DNA of 64,000 nt from Ewingella americana ATCC 33852 (GTDB lineage: Bacteria; Pseudomonadota; Gammaproteobacteria; Enterobacterales; Enterobacteriaceae): the NCBI RefSeq assembly GCF_000735345.1, contig NZ_JMPJ01000065.1:400296-464295 (forward strand), read 5' to 3'. This document shows positions 1 through 64,000 of this stretch, piece after piece. The notes beneath the pieces were generated by a model that searched no databases, had not been told where the DNA came from, and saw only the letters and a list, made by a program, of their open reading frames with translations. Each line of letters opens with the position of its first letter. Position 1 is the stretch's first letter. The position numbers and the translations under genes are program-made.

Positions 1-1062
1 GCAGTCGCCTTGGAGTAACGCGCATTAATTCACCAGTGAGAGGTGAGATAATATTGTGACGCTTTACGAATGCACTGAGTAAACGTGATATATCGCTGCT
101 TGTCAGATTAAATGCATTATCAAGATCTTTGGATAAAATGGCCGCTTTATTTCCATTCCTGTTAATTAGCAATGGTCGCTCTTCCGGATTAACAAAGGCC
201 CTATCTGCAAAGCTCAACGGCACCAACTTACTAAGTTCAATCAACTGCTCGATCATTGCACCAAAATGTGGATCGAGATATTCATCCAAAAGATCGTCTC
301 TTGGATTCACAAATCGCTTTTTAATTCTCGGCATGCGAATGATGTAACACGGGTCCTCACCTCCGGGAGCAAGCCTTTCAAAATCAGACTCACGTAGAAA
401 TGTTAGGTTAGCTGGGTTACGACCAAATGCTATGGAAAGGGCAACCACAACCCTCTGATGCAAATGCTCTAATGATCGCCCCTCATCCGATTTAAGTGCA
501 TTGACTAAGAGAGGTAGCTCAATAGACTTGTTCAGAGGACCACCTTCAGGATCTTCCATCCGAACAGCTTCACCTTTCGGGTTCCCTGGTAGTTCTAGGG
601 CCTCGAGTTCCTGCGCATAAATTTCCGAAAAGCCATATTCTGGATTGTTGTCCGCGCTCCAGATGTACCATTGTATGGGCCTGTACATTGCCCATAATTT
701 TTTTGTGAACGAGCACGATTGATAGCGATTTCAAACAGATCTATTAGGTGCGACTCTGTATCAACTTGAGGTGTTGGGTTACCCCAATGTCTCAGCACCT
801 CTCTCCAGACATCCTGATACACTGCATAGCCCGCATGGGTCGATATTCGTTTAAGTCGGTCGGCAACATGACCTTTGAACGATTCTCTAATGTTGGAGTT
901 AATAATCTTTTTGAAATTCAGGGTTGAATTATCCCGCGCTGAATATGGCAATCTCCAAATATCATCTGATATATCAACTTCCTTTCCTTCACGAGTAATT
1001 AGCATCTCTATCTCAGGCCAAAATTGCCCGGCAGCCTGTATTTTCGATGATCTTGTGTTCAC
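1..1062 (-). pseudogene. Second tyrosine recombinase; reading frame shifts at an A7 run; runs off the window
   Basis: The first 121 codons, from ATG at 1062, read in one frame, which would stop at 595. From the A7 run (T7 on the plus strand, 698-704) the -1 frame stays open to base 1. It continues as a recombinase-like protein containing GRNPANLTFL, the counterpart of the arm carrying the first catalytic arginine (GLRPGELLSL in the neighbour). The catalytic C-terminus lies outside the window. The join reads A AAA AAT in the zero frame, a pattern that permits programmed -1 frameshifting; a homopolymer mutation or sequencing error would look the same. The gene starts 5 bp after the stop of the upstream recombinase gene, so the two are probably co-transcribed. 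It could be an intact GmtZ-like integrase made by frameshifting, or a broken gene. Confidence 0.6.
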
Positions 1063-1067
1063 TCCGG

Positions 1068-2240
1068 CTACCTCTCTGACATTATTTCAGCCTGGTACCG
1101 CTTCAACGACTTGATTGCCTGCTCTTCTACTTCTTGGGCTATGTAAGTATCTTGTGAATCCAAACTACTATCGCCACGCAGCAAGGCCAGCGCTTCTCGT
1201 CTGCGCTGTTCATCCATTCCTGAAGCACGCAACACCCGCTCAAGCCGGGATGAAAATGTATGCCTAAGAGACTTGGCCGTTAAGTTGTCAGGAAGATGAT
1301 CAGCATATTGCGATCGCAACAACTGAAAAAATTGTGTAATTGAGGATTGCGACAAAGGCCTCCCCTCATCACTCAAGATTAAATAATCTGATTCGTCTTG
1401 GTTTTTACTTTCAAGGACTTCACGCCAAGTAACAATGTACTCATTCAAAGTAAATGCAAATTGCTTATTTTCAATCGGAATGATTCGACCATTTCGCTTT
1501 ATTTGAGGCCTGGGTCGCCTAACATCTAGCGGGTCTGCTGGTCTACGCTCAACCTTTATCGCCGAAATCGCACCAAATTGAATATCTTCTACCCTGAGGC
1601 TAAGCAACTCACCTGGCCTTAAACCACAAAATAGCATCAGCCCAACAGATATATAATTTCTAAACTTTACAGCAGAATCTCGTCCAAAACCCTGATCAGA
1701 TTCGGGGTGCAATACCTCAAGCAAGAAATCAACTTCAGCCTCATTTAGGCCCTTTCGAAGGCTCTTTCTCATTGGCGTGGCAGACATAAAGCTACCATCC
1801 AACGTTTTGAGCAAAAATGACTTTCTCTCCCTTAAACGCTCATAGTCCAAGGAAGATAGGGGCAACTGACTAATCAGCACAACCATGCACCAACTGATAA
1901 ATTGTCGGATAGTGGTTAACCGTTGATTAAAGGTGTTAGGCGCTACTGCACTTATACGTCCATTGGACTGATCGATTCTTAACGCTTCGACCAAACCACC
2001 TTTTAATTCCGCTTCGTTGAATGAGTTTTGAGCCAGTAATTTCGCAGATAGATCACAATTTGATTTATCCAGCCAACGATAGAGCACTGACAGCTCTCTC
2101 AAATTCCGAACCAACGTATTGGTACTAAGGGAGCGTCGGGCCAGGATAAATTCATTGGGTAAAACAACTGGCATACCAGAAGCATCCAGCATCATTGGTA
2201 TTTGCTCACCGGTGTTGTGCGTGACCAACTCTATTTTCAT
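1068..2240 (-). CDS. Tyrosine-type site-specific recombinase (GmtY-like?)
   Basis: This 390-residue protein should catalyse DNA strand exchange that integrates or excises the island. The N-terminal part (about 1-150) looks like a SAM-like core-binding domain. The C-terminal catalytic domain has Arg208 in GLRPGELLSL, Arg326 in KSLRHTFSSRL and a candidate nucleophile Tyr366 in DTYI. Two positions usually held by histidine differ: Lys323 stands where HxLRH normally has its His, and GD at 356-357 replaces the usual GH. Such substitutions occur in divergent recombinase families. The gene is the first of a two-gene unit with the frameshifted recombinase 5 bp downstream. The length and tandem arrangement suggest a gamma-mobile-trio recombinase, but that is not proven here. 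Confidence 0.8.
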   Translation of the reverse strand: MKIELVTHNTGEQIPMMLDASGMPVVLPNEFILARRSLSTNTLVRNLRELSVLYRWLDKSNCDLSAKLLAQNSFNEAELKGGLVEALRIDQSNGRISAVAPNTFNQRLTTIRQFISWCMVVLISQLPLSSLDYERLRERKSFLLKTLDGSFMSATPMRKSLRKGLNEAEVDFLLEVLHPESDQGFGRDSAVKFRNYISVGLMLFCGLRPGELLSLRVEDIQFGAISAIKVERRPADPLDVRRPRPQIKRNGRIIPIENKQFAFTLNEYIVTWREVLESKNQDESDYLILSDEGRPLSQSSITQFFQLLRSQYADHLPDNLTAKSLRHTFSSRLERVLRASGMDEQRRREALALLRGDSSLDSQDTYIAQEVEEQAIKSLKRYQAEIMSER

Positions 2241-2338
2241 TACACCACCATTGTTAACAAAACAAGGATAGCTGCAAAACCCATTTTTACAATATATTTA
2301 ATTATACGATTTCACAAAAACACAGAACTATGTAGTAC

Positions 2339-2376
2339 AAAAAAGCCCTTCAAATGTTTACACACTTAAAGGGCTT
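2339..2376 (-). terminator. Rho-independent terminator of ssb
   Basis: The arms AAGCCCTT (2343-2350) and AAGGGCTT (2369-2376) pair perfectly. On the minus strand a run of six T follows (plus-strand A6, 2339-2344). It lies about 80 bp past the ssb stop and marks the chromosomal edge of the island. Confidence 0.8.
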
Positions 2377-2458
2377 AATTTTTCATTTGTCATTAGTAAA
2401 ATCAATCTGTTAAATAAACCAGATTAAGAATTACTTAACAACAATCACTTTATGTCAT

Positions 2459-2995
2459 TCAGAACGGGATATCGTCGTCGAAATCCATTGGTGGTTCGTT
2501 GCTCTGTGCTGGCGCGTTGTTTTGCGCAGCTGGGCGAGATTGCTGACCGCCGCTGAACTGGTTGCCGCCTTGTGGCTGCTGCGGCTGGCCCCAACCGCTC
2601 TGGCCGCCAGAAGCCTGACCGCCGCCTGCTGGTGCGCCGCCGCCGGCACGACCGCCAAGCATCTGCATGGTGCCGCCCACGTTAACAACCACTTCGGTGG
2701 TGTATTTTTCAACGCCAGCCTGATCGGTCCATTTACGGGTTTGCAGTGCACCTTCGATGTAAACCTGAGAGCCTTTTTTCAGGTATTCGCCTGCCACTTC
2801 AGCCAGCTTGCCGAACAACACCACGCGGTGCCATTCAGTTTTTTCTTTCTGCTCGCCGGTCGCTTTGTCACGCCAGCTTTCAGATGTCGCCAGAGTGATA
2901 TTGGCTACGGCGCCGCCGTTAGGCATGTAGCGAACTTCTGGGTCTTGACCCAAGTTACCGACGAGAATGACTTTGTTTACGCCTCTGCTGGCCAT
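2459..2995 (-). CDS. ssb: Single-stranded DNA-binding protein
   Basis: The 178-residue SSB coats single-stranded DNA as a tetramer in replication, recombination and repair. The N-terminal OB fold (about 1-112) begins [21 protein letters not shown] Gly/Gln/Pro-rich disordered linker follows, and the acidic tip MDFDDDIPF is the docking site for SSB partner proteins. The start was set at 2995 because CAGGAGA lies just upstream and it matches the known N-terminus; a 13-codon upstream extension is open but lacks support. It is divergent from uvrA with a LexA box between them, the arrangement known from E. coli. Confidence 0.98.
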
Positions 2996-3161
2996 GTGGA
3001 TTCTCCTGATGATGTATGTCGTGGTTGAAACCACAGTTTGAAGGTGAGGAATTCACTTTGTGCCATTATAACCATAAAACGCAGCGTCCGTACCAAGGAT
3101 GTCATTCGTTGGAAGATTCATTCCAGATTGTTTATGAAACCCACTATCGTTGCATGGGATA

Positions 3162-3177
3162 CTGGATATACATTCAG
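3162..3177. promoter_or_regulatory. LexA box shared by ssb and uvrA
   Basis: CTGGATATACATTCAG fits the CTG-N10-CAG LexA consensus. It lies in the 324-bp ssb/uvrA divergent region (2996-3319), as in E. coli, so uvrA and one ssb promoter should be SOS-induced. The rest of this intergenic stretch shows no gene. Confidence 0.85.
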
Positions 3178-3319
3178 GTTTTCTTGTGCGAGGAGATTTG
3201 TTTTGTGTCATAATTGCCCGTTATGTTCTTTCTCTGTGCCCGATTCGTTGACCGCCGCGATACAGATTGAGCGACGGCCACCGGCACGGTGAGCTATCAC
3301 GTTAATCCGGGAATGATGA

Positions 3320-6175
3320 ATGGATAAGATCGAAGTTCGGGGCGCACGCACCCATAATCTCAAGAATATCAACCTGATTATCCCGCGCGACAAACTGATT
3401 GTTGTCACCGGCTTATCGGGTTCAGGCAAGTCCTCACTGGCGTTTGATACCCTCTATGCGGAAGGCCAGCGTCGTTACGTTGAGTCGCTGTCAGCCTATG
3501 CTCGCCAATTTTTATCCTTAATGGAAAAACCGGACGTTGACCACATCGAAGGTCTCTCTCCGGCGATTTCGATTGAGCAGAAATCCACGTCGCACAACCC
3601 GCGTTCGACGGTCGGTACCATCACTGAAATTCACGACTACCTGCGCCTGCTGTTTGCCCGCGTGGGTGAGCCACGCTGCCCGGACCACAACGTGCCGCTG
3701 TCAGCCCAGACCGTCAGCCAGATGGTCGACAATGTGCTTGCGCAGCCGGAAGGCCAGCGCCTGATGTTACTGGCGACCATCATTAAAGATCGCAAAGGCG
3801 AGCACACCAAGACGCTGGAGAATCTGGCGGCGCAGGGTTATATCCGCGCGCGTATTGATGGCGAAGTCTGTGACCTGTCTGATCCCCCGAAGCTGGAGTT
3901 GCAGAAAAAGCACACCATTGAAGTGGTAGTGGATCGCTTTAAAGTGCGCGAAGACATCGCCCAGCGTCTTGCGGAGTCTTTTGAAACTGCGCTAGAGCTC
4001 TCCGGCGGCACCGCCGTGGTCGCTGATATGGATGACCCGAAAGCCGACGAGATGCTGTTCTCCGCCAACTTTGCTTGCCCGATTTGTGGCTACAGCATGA
4101 GTGAGCTGGAACCGCGCATGTTCTCGTTCAACAACCCGGCCGGTGCCTGCCAGACCTGTGACGGCTTGGGCGTACAGCAGTTCTTCGACCCTGAACGCGT
4201 GGTGCAAAACCCTGAGCTTTCGCTGGCGGGTGGCGCAATTCGTGGTTGGGATCGCCGCAACTTCTACTACTTCCAGATGCTGCGCTCCTTGGGCGAGCAC
4301 TATAAATTCGACGTGGAAGCGCCTTATAGCGAACTGAGCAGCGACGTGAAACACGCCATCCTGCACGGCTCCGGCAAGGACACCATCGAGTTCAAATACA
4401 TTAACGATCGCGGTGATACCTCGATTCGTCGCCATCCGTTCGAAGGCGTGCTGCACAACATGGAGCGCCGCTATAAAGAGACGGAATCCAGCGCGGTGCG
4501 CGAAGAGTTAGCCAAATACATCAGCAATCGCCCATGTGCGTCCTGTAAAGGCACCCGCCTGCGTGAAGAAGCGCGCCACGTGTTTGTGCAGGAGACCACG
4601 CTGCCGCAGATTTCTGATTTCAGCATTGGTCATGCGATGGAATTCTTCCAAAACATGAAACTCAGCGGCCAGCGCGCCAAGATTGCTGAGAAAGTGTTGA
4701 AGGAGATTGGCGACCGCCTGAAGTTCTTGGTCAACGTCGGGCTGAACTACCTCTCCCTCTCCCGCTCGGCAGAAACCCTGTCCGGCGGCGAGGCGCAGCG
4801 CATCCGTCTGGCTAGCCAGATTGGTGCGGGTTTGGTAGGCGTAATGTACGTGCTGGATGAACCGTCAATCGGCCTGCATCAGCGCGATAACGAACGCCTG
4901 CTGGAAACCCTGATCCACCTGCGTGACCTCGGAAACACGGTGATTGTGGTCGAGCACGACGAAGATGCGATCCGCGCCGCAGATTATGTCATCGACATCG
5001 GTCCGGGCGCTGGCGTCCACGGCGGTGAAGTGGTGGCTGAAGGTTCGGTGGATCAAATCATGGCGGTGGAAGAGTCGCTGACCGGCCAGTTCCTCAGCGG
5101 CAAGCGTGAAATCGCGCTGCCGGAGAAACGCGTTCCGGCCGACCCAACCAAAGTGCTGAAGCTGTCTGGCGCTAAGGGCAACAACTTGAAAGATGTCACC
5201 CTGACGCTGCCGGTGGGCCTGTTTACCTGTATCACCGGCGTGTCCGGCTCGGGTAAATCGACGCTGATTAACGACACTCTGTTCCCGCTGGCCCAGCGCG
5301 AGCTGAACGGCGCGACCATCGCCGAAGCGGCACCTTATCGTGAAATCGACGGTCTGGCGCACTTCGACAAAGTGATCGACATCGACCAGAGCCCAATCGG
5401 CCGTACCCCGCGCTCTAACCCGGCGACCTACACCGGCATTTTTACCCCGGTTCGCGAGCTGTTTGCCGGTGTGCCTGAGTCACGCGCGCGAGGCTACAAC
5501 CCAGGGCGTTTCAGCTTTAACGTCAAGGGCGGGCGCTGCGAAGCCTGTCAGGGCGACGGCGTGATCAAGGTCGAAATGCACTTCTTGCCGGACATTTATG
5601 TGCCGTGCGACCAGTGCAAAGGTAAACGCTATAACCGTGAAACGCTGGAAATCAAATACAAGGGCAAGAGCATTCACGAAGTGCTGGAAATGACTATCGA
5701 AGAAGCGCGTGATTTCTTCGACGCCGTTCCTGCGCTGGCGCGTAAGCTGCAAACCCTGATGGACGTTGGCCTGACTTACATCTGCCTCGGCCAGTCAGCG
5801 ACCACGCTGTCCGGCGGTGAAGCCCAGCGTGTGAAACTGGCGCGTGAGCTGTCGAAACGCGGCACCGGCCAGACGCTGTATATTCTGGATGAGCCGACCA
5901 CCGGTCTGCACTTTGCGGATATTCAGCAGCTGCTGGCGGTATTGCACCAGCTGCGCGACCAAGGCAACACCATCGTGGTTATCGAGCATAATCTGGACGT
6001 AATTAAAACGGCGGACTGGATTGTCGATTTAGGCCCGGAAGGCGGCAGCGGCGGCGGTGAGATTCTGGTCTCCGGCACGCCAGAAACCGTGGCGGAGTGC
6101 AAAGAGTCGCACACCGCGCGCTTCCTCAAGCCTATCCTTGAGCACCATAAGCAGAAAGCCAAGAAGTCGGCCTAA
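3320..6175 (+). CDS. uvrA: Excinuclease ABC subunit A
   Basis: UvrA is the damage-recognition ATPase of nucleotide excision repair, acting as a dimer that loads UvrB. The 951 residues carry two ABC ATPase modules. The first has Walker [10 protein letters not shown] at 31-39 and signature LSGGEAQR near 490. The second has Walker [10 protein letters not shown] near 640 and signature LSGGEAQR near 830. Two zinc-finger modules are visible: CPIC...CQTC near 250-280 and CEAC...CDQC near 740. The protein is about 11 residues longer than E. coli UvrA, mostly at the lysine-rich C-terminus. It lies downstream of the LexA box at 3162 and is expected to be SOS-regulated. Confidence 0.98.
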
Positions 6176-6223
6176 TGCTTCTCACTCCTTCTCCTGCCTT
6201 GGGAGAAGGGGTGATCTCCTCGC

Positions 6224-7123
6224 CTATTCGCTGTGGATCTGCGGCAACTGCCCCAGCCTGTCACAGGCAAAATCCCAAAACGTTCTCACCTTACGCGGCA
6301 TTCTTTCCACCTTTTGCGCCACCAATTGCACCGGCATCGGCAGTGGTTCTTCGTCGGGCAATAGCCGAACCATCGTCCCTGCGGCCAAATCATCCGCCAC
6401 CTGATAACTCAGCAGGCGCGCAATACCGTGTCCGGCGCGCACCGCCAGCAGTTGGGACTCGACTTCGTTAAACATCAAACGGGGCGAAAGCTTAACGCGC
6501 AGCCCGTCCTCCCTCGGCCCGAAACGCCACTCCCGGCGCGGCGCTTTTAAGGTACTGAGAATGATTTGGTGTTCGGTTAACTCGGCGGGTTCACGCGGCT
6601 GGCCATGCTTCGCCACATATTCGCGGCTCGCCACCAGCATGCGAGTCACCTCTCCGACCTTGCGCGCCACCTTGCTCGAATCCTCCAGATGGCCGATGCG
6701 GATCGCCAAATCCAGACCTTCGTCAATCAGGTCTACATTGCGGTCATTCAGCAGCATTTCTATTTGCATATCAGGGTGTAACGTGAGGAACTCCATCACC
6801 AGCGGGGCGATGTGCTTGCGGCCAAACTGCACCGGCGCGGTGATGCGTAACAGGCCGCTGAGCTGGGTTTCGGCGGTGTCGAGCAGGGCTTCTTGATAGT
6901 GGCCAATCAAGCGTTGCGCCTTCTCCGCCAGCCGCGCTCCGGCCTCGGTCGGCGCGAGCCGTCGCGTAGTGCGCTCAACCAGCCGGGCGCCAAAGCGCTG
7001 CTCCAGAGAGGCAATCGCGCGAGTGATGGCCGGAGCCGAGCGCCGGGTTTTACGCGCCGCCTCGGCCAGACTGCCGTATTGCAGCACGGCCACGAAAATT
7101 TCCAGCTCGTCTAAACGGTCCAT
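6224..7123 (-). CDS. LysR-family transcriptional regulator, divergent from a GST gene
   Basis: This is a 299-residue LysR-type regulator. The N-terminal winged helix-turn-helix (about 1-60) begins MDRLDELEIFVAVLQYGSLA and contains the conserved ERRFGARLVERTTR-type wing (written here as EQRFGARLVERTTR). A periplasmic-binding-protein-like effector domain follows from about residue 90. The start at 7123 has GGAAG at good spacing; a longer open form exists but has no ribosome site. It is transcribed divergently from the GST/PPOX pair, so it most likely regulates them and itself. The effector is unknown. Confidence 0.85.
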   Translation of the reverse strand: MDRLDELEIFVAVLQYGSLAEAARKTRRSAPAITRAIASLEQRFGARLVERTTRRLAPTEAGARLAEKAQRLIGHYQEALLDTAETQLSGLLRITAPVQFGRKHIAPLVMEFLTLHPDMQIEMLLNDRNVDLIDEGLDLAIRIGHLEDSSKVARKVGEVTRMLVASREYVAKHGQPREPAELTEHQIILSTLKAPRREWRFGPREDGLRVKLSPRLMFNEVESQLLAVRAGHGIARLLSYQVADDLAAGTMVRLLPDEEPLPMPVQLVAQKVERMPRKVRTFWDFACDRLGQLPQIHSE

Positions 7124-7224
7124 AGATTCTTCCACAAACTGCAACGGTATATTTCAATATTGGCGGATTCACTTTGTTTGTTGCAAGAGTAATCTGTAGA
7201 TAACCCGAACAAGGAGAATCACTG

Positions 7225-7845
7225 ATGCCGCACATTAAACTTTACGCCACCCCGCTGTCTGGTCACTGCCACCGCGTGGTTTTACTGCTCAACATGCTCA
7301 GCCTGCCGTTCGAATATATCGATGCGCCTGCGACGCTGCGCCAAACCGACGAATTCAAAAAACTGAGCCCGCTGGCGCAAGTTCCAGTGCTGGTTGATGG
7401 TGAGCTGGTGCTGACCGACAGCAACGCCATCATGGTTTATCTGGTGAAACGCTACGCGCCAGACAGCCACTGGCTGCCGGAAGACGCGGTTGAAGCCGCT
7501 CAGGTGCAGCAGTGGTTGTCAAAAGCCGCCGGTGAGATCCGCTACGGCGTGGCATCTGCCCGCATGGTGACTCAGTTCAAAGCACCGGAAAACTACGACG
7601 CGGCGATTGCCGTTGCACGCAAGTTCTTGCCTCATCTGGAAGCCCATTTGAGCCAGCACGAGTTTCTGGCGACCGATAAAGCAACCATCGCCGATCTGGC
7701 CTGCTCTTGCTATGTCAAAACTGCGCCAGAGGGCGGCATTTCTCTCGCCAATTATCCGTCGATTCGTCGCTGGCTCGCGCACATTGAAAAACTGCCCGGC
7801 TACCAGCCGCAGCCAGAGCTGACGCGACCTGCCGAAGTGATCTAA
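7225..7845 (+). CDS. Glutathione S-transferase family protein
   Basis: A 206-residue cytosolic glutathione S-transferase. The thioredoxin-like N-terminal domain (1-80) starts MPHIKLYATPLSGHCHRVVL and contains LAQVPVLVDGELVLTDSNAI, where the cis-proline and the Asp-Ser pair bind glutathione. The all-helical C-terminal domain follows from about residue 90. It probably conjugates or reduces an electrophile with glutathione. AAGGAG lies upstream of the start. It is followed after 33 bp by a PPOX-type flavoprotein gene and is divergent from a LysR regulator; together they look like a small detoxification locus. Confidence 0.85.
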   Translation: MPHIKLYATPLSGHCHRVVLLLNMLSLPFEYIDAPATLRQTDEFKKLSPLAQVPVLVDGELVLTDSNAIMVYLVKRYAPDSHWLPEDAVEAAQVQQWLSKAAGEIRYGVASARMVTQFKAPENYDAAIAVARKFLPHLEAHLSQHEFLATDKATIADLACSCYVKTAPEGGISLANYPSIRRWLAHIEKLPGYQPQPELTRPAEVI

Positions 7846-7878
7846 CAGCCATATTAAGCCAGTAAGTCGGGGTGGATA

Positions 7879-8808
7879 ATGAGCGAATCCTTAGTGGTGA
7901 ATGATGTTTTCCATCCTGACGAACGACGGGCGCAGGCACTGGCGCAGTTTGATATCAAAAGCGCGCCAATCCGCCCCGCCATGCCGGAGCAGCACCGGAC
8001 GTTTTTCGCCGGTTTACCCTATTTGCTGGCTTCCACCATTGATGATGAAGGCTGGCCGCTGACGACACTTTTCACCGGCCCGCCGGGCTTTGTCAGCTCG
8101 CCGGACGATACGCATCTACGCATTAATGCCCCGCGTCGGCAGGATGACCCGGCGCTGAACGCCATGTTCTCCGGTAAAGAGATTGGCATTTTAGGGATCG
8201 ACTTCTCCAACCGCCGCCGTAACCGAGCCAACGGGCGGATCGGCCGGATGGATAAGAACCGTATTGAGATCGCGATAGATCAAAGCTTCGGCAACTGCCC
8301 GAAATACATTCAGATCCGCGAGATCTACCCCGTGGACAGCACGACGCCGCCTGCTGCCAGAGAGGATCTGGCCCAGATGGACGACCAAGCGCGGGCGCTG
8401 ATTAGCCGCGCCGACACTCTGTTTGTCGCCTCTCACGCCTACAGCGAAAAAGCGCAGGGCGGCGCGGATGTCTCGCATCGCGGCGGGCAAGCGGGCTTTG
8501 TGAAGATAGACGGAAATCGCCTGTGGATCCCGGATTTCGTCGGCAACAAGTTTATGAATACGTTGGGAAATCTTCTGGCTAAGCCGAAGGCTGCCCTGCT
8601 GTTCCCCGACTTCGACACTGGCGATATTCTGCATTTGCAGGGCACCACGGAGATTGTCTGGCAGCCAGAAACGATTAAAGGCCCCGAAGGAGCCCAGCGT
8701 TATTGGTGTGTCGATGTCCAGCGGGCGTGGCGCTTTCGTCAGGCACTGCCTTGGCGCGGGCGCAACGTGGAGTATTCACCCGCCTCGTTAGGCACCGGCC
8801 AGTGGTAG
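7879..8808 (+). CDS. Pyridoxamine 5'-phosphate oxidase (PPOX) family protein
   Basis: A 309-residue protein of the PPOX/FMN split-barrel superfamily. It has two barrel-like halves. The first contains LASTIDDEGWPLTTLFTGPPGF near 50-72 and a GRIGRMD segment near 115. The second contains TLFVASHAYSEKAQGGADVSHRGGQAGFV near 180-208 followed by NTLGNLLAKPKAALLFPDFDTGD. Related proteins bind flavin or act as deazaflavin/FMN oxidoreductases; the substrate is unknown. It lies 33 bp after the GST gene in the same orientation and is probably in its operon under the divergent LysR regulator. Confidence 0.8.
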   Translation: MSESLVVNDVFHPDERRAQALAQFDIKSAPIRPAMPEQHRTFFAGLPYLLASTIDDEGWPLTTLFTGPPGFVSSPDDTHLRINAPRRQDDPALNAMFSGKEIGILGIDFSNRRRNRANGRIGRMDKNRIEIAIDQSFGNCPKYIQIREIYPVDSTTPPAAREDLAQMDDQARALISRADTLFVASHAYSEKAQGGADVSHRGGQAGFVKIDGNRLWIPDFVGNKFMNTLGNLLAKPKAALLFPDFDTGDILHLQGTTEIVWQPETIKGPEGAQRYWCVDVQRAWRFRQALPWRGRNVEYSPASLGTGQW

Positions 8809-8810
8809 CG

Positions 8811-9164
8811 CTACGCGCCTAAACCGTGGCGCGTCTCTTCCGGCAGAGCAGCTACCACCAGCTGATAAGAGCTGTCTATCAGGTAGTAAAACTGCGAATC
8901 CGGCAAGTCGCCATCGATATAAATAGTGTTCCAGTGCGCCTTGTTCAGCTTATCGCCGGGGATCACGCATTCGTGCTTGGCCCGCAGGTCGTCGGCCAAT
9001 TCGGCACTGGTTTTGAGCGAAATCGCCTGCCGCCCGTTGCATTCGCAAAACATGGCAAACATCACGTCCGCCACTTTAATTTGGTTAGCGCCGCGCTGGG
9101 TATTCTGCGTGGCCTCCGCGCCCGGCTTCCCCAGACAATAATCGAGTAATTCCTCATTGGTCAT
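8811..9164 (-). CDS. yjbR: MmcQ/YjbR family protein
   Basis: A small cytosolic protein of about 117 residues, similar in length and sequence to E. coli YjbR. It has the family motifs LDYCLGKPGA near the N-terminus and LNKAHWNTIYIDG in the C-terminal half. The family has a double-wing CyaY-like fold, and its role is not established. An ATG at 9173 overlaps the yjbQ stop by 4 bp, but the ribosome site AGGGGA lies too close to it. The ATG at 9164 is better spaced and matches the E. coli N-terminus. It is coupled to yjbQ. Confidence 0.88.
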   Translation of the reverse strand: MTNEELLDYCLGKPGAEATQNTQRGANQIKVADVMFAMFCECNGRQAISLKTSAELADDLRAKHECVIPGDKLNKAHWNTIYIDGDLPDSQFYYLIDSSYQLVVAALPEETRHGLGA

Positions 9165-9169
9165 TTTGT

Positions 9170-9586
9170 TCATTCCCCTTGCAAGGTAGCGACGATCCGG
9201 CGCTGTCCGCCGTCGATCCGGTGTTCGCCCAGCCAGATGCCTTGCCAGGTGCCTAACACCAGTTTGCCCTTCGAAACGGGCAGCATTAATGATGCCCCCA
9301 AAAGTGACGATTTAATGTGACCCGGCATATCGTCTCGCCCTTCGTAATCGTGCTCATAGGGCGCGTTTTCCGGCACGCTGCGCATGAAATGCTGCTCCAT
9401 GTCCACGCGAACCGTCGGATCGCAGTTTTCATTCAGCGTCAGCGACGCCGAGGTGTGCTGGATAAACAGATGCAACAAGCCAATTTGCACCTCGTGCAGA
9501 CGCTGGATTTGACTGACCACTTCGTCAGTCACCAGATGAAAACCGCGCGATTTCGCACTAAGGGTGAAGGTCTGCTGATGCCACAT
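9170..9586 (-). CDS. yjbQ: YjbQ (UPF0047) family protein
   Basis: A 138-residue conserved protein, the same length as E. coli YjbQ, beginning [20 protein letters not shown]. It holds the family signature [14 protein letters not shown] and the C-terminal [13 protein letters not shown]. The family is reported to have weak thiamine-phosphate synthase activity, but its physiological role is unclear. The start at 9586 has AGGAGAG at good spacing; a five-codon upstream extension lacks a site. It precedes yjbR in a two-gene operon. Confidence 0.9.
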
Positions 9587-9632
9587 AATCTCTCCTGCCA
9601 AAACGGTTGCTCGTTAAGGATAGCAGCCAATA

Positions 9633-9661
9633 AAAAAGGCCGACATTGCTGTCGGCCCTTA
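9633..9661 (-). terminator. Terminator of tyrB
   Basis: Arms GGCCGACA (9639-9646) and TGTCGGCC (9651-9658) with a 4-nt loop are followed on the minus strand by six T (plus A6, 9633-9638). It sits about 50 bp past the tyrB stop. Confidence 0.85.
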
Positions 9662-9708
9662 AAAACGCTTCCCGCAGAAAAATCAGAGTGCAGGAAGGAT
9701 GGCGAGAA

Positions 9709-10902
9709 TTACTGAACGGCGGCGAATGCCTCAGCAACCTGCTTCACGTTATGGTGATTCAGGCCCGCCATGCAGACGCGGCCGCTGGCAATCAGGTATA
9801 CGCCGAACTCTTCACGCAGGCGGTCAACCTGCGCCACGCTGAAGCCGGTGTAGCTGAACATGCCGCGCTGTTGCAGCAGGTAATCAAAGTTACGGTTCGG
9901 CAGCGAGACTTTCAGGCTGTTGACCAGCGTCTGGCGCATTTCGAGAATACGCGAACGCATGTTTTCCACTTCGCTCAGCCATTGGGCTTTCAGTTGGGTG
10001 TCATTCAGCACTTTCGCTACTACCTGCGCACCAAAGTTTGGCGGGCTGGAGTAGTTACGGCGCACGGTGGCTTTCAACTGGCCGAGCACGCGACCGGCTG
10101 ATTCAGCATTTTCACACACCACGGACAGGCCGCCAACGCGCTCGCCGTACAGCGAGAAAATCTTGGAAAAGGAGTTGCTGACGAAGCACGTCACGCCCGC
10201 CGCCGCCATTTCACGAATGGCATAAACGTCTTCGTCGATACCCGCGCCGTAGCCCTGATAAGCGATGTCGAGGAAGGGGATCAGGTCGCGCTGTTTCGCG
10301 ATTTCAATCACTTGGTCCCACTGCGCTGGGGTCAGGTCAGAACCCGTTGGGTTGTGGCAGCACGGGTGCAGCAAGACGATGCTCTGCGCTGGCAGGGTTT
10401 TCAGCGTCTCGAGCATACCGGCGAAGTTCACGCCGAGGCTTGTTGGATCAAAGTACGGGTAAGTGTGAACCTTGAAACCCGCGCCGCTAAAGATAGCCAC
10501 GTGGTTATCCCAGGTTGGGTCGCTCACCCAGACTTCTGAATTCGGGAAGTAGGTTTTCAGGAAATCAGCACCAACTTTCAGCGCGCCTGAGCCGCCAACG
10601 GTCTGAATAGTCGCAATGCGCCCCTCTTTCAGCGCCGGGTGTTCAGCCCCAAATAACAGCGTCTGAATCGCGCTGCGGTAGGCCGGCAAGCCGTCCATCG
10701 GCAAGTAGACTGACGCCGCCTGAGGCTGGGCGTTCAGCCATTCCTCCGCGGCCGCCACCGAAGGCAATTGAGGGATAATACCTTGCTCGTCGTAATACAA
10801 ACCGATGCTCAGGTTAACCTTCTTCTCTCTTGGATCATTTTTGAAACTGTCCATCAGTGACAGGATCGGGTCACCCGCATAGGCATCGACATGTTGGAAC
10901 AC
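9709..10902 (-). CDS. tyrB: Aromatic amino acid aminotransferase
   Basis: A PLP-dependent aminotransferase making tyrosine and phenylalanine (and able to act on leucine and aspartate precursors). The PLP lysine sits in [26 protein letters not shown] and the Asp of PFLDIAYQG position the cofactor, and GRVCMAGL holds the carboxylate-binding Arg. A GTG start at 10902 is chosen. It gives 397 residues, the E. coli length, and places GAGGAG 9 nt upstream. The in-frame ATG at 10911 directly abuts that site and is unlikely. A TTGACA -35-like element at 11063-11068 overlaps the end of the upstream LysR gene. No clear TyrR box was found. Confidence 0.95.
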
Positions 10903-11064
10903 GGTATACATCTCCTCGGTGGTTTATTTTCAGATGATCGACTTCAGCGAATCTCTATCCAGCGCCGCGCAGTCGCGGCGGCGGTGCGATTAGGGTCGAT
11001 CACATGATTCAGCTTGCTTCACAGACTAACAAAGTTTGTTAAAAAAAATGACTACTATATGGTG

Positions 11065-11997
11065 TCAATTTACGAACATTATTCGTGCGTCAAATCTGCG
11101 TGAGAGCTGCTGTTCACGGAACTTTTCAATCACGAAATCCACAAAAACTCGGGTCTTTGCGGGCAGCATTTTATGGGTCGGAAAATAGAGCGACAGCGAG
11201 CCGTTTTCGGCATACCAATTGGGCAGCACGCGAACCAGCCGACCACTCTCCAGATAGGGCAGTAAATTGGGTAAGCTGGCGACCACGATGCCCAATCCCA
11301 TCACCGCCGCCTCGCAGCAAGCCTCTGGCTCGTTGAAGGTCATTCGTTCCGGCAGCGAAATAGCGGCCTGACGGTCTTGGCTGTCGCGCAGGATAAAATT
11401 ACGCACTCGCCCGGTCTGCGGCGAACGAATGCGGATCCCCTCGCCAAAGGCTAAATCTTCGGGTTCGACAAAAGCAGGCTTACGGGCAAGGTAAGCGGGC
11501 GACGCGGCCAAAACGGTATGCGCGGGCGCGAGTTCACGGGCGACAATCCCCTGCGGCAGTTCAAATCCCCCGCCAATTGCGGCATCAAACCGCTCGCCAA
11601 TCAGGTCGATTTTACGATTATCAAATTCCCAATCCGGGCGAATAAGAGGGTAGCGGCCCAAAAACTCGTCCAGCAAAGGCAGTAAATAGTGAATACCAAA
11701 GTGCGTGCCGACGCTCACCTTCAATGACCCTGAAGGATGCTGCCCGCTGCTGTCCAGACTGTTCATCGCCCTCTGAATCGATGCCAAGCCACCACGAACC
11801 TCAAGCAAAAAGCGCTCGCCCGCTTCGGTTAGCGTAAGTTTTCGCGTGCTGCGCTGGAAGAGCCGCACCCCAAGCTGGGCTTCCAGCGTGGTCACATTTT
11901 TGCCCACCGCGGCTGAGGTCAATGCCAAACGCCGCCCCGCCGCCGAAAAACTGCCGGTATCGGCACTCTCAACAAAGCATTCCAGATGATTAATCAT
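11065..11997 (-). CDS. LysR-family transcriptional regulator, divergent from an SDR gene
   Basis: A 310-residue LysR-type regulator. The N-terminal HTH (1-60) begins MINHLECFVESADTGSFSAA and has the wing LGVRLFQRSTRKLTLTEAG. The effector domain has the CrgA/YafC-like features GSLKVSVGTHFG near 90 and FDAAIGGGFELPQG near 155-170. It is divergent from a short-chain dehydrogenase gene, with a perfect 10-bp inverted repeat at 12008-12032 just upstream of its start. It probably binds there and controls both genes. A TTG-initiated extension of six codons is open but unsupported. Confidence 0.85.
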   Translation of the reverse strand: MINHLECFVESADTGSFSAAGRRLALTSAAVGKNVTTLEAQLGVRLFQRSTRKLTLTEAGERFLLEVRGGLASIQRAMNSLDSSGQHPSGSLKVSVGTHFGIHYLLPLLDEFLGRYPLIRPDWEFDNRKIDLIGERFDAAIGGGFELPQGIVARELAPAHTVLAASPAYLARKPAFVEPEDLAFGEGIRIRSPQTGRVRNFILRDSQDRQAAISLPERMTFNEPEACCEAAVMGLGIVVASLPNLLPYLESGRLVRVLPNWYAENGSLSLYFPTHKMLPAKTRVFVDFVIEKFREQQLSRRFDARIMFVN

Positions 11998-12007
11998 GCT
12001 CTTAGCC

Positions 12008-12032
12008 CATTTCAAACTTTTGGTTTGAAATG
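12008..12032. promoter_or_regulatory. Inverted repeat, probable LysR operator
   Basis: CATTTCAAAC and GTTTGAAATG are perfect 10-bp arms separated by TTTTG. The repeat lies between the divergent LysR and SDR genes, 11 bp upstream of the LysR start. This fits a dyad operator for the local regulator; it has no T run suggesting a terminator. Confidence 0.6.
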
Positions 12033-12121
12033 ATTATAGCGATTACTGGCTATTCCTAACCTAATTTCAGGTCAATACTTGTCTCCATCAACACCTCTTC
12101 CTAATGATTTGGAGATATACC

Positions 12122-12880
12122 ATGAACACCACAACACATTCTGCTTCACTGGCTGGCAAAGTCGCTTTCGTCCAAGGCGGCGCACGGGGTATCGGCGCGG
12201 CTATCGTGCGCCGTTTAGCTGAGGAAGGCGCGAGCGTGGCCTTCACCTACGTCTCTTCGGCAGACAAAGCCAAGGCGCTGGCGGAAGACGTTGAAAAAGC
12301 GGGCGGCAAAGCCTTAGCGATTCAGGCCGACAGCGCCAGTGAGCAGGCCGTTCGTCTGGCTGTCACACAGGCGGCCAAGCATTTCGGTCACTTAGATATT
12401 TTGGTCAATAACGCCGGAGTTTTGGCCGTCGCGCCGCTCGACGAATTCAGCATGGAAGACTTTGACCGCACGCTGGCCATCAATGTGCGCAGCGTGTTTG
12501 TTGCCAGTCAGGAAGCGGCGCGCCACATGCCGGAAGGCGGGCGTATCATCAATATCGGCAGCACCAACGCAGATCGCATGCCTTTCGCCGGTGGCGCGGT
12601 GTATGCCATGAGTAAATCAGCGATTGTGGGCCTCACTAAGGGTTTGGCGCGGGATTTAGGCACTCGTGGGATAACTGTAAATAACGTTCAGCCCGGCCCG
12701 GTCGATACCGATATGAACCCGGCAGCAGGTGAAATGGCCGATGAGTTAACTAAGCTGATTGCGGTAAACCGTTATGGCAAAGACAGCGAAATCGCTGCCT
12801 TTGTGGCTTTCCTTTCTGGCCCCGAGGCGGGTTATATCAGCGGAGCCAGCCTGACTATCGACGGTGGTTTCGGCGCCTGA
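12122..12880 (+). CDS. SDR family NAD(P)-dependent oxidoreductase
   Basis: A 252-residue classical short-chain dehydrogenase. The cofactor motif is the variant QGGARGIGAA (TGxxxGxG with Q for T) near residues 16-24. NNAG lies near 97-100, the catalytic Ser is in INIGSTNADRM, and YxxxK is YAMSKSA. The C-terminal SGASLTIDGGFGA is typical. It is probably a 3-oxoacyl- or sugar/alcohol-type reductase, but the substrate cannot be read from sequence. GGAGATATACC gives a strong ribosome site for the start at 12122. It is under the likely control of the divergent LysR protein. Confidence 0.88.
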   Translation: MNTTTHSASLAGKVAFVQGGARGIGAAIVRRLAEEGASVAFTYVSSADKAKALAEDVEKAGGKALAIQADSASEQAVRLAVTQAAKHFGHLDILVNNAGVLAVAPLDEFSMEDFDRTLAINVRSVFVASQEAARHMPEGGRIINIGSTNADRMPFAGGAVYAMSKSAIVGLTKGLARDLGTRGITVNNVQPGPVDTDMNPAAGEMADELTKLIAVNRYGKDSEIAAFVAFLSGPEAGYISGASLTIDGGFGA

Positions 12881-12886
12881 TACCAC

Positions 12887-13972
12887 TCAGGCGTCATTAC
12901 CGACATAAACGCGGGCAGTGCGGGCGGTCAACTGAGTGACCAGCTCGTACTGGCTGATGCCGGTCGCGGCGGCGATCTGTTCGACCGGCAGCCCCTCTCC
13001 CCAGAAAATCACTTCATCACCCACGCGGTCGGTGGCGTCCGGGCCGAGATCGACAGAAATCATGTCCATAGAAACGCGCCCGACGATAGGCAAGATGCGG
13101 CCATTGACCAGCACCGGCGTGCCGCTCGGCGCGCTTCTCGGGTAGCCGTCGCCATAGCCCATCGCCACGACGCCAAGTCTTGTGTTCCGCGTGCTGCGCC
13201 AAATTCCGCCGTAACCCACGGGTTCACCAGAGGCGTGGTCGCGCACGGCGATCAGGCTGGAGGTCAGGGTCATCGCAGGTTTTAAGCCAAAATGGGCGGC
13301 GTCGGCAAAGCTCATCGGCGAGACGCCGTAGAGGATCAGACCGGCGCGCACCAAGTCGTGATGGGCTTCGGGCCATTGGAGAATTCCGCTTGAGGCGGCA
13401 AGAGATTTCAGCCCCGGCTTGTCCTGAATAAATTGCTGGAAGCAGCGAATCTGGTCAGGGGTGGCTTCAGCGTCCGGCTCGTCGGCACGGGCGAAGTGGC
13501 TCATGATATTGACCGGTTGACGGACATTCGGGCAGGCGCTGAGCCGCTGATAAAACGCCTCGGCTTCGGCTGGGTGAACACCAAGACGGTGCATGCCGGT
13601 GTCGAGCTTCATCCATACCGTGAGCGGCCGTTCGAGCTTCGCCTGCTCCAGAGCTTGCAGCTGCTCAAGGCTGTGAACCGCGGTTTCCAGCCCATGCGCG
13701 GCCACAACAGGCAGCTCATCGGCGCTGAAGAAACCTTCCAGCAGCAAAATAGGTTTAATGATCCCGCCAGCCCGCAGCGTTAATGCTTCGCTCAGGCGGG
13801 CCACGCCATAGCAATCTGCATCCTGCAAAGCCTGCGCAGCTTCCAGCAAACCGTGTCCGTAAGCGTTAGCCTTCACCACCGCCACCACACGATTTTGCGG
13901 CGCCAAATGCCGCACCCGTTGCAGATTATGTCGCAGAGCGCGGCAATCAATGACAGCCGTAGCCGCTTTCAT
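12887..13972 (-). CDS. alr: Alanine racemase
   Basis: Alanine racemase interconverts L- and D-alanine with PLP for peptidoglycan. The 361-residue protein begins [20 protein letters not shown] and has Lys34 in [10 protein letters not shown], the PLP lysine. The second catalytic base lies in [11 protein letters not shown] near residue 255. The start at 13972 has GGAATCAAG just upstream; a 21-codon open extension is not needed. It lies downstream of dnaB on the same strand, as in E. coli, with a structured repeat between them. Confidence 0.96.
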
Positions 13973-14044
13973 CTTGATTCCTTTATAAATTCTTAATTTA
14001 AAAATGACACCCCTAGCTTCATAGGGAATTAACACGAAAGCTAA

Positions 14045-14162
14045 GGGGCGTTATTGGCGCAGTCAGTTTGCGTTCGGCCAGCGCGGAAAAACCGGAGTGT
14101 ACACGTAGTACACGAGGATTTTGAGCACTGCCCGGACGCAAAATGGCAAGCAAAATAGCCCC
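14045..14162. repeat. 118-bp imperfect palindromic intergenic element
   Basis: The two halves around an ACGTA centre (14103-14107) pair almost end to end. GGGGC (14045-14049) pairs with GCCCC (14158-14162), TTTGCGTTCGG pairs with CCGGACGCAAA, and GTGTAC (14097-14102) pairs with GTACAC (14108-14113). Mismatches and 1-2 nt bulges are scattered. It fills the gap between alr and dnaB and would form a long RNA hairpin when transcribed. Its size resembles ERIC elements, but the ends are not the ERIC consensus. No second copy was found in the window. Confidence 0.75.
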
Positions 14163-14167
14163 GCACA

Positions 14168-15574
14168 CTAGTCCTCGTCGTATTGAGGACCACCATAGTT
14201 ATCAAACCGCGAAAACTGCCCATTAAAGGTCAGTCGAACCGTACCGATTGGGCCGTTACGCTGCTTACCGAGGATGATCTGGGCGATGCCTTTCTCTTCA
14301 CTGTTGTCGTGATAAACCTCGTCACGATAGATGAACATGATCAAGTCAGCGTCCTGCTCGATGGAGCCGGATTCACGCAAGTCGGAGTTAACCGGGCGTT
14401 TGTCGGCACGCTGCTCCAAGCTTCGGTTCAGCTGCGATAGCGCCACTACTGGCACTTGCAGTTCTTTGGCTAAAGCTTTGAGCGAGCGGGAGATTTCGGC
14501 GATTTCCAGCGTACGGTTGTCGGACAGCGAAGGAACGCGCATCAGCTGTAAGTAGTCAATCATGATCAGGCTCAGGCCGCCGTGTTCGCGGAAAATACGC
14601 CGCGCGCGGGAGCGCACTTCAGTTGGCGTCAGGCCGGAGGAGTCATCGATGTACATGTTGCGTTTTTCCAGCAGGATACCCATGGTGCTGGAAATGCGCG
14701 CCCAATCCTCGTCGTCGAGCTGGCCGGTACGAATTTTGGTTTGGTCGACGCGCGAGAGCGACGCCAACATACGCATCATGATCTGGTCGCCGGGCATCTC
14801 CAGACTGAAGATAAGTACCGGCTTTTCCTGCATCATCGCGGCGTTTTCTGCGAGGTTCATCGCAAAGGTGGTTTTACCCATCGAAGGACGCGCCGCCACG
14901 ATGATCAAATCTGACTTCTGCAAACCGGCGGTTTTCTTGTCTAAGTCGGTATAGCCGGTGGACACCCCGGTCACCCCGTCGTGCGGGCGCTGGAAAAGCT
15001 CTTCAATGCGCGACACCGTGCTTTCCAAAATACGGTCGATGCTTTTCGGGCCTTCGTCTTTGTTGGCGCGGCTTTCGGCAATTTGGAATACGCGTGATTC
15101 GGCCAGATCCAGCAGGTCTTCACTGCTGCGGCCCTGCGGGTCATAACCGGCGTCGGCAATTTCATTGGCCACGGAGATCATTTCACGCACGACTGCACGT
15201 TCGCGGACGATATCAGCATAAGCGCCGATGTTGGCCGCACTTGGGGTGTTTTTCGACAGCTCGGCTAAATAAGCAAAGCCGCCCACCGAGTCCAAATCGC
15301 CTTTTTGCTCCAGCGATTCAGACAGGGTTATCAAGTCGATAGGCTTGCTCATTTCCAGCAAGCGCTGCATTTCGGTAAAAATCAGGCGATGCGGGCGACT
15401 GAAGAAGTCATTGCTGACCACGCGTTCAGCCACGTTGTCCCAACGTTCGTTATCCAGCATTAGCCCGCCCAGAACGGATTGTTCAGCTTCCAGCGAGTGC
15501 GGAGGAAGCTTCAATCCTTCCATCTGACGATCGCGGTTTTCGTTCTGTTGATTGGTCGGTTTTTTTGCTGCCAT
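14168..15574 (-). CDS. dnaB: Replicative DNA helicase DnaB
   Basis: The 468-residue hexameric helicase unwinds DNA at the replication fork. The N-terminal DnaG-interacting domain (about 25-130) is followed by a RecA-like ATPase with Walker A ARPSMGKTTF at 228-237. LSLIMIDYLQLM is the Walker B region, and ALSQLNRSLEQRADKRP provides the sensor and DNA-binding segment. No intein or insertion is present. It is divergent from qorA and lies upstream of alr, the E. coli order. Confidence 0.98.
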   Translation of the reverse strand: MAAKKPTNQQNENRDRQMEGLKLPPHSLEAEQSVLGGLMLDNERWDNVAERVVSNDFFSRPHRLIFTEMQRLLEMSKPIDLITLSESLEQKGDLDSVGGFAYLAELSKNTPSAANIGAYADIVRERAVVREMISVANEIADAGYDPQGRSSEDLLDLAESRVFQIAESRANKDEGPKSIDRILESTVSRIEELFQRPHDGVTGVSTGYTDLDKKTAGLQKSDLIIVAARPSMGKTTFAMNLAENAAMMQEKPVLIFSLEMPGDQIMMRMLASLSRVDQTKIRTGQLDDEDWARISSTMGILLEKRNMYIDDSSGLTPTEVRSRARRIFREHGGLSLIMIDYLQLMRVPSLSDNRTLEIAEISRSLKALAKELQVPVVALSQLNRSLEQRADKRPVNSDLRESGSIEQDADLIMFIYRDEVYHDNSEEKGIAQIILGKQRNGPIGTVRLTFNGQFSRFDNYGGPQYDED

Positions 15575-15767
15575 GTGTGGGAAATTCCTGCGGTAAGCGC
15601 CTGTTTTGTGAGCATCGACTTCCCCGTAATTAAGGAAGTTTTTTCGCTGCTTAGTATAGGTTGTGCTGTCTCATTTCAAAAGGGTATTAACCCGCTGTGC
15701 CTAAAATCTGGATTGTCACAAGCATTTAGCCTAGGGTTGAAAACAGACCCCAACACGAGATTAAAAC

Positions 15768-16754
15768 ATGGCTAAGCGCATTCAATTTGCCGCAACAGGC
15801 GGCCCCGATGTTCTGCAATATGTCGATTTCCAACCGAAAGACCCGGCCGCATACGAAGTTCAGGTTGAGAATAAAGCGATAGGGATCAACTACATTGATA
15901 CTTATATTCGCGGCGGTTTGTATCCTGCTCCCCTCCCTTCCGGGCTGGGTACCGAAGCGGCGGGCGTGGTGAGCAAAGTGGGCAGCGACGTGACGGGCAT
16001 TAAGGTCGGCGACCGCGTGGTGTACGCGCAGGCCGCTTTGGGTGCCTACAGCGAAGTGCATAACGTTTCGCAAGAAAAAATCGCCCTGCTGCCGGACGCC
16101 ATTAGCTTTGAAGTGGCTGCCGCCTCTTTCCTCAAGGGGTTGACCGTCCAGTATCTGCTGCGCCAAACCCATAAAATTCAGGCCGGTGAAACCTTCCTGT
16201 TCCACGCCGCCGCAGGTGGTGTGGGCCTGATTGCCTGCCAATGGGCGAAAGCGCTGGGTGCCAACCTGATTGGCACCGTCGGCTCAGAAGAAAAAGCCCA
16301 GCGTGCGAAAGAAGCTGGGGCATGGGCGACCATTAACTACCAGACCGAAGACATCGTTGCTCGTGTTAAAGAGCTGACCAATAACCAAAAAGTCGATGTG
16401 GTGTATGACTCCGTGGGCAAAGATACCTTTGAGCGCTCACTCGACAGCCTGAAGCCGCGCGGCCTGCTGGTCAGCTTCGGCAATGCCTCCGGCCCGGTGT
16501 CTGGCGTTAATTTGGGGATTCTGTCGCAGAAAGGCTCACTGTTCGTCACTCGCCCGAGTCTCGGCAGTTACATCACCAACCGTGAAGAGCTGAAAACCGC
16601 CAGCGACGAGCTATTCTCACTGATCGCCAGCGGTGCTATCAAAGTGGACGTCAGCGACGCGCAGAAATTCCCGCTGTCCGAAGCCAAGCGCGCCCACGAG
16701 ACGCTGGAAAGCCGTGCGACACAAGGCTCAAGCCTGCTGATTCCCGGCAAATAA
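15768..16754 (+). CDS. qorA: NADPH:quinone oxidoreductase
   Basis: A 328-residue zinc-free medium-chain dehydrogenase that reduces quinones with NADPH. It starts MAKRIQFAATGGPDVLQYVD. The NADPH-binding Rossmann motif HAAAGGVGLIACQWAKALGA lies near 145-165, and the zinc-ligand cysteines of alcohol dehydrogenases are absent, as expected for QOR. It is divergent from dnaB, as in E. coli, and is followed by a strong terminator. Confidence 0.95.
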   Translation: MAKRIQFAATGGPDVLQYVDFQPKDPAAYEVQVENKAIGINYIDTYIRGGLYPAPLPSGLGTEAAGVVSKVGSDVTGIKVGDRVVYAQAALGAYSEVHNVSQEKIALLPDAISFEVAAASFLKGLTVQYLLRQTHKIQAGETFLFHAAAGGVGLIACQWAKALGANLIGTVGSEEKAQRAKEAGAWATINYQTEDIVARVKELTNNQKVDVVYDSVGKDTFERSLDSLKPRGLLVSFGNASGPVSGVNLGILSQKGSLFVTRPSLGSYITNREELKTASDELFSLIASGAIKVDVSDAQKFPLSEAKRAHETLESRATQGSSLLIPGK

Positions 16755-16773
16755 TCTGCTTTTCCTGAAATGC

Positions 16774-16801
16774 AAAAGGGCTTCCGTGTGGAAGCCCTTT
16801 T
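16774..16801 (+). terminator. Terminator of qorA
   Basis: Perfect 12-bp arms AAAAGGGCTTCC (16774-16785) and GGAAGCCCTTTT (16790-16801) enclose the loop GTGT. The hairpin lies 20 bp after the qorA stop. Confidence 0.85.
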
Positions 16802-17129
16802 ACTGTCTCGCTCAGACGACCTCTGATTGAGACGGGTACTGCTTGTAGGGGTACTGCAAGGTAAATCCGCGGACGATGAGGCTTAAGCCTCTATTTTATA
16901 TCTCACGGATTTGATGAATTTCGTTCGAGCTGATATTTGCAGCGCGAGAAATGCATCCTAGCAGCCCTTAATGTTAAAAAGTATGGTTAATAAAAAATCT
17001 GCCGACTTAAAAGTGCAAGCTGTGATCGGTGCCACATAAGTAAAAGTTATCTCGACAAATGTTGCAGTCAATCCGAGCAGGTCAAAGCTCAGATAGCTGA
17101 TAATTCGAAGAATTCATCATCTTCAACAG
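16802..17129. other. Gene-free stretch between convergent qorA and pspG
   Basis: About 330 bp without a credible ORF. The only structure noticed is a short perfect palindrome GAGGCTTAAGCCTC near 16880. The AT-rich 16960-17110 part has no recognised motif. Confidence 0.5.
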
Positions 17130-17366
17130 TTATGGCAGGCGGCGCGAACGGTAGCGCGGCGTGTCGGGCTTCTTAAAGGCACGATAGACCCACACCACGG
17201 CAACGGCGAGCAGCAGCCAAGGCAACATTTTTATAACAATAGCCACAAAGCCTCCCAGCATCATCACCGCAAAGGCCACCACCAGCGCAGCAATCATGCC
17301 CAGCAGCGAAATACCGGTCAGCATCAACATAAAGAAAAAGCCAAGCACAAAGAGAATTTCCAACAT
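17130..17366 (-). CDS. pspG: Phage shock protein G
   Basis: A 78-residue inner-membrane protein of the phage-shock response. Two or three hydrophobic segments fill residues 1-65 (LEILFVLGFFFMLMLTGISL, then LVVAFAVMMLGGFVAIVI and WLLLAVAVVWV). A basic tail ends RSRRLP. The start at 17366 has AAGGAGC upstream and matches the E. coli N-terminus. A sigma-54 promoter-like element lies 70-85 bp upstream, consistent with PspF control. Confidence 0.92.
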   Translation of the reverse strand: MLEILFVLGFFFMLMLTGISLLGMIAALVVAFAVMMLGGFVAIVIKMLPWLLLAVAVVWVYRAFKKPDTPRYRSRRLP

Positions 17367-17435
17367 CGCATGCTCCTTAATAAACAGCGAAAACACGGAA
17401 CAGCCTGACGAATGTCATCTGACTCTCCTAGCTAT

Positions 17436-17451
17436 TACAAGAAACATGCCA
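17436..17451 (-). promoter_or_regulatory. Sigma-54 promoter of pspG
   Basis: The minus strand reads TGGCATGTTTCTTGTA, close to the consensus TGGCACG-N4-TTGCW with correct spacing; the -12 GC is GT here. pspG is a known PspF/sigma-54 gene in E. coli, which supports the call. Confidence 0.65.
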
Positions 17452-17565
17452 GAACGGCGGATAATTTATTGATTTGATTTTTAAGAAGAATTTACGCCAC
17501 CGGCTATTAGAGCTAATGGCGTAATAGTAAGAAAGGCTAACTTTTAGCGGATTTAACTAACAGAT

Positions 17566-18600
17566 TTAAGCTTGGCTGAGGGCAGCGTGCGGCTGAGTGA
17601 CCAGTTGTAGCGCCTGCTCGACCACTTCAATACCTGAACCCGGCTTGTGGGCGTTTTCGCTCAGATGGCGACGCCATTGGCGAGCGCCGGGAACACTCTG
17701 GAAAATCCCCAGAATGTGCCGCGTCATGTGCCCCAGATAAGTGCCTTTCGCCAGCTCAGCTTCAATGTACGGATACATGCTGCGAATCACCTCGGGTGCC
17801 GTGCGCAGCGGGGCTTCGGAGCCGAACAGCTCGCGATCCACGTTCAGCAACATGCCTGGGTTTTGATAGGCTTCGCGCCCCACCATCACACCATCCATAT
17901 GCTGTAAATGCGCCTTGGCTTCTTCCAGCGTTTTTATCCCGCCGTTGATTGCCATCGTCAGGTGCGAGAAGTCTTTTTTCAGCTGATACACGCGCGGGTA
18001 ATCCAGTGGTGGGATCTCGCGGTTTTCTTTCGGGCTGAGGCCGGACAACCAGGCTTTGCGGGCATGGATGATAAAGGTGTCGCAGCCGCCCTTCTCGGAG
18101 ACTTGCTGCACGAAGTCGCAAAGGAATTCGTAGCTGTCTTGTTCGTCGATACCAATACGCGTTTTCACCGTCACGGGAATGGACACCACGTCGCGCATGG
18201 CTTTGATGCAGTCCGCTACCAGCGAGGCTTGCGCCATCAGGCAGGCACCGAACATGCCGTTTTGCACGCGGTCAGACGGACAGCCGACGTTCAGGTTAAT
18301 TTCGTCATAGCCGCGCTGTTCGGCAAGCTTGGCGCAGGTCGCCAAATCCGCAGGATTACTGCCGCCCAGTTGCAACGCCACAGGATGCTCCGCGTCACCA
18401 AACCCGAGATAGTCGCCCTTGCCGTGAATAATCGCGCCCGTGGTAACCATTTCGGTGTACAGCAACGTCTGCCCAGTCATTAAGCGATGGAAATGGCGGC
18501 AATGACGATCTGTCCAGTCGAGCATCGGCGCGACGGAAAAACGTTGAGCGGAGTAAGGCTTGGCGCTGGTTTGAGATGTGGCGTTTTGAGTTTCTGACAT
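17566..18600 (-). CDS. dusA: tRNA-dihydrouridine(20/20a) synthase
   Basis: A 344-residue FMN enzyme that reduces U20/U20a in the tRNA D-loop. The TIM barrel begins [42 protein letters not shown] carries the active-site Cys, and VKTRIGID and [20 protein letters not shown] bind FMN and tRNA. The DusA-specific C-terminal helical domain ends [13 protein letters not shown]. It is upstream of pspG on the same strand as in E. coli, with an unlinked promoter between them. Confidence 0.96.
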
Positions 18601-18698
18601 CGACCTGAGATTCGCTGAAGGTGTTCGGGCGCTCCTTCGGACCTAACCAGCCGAAGGAATGGAATCGCAGATTATACCACAGAACAGAGATTCGGCAT

Positions 18699-18740
18699 CT
18701 CACGCGGTGCTCTGCCAACAGAGGCCAAGCACCGCGTGAG
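18699..18740. terminator. 13-bp inverted repeat at the end of the carbohydrate operon
   Basis: CTCACGCGGTGCT (18699-18711) pairs perfectly with AGCACCGCGTGAG (18728-18740). It lies just past the MFS gene stop. There is no T run on either strand, so it may be an RNA 3'-end-protecting hairpin or a factor-dependent terminator rather than an intrinsic one. Confidence 0.5.
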
Positions 18741-18773
18741 CCATTACGCCAACGGCTTTTACAGCTAGGATGT

Positions 18774-20204
18774 TCAGACCGCTGCCTTGGCCGCCTCGCG
18801 TTCGGCTTTACTCTGCCCCAGCTGTTGCTCCAATACTTCCAAAGAAACGCCTTTGGTTTCAGGCACCTTGAGCTGCACGAAGGCCCATCCCGCGAGGCAA
18901 ATCGCGCCATACAGGAAGAAACTCCCCGCCGCGCCCAGCGCCACGTTGAGCAGCGGGAAGGTGTAAGTCAGCACAAAGCAGGCCACCCACAGCGCCAGCG
19001 TGCAGGTTGCCATCGCCGTGCCGCGTACCCGATTGGGGAAGATTTCTGACAGCAAAACCCAAGTCACCGGAGCCAGCGTCACCGCGTAAATGGCGATAGC
19101 GACCAGCACCAACAGCAGGACCGGCAGCCCCATAATGCCGAAGGAATAGGCCATGCCAATCAGCACGTAAATGATGGTCAAACCCGCCGCACCGTACTGC
19201 ATCAGGCGGCGACGCCCAATGCGGTCCACCAGCGGCAGCGCCAAAAGCGTGAAGATAAGGTTAATCAGCCCGGTGGCGACAATGGATTTCAGGGTATCGT
19301 TGATGTCGAAGCCCGCCGAGGCGAAGATCTCCTGCGCATAGTTAAAGATGACGTTAATCCCGCACCACTGCTGGAAGACCGCCAACACCACGCCCATCAC
19401 CACAATGGGTCTGACTTTCGGCTGCCATAAGGCGGACAGCGGCACTTGCTGGTTTTCCGACCCCAGCGAGTGGCGAATGTCAGACAACGTGTGCTGCGCG
19501 TACTCCACCGAGCCAATGCGGCGCAGCACCTTTTCAGCCTGCGGATAGCGATTGGCTTTTGCCAACCAGCGCGGGGACTCCGGCACCACAAACATCAGCA
19601 GCAGGAACAGAACCGCCGGAACCCCTTCCGCGCCGAACATATAACGCCAGCCAATTTGTGCATTCCAAGTTTGCAGGATTTCAGCCTGTGTCGCCGCCGA
19701 AGCCACGGGTTCAGCAATCATCAGATTGACCAGTTGCGCGGCGAGCACGCCGATAACAATGGTGAGCTGATTGATTGCCACAAAGCGCCCGCGCTTCTCC
19801 GCAGGGCTTATCTCCGCGATATAGACCGGCGCGAGGGCCGAAGCCAAACCAATACCGACCCCGCCGACAATGCGCCAAAACACAAACCAGCCGAAGTCGT
19901 TGGCCAGTGCCGTTCCCACGGCTGAAAGCGTAAAGGCGATTGCCGCAATGATCAGCGGCAGTCGGCGGCCAAAACGGTCTGACAGCCAGCCTGATACCAT
20001 GGCCCCAACGATACAGCCCACCAGCGCCGAGCTCATGGCCCAGCCAGAGGTAGCGGGATCGGTAATGTGGAAATATGCCTCGTAGAAAGGCTTCGCCCCG
20101 CCAATCACCACCCAGTCGTAGCCAAACAGCAGCCCGCCACAGGCGGCAACCAGACAGATCATCCAGACATAAGGCATGTTCAATGTTGTAGGATTTTTCA
20201 TCAT
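18774..20204 (-). CDS. MFS sugar porter
   Basis: A 476-residue inner-membrane sugar/H+ symporter of the XylE/GalP/IolT type with 12 predicted membrane segments. Family signatures are GGLLFGYDWVVIGGA in TM1, GWLSDRFGRRLPL in the TM2-3 loop, PVYIAEISPAEKRG after TM4, PESPRWLAKANR after TM6, QQWCGINVIFNYA in TM7, LPLVDRIGRRRLM, and PETKGVSLE at the C-terminus. The start overlaps the stop of the epimerase gene by 4 bp, so translation is coupled. Its presence with a complete ABC importer in the same locus suggests two related substrates or affinities. Confidence 0.9.
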   Translation of the reverse strand: MMKNPTTLNMPYVWMICLVAACGGLLFGYDWVVIGGAKPFYEAYFHITDPATSGWAMSSALVGCIVGAMVSGWLSDRFGRRLPLIIAAIAFTLSAVGTALANDFGWFVFWRIVGGVGIGLASALAPVYIAEISPAEKRGRFVAINQLTIVIGVLAAQLVNLMIAEPVASAATQAEILQTWNAQIGWRYMFGAEGVPAVLFLLLMFVVPESPRWLAKANRYPQAEKVLRRIGSVEYAQHTLSDIRHSLGSENQQVPLSALWQPKVRPIVVMGVVLAVFQQWCGINVIFNYAQEIFASAGFDINDTLKSIVATGLINLIFTLLALPLVDRIGRRRLMQYGAAGLTIIYVLIGMAYSFGIMGLPVLLLVLVAIAIYAVTLAPVTWVLLSEIFPNRVRGTAMATCTLALWVACFVLTYTFPLLNVALGAAGSFFLYGAICLAGWAFVQLKVPETKGVSLEVLEQQLGQSKAEREAAKAAV

Positions 20205-21109
20205 TGCTTCTCCTCGCCCGTCGCCGTTTCAGAAGTGAGCGTCATGCTTTGGCTAAGAGTTTCATGCGGCTCCAACACCTTTAAGCCCCCTAAATCAGCC
20301 ATGTTGTGACCATTGGCGGCGTGGCTCATCGGCTCGAAACAGAAGAAATCAAAGTCGTAGCCGCGGTCGAATTTAGGGTCTGAGACAAAAACGAAATAAA
20401 CCGGGCAGGCAGGCTCAGTGGACAGGCTTAGCTGCTGGTGACGGCTCGGCCAAATCACTTTCGCCTGCCCATCCCACCCGGAAAAACCATTATTCACCCA
20501 GCGGCGCGGCGGTTTTTTTGCCGCTGCAAAATTCAACTCTTCGGGCAAGTCAGTCTGGTGTTCACCCGCCAGCCACTGCGCCTCTTCCAGCCAATATCCT
20601 GCGGCATTGGCCTGAAGCTGGGTGTCCTCTTCGAGAGGGAAATAGGGGTGCCAGCCCAACCCAAAGGGCATCGCCACTTTGCTTAGATTGGTAACGCTGA
20701 GTGTCACTTCGAGCTGATTATCCACCAGCTCAAATCGCTGCAAAGCGCGGTACTGATAAGCCCCGTGATGATGGCTAAACTCCAACAGCAGATGCCAATC
20801 ATCATGCTCGGCGCAGCGCCATTCCTGTAACCAACCGTCGCCGTGCAGATAGTGGTCATCCCAGTCGGTGTTAGGCTTCAACGGATAGCGCGTGCCGTTA
20901 AACTCAAACTGGTTGCCGTTAACCCGGTTACCAAAAGGCACCAGCGGGAAACAGCCCGATTGCAGCGGCGGCGTATCCGGCGAGACTTTCGCCGGGCGCA
21001 GCAGAGGCAGGTCGTGCCCGTCGCGATGCGCCACCAGCTGCAGAATGCTGCCGCCATGAGTAGAAACCTTAAGAGACAGCAGCGGATTGGTTAGCGTAAA
21101 CACAGACAT
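20201..21109 (-). CDS. Aldose 1-epimerase family protein
   Basis: A 302-residue galactose-mutarotase-like protein. Catalytic candidates are His in HYLHGDGWLQEW near 90, His in MPFGLGWHPYFPLEED near 150, and Glu in CFEPMSHAANGHN near 265. It probably interconverts anomers of the imported sugar. The gene is coupled to the MFS transporter downstream (4-bp overlap) and lies 18 bp after the zinc dehydrogenase, so it acts in the same pathway. Confidence 0.88.
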   Translation of the reverse strand: MSVFTLTNPLLSLKVSTHGGSILQLVAHRDGHDLPLLRPAKVSPDTPPLQSGCFPLVPFGNRVNGNQFEFNGTRYPLKPNTDWDDHYLHGDGWLQEWRCAEHDDWHLLLEFSHHHGAYQYRALQRFELVDNQLEVTLSVTNLSKVAMPFGLGWHPYFPLEEDTQLQANAAGYWLEEAQWLAGEHQTDLPEELNFAAAKKPPRRWVNNGFSGWDGQAKVIWPSRHQQLSLSTEPACPVYFVFVSDPKFDRGYDFDFFCFEPMSHAANGHNMADLGGLKVLEPHETLSQSMTLTSETATGEEKQ

Positions 21110-21127
21110 AGCGCACTCCTTGAAGGG

Positions 21128-22189
21128 TTAGTCGGCAAAGTTGATGACGACTTTGCCGCATTTACCGCTGGCCATTAGCGCATAAGCCTCTCCCGCCTGT
21201 TCCAGCGTGAAGCGGTGAGTGATGGCGCTTTGCGGCCGCATTTTCCAGTCATGCAAATCACCACAGCATTTCTCCATGTTGTAGAGGCTGGTGACCCACG
21301 AGCCGATGATCTGCCGTTGGTGATGCATCAGGTCCGCGCTGACTTCAAATTCGACTTTTCCGGTTTCGCCGATGTACACCACGCGGCCCCAGTCGGCGGT
21401 GGCTTGCAAGGCCAGCAGGCGACCTTGGGCATTGCCGGAGCAGTCGAGCGCGACATCTGCGCCGCCGCGCGTCAGCTCAACGATGGAAGGGATCAGGCTT
21501 TCGCCGCTGGCTAAAAAGCCGTGATCCATCAAGCCGAGCTTTTTGGCGGTCGCCAGACGCTCAGGCTGAACATCAACGCCAATGACGCGCTTCGCCCCCC
21601 GGCCTTTCGCCAGCATCATCGCCATCATGCCCACCGGGCCAAGCCCGACGACCAGCACGTTGTCACTACCCGAGACATTGCCGCGCAGGATGCCTTCATA
21701 GGCCGTCCCGACGCCGCAGGAGATGAATGCGCCATCCTCGTAGCTCAGGGAGTCCGGCAGGTGAATCAGGTCTTTCTCTTCCGCCAGCAGATATTCGGCA
21801 TGCCCGCCATCGCGCTGCCAGCCGTAGGCCGCCTTGCCCTCGCCGGTGCAGGAGATAGGGAAACCCTTGCGGCAGTTGGGGCAGAAGCCACAGCCGGAAA
21901 TGTGGTACACCAGCACGCGGTCAGCCTCTTTGAAGTGGCGGCACCCGGCCCCCAGACTGACAATTTGGCCGCAAGGTTCGTGGCCATTAATAAAGCCCTG
22001 ATAAAGAGGTTTATCCGGCGCGGCGGCGGTCGCCCGATGCTGGTGATAAATATAATGAACGTCGCTGCCGCAAATTCCCGACGATTTCATTTTAATTAAG
22101 ACCTGTCCGATCCCCGGCGTTGGGATCGCCACTTCTCTTAATTCAGCAGTAGAGTTTCCCGGTAAATAAGCCGCCAACATGGTTTTCAT
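21128..22189 (-). CDS. Zinc-binding medium-chain alcohol/polyol dehydrogenase
   Basis: A 353-residue MDR-type dehydrogenase. The catalytic zinc motif is SSGICGSDVHY and GHEPCGQI; the structural zinc cysteines are in CGFCPNCRKGFPISC. The Rossmann motif VVGLGPVGMMAMMLAKGRGA lies near 170-190, and DVQPERL suggests NAD preference through the Asp. It probably oxidises a hydroxyl of the imported carbohydrate. The start at 22189 has GGAGAGG six bases upstream; a five-codon extension is possible but poorly placed. It is in the middle of the sugar operon, upstream of the epimerase. Confidence 0.88.
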   Translation of the reverse strand: MKTMLAAYLPGNSTAELREVAIPTPGIGQVLIKMKSSGICGSDVHYIYHQHRATAAAPDKPLYQGFINGHEPCGQIVSLGAGCRHFKEADRVLVYHISGCGFCPNCRKGFPISCTGEGKAAYGWQRDGGHAEYLLAEEKDLIHLPDSLSYEDGAFISCGVGTAYEGILRGNVSGSDNVLVVGLGPVGMMAMMLAKGRGAKRVIGVDVQPERLATAKKLGLMDHGFLASGESLIPSIVELTRGGADVALDCSGNAQGRLLALQATADWGRVVYIGETGKVEFEVSADLMHHQRQIIGSWVTSLYNMEKCCGDLHDWKMRPQSAITHRFTLEQAGEAYALMASGKCGKVVINFAD

Positions 22190-22278
22190 ATTATTCCTCT
22201 CCATAAATTTGAAAATTGTTCATTTTCTTTTTGCCATCACGCCTCGCGAAGATTGTTTGCAAGGCGCAAAGGTGCAGA

Positions 22279-23283
22279 TTATTTTTTCGAGCGAACTCGA
22301 CTATTTCGCTGAGTCAGAAGAATGTTTGCCAGCACGGCGACGACGATAATTACGCCGCGCACCACTTGCTGGAAGAAAGAGTTAATCCCCAGCAGCACCA
22401 ATCCATTGCCAATCAGCGTGATAACCAGAACCCCGAGCAGGGTGCCGAGCAGCGAGCCTCGGCCGCCGGACAGCGCCGTGCCGCCAACCACTACTGCCGC
22501 GATAACGTCAAATTCCAAGCCGTTGGCCGCCCCGGCGTTGCCTGAACCCAGACGCGCCGCGAGTAAGATCCCGGTGACGGCGGCCAGCAGGCCGGAGAGT
22601 GTGAAGATGAGCACCCGCACGCGTTTGACATTGATGCCGCACAGCTGCGCCGCCGAGGCGTTACCGCCCACGGCATACACCGAGCGTCCAAAGGCCGTTT
22701 TGCGGCTGACAAACAGGAATACGGCGAATAAAATCAGCATGATAAGCGCCGAGACGGGAATGCCTGCCACCTGCCCGCCCAGCCAGTCGAGCACGTCATT
22801 TTCGTCAATCGGCACTGGCAGGGCGTCGGTCATAAACAGGCCAAGTCCGCGCAGTGCGCTCCACAGGCCCAGCGTTGCCACAAAGCTCGGCACGTTAAAC
22901 CATCCACGCAAGAAGCCCGCCAGAGTGCCAAAGGCCGCACCAAGGATCAGCACCAGAACCAGCGACGCCGCCAGCGGCACCTGCGCCTGCATCAGATAGG
23001 CCAGACAGACTGAGACAAAAGCCACCATCGGCCCGACGCTGACATCGATTTCACCGGCGATGATCACCAGCGTCATGGCCCACGCCGCAATGCCAATAGT
23101 CGCGGCATCGCGCAGCACGTTCATCTGGTTACTGAGTGAAATAAAGCCCGGCGCGTAAATTGAAAACACCAGATAAAGCAGAGCAATAACCACTAATAGG
23201 CCAATGGCATTAATATTCGCCGAAATAAAGGCGCGGCGGGATTCACCTTTTTCTTGTTGATAAGATAATGTCGTCATGGTCAT
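22279..23283 (-). CDS. Ribose-type ABC transporter permease
   Basis: A 334-residue integral membrane protein of the RbsC/BPD_transp_2 family with about 8-10 hydrophobic segments. The conserved stretches are LVIIAGEIDVSVGPMVAF, FNVPSFVATLGLWSALRGLG, and VVVGGTALSGGRGSLLGTLLGV, the cytoplasmic loop that meets the ATPase. The start at 23283 follows GGAG with 8-bp spacing; a 20-codon upstream extension is open. It lies between the ATPase gene and the dehydrogenase gene, with 164 bp to the ATPase gene containing a weak AGCCGC/GCGGCT dyad near 23418-23445. Confidence 0.9.
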   Translation of the reverse strand: MTMTTLSYQQEKGESRRAFISANINAIGLLVVIALLYLVFSIYAPGFISLSNQMNVLRDAATIGIAAWAMTLVIIAGEIDVSVGPMVAFVSVCLAYLMQAQVPLAASLVLVLILGAAFGTLAGFLRGWFNVPSFVATLGLWSALRGLGLFMTDALPVPIDENDVLDWLGGQVAGIPVSALIMLILFAVFLFVSRKTAFGRSVYAVGGNASAAQLCGINVKRVRVLIFTLSGLLAAVTGILLAARLGSGNAGAANGLEFDVIAAVVVGGTALSGGRGSLLGTLLGVLVITLIGNGLVLLGINSFFQQVVRGVIIVVAVLANILLTQRNSRVRSKK

Positions 23284-23447
23284 TTCATTACTCCACACTA
23301 TTTCCCGGCATCGAAATAAAAGCCCGGAAACGAAAGCCATCATTTACCGGCAACGGAGAGGCTCTGCACGCCAGCGTTTATTTGAGCCCATCGCTATCAC
23401 CCTGATTTATATTTTTAAGCCGCAGACTTTATTCACTCCGCGGCTAT

Positions 23448-24989
23448 TTAATGTGACGCTAATATTTCCGCCATTAACTCTTCGGTACTCACTGGTGAGG
23501 TCAGCGTTCGGGTCAGCGTGCCCTGCTGCAACAGCAGAATTCGGTCGCAAACCAGTGGCAGCTCTTCCACTTCGCTTGAGACAAAGATGATGCTTTTGCC
23601 TTCGGTGGCCAGTTGGCGAACTATCTGATAAATCTGGTTTTTAGCTTCGACATCCACCCCGCGCGTCGGCTCATCGAGCAGTAGCACGCGGCTTTCGGCA
23701 TAGACCCAGCGGCCAATCACCACCTTCTGCTGGTTGCCGCCGGAGAGCGTGCCGATTGGCGTCGTGGTGCTGGCGGCCTTCACCCGCATCCTGGCGATAA
23801 TGTCCTGCGTGTATTGGCGAATGTCGGCCCACTGCAAAACGCCCAGTCGGCTGACGCGATGGCGGTTGGTCATCACGGTATTTTCATCCACGCCGAGCAG
23901 CGGCATGATGCCCGCCTCTTTGCGGTTTTCCGGCGTGTACCCCAATCCGTGGGCCAGCATGCGGGCATAGGTCGGTTTGTGTATCCGTGCACCGTCGATT
24001 TCCACTTCGCCTTCGCTGTAACTGTCCAGACCCGCCAAGGCTTTGAGCAGTTCTGTTCTGCCGGACCCCAGCAGCCCGGCAATGCCCAGCACTTCGCCTT
24101 GCAGCAGGTCGAAATTGATGTCGTGAAGTTTGGGGGGCAGATTCATCCCGCGAACCGACAACACGGGTTTGCCGCCTTGCGGTTGAGTGACTTGGTTGTC
24201 GCGATGCCCGCTGTGACCCAGCATCAGCGCGACAATCTCTTCGGTGGAGGCCTCAGCCAAACGGACATTCCCCGCCACTTTACCGTCACGCATAATGGTG
24301 GCGCTGGAGGCCAGTCGGCGGATTTCATTCATTCGGTGACTGACATAGATAACCGCGATGCCGACCTCAGCCATTGCCTGAACGGCGGCGATCACCAGTT
24401 CGACTTCGTTGGAAGCCAGAGAACTGGTGGGCTCGTCGAGGATAACTACCTGCGGATGGCCCTTCATAACGCGGGCGATTTCAACCAGTTGCTTCTGTGC
24501 CGGGCTGAGGTTTTCAACGCGCTGCAGTGGGTCGATATCCACGCCGAGATGCCCAAGGCAGTGCCGCGCTTGTTCCAACATCTTCTTGGCGTCGAGCATG
24601 CCGCCGCTGCGCGGCCACTCGCCGAGATAGAGGTTTTCCGCCACGCTGAGGCCGTCCACCAGACTCAGCTCCTGATACACCGCGCGCACGCCTAGTTCCG
24701 CCGCGCGGCGGGTAAGCTGGGCATCGCTGCCTGAAAGGGTCTGCCCGCCCAGCATCACGGTTCCCCGATCCGGCTTTTCACTGCCGGTAAGCAGGCGAAT
24801 TAATGTCGATTTCCCGGCACCGTTTTTCCCCAACAGGGCGCGGATCTCGCCGCGTTTCAGGGTGAAATCCACATTCTCCAGCGCAATAACGCCCGGATAC
24901 TCTTTGTAGCCGCCACGGACCGCTGCGACACAATCCTTATCATCGTCAGGCGTGGTCATGGTGTCTGTTGCCATTGCAAGTGCTGACAT
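23448..24989 (-). CDS. Ribose-type sugar ABC transporter ATPase (double NBD)
   Basis: A 513-residue duplicated nucleotide-binding protein of the RbsA/MglA type. The first domain has Walker A LLGKNGAGKSTL near 53-64, signature LSPAQKQLVEIARV and Walker B VVILDEPTSS. The second has the degenerate Walker A GIAGLLGSGRTELLKAL near 295, signature LSGGNQQKVVIGRWV and Walker B VLLLDEPTRGVDV. It energises the permease encoded downstream and is 14 bp after the binding-protein gene. Confidence 0.93.
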   Translation of the reverse strand: MSALAMATDTMTTPDDDKDCVAAVRGGYKEYPGVIALENVDFTLKRGEIRALLGKNGAGKSTLIRLLTGSEKPDRGTVMLGGQTLSGSDAQLTRRAAELGVRAVYQELSLVDGLSVAENLYLGEWPRSGGMLDAKKMLEQARHCLGHLGVDIDPLQRVENLSPAQKQLVEIARVMKGHPQVVILDEPTSSLASNEVELVIAAVQAMAEVGIAVIYVSHRMNEIRRLASSATIMRDGKVAGNVRLAEASTEEIVALMLGHSGHRDNQVTQPQGGKPVLSVRGMNLPPKLHDINFDLLQGEVLGIAGLLGSGRTELLKALAGLDSYSEGEVEIDGARIHKPTYARMLAHGLGYTPENRKEAGIMPLLGVDENTVMTNRHRVSRLGVLQWADIRQYTQDIIARMRVKAASTTTPIGTLSGGNQQKVVIGRWVYAESRVLLLDEPTRGVDVEAKNQIYQIVRQLATEGKSIIFVSSEVEELPLVCDRILLLQQGTLTRTLTSPVSTEELMAEILASH

Positions 24990-25003
24990 AGTCGAACCCC
25001 AGA

Positions 25004-25990
25004 TTAAGGTAAGCCATCCTGATGGGTGTCCAGCCAGCCCTGTCCCTGAGCTGAGGTGGTGTAGAGGTCAATCGGTACTTGAATGACTTTGTCCGCTGGC
25101 AGGGTTTTGTTGATGGCTTGCAGCGTTTTGGCAAACACCTGCTCGCCCATTTTCTTACCTGAGATATCCACGACTGCCTTAAGCACCTGATTTTTATTCA
25201 GCTCTTGGGCGATTTCGGTGGTCATGTCGGAGCCAAACACCACGGTTTTCCCCACGCGATTCTGATTGCGCACGGCCTTCACGGCGCCAAGGCTCGCCCC
25301 GCCGGATTCACCAAAAATGGCGTCCAAGTCAGGCTGGGAAATCAGCAGTTTTTCACCCACTGAAATGGCTTTGTCGATGGCGGTTCCTTCCTGATTTGCC
25401 ACGATACTCATGCCCGGCACTCGCTGCTTCAACGCGGCTTCGAAGCCTTTACGGCGCTGGACGCACACTTCGAAGGCTTCGCAGTTAATCACCGCGATTT
25501 TCGGCGCAGTAATTTTGTTAGCGATAAAGTAGTCGGCGGCAGCATCACCCGCTTTGCGGCCAAACTCCACGGGGTCGCCCACCAGATAGGCCGCGACATA
25601 CTTCTGCACGCCTTTGTCGCTGATGCAGGTGTTGTAGCAAACCACGGGGATCCCAGCCTCGCTGGCCCGCTGGATAGCCCGGCGGCTGCCCTGCTCAGAC
25701 ACGGCGGAGAGCACGATGGCGTCGACCTTGCGGGCAATCAGCGTGTCGATGAACGTGCTCTCTTTCGAGATATCGCCCTGCGCGTTGGTTTCAATCAAAT
25801 TCACTTTGTCGCCCGAGGCGTTGGCACTTTGCTGCACCCCGGCTTTTACTCCGGCGTAATAGCCTTGGGTATCGAGATAGATGGCCCCGACGGTCAGCGC
25901 TTTCGCCGATTCGGCCTGCGCATGAGTGAGGGTGAATAAACCGGTCAGTAGGGCGGTAGTCAGAGCAATTCTTTTACAGTTGAACGGCAT
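25004..25990 (-). CDS. Periplasmic sugar-binding protein of the ABC importer
   Basis: A 328-residue substrate-binding protein with a clear Sec signal peptide (basic start, hydrophobic core LTTALLTGLFTLT, cleavage after HAQA). The mature part is a type-I two-lobe fold of the ribose-binding family, with TVGAIYLDTQGYYAGVKAGV at the first strand and VDAIVLSAVSEQGSRRAI in the hinge region. It delivers the substrate to the permease. It is the first of the three ABC genes, 158 bp from the DUF5107 gene. Confidence 0.92.
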   Translation of the reverse strand: MPFNCKRIALTTALLTGLFTLTHAQAESAKALTVGAIYLDTQGYYAGVKAGVQQSANASGDKVNLIETNAQGDISKESTFIDTLIARKVDAIVLSAVSEQGSRRAIQRASEAGIPVVCYNTCISDKGVQKYVAAYLVGDPVEFGRKAGDAAADYFIANKITAPKIAVINCEAFEVCVQRRKGFEAALKQRVPGMSIVANQEGTAIDKAISVGEKLLISQPDLDAIFGESGGASLGAVKAVRNQNRVGKTVVFGSDMTTEIAQELNKNQVLKAVVDISGKKMGEQVFAKTLQAINKTLPADKVIQVPIDLYTTSAQGQGWLDTHQDGLP

Positions 25991-26086
25991 GATTCCTCCG
26001 GTATTCCTGGGTTGGCGTGATGTTCTGGTAAGGTTGGTGGCTAATTTATTGTTTTAGTTGTGAAGTAAATGTTTTCGATGAGTTAA

Positions 26087-26120
26087 CACAGTGGGGATAA
26101 AGTAAATCATCCCCGCTGTG
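26087..26120. other. Hairpin between the DUF5107 gene and the ABC genes
   Basis: CACAGTGGGGAT (26087-26098) pairs with ATCCCCGCTGTG (26109-26120), one mismatch. It follows the DUF5107 stop by about 30 bp on the minus strand. No T run follows, so it may act as an mRNA-stabilising or processing hairpin that separates expression of the large gene from the transporter genes. Confidence 0.5.
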
Positions 26121-26148
26121 CAGTTATTCATCACGATCACGGATTAAA

Positions 26149-29100
26149 CTAAACAGCGTTTAGTAAACCCTCCTGTTGCTCAGCAAGGCGTAGGAAAAGC
26201 TGTGCTTTGTTGTTGGCCGGATTGAGTGCCAGCGCCTGTTGCAAACTGCTGGCCGCTGCGCCGTTATCCCTTGCCCCCAACTCGGCTAAGCCTTTGACCA
26301 ATAACAGATGTTCCTTGTGTTGAAGCTGACGATCGCCGTTGAGCACCAGCAGATCCGGCAAGGAGACGGCGAAGAAGTCAGCGCTTACGACATCGCCGCT
26401 AGCCTGTTCGGCCCAGTCGCGCATTTGGCTAAATAGCTGATTAGCCTCGGCTTGCTGATCCAACTGGCGCAATGCCATGCCCTGATAGAACAGATAATCC
26501 ACCGGCTGGTCGTTGTAATAACGGCGCTCGCTGATGCCCTTATCGCCCTGCGCGGCGCGCTCGAACCACTGTTTTGCCTGCCCGTGCTGCCCCAGCTGTT
26601 TGGCAGTGACGCCGAGCCAGTAGTAAAGGTCGTTGTCGGTTTGCCCGACCAGCCGCCCTTCGGCAAGGTTCAGCGGATAGGTTTGAGCCGCCAGTAAAAT
26701 CTCCTGCGCCTCTGCCGGTTTACCGCTGTTGAGCAACTCAAACGCCCGCAGTTGCGCATTCAACAAGAACTGCCCGGTGACGCGCCCTTCGCCCCCTTCC
26801 CACGGATGGAACTGGCGTTCTGACAGTAGCGTTGCAGCCTGCTGCAACTTGCCGGTTTGGTGATAAAGCCCCAGCAGCTCGGCCGTCAGGTCATCGCGCT
26901 GGGTCGCCACGTCGAGGTGCTTTTCGAGCAGCGCAAGGCGGGTTTGCGGCGTCGTCGAGGTGAGTTTCTTCAACAAATCCTGCTCGAACAGCAGACGGGC
27001 ATCGTGCGGAGCCAGCGCGTAAGCTTTATCGAAATAGCGGGCCGCCGCGTCGGCATCATGGTCGATATTCCACGCGTGGATCCCCAATCCGCGCCATGCA
27101 TCGGTGAAGTCTGGCTCAAGCTCAAGGCAGCGCTGCCAGTGGGCAACCGCAGGCTGTAGATTGCCCTTGCTGTAGTGGAAACAGGCCAGCAAGTGGTGAG
27201 CAAAGGCGTCATCGGTGAAGCTGTTAAGTATCTGCACTTCGGCAACGCTGTTCGGGAAGCGAACATTGTCGGGGAAAGCCTGACGGGCCTGACTCACCAG
27301 CGACTGGCGGTTGTGCGGATCAAGACTTGCCTGCACACAGAGCGGCAGAGTTTCGCGACTGTCGATGGACTCCAGCGCCTCAAGCGCCAGCTTTTTCAAG
27401 CCGAAAGAGAGCAGTTGGGTGGCGATATTCAGCGCACTTTCGCCGCGCTGCCCGGTCACCTTGCGCAGAGCGTGGTGTGATTCGCTGTTCGGCTGCTGCT
27501 GGTAGTTGAGGAAATGCAGCAGATAGTGCAGCGGGTAGCGTTGCAACTGCTGCTGGCGATAGCGCCCGGCAGAGGCCGCGTCGCCGCTCAGTTGCAGTAG
27601 CAGCGCTTTTAGGCCAATCAGGCCGTAATGGCTGGCGTGGCTTTCCAGACCCTGATCGCAGAATTGCAGCGCATCGGCAAATTTCCCACGGCGAGTGGCA
27701 ATGCGAGCTAAACCAAAGTAGCCGCCGGACTTGGCGTCGCCGCTCCAGATGGCACGGAAAAAGTCCTCGTAGGCGGCATCCAGATCCTCGGTTTGCTCAT
27801 AAGCACAGGCGCGGATCAGGCTGGCGAGGCCGCACTGCGGGTTCTTATTCCAGCGATGAGCGCGGCTCAGGGCATTGTCGGCAAAAGCAATGCTGCTGGC
27901 GAAGTTGGTACGGTTATATTCGCGCGTCGCCAGCGCCAAGTTGCAGCGGTAGTCCAATGGGTCAAGTTCCAGCCCGCGCTGATAGTAGTTTGGCGCGCCG
28001 TGGCTGGCATGGTTGTATTGCTCAAGATGCTGACCAATAAACCAAGCCTCTTCCGCAGTCTGAATTTGGTCAGCGGGCAGTGGCGCTTTAGCCGCTTCCG
28101 GCAGCGGCGTTTCCTTCGGCTGATGCTCAAGATAATGCAGAATTTCGCTGCCGTTTTCCGCCAACAGGCTGATTTTAAGCCGCCCGCTGAACTCCCCTTG
28201 TAGGCTGGCATGCAGCACTTCGCCCGGTTGCAAAGTCACGACTTTATCCACCAGAACCTGCTCATCATTACCTGTGGTGATCAGTACCCGCGCTTGGTTC
28301 AGCGGTGCTACGGCATAGATACCCCACTCCACCTTCTGCCCGTCGCGCTGCAATTTGAGCACGGCTTCGGTATTGGCGTTCTGCACCATGCCCAGCTCGC
28401 TGTAGGGCATGAAATTCTGCACAAAGCACTTCTCTTCGTAGGCATCAAGCCAAGTGAAGTCAGGCTGGTTGTCAGTGAAAACGCCGGTCATCAGCTCGAT
28501 GTAAGGGCCGTTGCGGTCGGTAAGATTGCGATCCCAAGCCAGACCGAAGGCGCAGTTGCCCCAAGTCCACTGCTTTTTGCCCGGCGAGACATGGTGGTCC
28601 GCAACGTGCAGCAAGCCGCCGCGATCGTCATGGCTGTAAGCGCCAACGAAGTCATATTCTGATTTGTCCGCCATGTAGGAGGTCGGCACCGGGATATTTT
28701 TGTAGCGCGAGATGTCCACGCCGCGCGAGTAGTCGACTTTGTAATAGGTGCCGGTGGCAATCGGGAAGGAGGAAACATCGCGCTTGCCGTGGTCAAACAC
28801 CGCCGTGACATCCGGCGGGAAAACGCTCTGGTGGTCATCCCCGCCCTTCACCGCCGGGTTGGCCCACCACAGGAAGTGGCGCGGCGTTGGGTTGGCGTTA
28901 TAAATTTTGGCGCTGATTTCCAGTAGCGCTTTGTGCGGATAGAGCGTGAAGCCGGTCATCACCTGTAAGCCGCGCATCGGCTCCACTTCCCCCATCCAGA
29001 CGGTTTGCGCGCCGTTTTCATGCTGCTGCAAGGTGAAATCCACTGGCATAAAGGTGGTTGGGCGGTGGTGCTGCGGCCAGTTGAATTCAATTCCGCCGGA

Positions 29101-29436
29101 GATCCATGGCCCCAGCAGGCCCACTAAGGCCGGTTTAATCACTTCATTGTGGTAGACAAAATCACGCTGCTTAATCTTGTCCCATGCGCGATGTACGCGC
29201 CCGCCAAGCTCGGGTAACAGCATGATTTTTATATAATCATTTTCCAGATAGAGCGCCTGATAGCACTGCATCTGCTTCTCACCCGTCAGTTGGTCAGTCA
29301 CGCCGTACGGATAGACGTTGCCCGAAGAGCCTTGGTAGACGCGATGGGCCAAAAACATCGGGTGGGTATCTTGTTTTCCCGTGAGATAAGTCGGTAATTC
29401 GACCTGCTCCTGCCAGACTTTTACATTTCCGCTCAT
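26149..29436 (-). CDS. DUF5107 and tetratricopeptide-repeat protein
   Basis: A very large (1095-residue) cytosolic protein without a signal peptide or membrane segment. The N-terminal part (about 1-400) fits the DUF5107 family: mostly beta, with aromatic-rich motifs such as GNVYPYGVTDQL, LPELGGRVHRAWDK, GGIEFNWPQHHRP and WTWGNCAFGLAWDRNLTDRNGPY. It resembles carbohydrate-active beta-sandwich domains. From about 450 to the end it is built of TPR-like helix pairs (for example LACFHYSKGNLQPAVAHWQR and AWRGLGIHAWNIDHDADAAA). Its role is not established. It is the promoter-proximal gene of the sugar operon, divergent from the ROK regulator, so it probably acts on the imported glycan or glycoside. 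Confidence 0.85.
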   Translation of the reverse strand: MSGNVKVWQEQVELPTYLTGKQDTHPMFLAHRVYQGSSGNVYPYGVTDQLTGEKQMQCYQALYLENDYIKIMLLPELGGRVHRAWDKIKQRDFVYHNEVIKPALVGLLGPWISGGIEFNWPQHHRPTTFMPVDFTLQQHENGAQTVWMGEVEPMRGLQVMTGFTLYPHKALLEISAKIYNANPTPRHFLWWANPAVKGGDDHQSVFPPDVTAVFDHGKRDVSSFPIATGTYYKVDYSRGVDISRYKNIPVPTSYMADKSEYDFVGAYSHDDRGGLLHVADHHVSPGKKQWTWGNCAFGLAWDRNLTDRNGPYIELMTGVFTDNQPDFTWLDAYEEKCFVQNFMPYSELGMVQNANTEAVLKLQRDGQKVEWGIYAVAPLNQARVLITTGNDEQVLVDKVVTLQPGEVLHASLQGEFSGRLKISLLAENGSEILHYLEHQPKETPLPEAAKAPLPADQIQTAEEAWFIGQHLEQYNHASHGAPNYYQRGLELDPLDYRCNLALATREYNRTNFASSIAFADNALSRAHRWNKNPQCGLASLIRACAYEQTEDLDAAYEDFFRAIWSGDAKSGGYFGLARIATRRGKFADALQFCDQGLESHASHYGLIGLKALLLQLSGDAASAGRYRQQQLQRYPLHYLLHFLNYQQQPNSESHHALRKVTGQRGESALNIATQLLSFGLKKLALEALESIDSRETLPLCVQASLDPHNRQSLVSQARQAFPDNVRFPNSVAEVQILNSFTDDAFAHHLLACFHYSKGNLQPAVAHWQRCLELEPDFTDAWRGLGIHAWNIDHDADAAARYFDKAYALAPHDARLLFEQDLLKKLTSTTPQTRLALLEKHLDVATQRDDLTAELLGLYHQTGKLQQAATLLSERQFHPWEGGEGRVTGQFLLNAQLRAFELLNSGKPAEAQEILLAAQTYPLNLAEGRLVGQTDNDLYYWLGVTAKQLGQHGQAKQWFERAAQGDKGISERRYYNDQPVDYLFYQGMALRQLDQQAEANQLFSQMRDWAEQASGDVVSADFFAVSLPDLLVLNGDRQLQHKEHLLLVKGLAELGARDNGAAASSLQQALALNPANNKAQLFLRLAEQQEGLLNAV

Positions 29437-29546
29437 GCTTTCCTCTCACTAATGAATACTGAAAAATTCAATTTCGTGAGTCTACGCAGCGAAAGCGGCT
29501 AATTAATGCGCTACGGTCACGCAATTCAGTAAGCGGAGTTTAGTGA
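29437..29546. promoter_or_regulatory. Divergent promoter region of the carbohydrate locus
   Basis: The 110 bp between the DUF5107 gene and the ROK gene must hold both promoters and the ROK operator. A short dyad GAAAAATTCAATTTC sits near 29460-29475. No -35/-10 pair can be assigned confidently. Confidence 0.35.
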
Positions 29547-30749
29547 ATGCAACTTAAGGGTCTGAACAATCTGCGGGTCAGGGAATTCAATAAAAAGGTG
29601 CTGATGACCCTGCTGTATCGTGAGAAAACGGCAAGTAAATCGACGCTGGCGCGATTGTCTAACCTGTCGATTCCGGCGGTCGGCAAAATTCTCAATGAAT
29701 TGCAGCAGGAGGGGCGCGTGGTTCACAGCGAGGTGAATCTGCACTCCCGTGGACTGGGTGGTGGCAGCTATCAGGTGGCGGTCGAAGACAGCGATATTCT
29801 GTGTATGAATGTCTCGCCCTATCGCATTGAAAGTATTCTGGTTGATCGGCTTATCACCGCCAAAAGCGAATTCCGGCTGAGCGAAATCTCAGTGAAAACG
29901 CCCAATGAGCTACTTAATGAGATAGAACGTCTGTTTCACGACTATCGCAAACAATATCGAGGAAGAAATCTCAGCCTCGCGCTGTCCGTTCACGGGCAGG
30001 TGAATCCCACCACCGGCGTCTCGCAGAACATGCCACAGGCGCCGTGGGACAGCGCGATAGAGATTAAATATTTGCTGGAAGAGAAGCTAAATACAGAAAT
30101 TCTGATGGATAACGACTGCATCATGCTGGCGCTGGCCGAGAAATGGCAACATACTGAAATTCAGCGTGATTTTTGCGTTATCAATGTAGATTACGGCATT
30201 GGCTCTTCATTCGTTATCAATCAGCAGATTTATCGCGGTAATCTGTTTGGCAGCGGCCAAATCGGCCACACCATTATCGACCCCGACGGCAGCCTCTGCT
30301 CTTGCGGGCGGTATGGCTGTCTGGAGACTATCGCCTCGCTCTCCGCCATGAAGAAAAAGGCCCGCATGCTGCTGAAAAATGGCGCGGCGGCGGCAGATAA
30401 ATCCGCCCTGCGCACCCCGACCACTCAGGAAATTATCGAAGGCTACCATCAGGGAGATGAAAACCTGCGCGTGATGGTGTTTTCGGCGGCGCGCGCCTTG
30501 GGGCTGAGCCTGTATAACTTCTTGAATATTCTCAACATCAACCAGATTTACCTTTATGGCCGCAGCTGTGGTTTTGGCGAGGCGTGGCTGAGCACGGTGT
30601 TGGAACAGAGTGGCTTAAATCCCTTCGATAAGACTGACAGCGTGAAGACTCAGGCGACACATATCGGCCTCGGAACGCTGAGCCGCGAGCAGCAAATCAT
30701 GGGAATTGGTTACTTGTATGTGGAACAAGCGCTAGAAAATCGCGTCTGA
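29547..30749 (+). CDS. ROK-family transcriptional regulator
   Basis: A 400-residue NagC/Mlc-type regulator. The N-terminal winged HTH (about 10-65) includes SKSTLARLSNLSIPAVGKIL. The ROK sugar-kinase-like domain has NVDYGIGSSFVINQQIYRG, the conserved GHTIIDPDG, and the zinc motif CSCGRYGCLE. It presumably represses the divergent operon until a sugar or sugar phosphate binds. The ATP-site glycine pattern is preserved only partly, as in regulators rather than kinases. Confidence 0.9.
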   Translation: MQLKGLNNLRVREFNKKVLMTLLYREKTASKSTLARLSNLSIPAVGKILNELQQEGRVVHSEVNLHSRGLGGGSYQVAVEDSDILCMNVSPYRIESILVDRLITAKSEFRLSEISVKTPNELLNEIERLFHDYRKQYRGRNLSLALSVHGQVNPTTGVSQNMPQAPWDSAIEIKYLLEEKLNTEILMDNDCIMLALAEKWQHTEIQRDFCVINVDYGIGSSFVINQQIYRGNLFGSGQIGHTIIDPDGSLCSCGRYGCLETIASLSAMKKKARMLLKNGAAAADKSALRTPTTQEIIEGYHQGDENLRVMVFSAARALGLSLYNFLNILNINQIYLYGRSCGFGEAWLSTVLEQSGLNPFDKTDSVKTQATHIGLGTLSREQQIMGIGYLYVEQALENRV

Positions 30750-30869
30750 ATAGGTGCAGGATGTTAACCGTAATGGCGCATAATTCGGCGATTTACGCGA
30801 AGCATGGTAAAATCATCGTTCGCTTGCTCGTAAGCGTTCAACCCAGCATCGTACTCAGAGAAACTTCTT

Positions 30870-31379
30870 ATGACCCTGAACAATCCGGATCAACTTCTTT
30901 CACAGGCCGAAAAACTTTGCCAGAAGCGTAATGTGCGTTTAACGCCACAGCGTCTGGAAGTTTTGCGCCTGATGACGCAGCAACCCGGTGCCATTAGTGC
31001 TTACGATCTGCTGGATTTACTGAGGCTTAGCGAGCCGCAGGCCAAGCCACCGACGGTTTATCGCGCGCTGGATTTCCTGCTCGAACAAGGCTTTATTCAC
31101 CGCGTGGAATCTGCCAACAGCTACGTGCTGTGCCATCATTTCGAAGAGCCGAGCCACACCTCTGCGCTGTTCATCTGCGATCGTTGCGGATTGGTCACCG
31201 AGAAGACTACCGACGGCATTGAAGAGAGATTGGCGAAACTGGCGATTGAATCTGGGTTTGAATTGCGGCATTCCGTGGTGGAAGCGCATGGTTTGTGCGG
31301 GGATTGTAAAGTGGTGGAGCTTTGCGACAGCCATGAACATTGCGAGCATGACCACAGTATTGTGACGAAAAAGCGTTAA
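30870..31379 (+). CDS. zur: Zinc uptake regulator Zur
   Basis: A 169-residue Fur-family repressor that shuts off zinc import when Zn2+ is plentiful. The winged HTH holds LTPQRLEVLRLM and PPTVYRALDFLLEQGFIHRVE. Metal sites are the structural cysteines CDRCG and CGDC, and the His/Cys-rich tail LCDSHEHCEHDH is typical of enterobacterial Zur. The reading direction and linkage to yjbJ, dinF and lexA match E. coli. The 120 bp upstream hold no recognised operator. Confidence 0.95.
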   Translation: MTLNNPDQLLSQAEKLCQKRNVRLTPQRLEVLRLMTQQPGAISAYDLLDLLRLSEPQAKPPTVYRALDFLLEQGFIHRVESANSYVLCHHFEEPSHTSALFICDRCGLVTEKTTDGIEERLAKLAIESGFELRHSVVEAHGLCGDCKVVELCDSHEHCEHDHSIVTKKR

Positions 31380-31444
31380 TGCGTTTCATCAGATAATTAT
31401 TTAAATCAGATAAATAGAGCAAAGGCGGTACGTCCTTGTACCAT

Positions 31445-31490
31445 GCATCCTGAAGGCTATCCGGGTAGGAGCAGCGTTTTTTCAGGATGC
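31445..31490. terminator. Hairpin between convergent zur and yjbJ
   Basis: Perfect 10-bp arms GCATCCTGAA (31445-31454) and TTCAGGATGC (31481-31490) flank a 26-nt loop that itself holds a T6 run. It lies between two converging genes, so a bidirectional terminator role is likely, though no T run follows the stem. Confidence 0.45.
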
Positions 31491-31522
31491 AATATCACTG
31501 TTACGCACGGGGAAGTTGCGAT

Positions 31523-31732
31523 TTACCAGTGATACTTGTTATCCGTTTCCCACGCTTTCAGCTCTTTTTCAGCTTCTTCTTTCTTATAACCGTAGCGCTC
31601 TTGGATCTTGCCGACCAGCTGATCGCGCTTACCTTCTACAACGGTAAGATCATCGTCCGTCAGCTTGCCCCATTTCTCTTTCACTTTGCCTTTGAACTGC
31701 TTCCAGTTACCTTCGGTTTGGTCCTTATTCAT
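31523..31732 (-). CDS. yjbJ: CsbD-family stress protein YjbJ
   Basis: A small 69-residue hydrophilic protein, the same length as E. coli YjbJ, reading MNKDQTEGNWKQFKGKVKEK at the start. It has the repeated helix motif WGKLTDDDLTVVEGKRDQLVG then KIQERYGYKKEEAEKELKAW. CsbD-like proteins are abundant in stationary phase and stress; the molecular role is unknown. The start at 31732 has TAGGAGA upstream. The TTG two codons earlier is not needed. Confidence 0.95.
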   Translation of the reverse strand: MNKDQTEGNWKQFKGKVKEKWGKLTDDDLTVVEGKRDQLVGKIQERYGYKKEEAEKELKAWETDNKYHW

Positions 31733-31920
31733 AATCAATTCTCCTACTACCGTGGTTTAGGTTTCTGTGTTTTGTTCAACACACGAAGTGCTTATCACAT
31801 AAATAAGAGTAGTAGAGAATTTGGCATTTAGGTCCAATGACAGGCATAAATCACAATATTAGGATTAATCCAAAGTGTTAAATAGCGATAAACTCTAGTG
31901 AATTTATCAGCTATTTATTT

Positions 31921-33282
31921 TTACTCCGCCTTGGTAAACCAGCGATCCCCTTGCCAATATCTGCGCCACACCCAGCCTAGCGACAAACCTCGCAGCGCGA
32001 GGAACACGGCCAAAGCCAACCACAAAGCATGGTTGCCGAGCCACGGCAGAGTGAACAGCGTCAGGGCATAGCCTGCTGCAGCGACGGCCATGCTATTGCG
32101 CATCTCGCGGCCTCGCGTTGCGCCGACAAACATGCCATCCAGCAGATAGCACCAGACGCCAATCAGCGGCAGAACCACCTGCCAACCGAGATATTGGTCA
32201 GCCAACTGGCGGATGTCAGGTAAAGAGGTCAGCATGCTGACAATCTGCTGCCCGGCCAGACCGTAGAACAGTGCAAACCCCACCGCCACGGCCCCTGCTT
32301 GGCGACACGCCGCGTGCCATACACGTAACAACTTCTCACGATTACGTTCGCCAAAGGCTTCTCCCGAGTGGGCTTCCACGGCATAGGCGAAGCCATCGAG
32401 GGCGAAAGCGGTGAAGGTCAGCAGGTTCATCAACACGGCGTTTACCGCCACAATATGCCCACCCAGCCGGGCACCGATCACCGTCAAAGAGGCAAAACAG
32501 ACTTGTAGCAGCAGCGAACGCAGCATGATGTCACGATTGAGGCTCAGCAAGCGCCGCAGGTTGCCGCGCCACGCCTGTTTGAGCAGGGCCAAATCAATGC
32601 CTTTTTGCGCCATCATCCGCCATACCAGCCACAGCCCTAAGGCCAACGTGACGTACTCTGAGCAGGCAGTAGCAATGGCCGCGCCGCGCACGTTCAGGCC
32701 CAGCCCCATCACCAGCCAGATATCCAGCGCGATATTCAGCACGTTGCCGACTATTAGTAGCAGCACCGGGCCACGCACATACTGGATGCCCAGCAGCCAG
32801 CCGAGGATCACCAGATTCGCCAGAGAAGCCGGCGCGCTCAGCCAGCGTATTTCAATAAACATCCGCGCCTGATCCAGCACGGCCTGACTGCCGCCGACCA
32901 CCTGAAAGGCCAGATTCATCAGCGGCGTGCGGAACAGCATGATGAAAATGCCCGCCAGCAGCGCCAACAGGAAAGGCTGCATAAAGGCGCGAGCCAGCAG
33001 CAGCTTATCTTTGGCACCAAATGCCTGAGCCGTCAGGCCGGTGGTGCTCATGCGCAAGAACAGCAACATCATGAACAGGAAGGTGGTGACCATCGCGCCG
33101 ACGGCTACGCCGCCGAGATAATCCGCGCTGTCGAGATGACCTATCACGGCGGTATCCACCAAGCCTAAAAGCGGGACGGTGATATTGGAGAAAATCATCG
33201 GCAAAGCCAGTTTCCATAAGGCTTTGTCCTCGCGACTGAGGAAGGTACGGCTCAATGCTTGTCGAAAGGGGTGGTGAGGCAT
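31921..33282 (-). CDS. dinF: MATE-family efflux protein DinF
   Basis: A 453-residue multidrug and toxin extrusion antiporter with 12 predicted membrane helices in two bundles. It contains LVDTAVIGHLDSADYLGGVAVG in the first bundle and VNAVLMNLLTFTAFALDGFAYAVEA in the second, typical DinF sequences. In E. coli dinF follows lexA in one SOS operon. Here 259 bp separate them, including a hairpin, and no LexA box of its own was found. SOS control therefore depends on read-through from lexA. Confidence 0.94.
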   Translation of the reverse strand: MPHHPFRQALSRTFLSREDKALWKLALPMIFSNITVPLLGLVDTAVIGHLDSADYLGGVAVGAMVTTFLFMMLLFLRMSTTGLTAQAFGAKDKLLLARAFMQPFLLALLAGIFIMLFRTPLMNLAFQVVGGSQAVLDQARMFIEIRWLSAPASLANLVILGWLLGIQYVRGPVLLLIVGNVLNIALDIWLVMGLGLNVRGAAIATACSEYVTLALGLWLVWRMMAQKGIDLALLKQAWRGNLRRLLSLNRDIMLRSLLLQVCFASLTVIGARLGGHIVAVNAVLMNLLTFTAFALDGFAYAVEAHSGEAFGERNREKLLRVWHAACRQAGAVAVGFALFYGLAGQQIVSMLTSLPDIRQLADQYLGWQVVLPLIGVWCYLLDGMFVGATRGREMRNSMAVAAAGYALTLFTLPWLGNHALWLALAVFLALRGLSLGWVWRRYWQGDRWFTKAE

Positions 33283-33404
33283 AGAAGTCCCATGCTGAGG
33301 ATGCTGAACACGATTTCAATTCGGCGTAACGGGTGCTTCGATATCAACGCTGGGTTTACACCATCTGGCTTTATGTAAAGGATCGCGTTCTATTGAAACA
33401 ACAA

Positions 33405-33422
33405 CGCCCCAATCAAGGGGCG
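33405..33422 (-). terminator. Short hairpin between lexA and dinF
   Basis: CGCCCC (33405-33410) pairs with GGGGCG (33417-33422); the minus strand continues with a T-rich GTTGTTGTTTCAAT. It may attenuate read-through from lexA into dinF. Confidence 0.55.
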
Positions 33423-33541
33423 CAGTGACACGGCGAGGGATCACCGTAAGGCGACAGCGAGCTTAGTGGCAAATGCCTATAGCGAGAGCCCGGCAGTACA
33501 TTCAGGAAGGGCGAATGCCGAGCCGTCACCAGCAGAAAGGA

Positions 33542-34150
33542 TTAGATCCAGTCGCCGTTGCGGATAACGCCTACCGCCAAGCCTTCAATGCTGAAACTCT
33601 GCTCGCGCAGGTCAACTACGATGGGTTCGAAGTCGCTGTTCTCTGGCAGCAGTTGCACCACGCTACCCTGCTTTTTCAAGCGCTTAACCGTGACTTCATC
33701 ATCAATGCGCGCAACCACAACCTGACCATTGCGCACATCCTGAGTTTTGTGGACTGCCAGCAGGTCGCCGTCGAGAATACCGATATCACGCATCGACATC
33801 CCGCTAACGCGCAGCAAGAAGTCAGCGCTTGGCTTGAACATGGCAGGATCGACCTGATAGTGGCCTTCGATATGTTGCTGAGCTAACAGAGGCTCACCGG
33901 CGGCGACGCGGCCAATCAGTGGTAAACCTTCTTCTTCTTCCATTAGCAAGCGAATGCCGCGCGACGCGCCAGAGACGATTTCAATCACGCCTTTGCGTTG
34001 CAGGGCTTTGAGGTGTTCTTCCGCAGCGTTTGGTGAGCGGAACCCCAGACGAGTGGCAATTTCTGCACGAGTCGGCGGCATACCCGTGGTGGATATATGC
34101 TCGCGAATGAGGTCGTAAACCTCTTGTTGTCTGGCTGTTAAAGCTTTCAT
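33542..34150 (-). CDS. lexA: SOS repressor LexA
   Basis: The 202-residue repressor of the SOS regulon. The N-terminal winged HTH (1-70) includes [23 protein letters not shown]. The self-cleavage site is Ala84-Gly85 in RVAAGEPL, and the catalytic dyad is Ser119 (SGMSM) and Lys156 (TVKRL). Two LexA boxes directly upstream show autoregulation. dinF lies downstream. Confidence 0.98.
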
Positions 34151-34158
34151 GCCGCCCC

Positions 34159-34174
34159 CTGATTGTTTATACAG
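34159..34174. promoter_or_regulatory. LexA box 1 upstream of lexA
   Basis: CTGATTGTTTATACAG fits CTG-N10-CAG and lies 8 bp from the lexA start. With a second box 5 bp further on it reproduces the tandem autoregulatory operators of E. coli lexA. Confidence 0.88.
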
Positions 34175-34179
34175 TATTG

Positions 34180-34195
34180 CTGTGAGTATATACAG
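34180..34195. promoter_or_regulatory. LexA box 2 upstream of lexA
   Basis: CTGTGAGTATATACAG fits CTG-N10-CAG and is spaced 5 bp from box 1, as in E. coli. Confidence 0.9.
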
Positions 34196-34268
34196 GTAAC
34201 TAGGGAATGAAAACCTAAGAGTGCATAAAAACCAATGCTAAGTTGAAATCTGGAATCTGTATTCCGCT

Positions 34269-34637
34269 TTAGAACCAGCGCGGCCAAAACACGCTGACCC
34301 AAGTGAAAATCGCCAGTATGATGGTCAAAAGTACCGCCGCCGATCCAAAATCTTTGGCTCGCCCGGACAGGACATGGAATTCAGGACCGATGCGGTCAAT
34401 GGCGCTTTCAACAGCACTATTCAGTAATTCGATGATCACCACCAGAACCAAGACGCCCACTAACAAAATACGCTCGACGCTAGTCACATCGAGGAAAAAT
34501 GACAGTATGATGAAGGGCAGAACGGCTATGACTTCCTGACGGAAGGCCGCCTCGTTTTTCCAGGCAGCCCTAAACCCTTTGAGGGAATAGCCCGCGGCTT
34601 TAACGATACGAATAAGGCCCGTTGATTCATTTTTCAT
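34269..34637 (-). CDS. dgkA: Diacylglycerol kinase
   Basis: A 122-residue trimeric inner-membrane kinase that phosphorylates diacylglycerol to phosphatidate, recycling the by-product of periplasmic glucan synthesis. An amphipathic N-terminus with GFRAAWKNEAAFRQE precedes three membrane segments. The active-site signature ELLNSAVESAIDRIG is intact. It is upstream of lexA on the same strand and divergent from plsB, as in E. coli. Confidence 0.96.
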   Translation of the reverse strand: MKNESTGLIRIVKAAGYSLKGFRAAWKNEAAFRQEVIAVLPFIILSFFLDVTSVERILLVGVLVLVVIIELLNSAVESAIDRIGPEFHVLSGRAKDFGSAAVLLTIILAIFTWVSVFWPRWF

Positions 34638-34801
34638 GTGTTATGCGTCTTAACAGAGTTTTGGCGGACAGAGTATTGGCAGCATTTTATACTCAAAACC
34701 ATTCAGGGTGACAAATATCGCCACTAGTGCAACAAACAGAACTCGATCCTAGTTTCTGGTATCCTTGCGGCGATTTGCTAACAAGAGGCTTCACATTTTT
34801 T

Positions 34802-37282
34802 ATGTCAGGTTGGCGTAGACTTTATTATACCTTATTGAATTTACCACTAAAATTGCTGGTAAAGAGCAAGGTCATCCCTACAGATCCCGTTACCGAGTTG
34901 CGTTTAGATCCGACTCGCCCGATCTTGTATGTTTTACCTTACCATTCGAAAGCGGATTTACTGACGTTGCGCACCCAGTGCTTGGCGCAGAATCTGCCTG
35001 ATCCCCTTATTCCTTTGGAAATCGACGGCGTACAGCTGCCGAGCCACGTGTTTATCGCTGAAGGCCCGCGTGTATTCACTTATTACACGCCGAAAATTGA
35101 GTCGATAAAGCTGTTCCACGACTACCTCGATTTGCACCGCAATAATCCTGATCTCGACATTCAAATGTTGCCAGTATCAGTGATGTTTGGCCGTGCGCCG
35201 GGGCGTGAAGGGCAGCAGACACCGCATCTTCGCGTGTTGAACGGCGTGCAGAAGTTCTTCGCCGTGCTGTGGCTGGGTCGCGATAGCTTTGTGCGTTTTT
35301 CCAACACCGTTTCTCTGCGCTACATGGCCACAGAACACGGCACTGACAAGACCATTGCTCAGAAGCTGGCTCGCGTGGCGCGTATGCACTTCTCACGCCA
35401 GCGTCTGGCCGCCGTTGGTCCGCGTCTGCCAGTGCGTCAGGAGCTGTTCAACAAGCTGTTGGCCTCGAAAGCCATCGAAAAAGCGGTTGAAGACGAAGCG
35501 CGTAGCAAGAAGATTTCTCACGAGAAAGCCCAACAGAACGCCATCGAACTGATGGAAGAGATTGCGGCGAACTTCTCTTATGAAGCCGTGCGTTTGTCCG
35601 ACCGCGTACTGAGTTGGACGTGGAACCGCCTCTATAAAGGCATCAACGTACACAACGCCGAGCGCGTTCGTCAGCTGGCGCAAGATGGTCAGGAGATTGT
35701 TTATGTTCCCTGCCACCGCAGCCACATGGACTACCTGCTGCTCTCTTACGTGCTTTACCATCAAGGTCTGGTGCCGCCGCACATCGCTGCCGGTATCAAC
35801 CTGAATTTCTGGCCCGCTGGCCCGATTTTCCGCCGTCTGGGTGCCTTCTTTATTCGCCGTACCTTCAAGGGTAACAAGCTCTACTCCACGGTCTTCCGCG
35901 AGTATCTGGGCGAGCTGTTTACCCGTGGCTATTCGGTTGAGTATTTCGTCGAAGGTGGCCGTTCGCGCACCGGGCGACTGCTTGAGCCGAAGACCGGCAC
36001 GCTGGCGATGACCATACAGGCCATGCTGCGCGGTGGTTCTCGCCCTATCACGTTGGTGCCGATTTACATCGGTTACGAGCACGTGATGGAAGTGGGGACT
36101 TACGCCAAAGAGCTGCGCGGCGCGACCAAAGAGAAAGAAAGCTTTATGCAGATGATCAACGGGTTGCGCAAACTGCGTAACTTGGGTCAGGGCTACGTTA
36201 ACTTCGGCGAGCCGCTGCATCTCACCACCTACCTGAACCAAAATGTCCCAACTTGGCGTGACGCTATCGACCCAATCGAAGCACAACGCCCAAGCTGGCT
36301 GACCCCAACGGTGCAGGATTTGGCGGACAAAATCATGGTACGTATCAACAATTCAGCGGCAGCCAATGCCATGAACTTGTGCTGTACCGCGCTGCTGGCG
36401 TCGCGTCAACGTTCACTCACCCGTGAGCAGTTAACCGAGCAGCTCGATTGCTACCTGCAATTGCTGCGCAACGTGCCTTACGCTGAAGATTCAACCGTGC
36501 CAGATTTAACCGCGGCGCAGTTGCTCGACCACGCTTTGAACATGAACAAGTTCGAAGTCGAGAAAGACAATATTGGTGACATCATTGTACTGCCGCGCGA
36601 GCAGGCCGTGCTGATGACTTACTACCGCAACAACATTCACCATATGCTGGTATTGCCATCGCTGATTGCCAGTATTGTCATGCATCACCGCTCGGTGAGC
36701 AGCCAAGAACTGCTGCGTCAGGTTGAGCTGATTTTCCCAATGATGAAAGCCGAACTGTTCATGCACTACAGCAAAGAACAGTTGCCAGCGCTGCTGGAAG
36801 TGCTGAGCGCCGAACTGGCTCGTCAGGGCTTGATTAAGCTCGACGGCGAGACGCTGTCGCTGAACCCGGCGCGTATTCGCCCGCTGCAACTGCTGGCAGC
36901 CGGTGTGCGTGAAACGCTGCAACGCTACGCCATCACCCTCTCTCTGTTAACCAACAACCCGAGCATCAGCCGTGGGGCGTTGGAGAAAGAGAGCCGGATC
37001 ATGGCCCAGCGCCTGTCCGTTCTGCACGGTATCAATGCGCCAGAGTTCTTCGACAAAGCCGTCTTTACCACATTGGTTGGCACGTTGCGTGCCGAGGGCT
37101 TCATCAACGATATCGGCGATGCTATCCCGGAACACACGCGTGAGATTTACACCATTCTGAGTGATTTAATGACGCCGGAAATCAAGCTGACTATCGAAAG
37201 CGCGGGCATGCCGTCCGAGCTTCCGCAGCCTTCCGAGCCACCGGCGGAGCCGAAGGTCGACGTGCGAGAAACTGACCACTAA
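34802..37282 (+). CDS. plsB: Glycerol-3-phosphate 1-O-acyltransferase
   Basis: PlsB acylates sn-glycerol 3-phosphate at position 1, the first step of phospholipid synthesis, at the inner membrane. From ATG 34802 the protein has 826 residues and begins [20 protein letters not shown], matching the E. coli N-terminus. The acyltransferase HxxxxD motif is [11 protein letters not shown] near 306, and [12 protein letters not shown] binds glycerol phosphate. The C-terminal tail is Pro/Glu-rich and about 20 residues longer than in E. coli. The frame is open upstream to a GTG at 34727 (25 extra codons), so a longer form is possible; neither start has a strong ribosome site. Confidence 0.95.
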
Positions 37283-37310
37283 GTCTCGCCAAGTGCAGTA
37301 AATCACAAAC

Positions 37311-37349
37311 AAAACGCCCGGTTCTCTTAACAAGAACCGGGCGTTTTTT
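37311..37349 (+). terminator. Terminator of plsB
   Basis: A perfect 15-bp stem AAAACGCCCGGTTCT (37311-37325) with its complement at 37333-37347 is followed by a T run. It may also work for ubiA in the other direction because the left arm begins with A4. Confidence 0.9.
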
Positions 37350-37374
37350 ATGGCACTTTCCGAAGCGCGAAGGC

Positions 37375-38286
37375 TTAGAAGCTAAACTGGGATAAGCTCA
37401 TCAGAATGCCGAGGAACAGCACCAAGCCGACATAGTTGTTTTGGCGGAAAGCCAAGAAGCAGGCGTCGCGGTCGCGTTTCGCAGTCAGCTTGTGCTGATG
37501 GGCGAACAGCGCGGCGGCCAGCAGCAAAGACCAATAGAATGGCGCGCCCAACTGGGTTAAATGCCCAACTACCGCCAGCAGTGCCAGCATGACGAGTTGC
37601 AGAATGCCGTTGATCAGGTTGTCGAAACGACCAAAAAGTATCGCAGTGGACTTCACGCCAATCTTCAAGTCATCGTCTCTATCAACCATCGCGTACTGGG
37701 TGTCATAAGCCACGGTCCAGCAAATATTGGCGGCAAACAGCAGCCAGCAGCTCAGTGGAACGGCTTCACTCACTGCGGCATAGGCCATCGGGATAGACCA
37801 GCCAAACGCCGCGCCTAAAACCACCTGCGGCAAATTGCTCACACGCTTAACAAAGGGGTAGATCCACGCCAGCGCCAGCCCGGCGAGTGACAGCAGAATC
37901 GTCATGCGATTAAGCGTCAGCACCAGCAGGAAAGAAGCCAGCACCAGCCCGGCAAACAGTATTTTGGCCTGTTTGCCGCTGATAGCGCCACTCGGCAGCG
38001 GGCGGTGAGCCGTGCGCTTCACGTGGCCGTCGAACTTGCGGTCAGCATAGTCATTCACCACGCAACCCGCGGCGCGCATAAAGAACACGCCCAGCACGAA
38101 GACCAGCAGGATTTTCATCGACGGCATACCGCCGCCCGCCAGCCATAACGCCCACAGCGTCGGCCAGAGCAGCAGCAGCGAGCCAATAGGTTTATCAATG
38201 CGCATCAGGCGGCAGTAGTCGCGCCAAGTGCCCTGTGGCAGGCTTGCAGACACCTTGGTTCCCTCTTGTTGATTTAACTGAGCCAT
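37375..38286 (-). CDS. ubiA: 4-hydroxybenzoate octaprenyltransferase
   Basis: A 303-residue inner-membrane prenyltransferase that attaches the polyprenyl tail to 4-hydroxybenzoate in ubiquinone synthesis. The first aspartate-rich motif is [20 protein letters not shown] and the second is [13 protein letters not shown]; both bind the Mg-prenyl diphosphate. Eight or nine membrane helices are evident. The N-terminus is about 13 residues longer than the E. coli protein. The start overlaps the ubiC stop by 1 bp, so the two are co-expressed. Confidence 0.96.
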
Positions 38287-38822
38287 TAGCCCTGCACCTT
38301 GTTTTCAGGACGGTGAACAGGCGAATCCGGCAGGAAAATTTCGGTCAGCAACAGCGGCTTATCCGAGAGGCGTAGGCGAGAACGCCGAGCCCACAGGTCA
38401 CCCTCTTCCAGCGGCAGTTGGCCGAGATGAATGTAATCACGGGTCATATTGTTGCCGCCAAAAAGATAGCGGCCCAGCGGCACGGTGCCTAAGTCCACCA
38501 GCGCCAAATCAGGGCCGGTCAGGGTTTCCTCAGGGATCACGGTGCGCCCCAGCAGCCACGCCTCATCATCACCAAACAGCACGATTTCACGGATCCAGTA
38601 ACGCGCGCTCACCGGCAGCTGTTCGGCTTCGCTTTCACCCAGCTCTTCACGAGTGACAAAGCATTCGCGCTTGGGCTGTACCGTCACGGTAACGCCCTGC
38701 TTCTCAAAGCGACGGGTCATCGAGCCCATTTCCATCAGCCAGTCGGCAACGTCGGCGGGGACGCTTTTCGCGTCTTCTAACCAGTGAATTGGGGGTTGTG
38801 CAGGGGAATGGGACTCAGACAT
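38286..38822 (-). CDS. ubiC: Chorismate lyase
   Basis: A 178-residue cytosolic enzyme that splits chorismate into 4-hydroxybenzoate and pyruvate, the first step of ubiquinone synthesis. Family features are [20 protein letters not shown], with the product-binding Arg, the LGRYLFGG turn, and the C-terminal [14 protein letters not shown] with the active-site Glu. It is the first gene of the ubiCA operon. The 110 bp to psiE contain no recognised motif. Confidence 0.95.
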
Positions 38823-38935
38823 GAATAGACTCCGTAGCAGGGACGCATTAAGCGCCCCTATTAATCATCAGCCTCGCATTCTAACGCAGAATGTTCCGAC
38901 AGTAATCGACTTGCGGGCGAATCCTTTACTCTCAA

Positions 38936-39343
38936 CTACTCGCGACGCAGCCGTTCGCTGTTTGCCAAGAACAGCGTGACCACCAGAACCAAGATGGCGC
39001 AGGCATAGACCAGCGTATCGTAAGGACTTTTGTGGTCCACAATGATCAGGCGAATAATGGCCGTGATGCCGATATAAATAAAATAGCGCAGCGGGAAGTG
39101 ATATCCCGAGGAGAAGTACTTCACAATCAAGGCGATAAACTCGAAGTACAGGAAGTAAATGACGATACCTTCGATCAGCAAATAGGAGGAAGATTCGTCA
39201 TTGTTGACGAACAGCACCAGCGCTAAATGATAGGTTTCGCGGCCAAGGAACAGCGTCAAAATCGCTGCCAGCCCCAATAAAAAGACGTTCATAATTCGTT
39301 GCATAATGACGGATATCATCATCGCGCGTTTTGAGCCAGCCAT
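38936..39343 (-). CDS. psiE: Phosphate-starvation-inducible protein PsiE
   Basis: A 135-residue inner-membrane protein with four predicted helices. The block [15 protein letters not shown] followed by [20 protein letters not shown] is nearly identical to E. coli PsiE. In E. coli it responds to phosphate starvation; the biochemical role is unknown. No convincing PhoB box was found in the short upstream stretch. Confidence 0.92.
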
Positions 39344-39413
39344 GTGATCTATGTCCCACTTTTGTTAATTGTTCGAGCAGAATACCACAGCGCCAGCCAT
39401 AGCAAAGCGCGAT

Positions 39414-39447
39414 AAAAAAAGGGCCAGCCACTCATGGCCGACCCTTT
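39414..39447 (-). terminator. Terminator of pgi
   Basis: On the minus strand a 12-bp stem (two G-T pairs) with loop TGAG is followed by seven T. It lies 48 bp past the pgi stop. Confidence 0.85.
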
Positions 39448-39494
39448 TAATTTAATGCAGCTTCCGCCAAGAAAATGCGAAAGATGACGAATTA

Positions 39495-41141
39495 TTAACG
39501 CCAGTTTTTGAAGCGATTAATCAGACCATTGGTGGAGCTATCGTGGCCTTTCACTTCTTCATTGCCGCTCAGTTCTGGCAGGATACGGTTTGCCAGCTGT
39601 TTGCCCAATTCCACGCCCCATTGGTCGAAGGTGTAGATATTGAGGATTGCGCCCTGAGTGAAGATTTTGTGCTCGTACATGGCGATCAACGCACCCAAGC
39701 TGTATGGCGTGATTTCGCGCAACAGGATGGAGTTCGTTGGGCGGTTACCTTCAAACACTTTGAATGGCGCAACGTGTTTCACGTCTTCCGGCTTTTTGCC
39801 TTGTTCCGCGAACTCTTGCTCTACCACGTCCAGTGATTTACCAAATGCCAGCGCTTCAGTCTGTGCGAAGAAGTTAGACAGCAATTTGGCATGGTGGTCG
39901 CTCAGCGGGTTATGGCTGATGGCTGGCGCGATGAAGTCACAAGGAACAATTTTGGTCCCTTGGTGAATCAGCTGGTAGAAGGCGTGCTGGCCGTTAGTGC
40001 CCGGCTCACCCCAGATGATTGGGCCAGTCTGGTAGTCCACCGGATTGCCGTTACGGTCAACGTACTTACCGTTGGATTCCATGTTGCCCTGCTGGAAGTA
40101 AGCCGCAAAGCGATGCATGTACTGGTCGTATGGCAGGATAGCTTCGGTTTCGGTGCCGTAGAAATCGTTATACCAGATACCAATCAGCGCCAGCAGAACC
40201 GGCAAGTTTTTCTCGGCTGGGGTTTCTGCGAAGTGTTTGTCCATCGCGTGCGCGCCGCTGAGCAGTTGTTCGAAGTTTTCGAAACCAACCGACAGAGCAA
40301 TCGACAGGCCGATAGCAGACCACAGGGAGTAACGACCGCCAACCCAGTCCCAGAACTCGAACATGTTGTCAGTGTCGATACCAAACTCGCTCACCGCTTT
40401 GCCATTGGTAGACAGGGCCGCGAAGTGTTTCGCAACGTGCTTGTCATCACCGGCAGTTTTCAGGAACCAGTCGCGCGCGCTGTGGGCGTTGGTCATGGTT
40501 TCTTGCGTGGTGAAGGTTTTTGAAGCAACCAAGAACAGGGTGGTTTCTGGAGAGAGGTCTTTCAGCGCTTCGGCGATGTGGGTGCCATCAACGTTGGAGA
40601 CGAAATGCATGTTCAGGTGGTTTTTGTACGGGCGCAGCGCTTCGGTCACCATGAATGGGCCGAGGTCAGAACCGCCGATACCAATGTTAACGACGTCAGT
40701 AATGGCTTTACCGGTGTAACCCTTCCACTCGCCGCCAATGACGCGCTCGGTGAAACCTTTGATTTTCGCCAGCACCGCGTTGACTTCAGGCATAACGTCT
40801 TTGCCATCCACCACGATTGGGGTGTTGCTGCGGTTACGCAGAGCGACGTGCAGCACGGCGCGGTCTTCAGTGCGGTTGATCTTCTCGCCGGAGAACATCG
40901 ATTTGATGGCATCCTGCAACTGGGTCTCTTTCGCCAGTGCTTGCAGTTTGTCCAGCGTCTCGGCGGTAATGCGGTTTTTAGAGAAATCGACCAGCATTTG
41001 GTCTTCAAAGGTCGCAGAGAATTTAGTGAAACGGTCGCTATCTTCAGCAAACAGATGACTAATCTGCACATCTTTCATCGTATCGAAATGCTGCTGCAAC
41101 GCTTGCCATGCAGCGGTTTGAGTTGGATTGATATTTTTCAT
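39495..41141 (-). CDS. pgi: Glucose-6-phosphate isomerase
   Basis: The 548-residue glycolytic isomerase of glucose 6-phosphate and fructose 6-phosphate. Signatures are [55 protein letters not shown] and the C-terminal [20 protein letters not shown]. The active-site Glu and His lie in GNMESNGK and THQG-type (IHQGTK) segments. Gene order pgi-psiE matches E. coli, and a good terminator follows. Confidence 0.97.
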
Positions 41142-41385
41142 AGCAATGCTCTTAGGCTGAGAATAAATGTGACGTAACTAACATGATTGTATCCCGTTAT
41201 ACCTGAGATGAGATGCCTTTTCTTGCGATAGGTGATAACTGTCGCTTAACCATGACAGAAAACAATATTAGATGGCAATTGGTCAAAATGTACCTAGGTA
41301 AGGCTGCTTATCGTTGACAGAGAGGCAATAACCCGTTATTCCTAAGCGCCTAACTCACATGCGCGCGTTAATTGCGCCATTTGAG

Positions 41386-41580
41386 CCAGAAGAGGCGCGT
41401 CGCCCAGGAAGTGTATCGGAGGAGCCGAAATCCGAAGAGGATACATCAGGGGGTGCGACGCCGAGGTCTAAAGCTTGCGGCAAGCTGCGGATCGACCACA
41501 GGGGCTGAATCCTCTGGGTTGTCACCGAGATATACCCGTAACAAGGGTATTGGCAAGGTGGGGCGCTTCTGGGTGTATCG
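41386..41580 (+). promoter_or_regulatory. Lysine riboswitch upstream of lysC
   Basis: The leader keeps conserved pieces of the lysine aptamer: AGAGGCGCGTCGCCC, GGAGGAGCC, AGGGGGTGCGACGCCGAGGT, and GGGGCTGAATCCTCTGGGTT-like sequence ending GTCACC (41521-41526). CCAGAAG (41386-41392) can pair with CTTCTGG (41566-41572) in the expression platform, as in the E. coli lysC leader. Lysine binding should lower LysC synthesis. No strong intrinsic terminator is visible before the start, so control may be on translation or RNA decay. The 41142-41385 stretch should hold the promoter. Confidence 0.92.
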
Positions 41581-41683
41581 TAGCATTTCTACGTCTGCCC
41601 CCTCTCCCGCTCTCCCTCTTGTGCCAATTCTTATGGAATTAAGTGGATGTTGAAGCTCCAACATCCGTGACACGAGGTTTACC

Positions 41684-43072
41684 ATGAATTACGCAGTATC
41701 CCGCAACGCGAATCCCCAGCCTTTGGGCAGCACCGTTGTCGCCAAATTCGGCGGCACCAGCGTAGCGGATTACGACGCCATGAATCGCAGCGCCGATGTG
41801 GTTCTCTCCAACCCGAATGTCCGTCTTGTCGTGCTGTCAGCATCGGCTGGGATCACTAACCTGTTGGTTGAACTCGCGCAGGGCAAAGACGCCGAGCGCC
41901 GGGTATTCCTGCTTGATGAAATTCGCCGGATCCAATCCGCTATCATCGACTGCCTGAATAAACCTGACGTGATCCGCGAAGAGATTGGCCGCATGCTGGA
42001 AAACATTAGCATGCTGTCTGAAGCCGCAAGCCTCGCCACCTCGACCGCGCTGACCGATGAACTGGTCAGCCACGGCGAACTGATGTCCACTCTGCTGTTT
42101 GTGGAAATTCTGCGTGAGCGCAATGTCGCCGCAGAATGGTTCGACGTGCGTAAAGTCATGCGTACCAATGAACATTTCGGCAAAGCCGAGCCGGACACCA
42201 CCGCCCTGTCTGAGCTGGCGCTGCAACAGCTGCAACCGCGCATTCAGGAAGCCTTAGTGGTAACTCAGGGCTTTATCGGCGCGGAAGCCAAAGGACGCAC
42301 CACCACGCTAGGCCGTGGCGGCAGCGACTATACCGCTGCTCTGCTGGGTGAAGCGTTGAGCGTCGCTCGCGTGGATATCTGGACAGACGTGCCGGGCATC
42401 TACACCACTGACCCGCGCGTAGTGCCAGCGGCTAAACGCATTGATCGCATTACTTTCGAAGAAGCGGCTGAAATGGCCACCTTCGGAGCGAAAGTATTGC
42501 ACCCGGCGACCCTGCTTCCCGCCGTACGTCGCGGTATTCCGGTATTTGTCGGTTCGAGCAAAGACCCGGCTGCGGGCGGCACATTAGTGTGTAACACCAC
42601 GGTTAACCCGCCGCTGTTCCGCGCGCTGGCTCTGCGCCGCAAACAGACTCTGGTCACTCTGCACAGCCTGAGCATGCTGCATTCACACGGTTTCCTCGCC
42701 GAAGTGTTTGGCATTCTGGCGCGTCACAATGTGTCAGTAGACCTGATCACCACCTCTGAAGTTAGCGTGGCCTTGACGTTGGACACCACGGGTTCAACGT
42801 CATCCGGTGCCAGCCTGCTGACCACCTCGCTGCTGACTGAGCTGTCTTCATTGTGCCGCGTGGAAGTGGAAGAAAACTTGGCGCTGATCGCCCTGATTGG
42901 CAATAAATTGTCTCAGGCAAGCGGCGTGGGTAAAGAGGTGTTTGGGGTGCTCGACCCGTTCAACATCCGCATGATTTGCTACGGCGCAAGCAGCTACAAC
43001 CTGTGCTTCCTGGTGCCGGGCAACGACGCCGACCAAGTCATTACTACTCTACACCGCAACCTATTCGAATAA
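41684..43072 (+). CDS. lysC: Lysine-sensitive aspartokinase III
   Basis: LysC phosphorylates aspartate, the first step to lysine, threonine and methionine. The 462-residue protein has the kinase domain (about 15-300) with VVAKFGGTSVADYDAM at its start and TTLGRGGSDYTAALLG in the nucleotide site. Two ACT domains in the C-terminal third (VTLHSLSMLHSHGFLAEVF and LIALIGNKLSQASGVGKEVF) bind lysine. There is no homoserine dehydrogenase fusion. The ribosome site GAGG lies 6 bp upstream, and the lysine riboswitch precedes it. Confidence 0.97.
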   Translation: MNYAVSRNANPQPLGSTVVAKFGGTSVADYDAMNRSADVVLSNPNVRLVVLSASAGITNLLVELAQGKDAERRVFLLDEIRRIQSAIIDCLNKPDVIREEIGRMLENISMLSEAASLATSTALTDELVSHGELMSTLLFVEILRERNVAAEWFDVRKVMRTNEHFGKAEPDTTALSELALQQLQPRIQEALVVTQGFIGAEAKGRTTTLGRGGSDYTAALLGEALSVARVDIWTDVPGIYTTDPRVVPAAKRIDRITFEEAAEMATFGAKVLHPATLLPAVRRGIPVFVGSSKDPAAGGTLVCNTTVNPPLFRALALRRKQTLVTLHSLSMLHSHGFLAEVFGILARHNVSVDLITTSEVSVALTLDTTGSTSSGASLLTTSLLTELSSLCRVEVEENLALIALIGNKLSQASGVGKEVFGVLDPFNIRMICYGASSYNLCFLVPGNDADQVITTLHRNLFE

Positions 43073-43094
43073 TCTTCGGCGCGGTGTGCTGTTC

Positions 43095-43120
43095 AGCCGG
43101 GCCCTGCGCCCGGCTTTTTT
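43095..43120 (+). terminator. Terminator of lysC
   Basis: AGCCGGGC (43095-43102) and GCCCGGCT (43108-43115) form an 8-bp GC-rich stem followed by a T6 run. Confidence 0.88.
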
Positions 43121-43206
43121 ATGCACATCGTTCTGTGCTACAACCAAATCGCTATGGCAAATTTTGACCCACAACATCACATAACTAGAAAACAAGGATC
43201 CTCCAC

Positions 43207-44148
43207 ATGTTAGCCAAAATAACTCGCCTGTTCCCTCTGTGGGCAGTGCTGCTGTCCGTCGCCGCCTACTACTCGCCCAGCACCTTCACGCCCATCGGGC
43301 CGCACGTCACCACCCTCCTGATGCTGATTATGTTTGCCATGGGCGTAACGCTAGAATTTGGCGACTTTAAGCGCGTGCTGTCCCGCCCTGCGCCGGTAGC
43401 CGCCGCAACCTTCCTGCATTACCTGATCATGCCTCTGGCGGCCTGGGTTCTGGCCAAGCTATTCCATATGCCCGCTGATCTGTCGGCAGGGATGATTTTG
43501 GTGGGAAGCGTTGCCTCGGGCACTGCATCCAACGTGATGATTTATCTGGCGAAAGGTGACGTCGCACTGTCCGTGACCATCTCCGCCGTCTCAACGTTGG
43601 TTGGCGTGTTTGCCACCCCGCTGCTCACCCGCCTGTATGTGGATACCCACATCAAAGTGGACGTGGTCGGCATGCTGCTGAGCATCTTGCAGATCGTGGT
43701 TATCCCTATTTTCGCCGGTTTGATTATTCATCACCTGTTTACCAAAACCGTCAAACGCATCGAACCGCTGCTGCCTATCTTCTCTATGGTGTGCATCGTC
43801 GCCATCATCAGCGCCGTGGTGGCGGGCAGTCAGGGCTTTATCGGCTCGGTCGGTTTGGTGGTGATCGTGGCGGTTATCCTGCATAACGCCATTGGCCTGC
43901 TGAGCGGCTACTGGGGCGGCAAGCTGTTTGGCTTCGACGAAACCACCTGCCGCACGCTGGCGATGGAAGTCGGCATGCAGAACTCAGGTCTGGCCGCCAC
44001 GCTGGGTAAAATCTACTTCACCCCGCTGGCCGCCTTGCCGGGCGCGCTGTTCTCGGTTTGGCACAACCTGTCTGGCTCGCTGCTGGCGGGCTACTGGTCA
44101 GGAAAGCCGGTGGATGACGCGAAGCGAACTCATAAAGTGAGTAAGTAA
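43207..44148 (+). CDS. panS: Bile acid:sodium symporter family transporter, PanS-like
   Basis: A 313-residue inner-membrane protein of the BASS family with about nine or ten helices. Typical signatures are [49 protein letters not shown] and [21 protein letters not shown]. PanS of Salmonella takes up ketopantoate, a pantothenate precursor; the high overall similarity and length support the name, but other organic anions are possible. It stands alone after lysC with its own terminator hairpin. Confidence 0.7.
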
Positions 44149-44156
44149 GAAGGGCC

Positions 44157-44191
44157 GAGCAGCCCGCCGCTGAGTTTCAGGCGGGCTGCTC
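44157..44191. terminator. Hairpin between convergent panS and allA
   Basis: A perfect 12-bp stem, GAGCAGCCCGCC (44157-44168) with GGCGGGCTGCTC (44180-44191), lies between the two converging genes. T runs are weak on both sides, so termination may be bidirectional but inefficient. Confidence 0.6.
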
Positions 44192-44205
44192 GTGAGTATC
44201 AAAAG

Positions 44206-44691
44206 CTATTCAAAAACTAACGTACAAAGCTCCGGTAACTCTTCCACCAAGCAATTGTCCGTACCGCCGCGATCTATGGTCAGGAAGTCGGTCACGGTTT
44301 GGTAAGCAAACAGCGGATGGTGCCACACTCCCCGGCGATAGTTCACCCCCTCCGAGCCGTTAGTGATAAAGGCTTTTAGCGTCTCCGTTCGAATGTGCTC
44401 TCCGGCCTCCGCCACAATCACCACAAAAGCCTCCCCCTTCAGCGGCATAAAGGCCTGACTGCCCAGCGGGTGCTTCTCGAGCACAGAAATCTGGATTGGC
44501 AGCGGCGCGGGCTGGGAGCGATTGATACTCATCAGCACCGGCTTGCCATCAATAATTTCAATATCTATCAGGTCGTGATACCGCTCGGTCTGGCCATCAT
44601 TGATGTGAAAGAAATCATTTCCCTCCACTTTGATAACCTCACCGTAAGGCGAAAACGCTTCGCTTGTGAGCCTGCTGACTTTCAGTTCCAT
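44206..44691 (-). CDS. allA: Ureidoglycolate lyase
   Basis: A 161-residue cupin-like enzyme that splits ureidoglycolate into glyoxylate and urea, the last step of allantoin breakdown. It begins [20 protein letters not shown] and has the family motifs [13 protein letters not shown] and [12 protein letters not shown]. The start at 44691 has AAGGAAA upstream and matches E. coli AllA; a 22-codon extension is open. No other allantoin or urate gene is nearby, so it is an isolated copy whose product may feed glyoxylate to the aceB/aceA system elsewhere. Confidence 0.9.
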
Positions 44692-44875
44692 ACATTTCCT
44701 TTTGCGATAGGGGGTCCATCCTTTGGGATTTTCCACGGGCCAGAACCTGCGCTTCAACGCGTGTGAGCGTGCATAAACATATTATTGGAAATATTTTCCA
44801 TAACAGCGATCATTCGCACAATTATCGCGCAATAGGATAAAAAGCAGCTCGGGTTTCAAAAGGAAATACAGAGGG

Positions 44876-44920
44876 GAAAACAAGAAGAAAGCCACGCGAA
44901 AGTTAAGCTTCGCGTGGCTT
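44876..44920 (-). terminator. Terminator of yjbB and of the organophosphorus operon
   Basis: AAGCCACGCGAA (44889-44900) and TTCGCGTGGCTT (44909-44920) form a 12-bp stem; the minus strand then reads TTTCTTCTTGTTTTC. It follows the yjbB stop immediately. Confidence 0.8.
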
Positions 44921-44926
44921 CAGGGC

Positions 44927-46582
44927 TTATTTCATCAGGGTTACGGCATCATCGGCGTCGCGGTCGTCGTCTTCCTGCGCATCTTTGTCCAACACGTTAT
45001 AAGCCACGGCGCAGAACAGCGAGTTAAGGCGCTTCATGTCGCCCAGCAAACCTAAATGCAACGAGCTGGTTTCGATGCTTTGCACGTTATGCTGATGCAA
45101 ACGGTCGACGTGGGCGTGAGCGTAGCGGCGGTCCAGCAAGCGGAAGCGATGCTTAGAACGACGCAGGCGGCGGGCGCTGGTCAAATCATTAGACAGGAAT
45201 ACCGACAGGCTCAGACGCAGGTTGTCCACCAGCTTCTCATGCAGAGAATCCAACTCGGTCAGACCTTCAGGCGAGAACGCCCGGCGCGCCGCGTGAGATT
45301 TCGCCGCAATGTCCGCCGTCATGCGTTCAATGATGTCGCCAGCCTGTTCGAGGTTCATCGCCATTTCGATGATTTCCGCCCAGCGGCGCGAATCATCTTC
45401 GCCCAAATCCTCTTTGTGGATCTGCGCCAGATAGAGCTTGATGGCGGTGTAAAGCACATCAACGTCATCATCCAGACGGCGCACTTCACGGTCCTGTGCC
45501 AGTTTGCCGTGCATCACCTCGTGGTTGAGGATCAGCATATGCTCCACCACGTCGCCCATGCGCAGCGTCTCACGCGCGGCATTAGCCAGCGCCAGCGCCG
45601 GGGTATCCAGCGCGCTGACATCCAGATGGCGAGGGCGCAGGCGCGGATCTTCTTCCGGCGCGTCGGCTATCATCAGTTCGCACACCCGAGCCATTGGGCC
45701 AGAAAGCGGCACCATCGCCAGACAGCGGATCAGGTTGTAGAACATGTGGAAATAGATAACCAGCTCTTCGTCCGGAATGCCCAAACGCGCCAGTTGCCCC
45801 GAGAGCGGCCCGATAAAAGGCAGCACGATGACGCAGCCAATTAGCTTAAACAGCACGCTGCCCAGCGCCACGCGGCGGCCAGCGGCATTCTGTTTGCTGG
45901 CGTTGATCATCGCCAGCAAGCCACTGCCGAGGTTGGCACCAATCACCAGACAGAGCGCGACTTTCAGCGAAATCACCCCGGTCGCCGCCAGCGTGGCCGT
46001 CAGCAGCACCGCCGCCAAACTGGAGTAACTGACAATGGCGAAAACTGCGCCGGTCAGGGCATCGAGGATCACATCGCCGGTCAACGACGAGAACAGCACT
46101 TTGACGCCCGATGCCTGCGTGATAGGCGTCGCGGCCGAGACAATCAGCTCCAGCGCCAGCAAGATCAGCCCAAGGCCAATCCCCACGCGGCCCATCTGCC
46201 CGGCGCGGGTCTGTTTACGGCTGAGGAAGAAGGAGACGCCGACAAAAATCAGCAACGGCGAGAGCCACGACAGGTCAAAGGTCAGTACGCGCGCCATCAG
46301 CGCGGTACCGACATCCGCGCCGAGGATAATCACCAGCGCCGGAGAAAGGGCCACCAGCCCCTGTGAAACGAAGGAGGTCACCAGCAATGCTGTAGCATTG
46401 CTGCTTTGAACCAGCGCGGTAACCCCAATCCCTGCCACAAAGGCCAGAGGTTTTTTTTCCACGCTATTGCTGAGAACTCGCCGCAGATTGGCACCAAAAA
46501 CGCGCATGATGCCAGTACGCACAATGTGCGTACCCCAAACTAAAAGTGAAACAGCAGACAACAAATGCAGAAGAGTTAACAC
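44927..46582 (-). CDS. yjbB: Na/Pi cotransporter family protein YjbB
   Basis: A 551-residue protein with an N-terminal duplicated Na/Pi-cotransporter membrane domain (about 1-310) and a C-terminal PhoU-like helical domain (about 340-540). The signature QSSNATALLVTSFVSQGLV lies near 60 and the second repeat SYSSLAAVLLTATLA near 185. E. coli YjbB exports phosphate when internal Pi is high. It starts at a GTG 15 bp after the HAD phosphatase stop, so it reads as the last gene of the organophosphorus series and could vent surplus phosphate. In E. coli it stands apart from any such operon. Confidence 0.92.
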   Translation of the reverse strand: MLTLLHLLSAVSLLVWGTHIVRTGIMRVFGANLRRVLSNSVEKKPLAFVAGIGVTALVQSSNATALLVTSFVSQGLVALSPALVIILGADVGTALMARVLTFDLSWLSPLLIFVGVSFFLSRKQTRAGQMGRVGIGLGLILLALELIVSAATPITQASGVKVLFSSLTGDVILDALTGAVFAIVSYSSLAAVLLTATLAATGVISLKVALCLVIGANLGSGLLAMINASKQNAAGRRVALGSVLFKLIGCVIVLPFIGPLSGQLARLGIPDEELVIYFHMFYNLIRCLAMVPLSGPMARVCELMIADAPEEDPRLRPRHLDVSALDTPALALANAARETLRMGDVVEHMLILNHEVMHGKLAQDREVRRLDDDVDVLYTAIKLYLAQIHKEDLGEDDSRRWAEIIEMAMNLEQAGDIIERMTADIAAKSHAARRAFSPEGLTELDSLHEKLVDNLRLSLSVFLSNDLTSARRLRRSKHRFRLLDRRYAHAHVDRLHQHNVQSIETSSLHLGLLGDMKRLNSLFCAVAYNVLDKDAQEDDDRDADDAVTLMK

Positions 46583-46597
46583 TAAAGAACAGCTCCG

Positions 46598-47254
46598 TTA
46601 ACGCCAGGCAAAAACAGGCCATCCTGCCTGCCGGGCGTGTTGGTGCAGGATAGCGTCCGGGTTCACCACATTCGGGTGACCTACCTTAGTGAGCAGCGGC
46701 AAGTCATTGTGGGAATCCGAGTAAAAACTGGCGTGTTGCAGCTGGGAAGCATCCTGATTAATCAGCGCCATCAGCCGCGTGACCTTGCCTTCGCGGTAGG
46801 TCATCACGCCTTGCGTCGTGCCGGTGAAAATCCCATTTTCAATGCCGACACCAATCGCCAAGGTTTCGTCAACGCCAAGGAAGCGGGCGATTGGCGCAAC
46901 CAAATGTTCACCCGAGGCGGAAATCACCACCGTGCGATCACCTTTCTCACGGTGACGGGCCAAACATTCACGAGCGTCATTGTATACGCGTGGGGCAATC
47001 ACTTCATGAATATAAAGTTGTACCATCTGCGCCACATCTTGCTGAGTGCGGCCTTGCAGCGGCTCAAGGGTACAGTTCATGTACTCTTGCATATCCATCT
47101 GACCCACGGCGTATTGCTGCATCAGGTAGGCGTCGCGTTGCAGGAATGCCTGCTCATTCGCCACCCATCCCTGCTTCACCATAAAGGCTGACCACAGGCT
47201 GGAACAGTCGCCGCTAATCAGAGTTTCATCGAGATCAAACAGCGCCAGACTCAT
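46598..47254 (-). CDS. HAD-IB family phosphatase
   Basis: A 218-residue SerB-like haloacid dehalogenase hydrolase. Motif I is FDLDETL with the nucleophilic Asp7 and the acid/base Asp9. Motif II is the Ser of VVISASGEH. The motif III Lys/Asp region ends YSDSHNDLPLL, where the two Asp bind Mg2+. It lacks the Schiff-base lysine architecture expected for phosphonoacetaldehyde hydrolase PhnX, so a phosphomonoester substrate is more likely. It overlaps the ATPase gene stop by 4 bp and precedes yjbB. Confidence 0.85.
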   Translation of the reverse strand: MSLALFDLDETLISGDCSSLWSAFMVKQGWVANEQAFLQRDAYLMQQYAVGQMDMQEYMNCTLEPLQGRTQQDVAQMVQLYIHEVIAPRVYNDARECLARHREKGDRTVVISASGEHLVAPIARFLGVDETLAIGVGIENGIFTGTTQGVMTYREGKVTRLMALINQDASQLQHASFYSDSHNDLPLLTKVGHPNVVNPDAILHQHARQAGWPVFAWR

Positions 47255-48243
47255 GCAACTTCCCGTAACGTAACAAGATCTAACTGTAGACCAATTTCAC
47301 TGCCATCGGCGAGGAGAGAGGCTACAGAACGGTTCAACACATCCACGGAAAGCTCGACATTGTTCGCCAAAACGCGATAACGCACCACGCTTCCCAACAG
47401 GCTGTGATTTAAAATTCGGGCCGAAATGCCCTGTTCAGGTGCACATAATACAATCGATTCAGGGCGAATTGCCACCTGACCGCCGTACTGCTGGCCGGTC
47501 AAAGCGTGCGCCTGTTCGGCTGTCAGCAAGTTATAACTGCCGATGAAACCGGCGGCGAAGGCGTTAACCGGCTCGGTATATAGAGTTTCGGCGTCAGCGT
47601 TTTGCACAATCTGACCTTTGTTCATCAGCACGATTCTGTCGGACATGGTCAGGGCTTCTTCCTGATCATGGGTCACAAAAATGGCCGTCAGGTTCATTTC
47701 GCGCTGAATACGGCGGATCTGCTCGCGCAGGTGTTTACGAATACGGGCATCAAGCGCGGAGAGAGGTTCGTCGAGCAGCAGCAGGCGCGGCTGTGTCACC
47801 AAAGAGCGCGCCAAGGCCACGCGCTGGCACTGCCCGCCCGACAGCTGGTGCGGATAACGCTTGGCGTAATCGTTCATTTCCACCAGCGCCAGCACGTCGC
47901 CAACCCGGCGGTGAATCTCATTCGCCGACAATTTCTGCATCTTGAGGCCGAAAGCCACATTGCCTTCGACAGTCATATTCGGGAATAGCGCGTAGCTCTG
48001 GAAAACCATGCCGATACCGCGCTCTTGCGGGCTGAGCGGCACAATGTCCTGCCCTTGCAAAATAATCTGCCCGCTGTCTACCGAGGTCAGCCCCGCGAGG
48101 CAGCGCAGCAGGGTGGATTTCCCGCAGCCGCTAGGCCCAAGTAAAGTGACGAATTCGCCCTCTTTCGCGCTGAAATCAATGTCGTTGAAAATCTGCGTTT
48201 GGCCGTAATGCTTGTTGAGTTTAGTGACCTGTAAATAGGACAT
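47251..48243 (-). CDS. ABC transporter ATPase, 2-aminoethylphosphonate (PhnT)-like
   Basis: A 330-residue nucleotide-binding subunit of the spermidine/iron/AEP transporter type. Walker A is LLGPSGCGKSTLLRCLAG near 34-51, the signature LSGGQCQRVALARSL near 135, and Walker B LLLLDEPLSALDARIRK. A C-terminal TOBE-like regulatory domain begins near 240 (QYGGQVAIRPESIVL). Synteny with two permeases, a binding protein and a PhnR-like regulator supports a role in phosphonate-type uptake; the exact substrate is not known. Confidence 0.88.
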   Translation of the reverse strand: MSYLQVTKLNKHYGQTQIFNDIDFSAKEGEFVTLLGPSGCGKSTLLRCLAGLTSVDSGQIILQGQDIVPLSPQERGIGMVFQSYALFPNMTVEGNVAFGLKMQKLSANEIHRRVGDVLALVEMNDYAKRYPHQLSGGQCQRVALARSLVTQPRLLLLDEPLSALDARIRKHLREQIRRIQREMNLTAIFVTHDQEEALTMSDRIVLMNKGQIVQNADAETLYTEPVNAFAAGFIGSYNLLTAEQAHALTGQQYGGQVAIRPESIVLCAPEQGISARILNHSLLGSVVRYRVLANNVELSVDVLNRSVASLLADGSEIGLQLDLVTLREVA

Positions 48244-48245
48244 TT

Positions 48246-49031
48246 TCAGCTCTTTTCCTTGTTCAGCACGTTAGCAATCCAAGTGAAAATCAGGACTACC
48301 ACGAAATAGGAGATGACCAATGCGCTGGTGAAGTGGCCGCTGCCATTGCGCATGTTGAACAGATAAACTTGTAGCGTTTCGTAGCGGCTTCCGGCCAACA
48401 GGTTGGCGAAGACGAACTCGCCGATTAAGAAGGAGAACGACAGCAGCACGGCGATCATTCCGCCTTTGCGCAGGTTGGGCAAAACCACCAGCAGCGCGGC
48501 TTTCCACGTGCTGGCGCCCAGCAGGTGCGCGGCGTCCATCAGGTCACGCAGGTTTATCGCCTGCATGTTGTTGGAAATCGCCCGATAGATGAACGGCAAG
48601 GCAATAGTGAAGTAGCAGCCAATCAGGATCCACGGCGTGCCGGTCATGGCCAATGGCCCCGACGAGTAGAGCGACATCAGGCCGACGGACGAGACCACCG
48701 GCGGCACCGCAAACGGTAGCAGGATCAAGATGTTCATTAGCGTGTCGAGCTTAGGGAAATAGTAAGCAATCACAAACATCAGTGGCAGGATCAGCACCAG
48801 CGACAGCAGCAGCGTGCCAAAGCAGATCAGCAGCGAATGGCCCAGTGCAATCAGGAAACGCGGGTCGCTCCACAGCGCCACCATCCATTTCAAGGTGAAA
48901 CCGCTCGGCAAAATAGTCGCGCCCCACTCGCTAACTAAGGCGTAAATCAGCGTCGCGGCCAGCGGCAACAGCAGGATCACCATCAAAATCCAAACAATCA
49001 GGCGGTGGTAAGCCCCTTCAATGCGAGACAT
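48246..49031 (-). CDS. ABC transporter permease (PhnV-like)
   Basis: A 261-residue inner-membrane permease with six predicted helices. The EAA loop is RDLMDAAHLLGASTWKAALLVVLPNLRKGG. The start at 49031 follows GGGAGG at ideal spacing; a longer open frame to 49097 would overlap the other permease by 37 bp and lacks a ribosome site. Its length is close to that of PhnV (about 265). It is 2 bp from the ATPase gene. Confidence 0.87.
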   Translation of the reverse strand: MSRIEGAYHRLIVWILMVILLLPLAATLIYALVSEWGATILPSGFTLKWMVALWSDPRFLIALGHSLLICFGTLLLSLVLILPLMFVIAYYFPKLDTLMNILILLPFAVPPVVSSVGLMSLYSSGPLAMTGTPWILIGCYFTIALPFIYRAISNNMQAINLRDLMDAAHLLGASTWKAALLVVLPNLRKGGMIAVLLSFSFLIGEFVFANLLAGSRYETLQVYLFNMRNGSGHFTSALVISYFVVVLIFTWIANVLNKEKS

Positions 49032-49060
49032 GGCGTCCCTCCCGGCAATCAACCCCATTT

Positions 49061-49900
49061 TTAGCGCACATTCAGATAGCTCCTGCGCAATAACCATTGA
49101 TGAATCAACGTGATAAACACCATCAGCACCACCAGCAACATCGCCAGAGCACTGCCCATATTCGGGTCGAGGGAGATATCACCTGACACCAGCGCGGCAA
49201 TGCGCACCGGCACCACGTTGAAGTTGCCGTTGGTCAGCGCGTAGACCGTGGCATAAGCCCCCAGCGCGTTAGCCAGCAGAATGACGAAAGTGCCCATCAG
49301 CGCCGGGAACATCACCGGCAAGCCGATATGACGCCAGTAGCGCCAGCGCCCCGCGCCGAGCAGCGCGGCGGACTCGCGCCAGTCTTCGCGCAGGGCGTCA
49401 AAGGCCGGATAGAGCAGCAGAACGCCGAGCGGGATTTGGAAATAGGTATAAAGAACAATCAGGCCGTCGCGCGAATAGAGGTTGAAGCTCTCCATCAAAC
49501 CGTATTTCTTCAGCAGCAAAGTCAGGCAGCCGTTCAGACCCAGCAAAATGACAAAAGCAAAGGCCAGCGGCACGCCGGCAAAGTTGCTGGTCATATTGGT
49601 AAACGACATAACAAAGTCATGCAGCTTAGTGCGGCCTAGCTGGCGGAGTGAGTAACTGCTCACCAACGCAATCAACAAACCGAACACGCTCGACCAGATA
49701 GAGATATCCAGCGAGAAGCGCATGGCCTGCAAGTAGAAAGGCGAGGTGAGGATATCGGAGTAGTTGCCGAACCCCCACGCCTCATAGGTGTCGCTGTAAA
49801 AACTACTGACCGCCACCCAAACCAGCGGGGCCAGTTGAAACGCGATAAAAAACACGGCAAACGGCAACATGAATAACGCAGCTATCCACTTGGCTTTCAT
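49061..49900 (-). CDS. ABC transporter permease (PhnU-like)
   Basis: A 279-residue permease with six helices, beginning MKAKWIAALFMLPFAVFFIA. The EAA loop is FDALREDWRESAALLGAGRWRYWRHIGLPVMFPALMGT. It should form the heterodimeric channel with the downstream permease. The ATG at 49900 has GAGGAG five bases upstream; a GTG two codons earlier lies too close to it. It follows the AP-superfamily gene by 25 bp. Confidence 0.88.
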   Translation of the reverse strand: MKAKWIAALFMLPFAVFFIAFQLAPLVWVAVSSFYSDTYEAWGFGNYSDILTSPFYLQAMRFSLDISIWSSVFGLLIALVSSYSLRQLGRTKLHDFVMSFTNMTSNFAGVPLAFAFVILLGLNGCLTLLLKKYGLMESFNLYSRDGLIVLYTYFQIPLGVLLLYPAFDALREDWRESAALLGAGRWRYWRHIGLPVMFPALMGTFVILLANALGAYATVYALTNGNFNVVPVRIAALVSGDISLDPNMGSALAMLLVVLMVFITLIHQWLLRRSYLNVR

Positions 49901-49925
49901 CGGCACTCCTCAAGCAGTGACGGGT

Positions 49926-50723
49926 TTAAGCCAACAAGTCCGCGCAATGCGGTTTGTCGTGGGCAATATTCAGTAGCTGGCACACCGTTCCACAGAGTTC
50001 AGTTTGCAGCGGCGCGGCATCCTGCAAGCTAAAGGCTGAGCCGAAGACAAACAGCGGCACCTGACGCTCTTCCGGCAAGATACCGCCGTGGCTGCGGTCG
50101 TCATTCATGCCGTGGTCGGCAGTGACAATTACCTGGTACCCAGCCGCCAGCCAGTCACCCAAGAAGCGGGAGAGAATGCCGTCAGCGTTGCGCGCCTTGT
50201 TGCGATATTGCGGCGTGGAGAGGCCAAATTTGTGTCCCGCATCGTCGATATTCATCGGGTGAATCAGCAGGAAATCAGGATCATAGCGGCGGCGCAGGCT
50301 TTCTGCGTCGTCGAAAAGATGGGAGTCTGGGTAAGCATCGTCGTAATAAAAATGCCCGTGCTGGATAGTCAGTTTTTCGTCGCTGGTGTGGCGGTCACGC
50401 GGTGGGTCAAACGGCGTCTGGTTATAGAGTTCGCTGACCCAGTGGTAGGCCGCCGCCGCGGTAGTTAAACCGGCGTCACGGGCATAATGGAAAATACTGC
50501 GCTGTGTCGAAAGTCTATCAACATGGTTATGCACGATGCCGCTCTCAACCGGCGTCACGCCGGTGAGAATGCACTCGTACAAAGGCCGTGACAATGAAGG
50601 CAATTCGCATTCCAGTTGATACAAGCGGCCGCGTCCAGCAGCGCACTGTGCCTGTAAATATCCCATTGCATCGCGAGCGACCTGATAATTCAGACCGTCA
50701 AGTACCACTAGAATGCTTTTCAT
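49926..50723 (-). CDS. Alkaline-phosphatase-superfamily hydrolase
   Basis: A compact 265-residue metal-dependent hydrolase of the nucleotide pyrophosphatase/phosphodiesterase and phosphonoacetate hydrolase (PhnA) type. Metal ligands appear in VLDGLNYQ near 8-15, HPMNIDDAGHKFG near 155-167 and VTADHGMNDDRSHGG near 195-210. The nucleophile should lie in PSLSRPLYECILTG near 43-56; Ser is more likely than the usual Thr. There is no signal peptide, so it acts in the cytosol on the imported compound. It sits between the binding-protein gene and the permeases of the importer. It could split a phosphonate or a phosphodiester. Confidence 0.82.
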   Translation of the reverse strand: MKSILVVLDGLNYQVARDAMGYLQAQCAAGRGRLYQLECELPSLSRPLYECILTGVTPVESGIVHNHVDRLSTQRSIFHYARDAGLTTAAAAYHWVSELYNQTPFDPPRDRHTSDEKLTIQHGHFYYDDAYPDSHLFDDAESLRRRYDPDFLLIHPMNIDDAGHKFGLSTPQYRNKARNADGILSRFLGDWLAAGYQVIVTADHGMNDDRSHGGILPEERQVPLFVFGSAFSLQDAAPLQTELCGTVCQLLNIAHDKPHCADLLA

Positions 50724-50784
50724 TGAATCGTTGCCTTGTTGCTGATGTTTTAAAAAGTTAACCGTTTGAAGTGATGAGCTTTTA

Positions 50785-51843
50785 TTATTGCTGCATGTTG
50801 ATCATCACGTTCTCTTGCCACAGGCGCGGCAGAGTTTTCGCGCTCTTATCCCAAGCTTCTGGATCAGCAATTGGGTGAGCATTTTTGTATTCGCTGGCAG
50901 GTAACAGTTTGGCTTTCACGTCGTCTGGCAGAGTGATTTTGTCAGCACGGATTGGACGCGCATAACCACGAGCCAGATTGATTTGACCAGCATCAGAGAA
51001 GATGTATTCGCGCGCCAGTTTTGCGGCGTTCGGGTGTTTAGCGAATTTGTTGATGATGGTGGTGTAGCCAGAAGTGATGGTGCCATCAGATGGGATCAGC
51101 ACGTCAAAACGAGTTTTGTCGATCTGGTCGCGGTAGTTCAGGCCGTTGAAGTCCCACACCACGCCAACCTGCACTTCGCCTTTTTCCAACGAGGCAATGC
51201 TTGGGTCGCTCAGGCCCAGACGGCCCGCTTTGGCCAATTTGCCGAAGAACTCCAGACCCGGTTTGAGGTTCTTCTCGTTACCGCCCATGGCGTAAGTCGC
51301 TGCCAGCACGCCGTTGGCTGCCTGAGCGGCGGTACCGACGTCACCGATAGTCACTTTGTAGTTGCCTTTCAGCAGGTCAGCCCAGCTGTGCGGCTCATCT
51401 TTCACCTGTGACTTATCGATAATAAAAGCGATGGTGCCGGTGTAAGCGAGTGCCCACATACCGTCTTTGTCTTTCGCCCACGCTGGAACATCATTCCAAG
51501 TCGTTGGTTTGTAAGGCTGAGTCACACCCTTTTGCACTGCAACCGGGCCGAATGCTGCACCTACGTCGCCGATGTCCGCGCTGGCGTTATCTTTTTCAGC
51601 GGCGAATTTCGCGATTTCTTGTGCCGAACTCATATCGGTATCGCTATGCTTCAACCCATATTGGCTGCTCAACGCGGCCCAAGTATCTTTCCAGTTTGCC
51701 CAAGAGTCAGGCATCCCGACGCTGTTGACCGTACCCTCGGCCTGTGCGGCTTTGACCAGTTCTGCTGGAGGTTCAGCGGCAAACGCCGATGAAGTAGAAA
51801 GAACCAAGGCGCTGGTTAACACTGAAGCGAACAACTGTTTCAT
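50785..51843 (-). CDS. Periplasmic binding protein, phosphonate-type (PhnS-like)
   Basis: A 352-residue extracellular solute-binding protein. The signal peptide begins MKQLFASVLTSALVLSTSSA with cleavage after AFA. The fold is a type-II two-lobe binder of the iron/AEP family. The start at 51843 gives this signal peptide and has CGGAGC upstream; an open extension to 51900 is not needed. It is the first gene of the operon, with the palindromic operator in its leader. Confidence 0.88.
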   Translation of the reverse strand: MKQLFASVLTSALVLSTSSAFAAEPPAELVKAAQAEGTVNSVGMPDSWANWKDTWAALSSQYGLKHSDTDMSSAQEIAKFAAEKDNASADIGDVGAAFGPVAVQKGVTQPYKPTTWNDVPAWAKDKDGMWALAYTGTIAFIIDKSQVKDEPHSWADLLKGNYKVTIGDVGTAAQAANGVLAATYAMGGNEKNLKPGLEFFGKLAKAGRLGLSDPSIASLEKGEVQVGVVWDFNGLNYRDQIDKTRFDVLIPSDGTITSGYTTIINKFAKHPNAAKLAREYIFSDAGQINLARGYARPIRADKITLPDDVKAKLLPASEYKNAHPIADPEAWDKSAKTLPRLWQENVMINMQQ

Positions 51844-51874
51844 AACGGATGCTCCGGATGGTAGTGTGTGTGAG

Positions 51875-51892
51875 TGCTGGTCTAGTCCAGCA
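51875..51892. promoter_or_regulatory. Palindromic operator, likely for the PhnR-like GntR regulator
   Basis: TGCTGGTCTAGTCCAGCA has perfect 6-bp arms. Its core GTCTAGTC matches 7 of 8 bases of the HutC-subfamily operator GTMTAKAC. It is in the leader of the binding-protein gene. Further TGCTGG/CCAGCA half-motifs lie at about 51944 and 52006 in the divergent region. Confidence 0.55.
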
Positions 51893-52029
51893 AGAACCAA
51901 GCCAATCTAACGATCAATTGTGATAATTATATTACAGTGCGAAAAACCAGCATTTTTAAGGCGCAAGCTGTTAACAAGCGCACAATAATTCAGCACTGAT
52001 TCGCCGTGCTGGTGCAAAAACGCACTTAA

Positions 52030-52755
52030 ATGAGGCCTGTTGCAATGAGTGAACCGCTTACCACCGTGGCTGCGATCTGTCTGAGATTGAGTGAAAACAT
52101 CGCGTCCGGCCTATTCGCGGCGGAGGGCCGCCTGCCCTCGGAACGCCAGTTAAGTGAACAATTTGCAACGACCCGCATCACCCTACGCGAGGCACTGAGC
52201 CAGCTCGAAGGTCAGGGTTTGATCTACCGTCAGGTACGGCGCGGCTGGTTTGTTTCTCCGCCACGGATTGTTTATAACCCGTTGCAGCGCAGCCATTTCC
52301 ACGCCATGGCAAGAGAGCAAGGGCGCAGTGCGAAAACCGAAGTGATTGATGCCAAAGAGTTAATTGCCTGCGACGCGGTATGCGCGAAGCTGTCATTGCC
52401 GAAGGATAGCGCGGTGTATTGCATTCGCCGCCTGCGCTACATTGATGGTCGCCCGGTGCTGTATGTCGAGCACTACCTTAATCCGAAGTATTTCCCGCAG
52501 ATTTTAAGTGTCGACTTAACCCAGTCGCTGACTGACCTTTATTCATCAAAGTATGGGATGAGCTATGGGCGAGTACGCTTCGATATGCTCCCCACTCGCC
52601 TGCCGGAAGATGCTTCTTCAGCCTTAAAAGTCGCCCCCGGTAGCCCGGCGCTGTTTATCACCCGAACCAACCGCGATCAGCACGACCGGGTGATTGATTG
52701 TGACTTGGAGTATTGGCGGTATGACGCGTTACATATTGATGTGGAAGTGAATTAA
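52030..52755 (+). CDS. phnR: GntR-family (HutC/UTRA) regulator, PhnR-like
   Basis: A 241-residue regulator. The winged HTH (about 15-80) contains LPSERQLSEQFATTRITLREALSQLE, and the UTRA ligand domain contains RLRYIDGRPVLYVEHYLNP and DCDLEYWRYDALHIDVE at its end. It is closely related in layout to Salmonella PhnR, which controls 2-aminoethylphosphonate uptake. It is divergent from the transport operon and probably represses it until the compound is present. Two ATG starts (52030 and 52045) are possible; GAGG favours the second weakly. Confidence 0.8.
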   Translation: MRPVAMSEPLTTVAAICLRLSENIASGLFAAEGRLPSERQLSEQFATTRITLREALSQLEGQGLIYRQVRRGWFVSPPRIVYNPLQRSHFHAMAREQGRSAKTEVIDAKELIACDAVCAKLSLPKDSAVYCIRRLRYIDGRPVLYVEHYLNPKYFPQILSVDLTQSLTDLYSSKYGMSYGRVRFDMLPTRLPEDASSALKVAPGSPALFITRTNRDQHDRVIDCDLEYWRYDALHIDVEVN

Positions 52756-52765
52756 GGCAGAAGCA

Positions 52766-52811
52766 AAATCCGCTCCAGAAGCTTACTCAAGTAAGCGACT
52801 AGGGCGGATTT
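52766..52811. terminator. Hairpin between convergent phnR-like gene and metH
   Basis: An outer stem AAATCCGC (52766-52773) with GCGGATTT (52804-52811) encloses an inner stem GCTTACT (52781-52787) with AGTAAGC (52790-52796). The T run is short. It lies between the two converging stops. Confidence 0.5.
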
Positions 52812-52863
52812 CGGCAGCCAACCAGAGTCAGTTCAAAGGTTGGCGGGTGCTTAAAGCAAGAAA

Positions 52864-55800
52864 TCAGTCGGCGTCGTAGCCAAGGTTTGGTGCTAACCAA
52901 CGCTCAACTTCGGCAATCGGCATGTTTTTGCGCGCCGCGTAGTCTTCCACCTGATCCCGCTGTATCTGGGCTACGGCGAAATACTTACTTTCAGGATGGC
53001 TGAAGTACCAACCTGAAACCGCCGCCCCCGGCCACATAGCGAAGGACTCTGTCAGTTGCATGCCGGTGTTGGTTTCCACATCCAGCAGTTTCCAGATCTC
53101 ACCTTTCTCGGTGTGCTCAGGGCAAGCCGGGTATCCCGGCGCAGGGCGAATGCCTTGGTAGTTTTCACGAATCAGCTCTTCGTTGCTCAAGCTCTCGCTC
53201 GGCGCAAAGCCCCAATAGACTTTACGCACCCGCTCATGCAGATACTCGGCAAAAGCCTCTGCCAGACGGTCTGCTAAAGCCTTCACCATGATTTTGTTGT
53301 AGTCATCGTGCTGGTTGTCATAAGCCTCGGCCAATGCATCCTCTTCAAGGCCGCCGGTCACGGCAAAGGCTCCCATATAGTCTTTTTTGCCACTGGATTT
53401 TGGTGCTACAAAGTCGGCCAAGCAGTAGTTGGCAAAATCGGTTTTCTCCGTTTGCTGGCGCAGATGGTGGCTGACCACCAGCACCTCTTGGCGGCGCTCA
53501 TCGCTGTAGATTTCGATATCGTCGCCCACGCGGTTAGCCGGGAACAGCCCAACCACGCCACGCGGATTCAGCAACTTCTCGTTCGAGAGCTTATCGAGCA
53601 GGTCATTGGCGTCTTTGAATAGGCGCTTGGCCTCTTCGCCCACCACTTCATCTTCCAGAATGCGCGGATACTTACCCGCCAGCGCCCACGTCATGAAGAA
53701 AGGTGTCCAGTCGATGTAGTTGCGCAGCGTTTCGATGCTGGCTTCCACCTTCTGCACACCAAGACGATGGGCAACTGGCGGGGTATAGCTTTCCCAATCA
53801 ATGACCGTGGCGTTTTCACGCGCAGTTTCAAGGCTGACAGGCGGAGTACGCGGCTTTTTACGACCGTGCTGAATACGCACGGTTTCATACTCTTTACGGG
53901 TACGGGCAACAAACTCATCACGCTGCGAGTTGGAAAGCAGCGCTGAGACGACCCCCACCGAGCGCGAGGCATTCTGTACATACGTCGTCGGACCGCTGTA
54001 GTTCTGCTCAATTTTCACCGCAGTATGGGCTTTCGAGGTCGTTGCGCCGCCAATTAGCAGAGGAATGGTAAAACCACGGCGCTCCATCTCTTTGGCAACG
54101 TTGACCATCTCATCCAGCGAAGGAGTGATAAGCCCTGACAACCCGATGATATCGACATTCTCTTCAATGGCCGTTTTGAGGATTTTGTCGGTCGGCACCA
54201 TCACGCCCAAGTCGATGATTTCATAGTTATTACACTGTAAAACCACGCCAACGATGTTTTTACCAATGTCATGGACGTCACCCTTCACCGTCGCCAGCAG
54301 GATTTTCCCGTTGGTCTGGCCCTTCTCTTTGCTGGCTTCAATATAAGGCTCAAGATAGGCCACCGCCTGCTTCATGACGCGGGCAGATTTCACCACCTGC
54401 GGCAGGAACATCTTGCCCTCGCCAAACAGGTCGCCGACCACGTTCATGCCGTCCATCAGCGGGCCTTCGATCACTTCTATTGGGCGGGCTGACAGCTGGC
54501 GCGCCTCTTCGGTATCGACTTCGATAAATTCCGTAATGCCTTTTACCAGCGAGTATTCCAGACGTTTACGCACTTCCCAACTGCGCCACTCGGCCTGTTG
54601 CTTATTGACTTCGCCGTCGTCTTTATTGCCACGGTATTTTTCCGCCAGATCCAGCAGGCGCTCTGTGCCGTCATCGAGGCGATTGAGGATCACATCTTCA
54701 ACCGCATCACGTAATTCGGCGGAAAGATCGTCGTAGATCGCCAACTGCCCGGCGTTGACGATCCCCATGTCCATACCGTTGCGGATCGCGTGATACAGGA
54801 ACACCGCGTGGATCGCTTCACGCACTGGCTCATTGCCTCGGAATGAGAAGGAGACGTTGGACACGCCGCCGGAGATCATGGCATGAGGCAGCTGCTCTTT
54901 GATGTCCGCGCAGGCTTCGATGAAGTCCACGGCGTAGTTGTTATGCTCTTCAATACCTGTCGCCACGGCGAAGATATTCGGGTCGAAAATAATGTCTTCC
55001 GGCGGAAAACCGACTTCTTCGGTCAACAGCTTATAGGCGCGGCGACAGATCTCGATCTTGCGTGCGCGGGTATCAGCCTGCCCCACTTCGTCAAAGGCCA
55101 TCACCACCATCGCGGCACCATAGCGGCGCACTTTACGCGCATGATTCAGGAAGGCTTCTTCGCCCTCTTTCATCGAAATGGAGTTAACGATGCCCTTACC
55201 CTGAATACATTTCAGTCCCTTTTCAATGACGTCCCACTTGGAAGAGTCAATCATGATTGGCACGCGGGCAATGTCTGGCTCACCGGCAATCAGATTGAGG
55301 AAACACACCATGGCGGCTTCGGCATCCAACATGCCTTCGTCCATGTTGATATCAATGATCTGCGCGCCGCTTTCCACCTGCTGGAGAGCAACCTCCAGAG
55401 CTTCGTTATATTTCTCTTCTTTAATCAGTCGCTTAAAACGTGCCGAGCCGGTAACGTTGGTTCTTTCCCCAACGTTCACAAACAGGGTTTGAGCATCAAT
55501 GGTCAGTGGCTCAAGCCCGGCAAGACGGCAAGCGACCGGAATGTCAGGCAACTGACGCGGCGGCACGCCTTCCACTACTTTGGCTATCGCCGCAATGTGC
55601 TCAGGGGTGGTACCGCAGCAACCGCCGACGATATTCAAGAAGCCAGAACGCGCCCATTCGCCGATATGCTCCGCCATCTCTTTGGCGCCGAGATCGTATT
55701 CACCAAAAGCATTGGGCAAGCCGGCATTAGGGTGAGCCGTGACATAACACTCTGAAATTCTGGACAACTCGGCCACATACTGGCGTAACTCATCAGGGCC

Positions 55801-56547
55801 AAGGGCGCAGTTCAGGCCAAAGGTCAGCGGTTTAACGTGACGCAGAGAGTTATAGAAAGCTTCGGTGGTTTGCCCAGAGAGCGTGCGGCCCGAAGCATCG
55901 GTAATGGTGCCGGAGATCATCACCGGCAGCATCACGCCCATCGCTTCGAACTCCGTTTCCACGGCAAAGGTCGCGGCTTTGGCGTTCAAGGTATCGAACA
56001 CGGTTTCGATCATGATCAGGTCGGCACCGCCTTCGATCAAGGCACGAGTCGACTCGCGGTAGGCGGCCACCAGCTGATCAAAGGTGACATTACGAAAAGC
56101 GGGATCGTTAACATCAGGTGAGATTGACGCCGTTCGGTTGGTCGGTCCGAGTACGCCAGCGACGTATCGCGGCTTTTCAGGCGTGCGCGCCGTCCATTCA
56201 TCGGCACAGATTCGCGCTAAACGGGCAGCTTCATAGTTAATTTCAGCAGATAGCGACTCCATGTGGTAGTCGGCCATAGCGATGGTAGTCGAGTTGAAGG
56301 TGTTGGTTTCGAGAATGTCAGCGCCAGCCTCAAGATAGGCGTAATGAATGGCCGTGATCACCTCAGGTTTGGTCAGCACCAGCAGATCGTTATTCCCTTT
56401 GAGATCGCTTTCCCAATTGGCAAAACGCTCGCCGCGATAATCCGCTTCTTCCAGACGATAACTTTGGATCATCGTCCCCATGCCGCCGTCCAGTACCATA
56501 ATCCGCTGCGCTAACTGGTTGCGTAGTGCCTCAACTTGATTCGCCAC
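52864..56547 (-). CDS. metH: Cobalamin-dependent methionine synthase
   Basis: MetH transfers a methyl group from methyltetrahydrofolate to homocysteine using cobalamin. A GTG start at 56547 gives 1227 residues, the E. coli length, with GAGGTGAGA just upstream; the ATG 12 codons earlier has no support. The homocysteine domain (1-350) has the zinc cysteines NCALG and GGCCGTT. The folate domain follows, then the cobalamin domain with [10 protein letters not shown] carrying the axial His near 759. The reactivation domain has [12 protein letters not shown] near 1134. It stands alone between two regulators. Confidence 0.97.
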
Positions 56548-56811
56548 TCTCACCTCAATCACCTGTCGTTCACCACCGGCCAAACCCTTAGCAATCGCCG
56601 GAAATCATGAAAAGCATCCTAGCATACCTTCCAAGGGCCAAAGCTCAGGAGTTGGTGAGACTTTTTCAATTTAGGAATGCATCTCGCAAGCCCAATGCAA
56701 CACATCGGATGAGCGGAAATGCAGGTTGCGATCCATACTGTAAAAACGAAAATGAATTCCAAAATAACTTTTATTCCTCGCTAATTAGCGCATCTTACAA
56801 GGAAAAGGCCC

Positions 56812-57654
56812 ATGGCAACGCCAGTGACCACCTCGGCCAAACGAGTGAAAAAAACCAAAGCCGCTGCCGCATCGGGCAGCGCCGCCACCGGACAAGTGCA
56901 GTCGCTAACCCGTGGCCTAAAATTATTGGAATATATCGCTGAAGCTCAGGGCAGCGTGGCGCTGACAGATTTAGCCCAGCAGGCAGGGTTACCTAACTCA
57001 ACGACCCACCGATTGCTGACCACCATGCAGCAGCAGGGCTTTGTTCGTCAGGTGGGCGATTTAGGGCTGTGGACGATTGGCTCCCACGCGTTTGTGGTCG
57101 GCAGCAGCTTCCTGCAAAGCCGCAATTTCCTGGCCATGGTCCATCCGATGCTGCGTCGGTTAATGGAGGAGTCAGGCGAGACGGTGAATCTGGCGGTGCT
57201 GGATCACAGCGACTATCAGGCGATTATTATCGATCAGGTGCAGTGCAACGCGCTGATGAGGATGTCGGCGCCTATCGGCGGTAAACTGCCAATGCACGCC
57301 TCGGGGGCGGGTAAAGCTTTCCTCTCGACCTTGCCTGAGGACAGACTGGTTAAGCTGCTGCATAAAATCGGCCTGCACAGCTATACGCCACTGACTCGCA
57401 CTTCTCCTGCCAATTTAAAACAGGAGCTAGCCGATACCCGAAAACGCGGCTATGCCTTTGATGATGAAGAACATGCGCTCGGGCTGCGCTGTGTAGCGAC
57501 CTGCATTTATGACGAGCATAACGACGCCTATGCCGCCATTTCGATTTCAGGGCCGATATCGCGTATTACTGACGACCGCGTGACTGAGCTGGGGGCGCTG
57601 GTAATTCACGCCGCCAAAGAGATCACTCAGGCTTACGGCGGCGGGAAGCATTAA
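56812..57654 (+). CDS. iclR: Glyoxylate shunt repressor IclR
   Basis: A 280-residue repressor of aceBAK. The N-terminal winged HTH (about 30-90) contains SLTRGLKLLEYIAEAQGSVAL and LPNSTTHRLLTTM. The effector domain contains GKLPMHASGAGKAFLS and the Cys in LGLRCVATCIYDE; glyoxylate and pyruvate bind there in E. coli. It converges on aceK, as in E. coli. The Ala/Lys-rich first 28 residues are low-complexity. The 264 bp to metH hold no gene. Confidence 0.96.
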   Translation: MATPVTTSAKRVKKTKAAAASGSAATGQVQSLTRGLKLLEYIAEAQGSVALTDLAQQAGLPNSTTHRLLTTMQQQGFVRQVGDLGLWTIGSHAFVVGSSFLQSRNFLAMVHPMLRRLMEESGETVNLAVLDHSDYQAIIIDQVQCNALMRMSAPIGGKLPMHASGAGKAFLSTLPEDRLVKLLHKIGLHSYTPLTRTSPANLKQELADTRKRGYAFDDEEHALGLRCVATCIYDEHNDAYAAISISGPISRITDDRVTELGALVIHAAKEITQAYGGGKH

Positions 57655-57684
57655 TTCGCAACCTGCTTTTATAGAGGGGAGAAG

Positions 57685-59442
57685 TTATAGGGAGATAATG
57701 GCCGGAATTTCAGCCCAGACTTTTTCATCTCTGCGCTGACTAAAGCGTTGTTGGCGACGGTAGGCGTAGACGTCGTCAACTTCGCCAGCAAGAATGCGTT
57801 GCTGCACTCTCTGCCAGTATTCCACCTCAAAAAGGTCGCCATGTAGCATCTCAAACAGCGGCTTGATTCTTTTGTCGCTACAGAGGAAATGGCGGAATTC
57901 TTCGGGAAACACGTCTTGTGGCGAAGTGCTGTACCAAGGCTCACTGGAAAGCTCATCTTCCGGGTAGCGCGCGGCGGGAATGGCGCGGAAATTAACATCC
58001 GTCATGTAGCAGATTTCGTCGTAATCATAAAACACCACCCGACCATGACGGGTGACGCCAAAGTTTTTAAACAGCATGTCGCCGGGGAAGATATTGGCCG
58101 CGGCCAGCTGCTTAATGGCGTTGCCATACTCTTCAATCACGTCGTGCAACTGCTGATCAGTGGCTGTTTCGAGATAAAGATTCAGCGGCGTCATGCGGCG
58201 TTCAATATACAAATGGCGCACCAAAATGCTGTCGCCGAGATCCTCGATTTTGCTCGGCACTTCTCGCAGCAGCTCATCCAGCAGTTCAGGGCTGATGTCT
58301 TTCTTAGCTAAGGCAAAATGCTCAAACTCCTGCGTATCCGCCATGCGCCCCACGCGGTCGTGCTCTTTGACCAGTTGATAACAGGCCTTCACCTGCGCCT
58401 CGGTCACTTCTTTCTGCGGAGCAAAATTGTCTTTAATCACTTTGAAAACGCGGTCACTGTCCGCTAGCGTGAAGACCAGCATCACCATACCTTTGACGCC
58501 CGGCGCGATAATAAACGGCTGCTCAGTCTGCGCCATAAAGCGCAGATGCTCGCGATAGCACTCGGTTTTAGCATGCTTCTGACAGCCGATGGCGCTATAC
58601 AGCTCGGCGGTGGTTTTGCTCGGTAGGATTTCTCGCAGCCATTCGACCAATGCCGCAGGCTGCGGCGCATACACCATGAAGTAGGAGCGAGCGAACCCAA
58701 ACACGATACTGGCGTCGTCACTCTTGGTCAGGCAAGTATCAACAAAGAGTTGGCCATTGAGGCTGCGGTGAATCGGTAAAAGGAAAGGCAGGGTCTGTCC
58801 GGCAATGTGCATTTTGCCAATTAGCCATGCGGCCTTATTCCGGTAAAACAGCTCAGTGGCGACATCGATAACCGCCAGAGACAATGCCTGCTGAGAGAAG
58901 GTTTTCTGCAAACTTGCCAAGATGTAATCGACATCCCGCTCTCTATCTTCCCACTCAAGACGCAAGGGCAAATCGGCCAGAATCGCCGTCAGCATCTGGC
59001 GAGCATGGCTTTGCGACTCATAGCGGCGAAACAGAGGGCGAGCGCAGACTCGCCGATAACATTCGGACTGCTCGGTGAAGACAAACAGCCTTTCTTCGGT
59101 TAAATCGCGATGTTTGAAAATCCGGCAATAGACTGAGTTAAAGAAGCTTTCTGCTATCTCGGCGCGCGGGTAGTCGGGTAAAAGCTGGCTATAAAACTGC
59201 TTTACGGTTTTCAGGAAAGAGGCGTCGTAGAAATGCGCGCCGGTGATGCATTTAAGCTGTGCAACCACCAGTCCTACGTGATGATCATAAAGGTGAATTC
59301 GCTGTTTCATTGCCGCCTGCACGGCTCGCCAGTCAGCCTGCTCAAAGCGCTGCTGGGCACCAGAAGTGACCTCAAGAAAGCGGCCATATTGAGCATCAAA
59401 ACCCTGCAATATCGTCTGTGCTATCAGCAACTCTATACGCAT
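57685..59442 (-). CDS. aceK: Isocitrate dehydrogenase kinase/phosphatase
   Basis: AceK phosphorylates and dephosphorylates isocitrate dehydrogenase, steering isocitrate between the TCA cycle and the glyoxylate shunt. The 585-residue protein begins [20 protein letters not shown], matching the conserved E. coli segment. The ATP site [16 protein letters not shown] lies near 315-330 and the catalytic [18 protein letters not shown] near 450. The start at 59442 has GGGGAG upstream. It is the last gene of aceBAK, separated from aceA by a strong hairpin that should lower its expression. Confidence 0.96.
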
Positions 59443-59472
59443 AATCTGCTCCCCTGCCGCCATACGTCAGCA

Positions 59473-59491
59473 GGCCCGGACAAGCCGGGCC
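59473..59491 (-). other. GC-rich hairpin between aceA and aceK
   Basis: GGCCCGG (59473-59479) and CCGGGCC (59485-59491) form a 7-bp stem just before the aceK start. E. coli has REP-type structures at this place that reduce aceK expression relative to aceA; a similar role is likely. Confidence 0.7.
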
Positions 59492-59500
59492 GATAGAAAA

Positions 59501-60814
59501 TCAGGTACCAAACTGTTGTTCTTCGGTCGAGCCGGTCAGCGCCGTGACTGACGAGCGGCCGCCCTGAATGATGGTGGTCACCTTGTCGAAATAGCCGGTG
59601 CCAACCTCTTGCTGGTGAGACGCGAAGGTGTATCCGCGATTTACAGCAGCAAATTCAGGCTCTTGCACCTTCTCCACATAGTGCTTCATGCCCTCGCCTT
59701 GCGCGTAGGCATGGGCTAAATCGAACATGTTGAACCACATGCTATGGATGCCAGCCAGCGTGATGAATTGGTACTGGTAGCCCATGTCGGCGAGGCGCTG
59801 CTGGAAGCTGGCGATGGTTTTGTCATCCAGATTCTTCTTCCAGTTGAAGGAAGGCGAGCAGTTGTAGGCCAATAATTTGCCGGGGAAGCGCGCATGGATA
59901 GCATCGGCAAAACGCTGGGCCAGCTCCAAATCCGGGGTGGACGTCTCACACCAGACAATGTCGGCATAAGGCGCATAGGCCAGGCCACGACTGATGGCTT
60001 GTTCAATCCCAGCGTGGGTGCGGTAGAAGCCTTCCGGCGTGCGTTCGCCGGTGATGAATTCGCTGTCGTAAGGGTCGCAATCCGAAGTTAACAAGTCAGC
60101 CGCGTCAGCATCAGTTCGTGCAACCAAGAGCGTAGGAACGCCGAGGACGTCGGCAGCTAAACGGGCAGAAATCAGCTTCTGCACGGCTTCCTGAGTCGGC
60201 ACCAACACTTTGCCGCCCATGTGACCGCATTTCTTCACCGCCGCCAGTTGGTCTTCAAAGTGAACCGCCGCCGCACCCGCCTCAATCATCGCTTTCATCA
60301 GCTCAAACGCGTTAAGCACGCCGCCAAAACCGGCCTCAGCGTCGGCAACAATAGGTAAGAAATAATCGGTGTAGCCCGCTTGGCCCGGCTCAATATTATT
60401 CGCCCACTGGATTTGATCCGCACGGCGGAACGTGTTGTTAATGCGATTTACCACTTCGGGGACAGAGTTAACCGGGTAGAGTGACTGGTCCGGATACATG
60501 CTCGACGCGGTATTGGCGTCGGCGGCGACCTGCCAACCAGAGAGATAAATGGCTTCAAGACCGGCCTTCGCCTGTTGCAACGCCTGCCCGCCGGTCAATG
60601 CACCGAGGCAATTGACGTAACCTTTGCGAGACTCGCCGTGCAATAAGCCCCACAGGCGTTTTGCGCCATTTTGCGCCAGCGTGCATTCTGGATTCACTGA
60701 ACCGCGCAGGCTTATCACCTCAGCGGCGCTGTATGGGCGCGTGATCCCCTCCCAGCGCGATTGGGACCAATTTTCTTCAAGCTGCTGAATTTGCTGAGTA
60801 CGTGAGTTTTTCAT
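59501..60814 (-). CDS. aceA: Isocitrate lyase
   Basis: Isocitrate lyase splits isocitrate into succinate and glyoxylate. The 437-residue protein has the signature KKCGHMGGK with the catalytic Cys196, the Mg-binding [10 protein letters not shown] near 157-166, and the substrate-contact [13 protein letters not shown] near 345. It is the middle gene of aceBAK, 50 bp after aceB. Confidence 0.98.
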
Positions 60815-60864
60815 GGCAAGGTTTCCTGTTCTTTATTTTATGGGTTTGTAGGGAGATAAGTGCA

Positions 60865-62463
60865 TTAAGCCAGCAGGGCATAGCCCGGCAAGGTGAGGAA
60901 GTCGACCAGTTCCTCTTGAGTGGTGATGCGCTCCATCAGCGCCGCCGCTTCGCTAAATCGCCCGGCGCTGAAACGCTGCTCACCTAACTCTTGCTGGATG
61001 ACCTGCATCTCTTCGCAAAGCATTTTGCGGAACAGCGCCTTGGTCACTGGCTGCCCGTCACTCAGGGTTTTGCCATGGTGTATCCACTGCCAAATGGAGG
61101 TGCGGGAGATCTCGGCTGTCGCGGCATCCTCCATCAGCCCGTAAATCGGCACGCAGCCGTTACCCGAAATCCAAGCTTCAATGTATTGCACGGCAACGCG
61201 AATATTGGCGCGCATCCCCTCTTCGGTTCGCTCTCCCGCGCAAGGCTCTAAGAGCTCGCTGGCAGTGATAGGGGCATCTTGGTCACGGGAAATATCCAGT
61301 TGGTTTTTGCGCTCGCCCAGTGCCCGGTCAAAAATAGCCATTACCGTGTCGGCGAGGCCCGGATGAGCAATCCAGGTGCCGTCATGACCATTTTGAGCTT
61401 CTAACTCTTTGTCACTCTTCACTTTATTCAGCACCCATTCGTTACGCTGAGCATCTTTGCTCGGGATAAAGGCCGCCATGCCTCCCATAGCAAAAGCACC
61501 TCGGCGATGACAGGTTTTGATTAACAGCCGCGAGTAGGCACTGAGGAATGGCTGGGTCATGGTGACTGCTTGGCGATCGGGCAAAACACGTTCAGGATGG
61601 TTCTTCAATGTTTTGATATAGCTGAAGATATAGTCCCAACGCCCGCAGTTCAGCCCCACAATATGGCTTCGCAGGTGGTAGAGAATTTCATCCATTTGGA
61701 AGACCGCAGGCAGTGTTTCAATCAGCACCGTGGCCTTAATGGTCCCACGCGGCAGGTCGACGTAATCTTCCGCAAAGCTAAAGATGTCGCTCCACCAAGC
61801 AGCTTCCTGATAAGTCTGGGTTTTAGGCAGGTAAAAGTACGGTCCGCTACCTTTAGCCAGTAATGCACGGTAGTTATGGAAAAAGTACATTGCGAAATCA
61901 AACAAGCCGCCGGGGATCGGTTCGCCTTCCCAATGAACGTGCTTTTCTGGCAGGTGCAGCCCGCGCACGCGGCACACCAACACTGCCGGATCGGGTTTTA
62001 ACTGGTAAATCTTCCCTGCTTCATTGGTGTAACTGATGGTTCCGTTAACGGCATCGCGCAAATTGATCTGACCTTCGATCACTTTATTCCAGTCAGGGGC
62101 TAATGAGTCTTCAAAGTCCGCCATAAAGACTTTTACGTTGGCATTCAGAGCATTAATCACCATTTTCCGCTCAACTGGCCCGGTGATCTCAACTCTTCTA
62201 TCCTGCAAATCCGCAGGGATATTTTTAATCTTCCATTCACCTTCACGAATGGAATGAGTTTCCGAAATAAAATCCGGAAGTTGACCCTGATCGATTCTAC
62301 GCTGTTGCTCAAGACGACTTTGCAAAAGCTGGTGCCGAGGAGCGCTAAAACGCGTCACCAGTTCTGTCAGAAAGTCGATCGCTTCGTCTGTCAGGATTAA
62401 TGCGTCGTTACTGCTTAATTGACGGGTAAATTGCAATGGAGCATGGGTTATCTGCTGATTCAT
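60865..62463 (-). CDS. aceB: Malate synthase A
   Basis: Malate synthase condenses glyoxylate with acetyl-CoA. The 532-residue protein has FMADFEDSLAPDWNKVIEGQ, CRVRGLHLPEKH with the catalytic Arg, IETLPAVFQMDEILYHLRSHIVGLNCGRWDYIFS with metal-binding Glu and Asp, and the C-terminal catalytic Asp in GLMEDAATAEISRTS. The ATG at 62463 is chosen because AGGAG lies 7 bp upstream; the ATG two codons earlier abuts it. It is the first gene of aceBAK. Confidence 0.97.
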   Translation of the reverse strand: MNQQITHAPLQFTRQLSSNDALILTDEAIDFLTELVTRFSAPRHQLLQSRLEQQRRIDQGQLPDFISETHSIREGEWKIKNIPADLQDRRVEITGPVERKMVINALNANVKVFMADFEDSLAPDWNKVIEGQINLRDAVNGTISYTNEAGKIYQLKPDPAVLVCRVRGLHLPEKHVHWEGEPIPGGLFDFAMYFFHNYRALLAKGSGPYFYLPKTQTYQEAAWWSDIFSFAEDYVDLPRGTIKATVLIETLPAVFQMDEILYHLRSHIVGLNCGRWDYIFSYIKTLKNHPERVLPDRQAVTMTQPFLSAYSRLLIKTCHRRGAFAMGGMAAFIPSKDAQRNEWVLNKVKSDKELEAQNGHDGTWIAHPGLADTVMAIFDRALGERKNQLDISRDQDAPITASELLEPCAGERTEEGMRANIRVAVQYIEAWISGNGCVPIYGLMEDAATAEISRTSIWQWIHHGKTLSDGQPVTKALFRKMLCEEMQVIQQELGEQRFSAGRFSEAAALMERITTQEELVDFLTLPGYALLA

Positions 62464-62841
62464 CGGCATTCTCCTGACTTATCTCTTCTCTTTCAGCCAG
62501 GAATACTCAAGTCCGGCCGGCTAATTTCAGAGGATCTAGGGCTCGGACATCAGGATCATTTGACCTCAATAATCACAACCGAAACGCAGCCTCAGTAAGA
62601 TCTAAGCGTAATCAGGAAATTAATAAAATCAAAAACGATTTCCATTTTATTTTCAATTTAATTTTTTATCGTTTTTAATCATTAAGTTAAGAGAAAAAAT
62701 ATTTTCTTTAAAAAGGAATTAGCTTTCATAAAAAGAGATATTGGATTGAGTGGAGGAATTGCAGCGCAGTAGAAGGATTTAAGGCAAGGAATTGAGTCTA
62801 GGGATTGAGGCGAGCAGCGAGCTCGCCTGAGAAACGACTGA
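62464..62841. promoter_or_regulatory. Control region of aceBAK, gene-free
   Basis: This 378-bp stretch separates aceB from metA. Its middle (about 62620-62760) is very AT-rich and should hold the aceB promoter. ATTTCCA at 62638-62644 (TGGAAAT on the minus strand) matches a half of the IclR box, but the second half is not clear. Confidence 0.45.
62808..62828 (-). terminator. Hairpin after metA
   Basis: AGGCGAG (62808-62814) pairs with CTCGCCT (62822-62828) just past the metA stop. No T run follows, so termination may be weak. Confidence 0.45.
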
Positions 62842-63771
62842 CTATTCGAGGGTGGGATTCATCTGGCGCAGATCGAACGGCGTGATCTGATAAACGTAAT
62901 AATTCAGCCAGTTAGTAAACAGCAGGTGGCCGTGGCTGCGCCATGTCGCTTTCGGCGATAAAGCAGGATCATTCTGCGGGAAGTAGTTAAATGGCATATC
63001 GGGAGATAGGCCTGCGTCTCTGTCGCGCAGATACTCACCGGCTAACGTGCCCGCATCATATTCAGGGTGACCAGTGACAAAAGCCATACGCTTATCTTTG
63101 GTGGCAAACAGGTAAGCACCGGCTTCTTCGGATTCAGCCAGAATATCAAGATCGGTGTATTTACGCAGCTCATCGATTGGGAAGTCAGCATATCGGGAAT
63201 GGGGCGCTAAAAAGCTCTCATCGAACCCACGAGTGAGTAAAGCCAGCGGCTGTAAGGTCTGATGATGGTAAACGCCGGACAATTTGGTTTCGCGAGTCAT
63301 TTTCGGCGTGCCATAGAGCACATTCAAAGCAGCCTGCACCGCCCAACACACGAATAGCGTTGAGGTCACGTGCTCTTTCGCCCAGTGAACCACTCGCTCA
63401 ATTTGCGGCCAATAGGCCACATCACAGAAGTCGACTAAGCCAAGCGGCGCGCCGGTGACGATCAGGCCGTCGTAATTCTCGTGCTGAATGTCTTCAAAAT
63501 CACAGTAGAAGTTGTTCAAGTGCTCAGCAGGCGTGTTTTTTGACTCACGGCTATCAATGCGTAGAAGCTGAACGTCGATTTGCAGGGGTGAGTTCGAGAG
63601 AAGGCGCAAAAATTGATTTTCAGTCTCAATTTTCTTTGGCATCAGGTTTAAGATCAACACCTTAAGCGGTCGAATCTCCTGAGTTTTTGCACGAGATGAG
63701 GTCATAACAAAGACGTTCTCATTTCGTAAAAAATTCACTGCAGGTAATTCATCAGGAACCCGAATTGGCAT
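62842..63771 (-). CDS. metA: Homoserine O-succinyltransferase
   Basis: MetA activates homoserine for methionine synthesis. The 309-residue protein has the nucleophile Cys142 in [12 protein letters not shown], and the catalytic His and Glu in [12 protein letters not shown] near 235-237. Residues near 100-115 ([15 protein letters not shown]) include the substrate-determining segment. It is upstream of aceBAK on the same strand as in E. coli. MetJ boxes lie 25-50 bp before the start. Confidence 0.97.
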
Positions 63772-63796
63772 AACAACTTCCTCACTGCATCCGTAT

Positions 63797-63820
63797 ATAC
63801 GTTTAGACTTCTAGATGCCC
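63797..63820. promoter_or_regulatory. MetJ operator (three tandem met boxes)
   Basis: Three adjacent 8-mers ATACGTTT, AGACTTCT and AGATGCCC match the met box AGACGTCT at 6, 7 and 5 of 8 positions. The series lies just upstream of metA, where E. coli has MetJ sites. Confidence 0.7.
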
Positions 63821-63966
63821 GACAATAGCGGTTTTCACCCATAAAGTCGAGTGAGGTATCTTCAAGGTGAGAAATCTTCAGCTTTAAGTAATATGTTTAG
63901 CTAATTTTGTTCTATGGGGGATGTGAGGACAGGGAGACTAGTTGTTAATTGGGGGGAAATACAAAA

Positions 63967-63999
63967 GAAAAAGCCCCGTTACTTTCGTACGGGCTTTTT
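63967..63999. terminator. Bidirectional terminator at the window end
   Basis: AAAAAGCCCCGTTAC pairs with GTACGGGCTTTTT with two small bulges, giving T runs on both strands. It probably ends a minus-strand gene beyond the window, upstream of metA. Confidence 0.65.
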
Positions 64000-64000
64000 C

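Follow-up and report, generated by a model that had tools for sequence, protein, structure and literature searches.

The gene cluster found between metH and lysC of Ewingella americana ATCC 33852 is best read, with a probability of about 65%, as a cassette for the import and cytosolic hydrolysis of an organophosphorus compound that was inserted beside a resident yjbB gene. Gene content, conservation, synteny, a predicted fold and invariant catalytic residues form the observed basis of this reading. In the analyzed stretch of 64,000 nucleotides (the window), the following features were identified:

41684-43072: lysC
44888..44921, minus strand: terminator-like stem past yjbB, 14 pairs with a T-rich tail
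44927..46582, minus strand: yjbB, Na/Pi-cotransporter plus PhoU domain, GTG start (TIGR00704, TIGR01013)
46598..47254, minus strand: HAD-IB phosphatase (HAD), DLDET motif, TIGR01490 at 179.4 bits; final gene of the conserved cassette
47251..48243, minus strand: ABC transporter ATPase (PF00005 and PF08402; PhnT2 378.5 bits, cut-off 457.7)
48246..49097, or from 49031 (start codon uncertain), minus strand: permease B (PF00528)
49061..49900, minus strand: permease A (PF00528)
49926..50723, minus strand: alkaline-phosphatase-superfamily hydrolase, a predicted compact NPP-type phosphodiesterase of 265 aa (PF01663)
50785..51843, minus strand: solute-binding protein (SBP; SBP_bac_6, PF13343)
51878..51889, minus strand: predicted GntR operator, a 12-base near-palindrome 34 bp upstream of the SBP start codon
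52030..52755, plus strand: GntR-UTRA regulator, PhnR-like, divergent from the cassette (PF00392, PF07702)
52864..56583, minus strand: metH (open reading frame), flank outside the cassette

The seven genes from SBP to yjbB that a first-pass annotation had described were all found in place, and its grouping of an importer with two hydrolases is borne out by the family matches. Its list of spacings was also reproduced and fits one transcript: from SBP to yjbB, the recomputed gaps are 61, 25, 29 and 2 bp, an overlap of 4 bp, and 15 bp. The 25-bp gap after the hydrolase becomes 19 bp from a GTG start, and the 29 bp between the permeases holds for the start at 49031, other start codons giving 2 bp or an overlap of 37 bp. 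With HAD and yjbB a mere 15 bp apart, the latter is probably read from the cassette transcript here. A terminator between these two genes, named earlier as a sign against a common transcript, was not seen in a consensus scan, in which terminator-like matches overall stayed at the shuffle level (12 versus a mean of 11.5). Promoter-like matches were below the shuffles (2 versus 5.7), with none ahead of SBP or yjbB.

The place of yjbB after metH is conserved. In E. coli K-12, the order is metH-yjbB-lysC, with yjbB 219 bp past metH and lysC further on, and the same two neighbors frame the cassette in the window. The assignment of yjbB is clear (378.6 bits against a cut-off of 210.1 for TIGR00704; 427.5 against 306.15 for TIGR01013); E. 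coli YjbB is labeled a putative inorganic phosphate export protein in RefSeq, and export is a predicted function here. A match to yjbB is present in 80 of 149 host-family genomes. Among the 70 loci examined, own locus included, the nearest recognized gene upstream is metH in 40, the cassette ATPase in 14, HAD in five and none in 11, in a survey that looked for twelve window genes alone and in which some flanks were short. These 11 loci, together with some metH gaps above 1 kb, count against the main reading. The cassette occurs without yjbB in all 55 loci fetched outside the host family, and in all 55 Pseudomonas loci among the best 80 of 588 encoding stretches.

As the exporter gene was in place first, it looks like an earlier resident and an inherited neighbor of the cassette, and the first-pass proposal that YjbB was recruited as a pathway part is not upheld. 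The simplest account is one insertion event between old neighbors: the cassette would have come in between metH and yjbB in a lineage ancestral to several enteric genera and been lost later in some of its descendants. In Erwinia persicina, nothing but the hydrolase is kept between metH and yjbB. In a hydrolase tree of 43 rows, the enteric copies group together, with Citrobacter and Dickeya inside; the support is modest (86/89), which also counts against the main reading. Insertion beside an old neighbor explains the link between yjbB and the cassette, and the case illustrates that tight operon-like spacing can arise in this way.

An alternative is that YjbB has been selected as a pathway component that vents surplus phosphate when the compound serves as a carbon or nitrogen source. 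The 15-bp gap lacking a terminator-like site fits this idea, as do the cassettes adjoining yjbB in 19 of 70 family loci and the presence of yjbB in 23 of the 25 named non-Pseudomonas loci among the best 80 of 588. Moreover, Stappia releases phosphate when growing on 2AEP as a nitrogen source, according to the available text of PMC8316502. However, yjbB is older than the cassette at this site and adjoins it in none of the loci outside the family or in Pseudomonas mentioned above, and the predicted operator was not found before yjbB, a one-mismatch copy being present in one of the 70 yjbB loci. A selected venting function is thus unlikely. Under the insertion reading, the arriving cassette probably displaced the native promoter of yjbB, given that just 15 bp are left ahead of the gene here, and venting is conceivable in this lineage. 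A tentative and rather doubtful extension is that this displacement put the phosphate exporter under an organophosphorus-responsive regulator, as an overflow valve. If true, an imported diester would be used for carbon or nitrogen and its phosphate vented, an insertion accident having created a new physiological link.

Some further observations concern the yjbB loci. In L036 and L122, the hydrolase alone adjoins yjbB, the importer genes having been lost. A ureidoglycolate lyase gene (PF04115) lies past yjbB at 44206-44757 of the window and was matched in the own locus only, one of the 70. A second YjbB-type gene, 32% identical, is carried on another contig of the Ewingella genome (L176 genome, G000:C38:53818-55407).

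Regulation by the predicted operator looks local, as judged from the sequence. The GntR protein is a near miss for PhnR (TIGR03337, 284.5 bits; curated cut-off 296.75). The operator is matched at at least 9 of 12 bases upstream of SBP in 93 of 135 loci, a lower bound that misses sites within extended SBP alignments and that comes from related rather than independent loci. The genome contains one exact copy. A wider regulon was considered and rejected, with five one-mismatch copies in the genome versus 19 for the reversed control.

The importer has its broad type and a PhnR-like regulator in common with PhnSTUV of Salmonella, but its scores fall far under the curated cut-offs for PhnS (57.7 versus 395.3 bits), PhnT (288.9 versus 499.15), PhnU (29.1 versus 283.45) and PhnV (93.3 versus 358.7), and PhnWX is absent. 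The absence of PhnW and PhnX, already remarked on for the operon, extends to the whole genome, where no protein is above the cut-off (best scores of 74.4 bits against 400.8 for PhnW and 51.9 against 220 for PhnX). The C-P lyase protein PhnJ was found in the same genome, on another contig. The published tag order suggests that the importer belongs with AepSTU of Pseudomonas putida BIRD-1 (PPUBIRD1_3890 to 3895): GntR 3890, the pfam13343 SBP 3891 and the ATPase 3895 are spaced like the cassette genes, GntR coming directly ahead of SBP and the ATPase four genes past it. The likeness refers to the order and spacing of these three tags. The importer class is therefore already published, as AepSTU, which weakens the claim of an undescribed route; the available text of that account (PMC8316502) gives no description of the linked hydrolases. 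The Pseudomonas copies also differ in being free of yjbB.

In BIRD-1 under phosphate depletion, GntR 3890 (3.57), PhnD3 3891 (2.69) and ATPase 3895 (4.72) were raised; in the phoBR mutant, GntR and the ATPase were undetected and PhnD3 was up all the same (2.31), according to the available text of PMC5082522. Tag 3891 is AepS, described as constitutive in the available text of PMC8316502, so that the two papers differ on the published SBP (Pi-responsive versus constitutive). The latter text reports that triple loss of AepXVW, AepP and AepSTU abolished growth on 2AEP as a phosphorus source, whereas a strain lacking just AepSTU still grew; this importer has only an auxiliary role for 2AEP, and PhnWX is essential for growth on it (PMC8316502). 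Hydrolases linked to AepSTU therefore cannot replace PhnWX in P. putida, and the importer class probably has something other than 2AEP as its main substrate. A plain 2AEP importer feeding C-P lyase, the two hydrolases serving another task, could rely on the PhnJ of the genome and on the ability of AepSTU to sustain the use of 2AEP phosphorus in a P. putida mutant without the other two importers (PMC8316502, available text). This alternative is very unlikely given that auxiliary role, and the hydrolase lies within the importer operon in 52 of the 55 fetched loci outside the host family.

The hydrolase matches PF01663 at 65.7 bits, above the gathering cut-off of 23. Structural searches with its predicted fold gave NPP structures as the best fit, and the nucleophile, the Asn and the metal-ligand Asp and His residues are invariant in both 17-row alignments; these positions were matched to 2gsn, with H212 as the putative last ligand. 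The protein has the fold and catalytic residues of the NPP family phosphodiesterases, which makes diesterase activity a prediction here, but it is shorter (265 aa versus about 380-400), with only a short stretch separating the DHGM motif from the last histidine. No signal peptide was seen by eye on the 265 residues, and the enzyme presumably works in the cytosol. Cleavage of a C-P bond in the manner of PhnA, which would make the cassette a new phosphonate-degrading route, might be expected from the PhnR-like regulator, from the PhnT2-, PhnV- and PhnS-like importer scores, and from PhnA sharing the fold (Foldseek rank 39, TM 0.68). NPP structures fit best, however. PhnA was not among the 50 matches listed in a second structural search, which leaves room for it. 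Its reaction has been credited to two lysines stabilizing the leaving group (PMC10574752, available text), whereas neither hydrolase alignment contains an invariant lysine, a comparison made by invariance and not by direct alignment with the PhnA positions. C-P cleavage is very unlikely.

The second enzyme belongs to HAD-IB (TIGR01490, cut-off 98.3 bits, with DLDET as the DxDxT motif in the translation), and histidinol-phosphatase models remain under their cut-offs. HAD is absent from 14 of the 19 cassette-linked yjbB loci of the host family, so the second step can be dispensed with, which would make sense were other phosphatases able to take it on. The earlier idea of cleavage in two steps is weakened accordingly, and would apply where HAD is kept. 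Among 17 HAD-less genomes, nine have an unlinked homolog of 45-52% identity and eight have none, three of these eight being less than 90% complete; none of four unlinked HAD loci inspected, out of ten fetched, has the importer cassette. In L274 (genome G331), a short HAD remnant with stops occupies the gap between the ATPase and yjbB, immediately ahead of the latter, and points to recent decay.

We propose that the GntR-controlled cassette imports a small organophosphorus compound via the AepSTU-type importer. The NPP-type phosphodiesterase would cut it first, in the cytosol, and the HAD-IB phosphatase, where kept, would then free phosphate. The substrate is likely a small phosphodiester or a phosphate or phosphonate ester, for instance of an ethanolamine-like headgroup. 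A phosphomonoester such as a sugar phosphate, with both hydrolases acting as phosphatases, is quite unlikely, although SBP has the G6P-binding proteins AfuA and VcA0625 among its distant structural relatives (16-18% identity); the weaker structure model of SBP (pLDDT 80.1) served only for finding such relatives. The ugpBAECQ system combines a G3P/glycerophosphodiester importer with the cytosolic UgpQ, and acc is the agrocinopine system of Agrobacterium. Both import a phosphodiester and then use a cytosolic diesterase, acc adding a phosphatase, and so work like the proposed cassette, but they differ in enzyme folds and importer families as these systems are generally described. SBP has a C. jejuni counterpart, 5t1p (68% identity), which we take to be Cj0727. 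This identity constitutes the likeness to cj0727-cj0732, independently of gene order, and that operon is counted among those without assigned function in the available text of PMC7176700. A literature search, with subscription papers mostly outside its scope, found no study naming the cassette substrate, and the two enzymes were likewise unassigned in the papers covered. Identification of the substrate would annotate many genomes and may explain the auxiliary 2AEP role of AepSTU.

The hydrolase substrate may vary between loci, a further point against the main reading, as the enzyme also occurs beside TmpA-TmpB in Labrenzia and beside peptide-type importers. On a Labrenzia plasmid (L261:6257-8840), a 34% identical relative overlaps TmpB, and the TmpA-TmpB pair is over the cut-offs of both models. 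A general link to this pair, and hence to a choline-like phosphonate ester, was not retained: none of 30 TmpA-type loci, including 15 that exceed the cut-off of the model, has a hydrolase relative within flanks of ~1.5 kb. The link stands as a lead only. Flanking genes gave no substrate clue, with no protein cluster outside the cassette in more than seven of the 63 loci compared.

Beyond enterics and Pseudomonas, the cassette reaches other gammaproteobacteria and Enterococcus faecium plasmids, and C. jejuni has a close SBP. The hydrolase is present in 72 of the 295 genomes that made up the order sample (17 of 99 genera) and in 6 of 274 in the wider class sample, own genome included in both; from the latter count, the distribution is patchy, and wide conservation can be dismissed. 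Up to 20 kb around the hydrolase were fetched for 60 of the 71 other order genomes. In the 55 loci outside the host family, the six genes from SBP to HAD are found in 51 and a GntR match in 35; L039 has no HAD match, and L066, L067 and L081 lack importer genes of the cassette type. In L066 (by eye) and L067, the hydrolase adjoins a 679-residue SBP_bac_5-type binding protein and permeases, not the usual importer, and in L067 it is accompanied by HAD. All 55 Pseudomonas loci among the best 80 of 588 have HAD. Almost all of the other 25 bear enteric names; 12 of these 25 have HAD and 20 have metH, and yjbB is lacking in two, Dickeya oryzae and Citrobacter sp. JGM124. In Citrobacter, the copy spans GntR to HAD at 82-92% identity and is flanked, by eye, by an MFS-like gene and an aldehyde dehydrogenase-like gene. 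This copy and those of Pseudomonas without yjbB indicate that the conserved unit ends at HAD.

At the DNA level, no match was obtained in the E. coli genomes searched, and the plasmid search gave only fragments, one of a Pseudomonas permease and short ones of the ATPase. Among 198 plasmid records with a hydrolase relative, 179 are from Enterococcus. On the E. faecium plasmid NZ_CP040850.1 (L092), the genes for SBP, hydrolase, two permeases and ATPase have a divergent PHP-domain gene as their neighbor, which is perhaps a phosphatase swap.
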